Part shown: positions 1 to 5,130 of the stretch, piece after piece
How the letters are laid out: each line of letters begins with the position of its first letter
Position numbering within the stretch: the first letter of the stretch is position 1
Assembly: GCA_020433785.1 (NCBI GenBank)
Contig: JAGRCC010000881.1
Coordinates: forward strand, 1 to 5,130
DNA: 5,130 nucleotides
DNA from: Anaerolineae bacterium
Lineage (GTDB): Bacteria > Chloroflexota > Anaerolineae > 4572-78 > J111
Direction of reading: 5' to 3'
Program-made: the position numbers and the translations under genes
Notes under the pieces: generated by a model
Seen by the model: only the letters and a program-made list of their open reading frames with translations
Told to the model about the DNA's origin: nothing
Database searches by the model: none

Positions 1-56
1 ATGAAGGATGAATTATGAGGGATGAATGATGAAGGATAAAAGAATTATGAATTATG
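1..56. repeat. degenerate 7-bp tandem repeat tract
   Basis: Eight consecutive heptads can be read with no gaps from base 1: ATGAAGG, ATGAATT, ATGAGGG, ATGAATG, ATGAAGG, ATAAAAG, AATTATG, AATTATG. The first five share ATGA at the start and the last two are identical. The tract begins at the window edge, so it probably continues to the left. No reading frame through it stays open. It resembles the short tandemly repeated sequences of heptamer period known from intergenic DNA of cyanobacteria and similar filamentous bacteria, but assignment to a named family is not possible from sequence alone. Confidence 0.75.
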
Positions 57-64
57 ACAATACG

Positions 65-114
65 TTCGCCCGTTAAAGAGCATTAATTGAGCCAATTTGG
101 GCGATCCGGGCGAA
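65..114. repeat. short inverted repeat in the upstream region
   Basis: TTCGCCCG at 65-72 is the exact reverse complement of CGGGCGAA at 107-114, with a 34-base spacer. A second GGGCGA at 99-104 could pair with the same left arm, giving two mutually exclusive folds. There is no T-tract after it, so it does not look like an intrinsic terminator. It may be a leftover of the upstream gene's 3' region or chance; function unknown. Confidence 0.3.
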
Positions 115-170
115 GATTTTGTCTCTAAACTCCTTCTCCCCCTGCTGCCGGGTTCGATCGAGCCAACGGG

Positions 171-189
171 AATGTCACGATGTGACATT
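171..189. promoter_or_regulatory. palindromic operator-like site upstream of the 275-3640 gene
   Basis: AATGTCAC-GAT-GTGACATT is a perfect inverted repeat with 8-base arms and a 3-base centre. It ends 8 bases before the proposed -35 element at 198. Size and placement fit a dimeric helix-turn-helix regulator acting next to RNA polymerase. The half-site TGTCAC/GTGACA recalls CRP/FNR-superfamily half sites (TGTGA/TCACA), but spacing and order differ, so the regulator is not identified. The palindrome is seen directly; its role as an operator is inferred. Confidence 0.5.
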
Positions 190-197
190 TATGACAA

Positions 198-226
198 TTG
201 GAATTGGGTCTGTCTCGTGCTATACT
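198..226 (+). promoter_or_regulatory. extended -10 sigma70-type promoter for the 275-3640 gene
   Basis: The elements are TTGGAA at 198-203, a 17-base spacer, and TATACT at 221-226 preceded by TGC (218-220), forming an extended -10. A start of transcription near 232-234 would give a leader of about 40 nt ending in the Shine-Dalgarno at 264-268. Spacing is ideal for a housekeeping sigma factor, and the 171-189 palindrome lies immediately upstream. Confidence 0.65.
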
Positions 227-263
227 GGCAATAACTTAGTTCATCACAGCGTCGGTACATCTT

Positions 264-268
264 AGGAG
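264..268 (+). promoter_or_regulatory. ribosome binding site of the 275-3640 gene
   Basis: AGGAG at 264-268 lies six bases before the ATG at 275, which is normal Shine-Dalgarno geometry. It is the main reason for choosing this start. Confidence 0.7.
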
Positions 269-274
269 AGAAGG

Positions 275-3200
275 ATGGATGCCCCAGGAGCTAATAATCC
301 GGTTCAGGCCAATTTACCCCGGGTCGCGGTACGTCATGCCCCCGGACTGACCCTGTCAACCGCAGAAATCGAATTATTGGCCCTGGCTTTTGCCAACAGC
401 CCTCAAATCTTTATCGAACGCGAGTTTCGCTCCGGTTACAGCGGCGCAGTGGTATTATTAGCCTCTCCTGCCCCTGGTCAGGCTCAGGTTGTGATTAAAC
501 TTGGCCCACCGGCCGATTTGCAGCGCGAGTACGACGCTTACCACAAGTTTGTAAAGAAAACCGCCCCGCAAAATACCGCCCGGTTGCAAAATGAACCGGT
601 CCAAACCAATGATGGCCAATTAGCCTTGTTGTGTTACACCTTCGCCGGGGGCGATCCTCGCTTGCCGACCCGCAGTTTGCAAGCTTTCTATGATAGCCGG
701 GGAGGCCAGGCCACAGCCGAAGTGCTCGATCGTGTATTTCGCGTTTACGGCCGGCACTGGTGGGCCATCAACCAACCTCAGAAGTTTGTGCTGAGCGAAT
801 ACTATGATCGTTTGCTGCCGGTTCAACTTAAACTCAAGCCAACCGAGCCAGGAGTCCTTACGACCCACACGTTAGTTGCCGGTCAGACCAGCGCCGCAGC
901 TTTGCGTGGTCTGGAAGTGGGCTGCTTTCTCCAATTGCACAATTTCCGCATCGACGAAATTCGCCACGACGGACGCGAACTGACCCTGACCGCTCAGCCA
1001 CCTCCGGGCGAAGCATCTGCGCCACTTCGTCTGCGTTTGGAACTAGATTCTCATGTCGCCAATCAACCTGGCGATACATTGGCTATGGTCGAGGCTACTG
1101 TCACCGCTTCACGTCGAACGCTGCTGGCCGACCTGGCCCGTTCAACCCTCTCCACCTTCGATCCGGACGCCCCGAACTTTACCGTGGCCGGTCGTACCTT
1201 ACCTAATCCCCTCCTCAATCTGGCTGACCTGCTCGATCGCGTAGTTGAGGCCAGGTTTTCTACCATTCACGGCGACCTCAACCTGCAAAATATCCTGGTC
1301 GATGAGGCGACCGGTTTTGCCTGGCTCATCGATTTTGCCGAAACTCGGCGCGGCCCCACCTTGTTCGATGTGCAGCGGCTGGAGGTACAAGTCATTATCG
1401 AGTTACTGCCGCCGGCCATAACCCAAGCTGGGTTAGAGTCAATCACCGTCGCTTTCTTATTGGAGTCGCTTCACACCGATTCTCCTCCGGTGACCACTCC
1501 CTACTCTGTGTTGCAAGAGTCCTATACCGTTTTACTGGCGCTCCGCCGTTTGGCTCGGCAGTATCTAATGGACGATCGAGATTGGGATGAATATTACCTG
1601 GGGTTAGTTGTGACCTTGGTCGGCAGTTTGAAATACACTCATTTAACGATCTCAGCCCGACGCTTGGCTCTGATTGGGGCCGCGACGATACTAGGGTTGG
1701 TGGGCAAGCCTATGACTACCGGGCCATCAGTTCTGCAATCGGCACACCGGCCTGCACTTCCAAATCGAACCCGGCCCGGTCGCGTCAGCCAGCCTACGAC
1801 CGAGTCGGGTGACACATCATCATCCCCTTGGCTGCGTTGGCTGGCCCTGTTTGGCGGTGGTTGGTTCAAGCCCAAAGCCAAAACTCCGTTGGCTTTGGTG
1901 ATCAATGTTCAAGGTCGCGTCGAAATCCGGCGTAAAGATGACGACCGGATATTTCCGGCCGCCTTTGGCATGCCGCTTTTTTTTGAGGATGCTGTGATCA
2001 CCTACGACGCCTCAACCACGGATATTGTTTGCAATAATGGGTATCTCTACCATTTGGATTGGCAAAGCTCCTTGGTTGTCCGCTGCGGCGAGGCTGATGA
2101 TCGCCCCCCCATCGGCCAACTCCCCCACGATTTGTCTCAACGTATTACTCGTCCTAATGTTTCGTTAGATACCCTGTCCCCATTAGAGTTAATGGTAGCA
2201 GAACAGACGATCCGTAATTTATCTCTGGACATTTCGGCTCAAAACTTTTTGCTCGTCCGGCTCTATCAAAGCACCGCTCTGGCAGAAGATGCTATTGCCA
2301 GGTTAGAAGATTTGACTACATTTGGCTACGGGCCAGGGTTAGCCCAAGAATTAGGCGAGGCCTATATTAAGCTCGGTAATTTGGATCAGGCGCAAAGCTA
2401 CCTCCAGCTAGCCTTGAACCAGGCTCATATTTCAGGCGATCTACTGACTCAAGCCGAAGCCTGTGACGGTTTGGGGGCCGTGGCTCGGGCGAAAGGAGAT
2501 CGGACTACCGCCGAGGTTCATTGGCGAACTGCCTCTGATTTGTATCGACAATCGGGATATTTGGCGAAGGCTGATAGTGTGACCGAATTGTTGACATCAG
2601 TAATAACTGAAACTAATTTTGATGATGCTAACCAGATGGGTCGATGGAGGCAGTGGTTCAGAAGAATATCGATGCCTGAGTCAGGTATACCCCCTGCCGG
2701 CGAAACAAAGCTACAAAAAAACAGACCATTTTTCGGACACCTTATAAACATCCTGGATTTGACGGGTGGTGTGTTTGCTTTGTTGCTATTGATTCTCATT
2801 CCACTCATCTTATTAGTTGTTCTATCCAGTAGAAATATATTAAACGGGTTTAGCTTGTCTGGACCCACTGCGACAACACTACCAATCGTCTTGGTGATTA
2901 ATACTCCTACTACAATATCAACTTCTACAGCCACACCGTTACCGCCGGCTGACACCCCGATCCCTATTCCGACCGATACCCCATCTCAAACTAACCCCCC
3001 GACTGCTACTGACACCTCCACCGCCACGCCTTCTGCTACTCCCACCAGTACACTCACCCCCACGCTAACCCCGACCCCGATTCCCGAAGGTTTGATCGGC
3101 AAAATTCTGTTCAAAACTGATCGCAGCGGGCGGACCGAACTGTATCAAATGGATAGCGATGGACGTAACCAGGCGCCGTTAGATCGCAGCCAGTGGGATC

Positions 3201-3640
3201 TATATACCCGGCTTGAGCAAGCCCTGCCGATTTCATCCGACGGCCAAAATAGAATCGTCGTTCGTGGCGAAGGCCAGCTCGATTTGTGGTGGGTTCGGCC
3301 GGATAGCCGCGAACTGCGGGTAACCAGCACCGGTCAGCCGGAATATGACGCTGCTTGGTCGCCGGTCGATAATCGTATTGCCTATGTTTCAGAAGAAACC
3401 GGCAATGGCGACATTTACGTTCTCAACTTGGATGGCAGTTCCAAAATTCGTTTAACGGAAAACCCCAGTGATTTTGACAAGCACCCCACCTGGTCACCCG
3501 ATGGTAGCCGCATCGCCTTCTGGTCCGATATGGGTTTTGCCAACAATCGGCAAATTTTTGTGGTTGATTTGGCTACCCGAGAGATCACTAATCTTTCTGA
3601 CAATCCCTTCAACGATTGGGATCCGATCTGGGTTCATTGA
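275..3640 (+). CDS. membrane-anchored APH-like kinase with FecR-like, TPR-like and extracytoplasmic PD40 domains
   Basis: This 1121-residue protein is probably a transmembrane sensor kinase or phosphotransferase. Residues about 45-470 form an APH/choline-kinase-type fold: a Gly-containing loop SGYSGA (53-58), VVIK with candidate ATP-binding K75, a candidate helix-C Glu at E85, the catalytic loop HGDLNLQN (D334, N339), and a metal-binding IDF (D353). A beta-rich stretch at about 195-285 interrupts the kinase before the catalytic loop. Next come a Pro/Thr-rich linker (about 478-515), a FecR-like beta module (about 537-605), TPR-like helices (about 635-775), one hydrophobic helix (about 831-850) preceded by basic residues (inside), a Thr/Pro linker (about 863-937), and PD40/TolB-like repeats to the end (WSP at 1028-1030, WSPDG at 1073-1077). 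The kinase half should therefore be cytoplasmic and the propeller outside. The kinase may belong to the family Pfam calls TCAD9, which is uncertain. Substrate is unknown. It has its own promoter and a good Shine-Dalgarno. Composition turns AT-rich around the membrane segment. Confidence 0.85.
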   Translation: MDAPGANNPVQANLPRVAVRHAPGLTLSTAEIELLALAFANSPQIFIEREFRSGYSGAVVLLASPAPGQAQVVIKLGPPADLQREYDAYHKFVKKTAPQNTARLQNEPVQTNDGQLALLCYTFAGGDPRLPTRSLQAFYDSRGGQATAEVLDRVFRVYGRHWWAINQPQKFVLSEYYDRLLPVQLKLKPTEPGVLTTHTLVAGQTSAAALRGLEVGCFLQLHNFRIDEIRHDGRELTLTAQPPPGEASAPLRLRLELDSHVANQPGDTLAMVEATVTASRRTLLADLARSTLSTFDPDAPNFTVAGRTLPNPLLNLADLLDRVVEARFSTIHGDLNLQNILVDEATGFAWLIDFAETRRGPTLFDVQRLEVQVIIELLPPAITQAGLESITVAFLLESLHTDSPPVTTPYSVLQESYTVLLALRRLARQYLMDDRDWDEYYLGLVVTLVGSLKYTHLTISARRLALIGAATILGLVGKPMTTGPSVLQSAHRPALPNRTRPGRVSQPTTESGDTSSSPWLRWLALFGGGWFKPKAKTPLALVINVQGRVEIRRKDDDRIFPAAFGMPLFFEDAVITYDASTTDIVCNNGYLYHLDWQSSLVVRCGEADDRPPIGQLPHDLSQRITRPNVSLDTLSPLELMVAEQTIRNLSLDISAQNFLLVRLYQSTALAEDAIARLEDLTTFGYGPGLAQELGEAYIKLGNLDQAQSYLQLALNQAHISGDLLTQAEACDGLGAVARAKGDRTTAEVHWRTASDLYRQSGYLAKADSVTELLTSVITETNFDDANQMGRWRQWFRRISMPESGIPPAGETKLQKNRPFFGHLINILDLTGGVFALLLLILIPLILLVVLSSRNILNGFSLSGPTATTLPIVLVINTPTTISTSTATPLPPADTPIPIPTDTPSQTNPPTATDTSTATPSATPTSTLTPTLTPTPIPEGLIGKILFKTDRSGRTELYQMDSDGRNQAPLDRSQWDLYTRLEQALPISSDGQNRIVVRGEGQLDLWWVRPDSRELRVTSTGQPEYDAAWSPVDNRIAYVSEETGNGDIYVLNLDGSSKIRLTENPSDFDKHPTWSPDGSRIAFWSDMGFANNRQIFVVDLATREITNLSDNPFNDWDPIWVH

Positions 3641-3698
3641 TCGATATTGTGCATAAATTAGCTGGATTATTATCACGGGGCATAGCCACATTCAAATG

Positions 3699-3727
3699 AA
3701 AAAGCCGTTCTGATTCCAGAACGGCTT
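3699..3727 (-). terminator. intrinsic terminator of the 3754-4137 gene
   Basis: The arms 3702-3712 and 3717-3727 (AAGCCGTTCTG / CAGAACGGCTT) form a perfect 11-bp stem closing a 4-base loop. On the minus strand the stem runs into five Ts (complement of 3699-3703, two of them within the stem), as expected for a rho-independent terminator placed 27 bases beyond the stop codon of the minus-strand gene. On the plus strand no T-run follows, so it should terminate the convergent 275-3640 gene poorly if at all. Confidence 0.8.
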
Positions 3728-3753
3728 CCAACCGTATGAGTAGGCGATATCCT

Positions 3754-4137
3754 TTATTGAATACTCCCCCCTAACAGCGACAGCCCGCCACACAAAACTG
3801 CGACACCGCCGACAAACCCCAAAACCAAATACAGGATCGATCCCCGAGCGCCGGAGTTGCGCACATAATCGCGGACTCGGATGGCAGATAGAATAACGAT
3901 AACCAGGTTGATCGGAATCGTGACACACATCGCCAGACCTAGTGATAACCCGATCACGGCTAACTCGATAAAAACCACAATGATGTACCCGACAAAAGCG
4001 CCGATGGCCATCCCTACGTTACCGGCGTAAAGCCAGCCCATCCCCAAAATCCCGAAGAGACCGAAGACAATTTCGATAATCATAGCGATGGTGTCTGAAC
4101 TATCATTCGTTGTATTGATTGGTTGATGTTCCATCAT
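3754..4137 (-). CDS. small TM2-like integral membrane protein
   Basis: This 127-residue protein has a short polar N-terminus (residues 1-16) followed by hydrophobic segments at about 17-36, 41-63, 64-86 and 101-122, with a basic loop (RVRDYVRNSGARG, 87-99) between the last two. EIVFGLFGILGMGWLYAG at 22-39 resembles the Gly-rich first helix and Y-x-G turn of TM2-domain proteins, which are small membrane proteins of poorly defined function, often found beside signalling or secretion genes. TM2 membership is inferred from this motif. Two adjacent ATGs begin the frame. AAGGAG (minus strand, 4146-4141) lies 3 nt before the first and 6 nt before the second, so the second ATG (4134) may be the real start, giving 126 residues. 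The gene converges on the 275-3640 gene, diverges from the Ser/Thr kinase at 4566, and ends at a clear terminator. Confidence 0.8.
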   Translation of the reverse strand: MMEHQPINTTNDSSDTIAMIIEIVFGLFGILGMGWLYAGNVGMAIGAFVGYIIVVFIELAVIGLSLGLAMCVTIPINLVIVILSAIRVRDYVRNSGARGSILYLVLGFVGGVAVLCGGLSLLGGSIQ

Positions 4138-4140
4138 TTT

Positions 4141-4146
4141 CTCCTT
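4141..4146 (-). promoter_or_regulatory. ribosome binding site of the TM2-like gene; affects start choice
   Basis: On the minus strand AAGGAG is followed by AAA and then ATGATG. Spacing to the first ATG is only 3 nt, while to the second it is 6 nt, which is closer to the usual optimum. The site supports the frame strongly but favours initiation at 4134. Confidence 0.65.
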
Positions 4147-4174
4147 TTAAGAACTTACGCGTTCCAAGTTTTTT

Positions 4175-4243
4175 AGCCACGAATGACACGAATTTTCACT
4201 AATTTTTTCTTGTTTTTCGTGTCAATTCGTGTCATTCGTGGTT
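4175..4243. repeat. long intergenic hairpin element with nested CACGAA repeats
   Basis: The 18-base arm CCACGAATGACACGAATT at 4177-4194 is the exact reverse complement of 4224-4241. Pairing resumes inside after a 2x2 internal loop (CAC at 4197-4199 with GTG at 4219-4221, AA at 4201-4202 with TT at 4216-4217), leaving a T-rich apical loop of about 13 bases. Each arm is built from short near-tandem units: CACGAA at 4178 and 4187 and CACTAA at 4197 on the left, and TTCGTG at 4216, 4226 and 4235 on the right. It lies in the divergent region, 37 bases upstream of the TM2-like start. I recall similar CACGAAT palindromes as dispersed intergenic repeats in environmental bacteria, but that needs a search. 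No flanking target duplication is evident. Confidence 0.8.
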
Positions 4244-4257
4244 GATTTTGTTCTTCT

Positions 4258-4266
4258 AGTGTATCA
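4258..4266 (-). promoter_or_regulatory. possible extended -10 for the TM2-like gene
   Basis: The minus strand reads TGA-TACACT, a TGN extended -10 with a four-of-six -10 hexamer. No convincing -35 is seen 16-18 bases upstream. If used, the leader would be about 110 nt and would contain the whole 4175-4243 hairpin. Weak call. Confidence 0.3.
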
Positions 4267-4419
4267 ACTACTTAAGCCCTACTTTTTAATTAATCGTCGC
4301 TGGCTCGTTTACACTTGATACTTTGAGGATAACTCATTTGTAGGTAAATCGCGTGACGCTCCATTAACATGACAATGAGAATTCGCTGACGATATTGACA
4401 ATTAGCCAGATTCTTTCTG

Positions 4420-4441
4420 TTTCTGTCAGATTTCTGTCAGA
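4420..4441 (+). promoter_or_regulatory. 11-bp tandem direct repeat resembling a Pho box (4423-4440)
   Basis: TTTCTGTCAGA occurs twice in perfect tandem (4420-4430 and 4431-4441). The internal 18-mer CTGTCAGATTTCTGTCAG has the exact layout of the enterobacterial PhoB site: two CTGTCA-type heptamers separated by an AT-rich tetramer, with 11-base periodicity so both copies face the same side of the helix. This is the typical geometry for OmpR/PhoB-family response regulators. It lies about 69 bases upstream of the proposed -10 of the Ser/Thr kinase gene, farther than the classical position where it replaces the -35, so its mode of action is open. The match is seen directly; regulation by phosphate is inferred. 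Confidence 0.5.
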
Positions 4442-4485
4442 CCGTTCCATTAGCCCTGCTATGGGTGATTCTTGAGCCAAAACGA

Positions 4486-4515
4486 CTGGAAAGTGGCCCA
4501 TTCCTATGATATACT
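4486..4515 (+). promoter_or_regulatory. extended -10 promoter for the Ser/Thr kinase gene
   Basis: TATACT at 4510-4515 is preceded by TGA (4507-4509), forming an extended -10. CTGGAA at 4486-4491, with an 18-base spacer, is a weak -35. The layout parallels the promoter at 198-226 (TTGGAA, TGC-TATACT). Transcription would begin near 4521-4523, giving a leader of about 45 nt. Confidence 0.55.
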
Positions 4516-4554
4516 AAGGAGTATGATGCCTGTTTGATGGTGCTACGGAGAGCG

Positions 4555-4560
4555 AGGGGG
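4555..4560 (+). promoter_or_regulatory. ribosome binding site of the Ser/Thr kinase gene
   Basis: AGGGGG at 4555-4560 sits five bases before the ATG at 4566. No other ATG, GTG or TTG codon lies in this frame between the upstream in-frame stop (TAA at 4515-4517) and 4566, which fixes the start. Confidence 0.6.
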
Positions 4561-4565
4561 AAACG

Positions 4566-5130
4566 ATGGATCCGACGCACATCGGCCGCTACGAGATTCA
4601 CGCTCCGTTGGGGCGCGGTGGTATGGGGACTGTTTATAAAGGCCGCGATCCGCTCATGGAACGTTGGGTGGCGGTCAAGACCATAACCGTGCAAGATGCG
4701 GTTCAACGGGCCCGCTTTCAGCAAGAAGTCCGCGCGGCCGGCTCGCTCAACCACCCTCACATCACCACTATCTACGATGTCGGTGAAGACGGCGACCTGG
4801 CTTACATTGTCATGGAACTGGTCGAAGGGGATACCCTGGCCGCTCGGCTGGCCGCGCCCGTACCCTGGCCCGAAGCGATTAGCCTGATCGCGCCGATTGC
4901 CGACGCCCTGGCTTATGCCCACGACCGGGGCGTGATTCATCGCGATGTCAAGCCGGCCAACATTCTGGTCTCCACCGAAGGCAAAGTTAAGCTGACCGAT
5001 TTTGGCGTAGCTCGCCTGGAAGCCGCCCTGCGCCGGATTACCGAGTCGGGCAGCACCGTCGGCACACCGCTGTATACCGCCCCCGAACAGATCGAAAATA
5101 AAGCCGTCGATGGCCGGGCCGATCTCTTTT
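4566..5130 (+). CDS. Hanks-type serine/threonine protein kinase, N-terminal part (runs off the right edge)
   Basis: The 188 residues seen cover most of a eukaryotic-like Ser/Thr kinase domain, which transfers ATP phosphate to Ser/Thr of proteins from the cytoplasmic side. The motifs are complete so far: Gly loop GRGGMG (16-21), VAVK with K38, a probable helix-C Glu at E54 followed by LNHPHI (61-66), catalytic loop HRDVKPAN (D127, K129, N132), DFG (145-147), an activation segment containing T159, S161, S163 and T164 as candidate autophosphorylation sites, GTPLYTAPE (166-174), and a likely helix-F Asp at D186. The kinase is therefore predicted to be active. There is no signal or membrane segment before the domain. 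Relatives in Chloroflexota and Actinomycetota usually carry a transmembrane helix and an extracytoplasmic sensor C-terminally, which lies beyond this window if present. The gene diverges from the TM2-like gene and has its own promoter and a Pho-box-like repeat upstream. Confidence 0.95.
   Translation, partial: MDPTHIGRYEIHAPLGRGGMGTVYKGRDPLMERWVAVKTITVQDAVQRARFQQEVRAAGSLNHPHITTIYDVGEDGDLAYIVMELVEGDTLAARLAAPVPWPEAISLIAPIADALAYAHDRGVIHRDVKPANILVSTEGKVKLTDFGVARLEAALRRITESGSTVGTPLYTAPEQIENKAVDGRADLF

Follow-up and report, generated by a model that had tools for sequence, protein, structure and literature searches.

The window analysed here, a 5,130-nt stretch of DNA, holds one complete long open reading frame (ORF), a small ORF on the opposite strand and the beginning of a further kinase gene. 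Their features are as follows, with residue numbers referring to the large ORF.

275-3640, forward strand: complete ORF of 1121 aa, in the order TCAD9, strand-rich domain, TPR, membrane helix, Thr/Pro linker, TolB-like propeller
326-1714, forward: TCAD9 (PF19974), an APH-clan kinase domain, residues about 18-480, presumed cytoplasmic
497-529, forward: Lys75 to Glu85 in the N-lobe, both kept in 121 of 121 domains
827-1114, forward: strand-rich insert in TCAD9, residues about 185-280, with R252 and R280 (secondary structure, conservation)
1268-1336, forward: catalytic loop HGDLNLQN (332-339) and IDF (352-354); H332, G333, D334, N339, D353 and F354 each in 121 of 121 domains
1829-1867, forward: short hydrophobic stretch of 13 residues (519-531; hydropathy)
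1883-2098, forward: strand-rich domain, residues 537-608, called a FecR-like module in a preliminary description
2126-2668, forward: TPR-like helices, residues 618-798 (profile, model)
2768-2824, forward: single predicted membrane helix, residues 832-850 (hydropathy, model)
2825-3097, forward: Thr/Pro-rich disordered linker, residues 851-941
2927-3004, forward: apparent joint of a P0001-like N-terminal part with a Hanks-receptor-like C-terminal part, residues about 885-910, within the linker
3098-3637, forward: TolB/PD40 four-bladed propeller, residues 942-1121 (profile, model; 95% identity to the P0123 ectodomain)
3754-4137, reverse: small ORF of 127 aa
4566-5130, forward: Hanks-type kinase ORF running off the window end (PF00069, E 3.9e-42)

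The large ORF is real, with a reading frame that is open along its whole length. A preliminary description of this DNA had proposed nearly the same domain order, of which the APH-like kinase, TPR-like helices, transmembrane segment, Thr/Pro linker and PD40 propeller are retained and the FecR label is not. For the 127-aa ORF, neither Pfam (above cut-off) nor NCBIfam gave a match; by eye it shows several hydrophobic segments and a stretch reminiscent of TM2-type proteins. Neither tRNA genes nor Rfam families at gathering score were found in the window.

Five related loci lie in Anaerolineae, Anaerolineaceae or Chloroflexi genomes, so the source is probably a bacterium of the Chloroflexota. On one related contig, L001, the window can be followed on both sides of the ORF, with positions 183-887 corresponding to L001 681-1381 at 83% DNA identity and 4468-5130 to L001 1447-2108 at 85%. 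The L001 copy of the TCAD9 gene stops soon after residue 207, about 3.6 kb of the window being absent, and the gene therefore seems dispensable there. The next L001 gene encodes a 1496-aa chain identical to P0059, in which a Hanks kinase is followed by TCAD9 and a membrane helix and the outer part carries CBM11; the ORF at 4566-5130 is its counterpart in the window. Further along, L001 6046-10413 encodes 1455 aa that match Hanks kinases twice and include a TCAD9 domain reading HGS and INF, which is probably a pseudokinase beside intact copies.

The TCAD9 kinase domain

The N-terminal domain matches the Pfam family TCAD9 with an E value of 3e-42 and 145.8 bits, against a curated cut-off of 40 bits, and by this profile match what had been described as an APH-like kinase belongs to an already named family. 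AlphaFold predicts for it, with high confidence (pLDDT 92), an APH/methylthioribose-kinase fold; a missing kinase fold was one of three outcomes that the preliminary description had named as fatal to its reading. Small-molecule kinases make up most of the top structural matches. Members of the clan of APH, methylthioribose kinase and choline kinase (2pyw, 4feu, 4r7b) are soluble enzymes. The window protein shares their fold and catalytic residues, whereas its fusion to a membrane sensor and the strand-rich insert at residues 185-280 set it apart.

K75, E85, H332, G333, D334, N339, D353 and F354 are each present in all 121 TCAD9 domains compared, so that the catalytic residues within the motifs singled out beforehand (K75, E85, HGDLNLQN and IDF) are all kept. 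By analogy with APH kinases, K75 and E85 would form the putative ATP-binding pair. Nearly invariant as well are two arginines in the strand-rich insert, R252 (117 of 121) and R280 (119 of 121). The Pkinase profile PF00069 has no match up to E 1, either in the complete ORF or in residues 1-475, and the ORF reads HGD and DFA where Hanks-type Ser/Thr kinases have HRD and DFG. Taken together, the TCAD9 profile match, the APH-type fold and the missing PF00069 match bear out the assignment of the motifs to the APH/choline-kinase branch and not to the Hanks kinases. A search of solved structures by sequence returned two matches only, RIO2 kinase (E 0.0012) and an ABC transporter binding protein, the latter probably through a non-TCAD9 part of the alignment (A1).

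The TCAD9 domain of the window is at most 66% identical to any of the 120 homologues listed and 86% identical to the L001 fragment (residues 1-207). Degenerate copies occur in 3 of 22 genes, one of them being the HGS/INF copy encoded third in the L001 cluster, and part of the family may therefore work without catalysis.

Membrane topology and partner domains in the TCAD9 family

Between the kinase domain and the membrane helix lie two modules. The strand-rich domain has seven strands in the structure model, and its description as FecR-like was rejected: PF04773 gave no match up to E 10, and hhalign against FecR (3 valid FecR rows) returned a probability of 0.3%. Searched alone, residues 520-870 found only P0001 among the 7995 candidates scored, those sharing most words, and residues 537-762 were matched in 0 of 25 genomes of the order, a result that would be informative only beside a positive control. 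An alignment of homologues (A3) places a strand-rich domain after TCAD9 in eight of them (P0001, P0002, P0003, P0007, P0012, P0013, P0018 and P0019), and the TPR-like part is present in seven, being missing from P0002. Of these proteins, P0003, P0012 and P0019 begin with a Hanks kinase, and P0001 ends in a Thr/Pro linker without a propeller.

The position of the membrane helix differs within this group. In P0003, P0007, P0012, P0013, P0018 and P0019 a helix is predicted directly after TCAD9, so that their strand-rich and TPR-like modules would be expected on the outer side. No helix is predicted there in P0001, P0002 or the window protein, which has the hydrophobic stretch 519-531 at this place; in the window protein and P0001 the membrane helix comes after the TPR-like part instead. 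By this reading of the hydropathy, the two modules would have switched membrane side between the two helix positions. The receptor-kinase wiring that had been proposed for the window protein, with one membrane helix, a cytoplasmic enzyme and a sensor outside, is what hydropathy, model and the family-wide charge bias together predict.

Across the 120 listed homologues, in which membrane helices were called by a plain hydropathy threshold, 89 have a predicted helix, after the kinase in 49 and before it in 40, and the remaining 31 have none. Lysine and arginine residues number 149 before and 48 after the helix in the first group, and 47 before and 119 after it in the second; some of these helices are distant from TCAD9 or resemble signal sequences, by which the bias is blurred and not reversed, and in some of the 40 helix-before proteins the sole helix found is N-terminal and signal-like. 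Since the bias is reversed between the two layouts, TCAD9 is predicted to lie on the positive, cytoplasmic side in both. The helix-before proteins, 40 of P0072-P0120, carry TCAD9 at the C terminus, preceded by about 150-400 residues; 28 have two membrane segments, 11 have one and one has three, and 39 of the 40 are 634-856 aa long. Among the homologues there are chains with most of the domain order of the window protein, the absence of which the preliminary description had named as a threat to its reading, and none of the 120 has the same complete chain. By these predictions TCAD9 as part of a membrane receptor is a recurring pattern, a step beyond the single protein described before.

On a quick tree of 121 TCAD9 domains, in which 35 of 118 inner branches are weak, the helix-before layout needs only 2 changes, while fusion to a Hanks kinase needs 8 and to PD40 5. 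The topology therefore looks old and the partner domains look to have been swapped often. Counted by eye, the fusions among the 120 comprise a Hanks kinase in 12, a receiver in 8, an FGE-sulfatase domain in 7, SBP_bac_3 in 5 and PD40 in at least 5, and NTPase-TPR chains are also found. With a Hanks kinase in the same chain this often, TCAD9 supplements Hanks signalling no less than it replaces it. Single listed homologues carry what we take to be EAD1, TIR, Clp_N or NTPase modules.

The distribution of TCAD9 is patchy. A sample of 301 genomes from the phylum to which genome G001 belongs, with at most five candidates scored per genome, included 10 with a match above cut-off, and weaker matches occurred in 81 of the 301 and in 6 of 14 control genomes. 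With the window domain as query (E 1e-10), 10 of 25 genomes of the order of G001 were positive. In G001 alone, one genome of 9.8 Mb, 15 stretches distributed over 13 reading frames match TCAD9, and the same genome has 65 matches to Hanks kinases at E 1e-20 or better.

Origin of the propeller

Both a TolB/PD40 profile match and a four-bladed fold in the model were found for the C-terminal part of the protein. Region 925-1121 has 1913 matches, and the best 120 of these include many other PD40 proteins at 28-40% identity; the nearest among the 120 are Ser/Thr receptor kinases, with P0123 at 95%, P0124 at 90% and the next at 77% or below. Of 25 genomes of the order, 17 carry a match to the propeller end (E 1e-20 or better), with identities of 35-80% and the best propeller at 80%. 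The four Hanks-PD40 receptors that we read in their loci consist of a kinase, a membrane helix, a Thr/Pro stalk and a propeller. Compared with such receptors (P0123; L002 8540-10582), the window protein likewise has a membrane helix and a Thr/Pro stalk, with practically the same propeller, but carries TCAD9/APH in place of PF00069, and TPR and strand-rich modules before the membrane. At two of the loci the Hanks-PD40 gene is immediately preceded by a gene for about 880 aa (L002 5895-8543; L003 2509-5148) that overlaps its beginning, and by eye the two encoded proteins look alike.

A propeller tree was built from 74 listed Hanks receptors (615-690 aa, HRD-type motif), the L002 receptor and four PD40-bearing TCAD9 proteins, a fifth, P0004, being left out because it had given no match. 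The window propeller is nested among the 75 Hanks-receptor propellers, with starred support values of 99/89, 100/99 and 98/95, and the four other TCAD9 propellers are placed far from it. Residues 19-935 of the window protein track P0001, and the close likeness to P0123 starts in the Thr/Pro stalk at about residue 885. Judged from these sequence comparisons, the propeller is one captured from a Hanks-type receptor kinase: a chain that is P0001-like up to the stalk and P0123-like beyond it suggests that a P0001-like TCAD9 protein took the outer half of a Hanks receptor. The timing may be read from the HKST-UBA12 genome, which holds a TCAD9 fragment 86% identical and a Hanks-receptor propeller 83% identical to the window. 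Given this similar divergence of both halves and the closeness to P0123 and P0124, the capture would have followed the parting of the window and HKST-UBA12 lineages, with recency gauged from protein identity. The earlier suggestion of an independently evolved signalling kinase needs correcting as far as the propeller goes, which is no independent invention.

A probable receptor with an APH-clan output domain

Most transmembrane receptor kinases of bacteria belong to the histidine kinases or the Hanks kinases. We consider it probable that the window protein is a transmembrane receptor that has an APH-clan phosphotransferase as its output; its domain order, fold, catalytic residues, helix, orientation and propeller origin were all computed. 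We tentatively propose the following mechanism. The propeller, outside the cell, would sense a ligand or the state of the envelope as part of a one-component receptor, and the flexible Thr/Pro stalk and single membrane helix would carry the signal inward, where the TPR and strand-rich modules could pass it to the cytoplasmic TCAD9 domain. TCAD9, presumed active from its conservation, would then move phosphate from ATP to a cytoplasmic acceptor. The propeller may control this activity, perhaps by bringing chains together, and the output would be signalling. Sensing by the propeller is as well supported here as in the Hanks receptors with the same propeller, namely by architecture. Of the preliminary interpretation, an APH-branch enzyme wired as a receptor is upheld, and a sensor independent of the Hanks kinases and the FecR module are given up.

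As for the acceptor, the fold neighbours argue for a small molecule, and the fusion partners and the exchange of sensors for a protein. We rate a protein slightly more likely, since this sensor and that of a Hanks receptor are interchangeable and fusions of TCAD9 to Hanks kinases or receivers are frequent. A broader and rather doubtful proposal is that TCAD9 receptors could form a second class of bacterial transmembrane protein kinases, with an APH fold, two opposite topologies and sensors in common with Hanks receptors, which phosphorylate proteins and often work in relay with a Hanks kinase, either one fused to them or one encoded next door. If TCAD9 does phosphorylate proteins, a set named only 'phosphotransferase' or 'hypothetical protein' would become a signalling family. 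The locus suggests a little-explored receptor wiring, a Hanks-like outer sensor on an unrelated kinase branch, and nearly the same sensor on a Hanks or an APH-clan kinase offers a matched pair for asking what the APH-type receptor domain phosphorylates.

In the literature searched, a search with most subscription journals outside its scope, TCAD9 is known as a domain name and TCAD9 receptors are apparently undescribed, with no description of TCAD9 as a receptor kinase found. A figure legend describes TCAD9 as associated with vWA-MoxR-VMAP (PMC10910872). Kaur et al. 2020 report active APH-type kinases among vWA effectors and suggest low-molecular-weight substrates, and the main text of that paper makes no mention of TCAD (PMC7159879); in the main text of two surveys of kinase-like enzymes the word transmembrane is absent (PMC4702295, PMC1821047).

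The substrates suggested by Kaur et al., with the mostly small-molecule kinases among the fold matches, count against the receptor reading, as do the 31 of 120 homologues with no predicted helix, the degenerate TCAD9 copies and the truncated L001 relative. The first two would rather suit a membrane-anchored small-molecule kinase, acting on a metabolite, a lipid head group or an incoming toxic compound, in which the outer part does no more than tether the enzyme or attach to the cell wall through propeller and stalk, and nothing is signalled. We regard this as unlikely, however, given a propeller of the Hanks-receptor type (by tree and four loci), where signalling is expected, and fusions to receivers, Hanks kinases and NTPase-TPR chains that would be unexpected for metabolic enzymes. 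TCAD9 might also be an effector or effector-associated domain of a vWA-MoxR-VMAP-like defence system, with the receptor sensing damage done to the envelope by phage. The homologues with presumed EAD1, TIR, Clp_N or NTPase modules would fit such a conflict system, as would the published association. The window protein shares profile membership with TCAD9 as published but is here the cytoplasmic part of a membrane receptor; the scanned ORFs of the 5.1-kb window included no recognisable gene for vWA, MoxR, VMAP, a protease or a nuclease, and PADLOC returned only a generic TPR match for the ORF and matches to kinase domains in general for its neighbour. We rate a defence role as quite improbable.

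The least probable reading is that of a recently formed chimera whose function has yet to settle, or of an artefact of assembly, with the Thr/Pro repeat as the place where a P0001-like protein received the propeller. The contrast between a propeller 95% identical to P0123 and a TCAD9 domain at 66% or below among the 120 listed (86% to the L001 fragment) would agree with it, as would a joint within repetitive Thr/Pro codons and the lack of a listed homologue with exactly the same chain. The frame is open throughout, however, and P0003 shows that TCAD9 and PD40 were joined in one chain independently. An artefactual join had been named in the preliminary description as a threat to its reading; the synteny of both flanks with L001 (183-887 and 4468-5130) speaks against it, as a misassembly would have had to make a false join on each side of the propeller, an argument that makes a simple chimera improbable. 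Downstream of the large ORF, the interval that separates the small ORF from the Hanks kinase gene holds a 26-nt inverted repeat (4177-4241), 88% complementary with a 13-nt loop, whose 18-nt core is in none of 71 loci compared. Upstream of the large ORF, positions 3-57 hold three degenerate copies of the 16-nt unit GAAGGATGAATTATGA.
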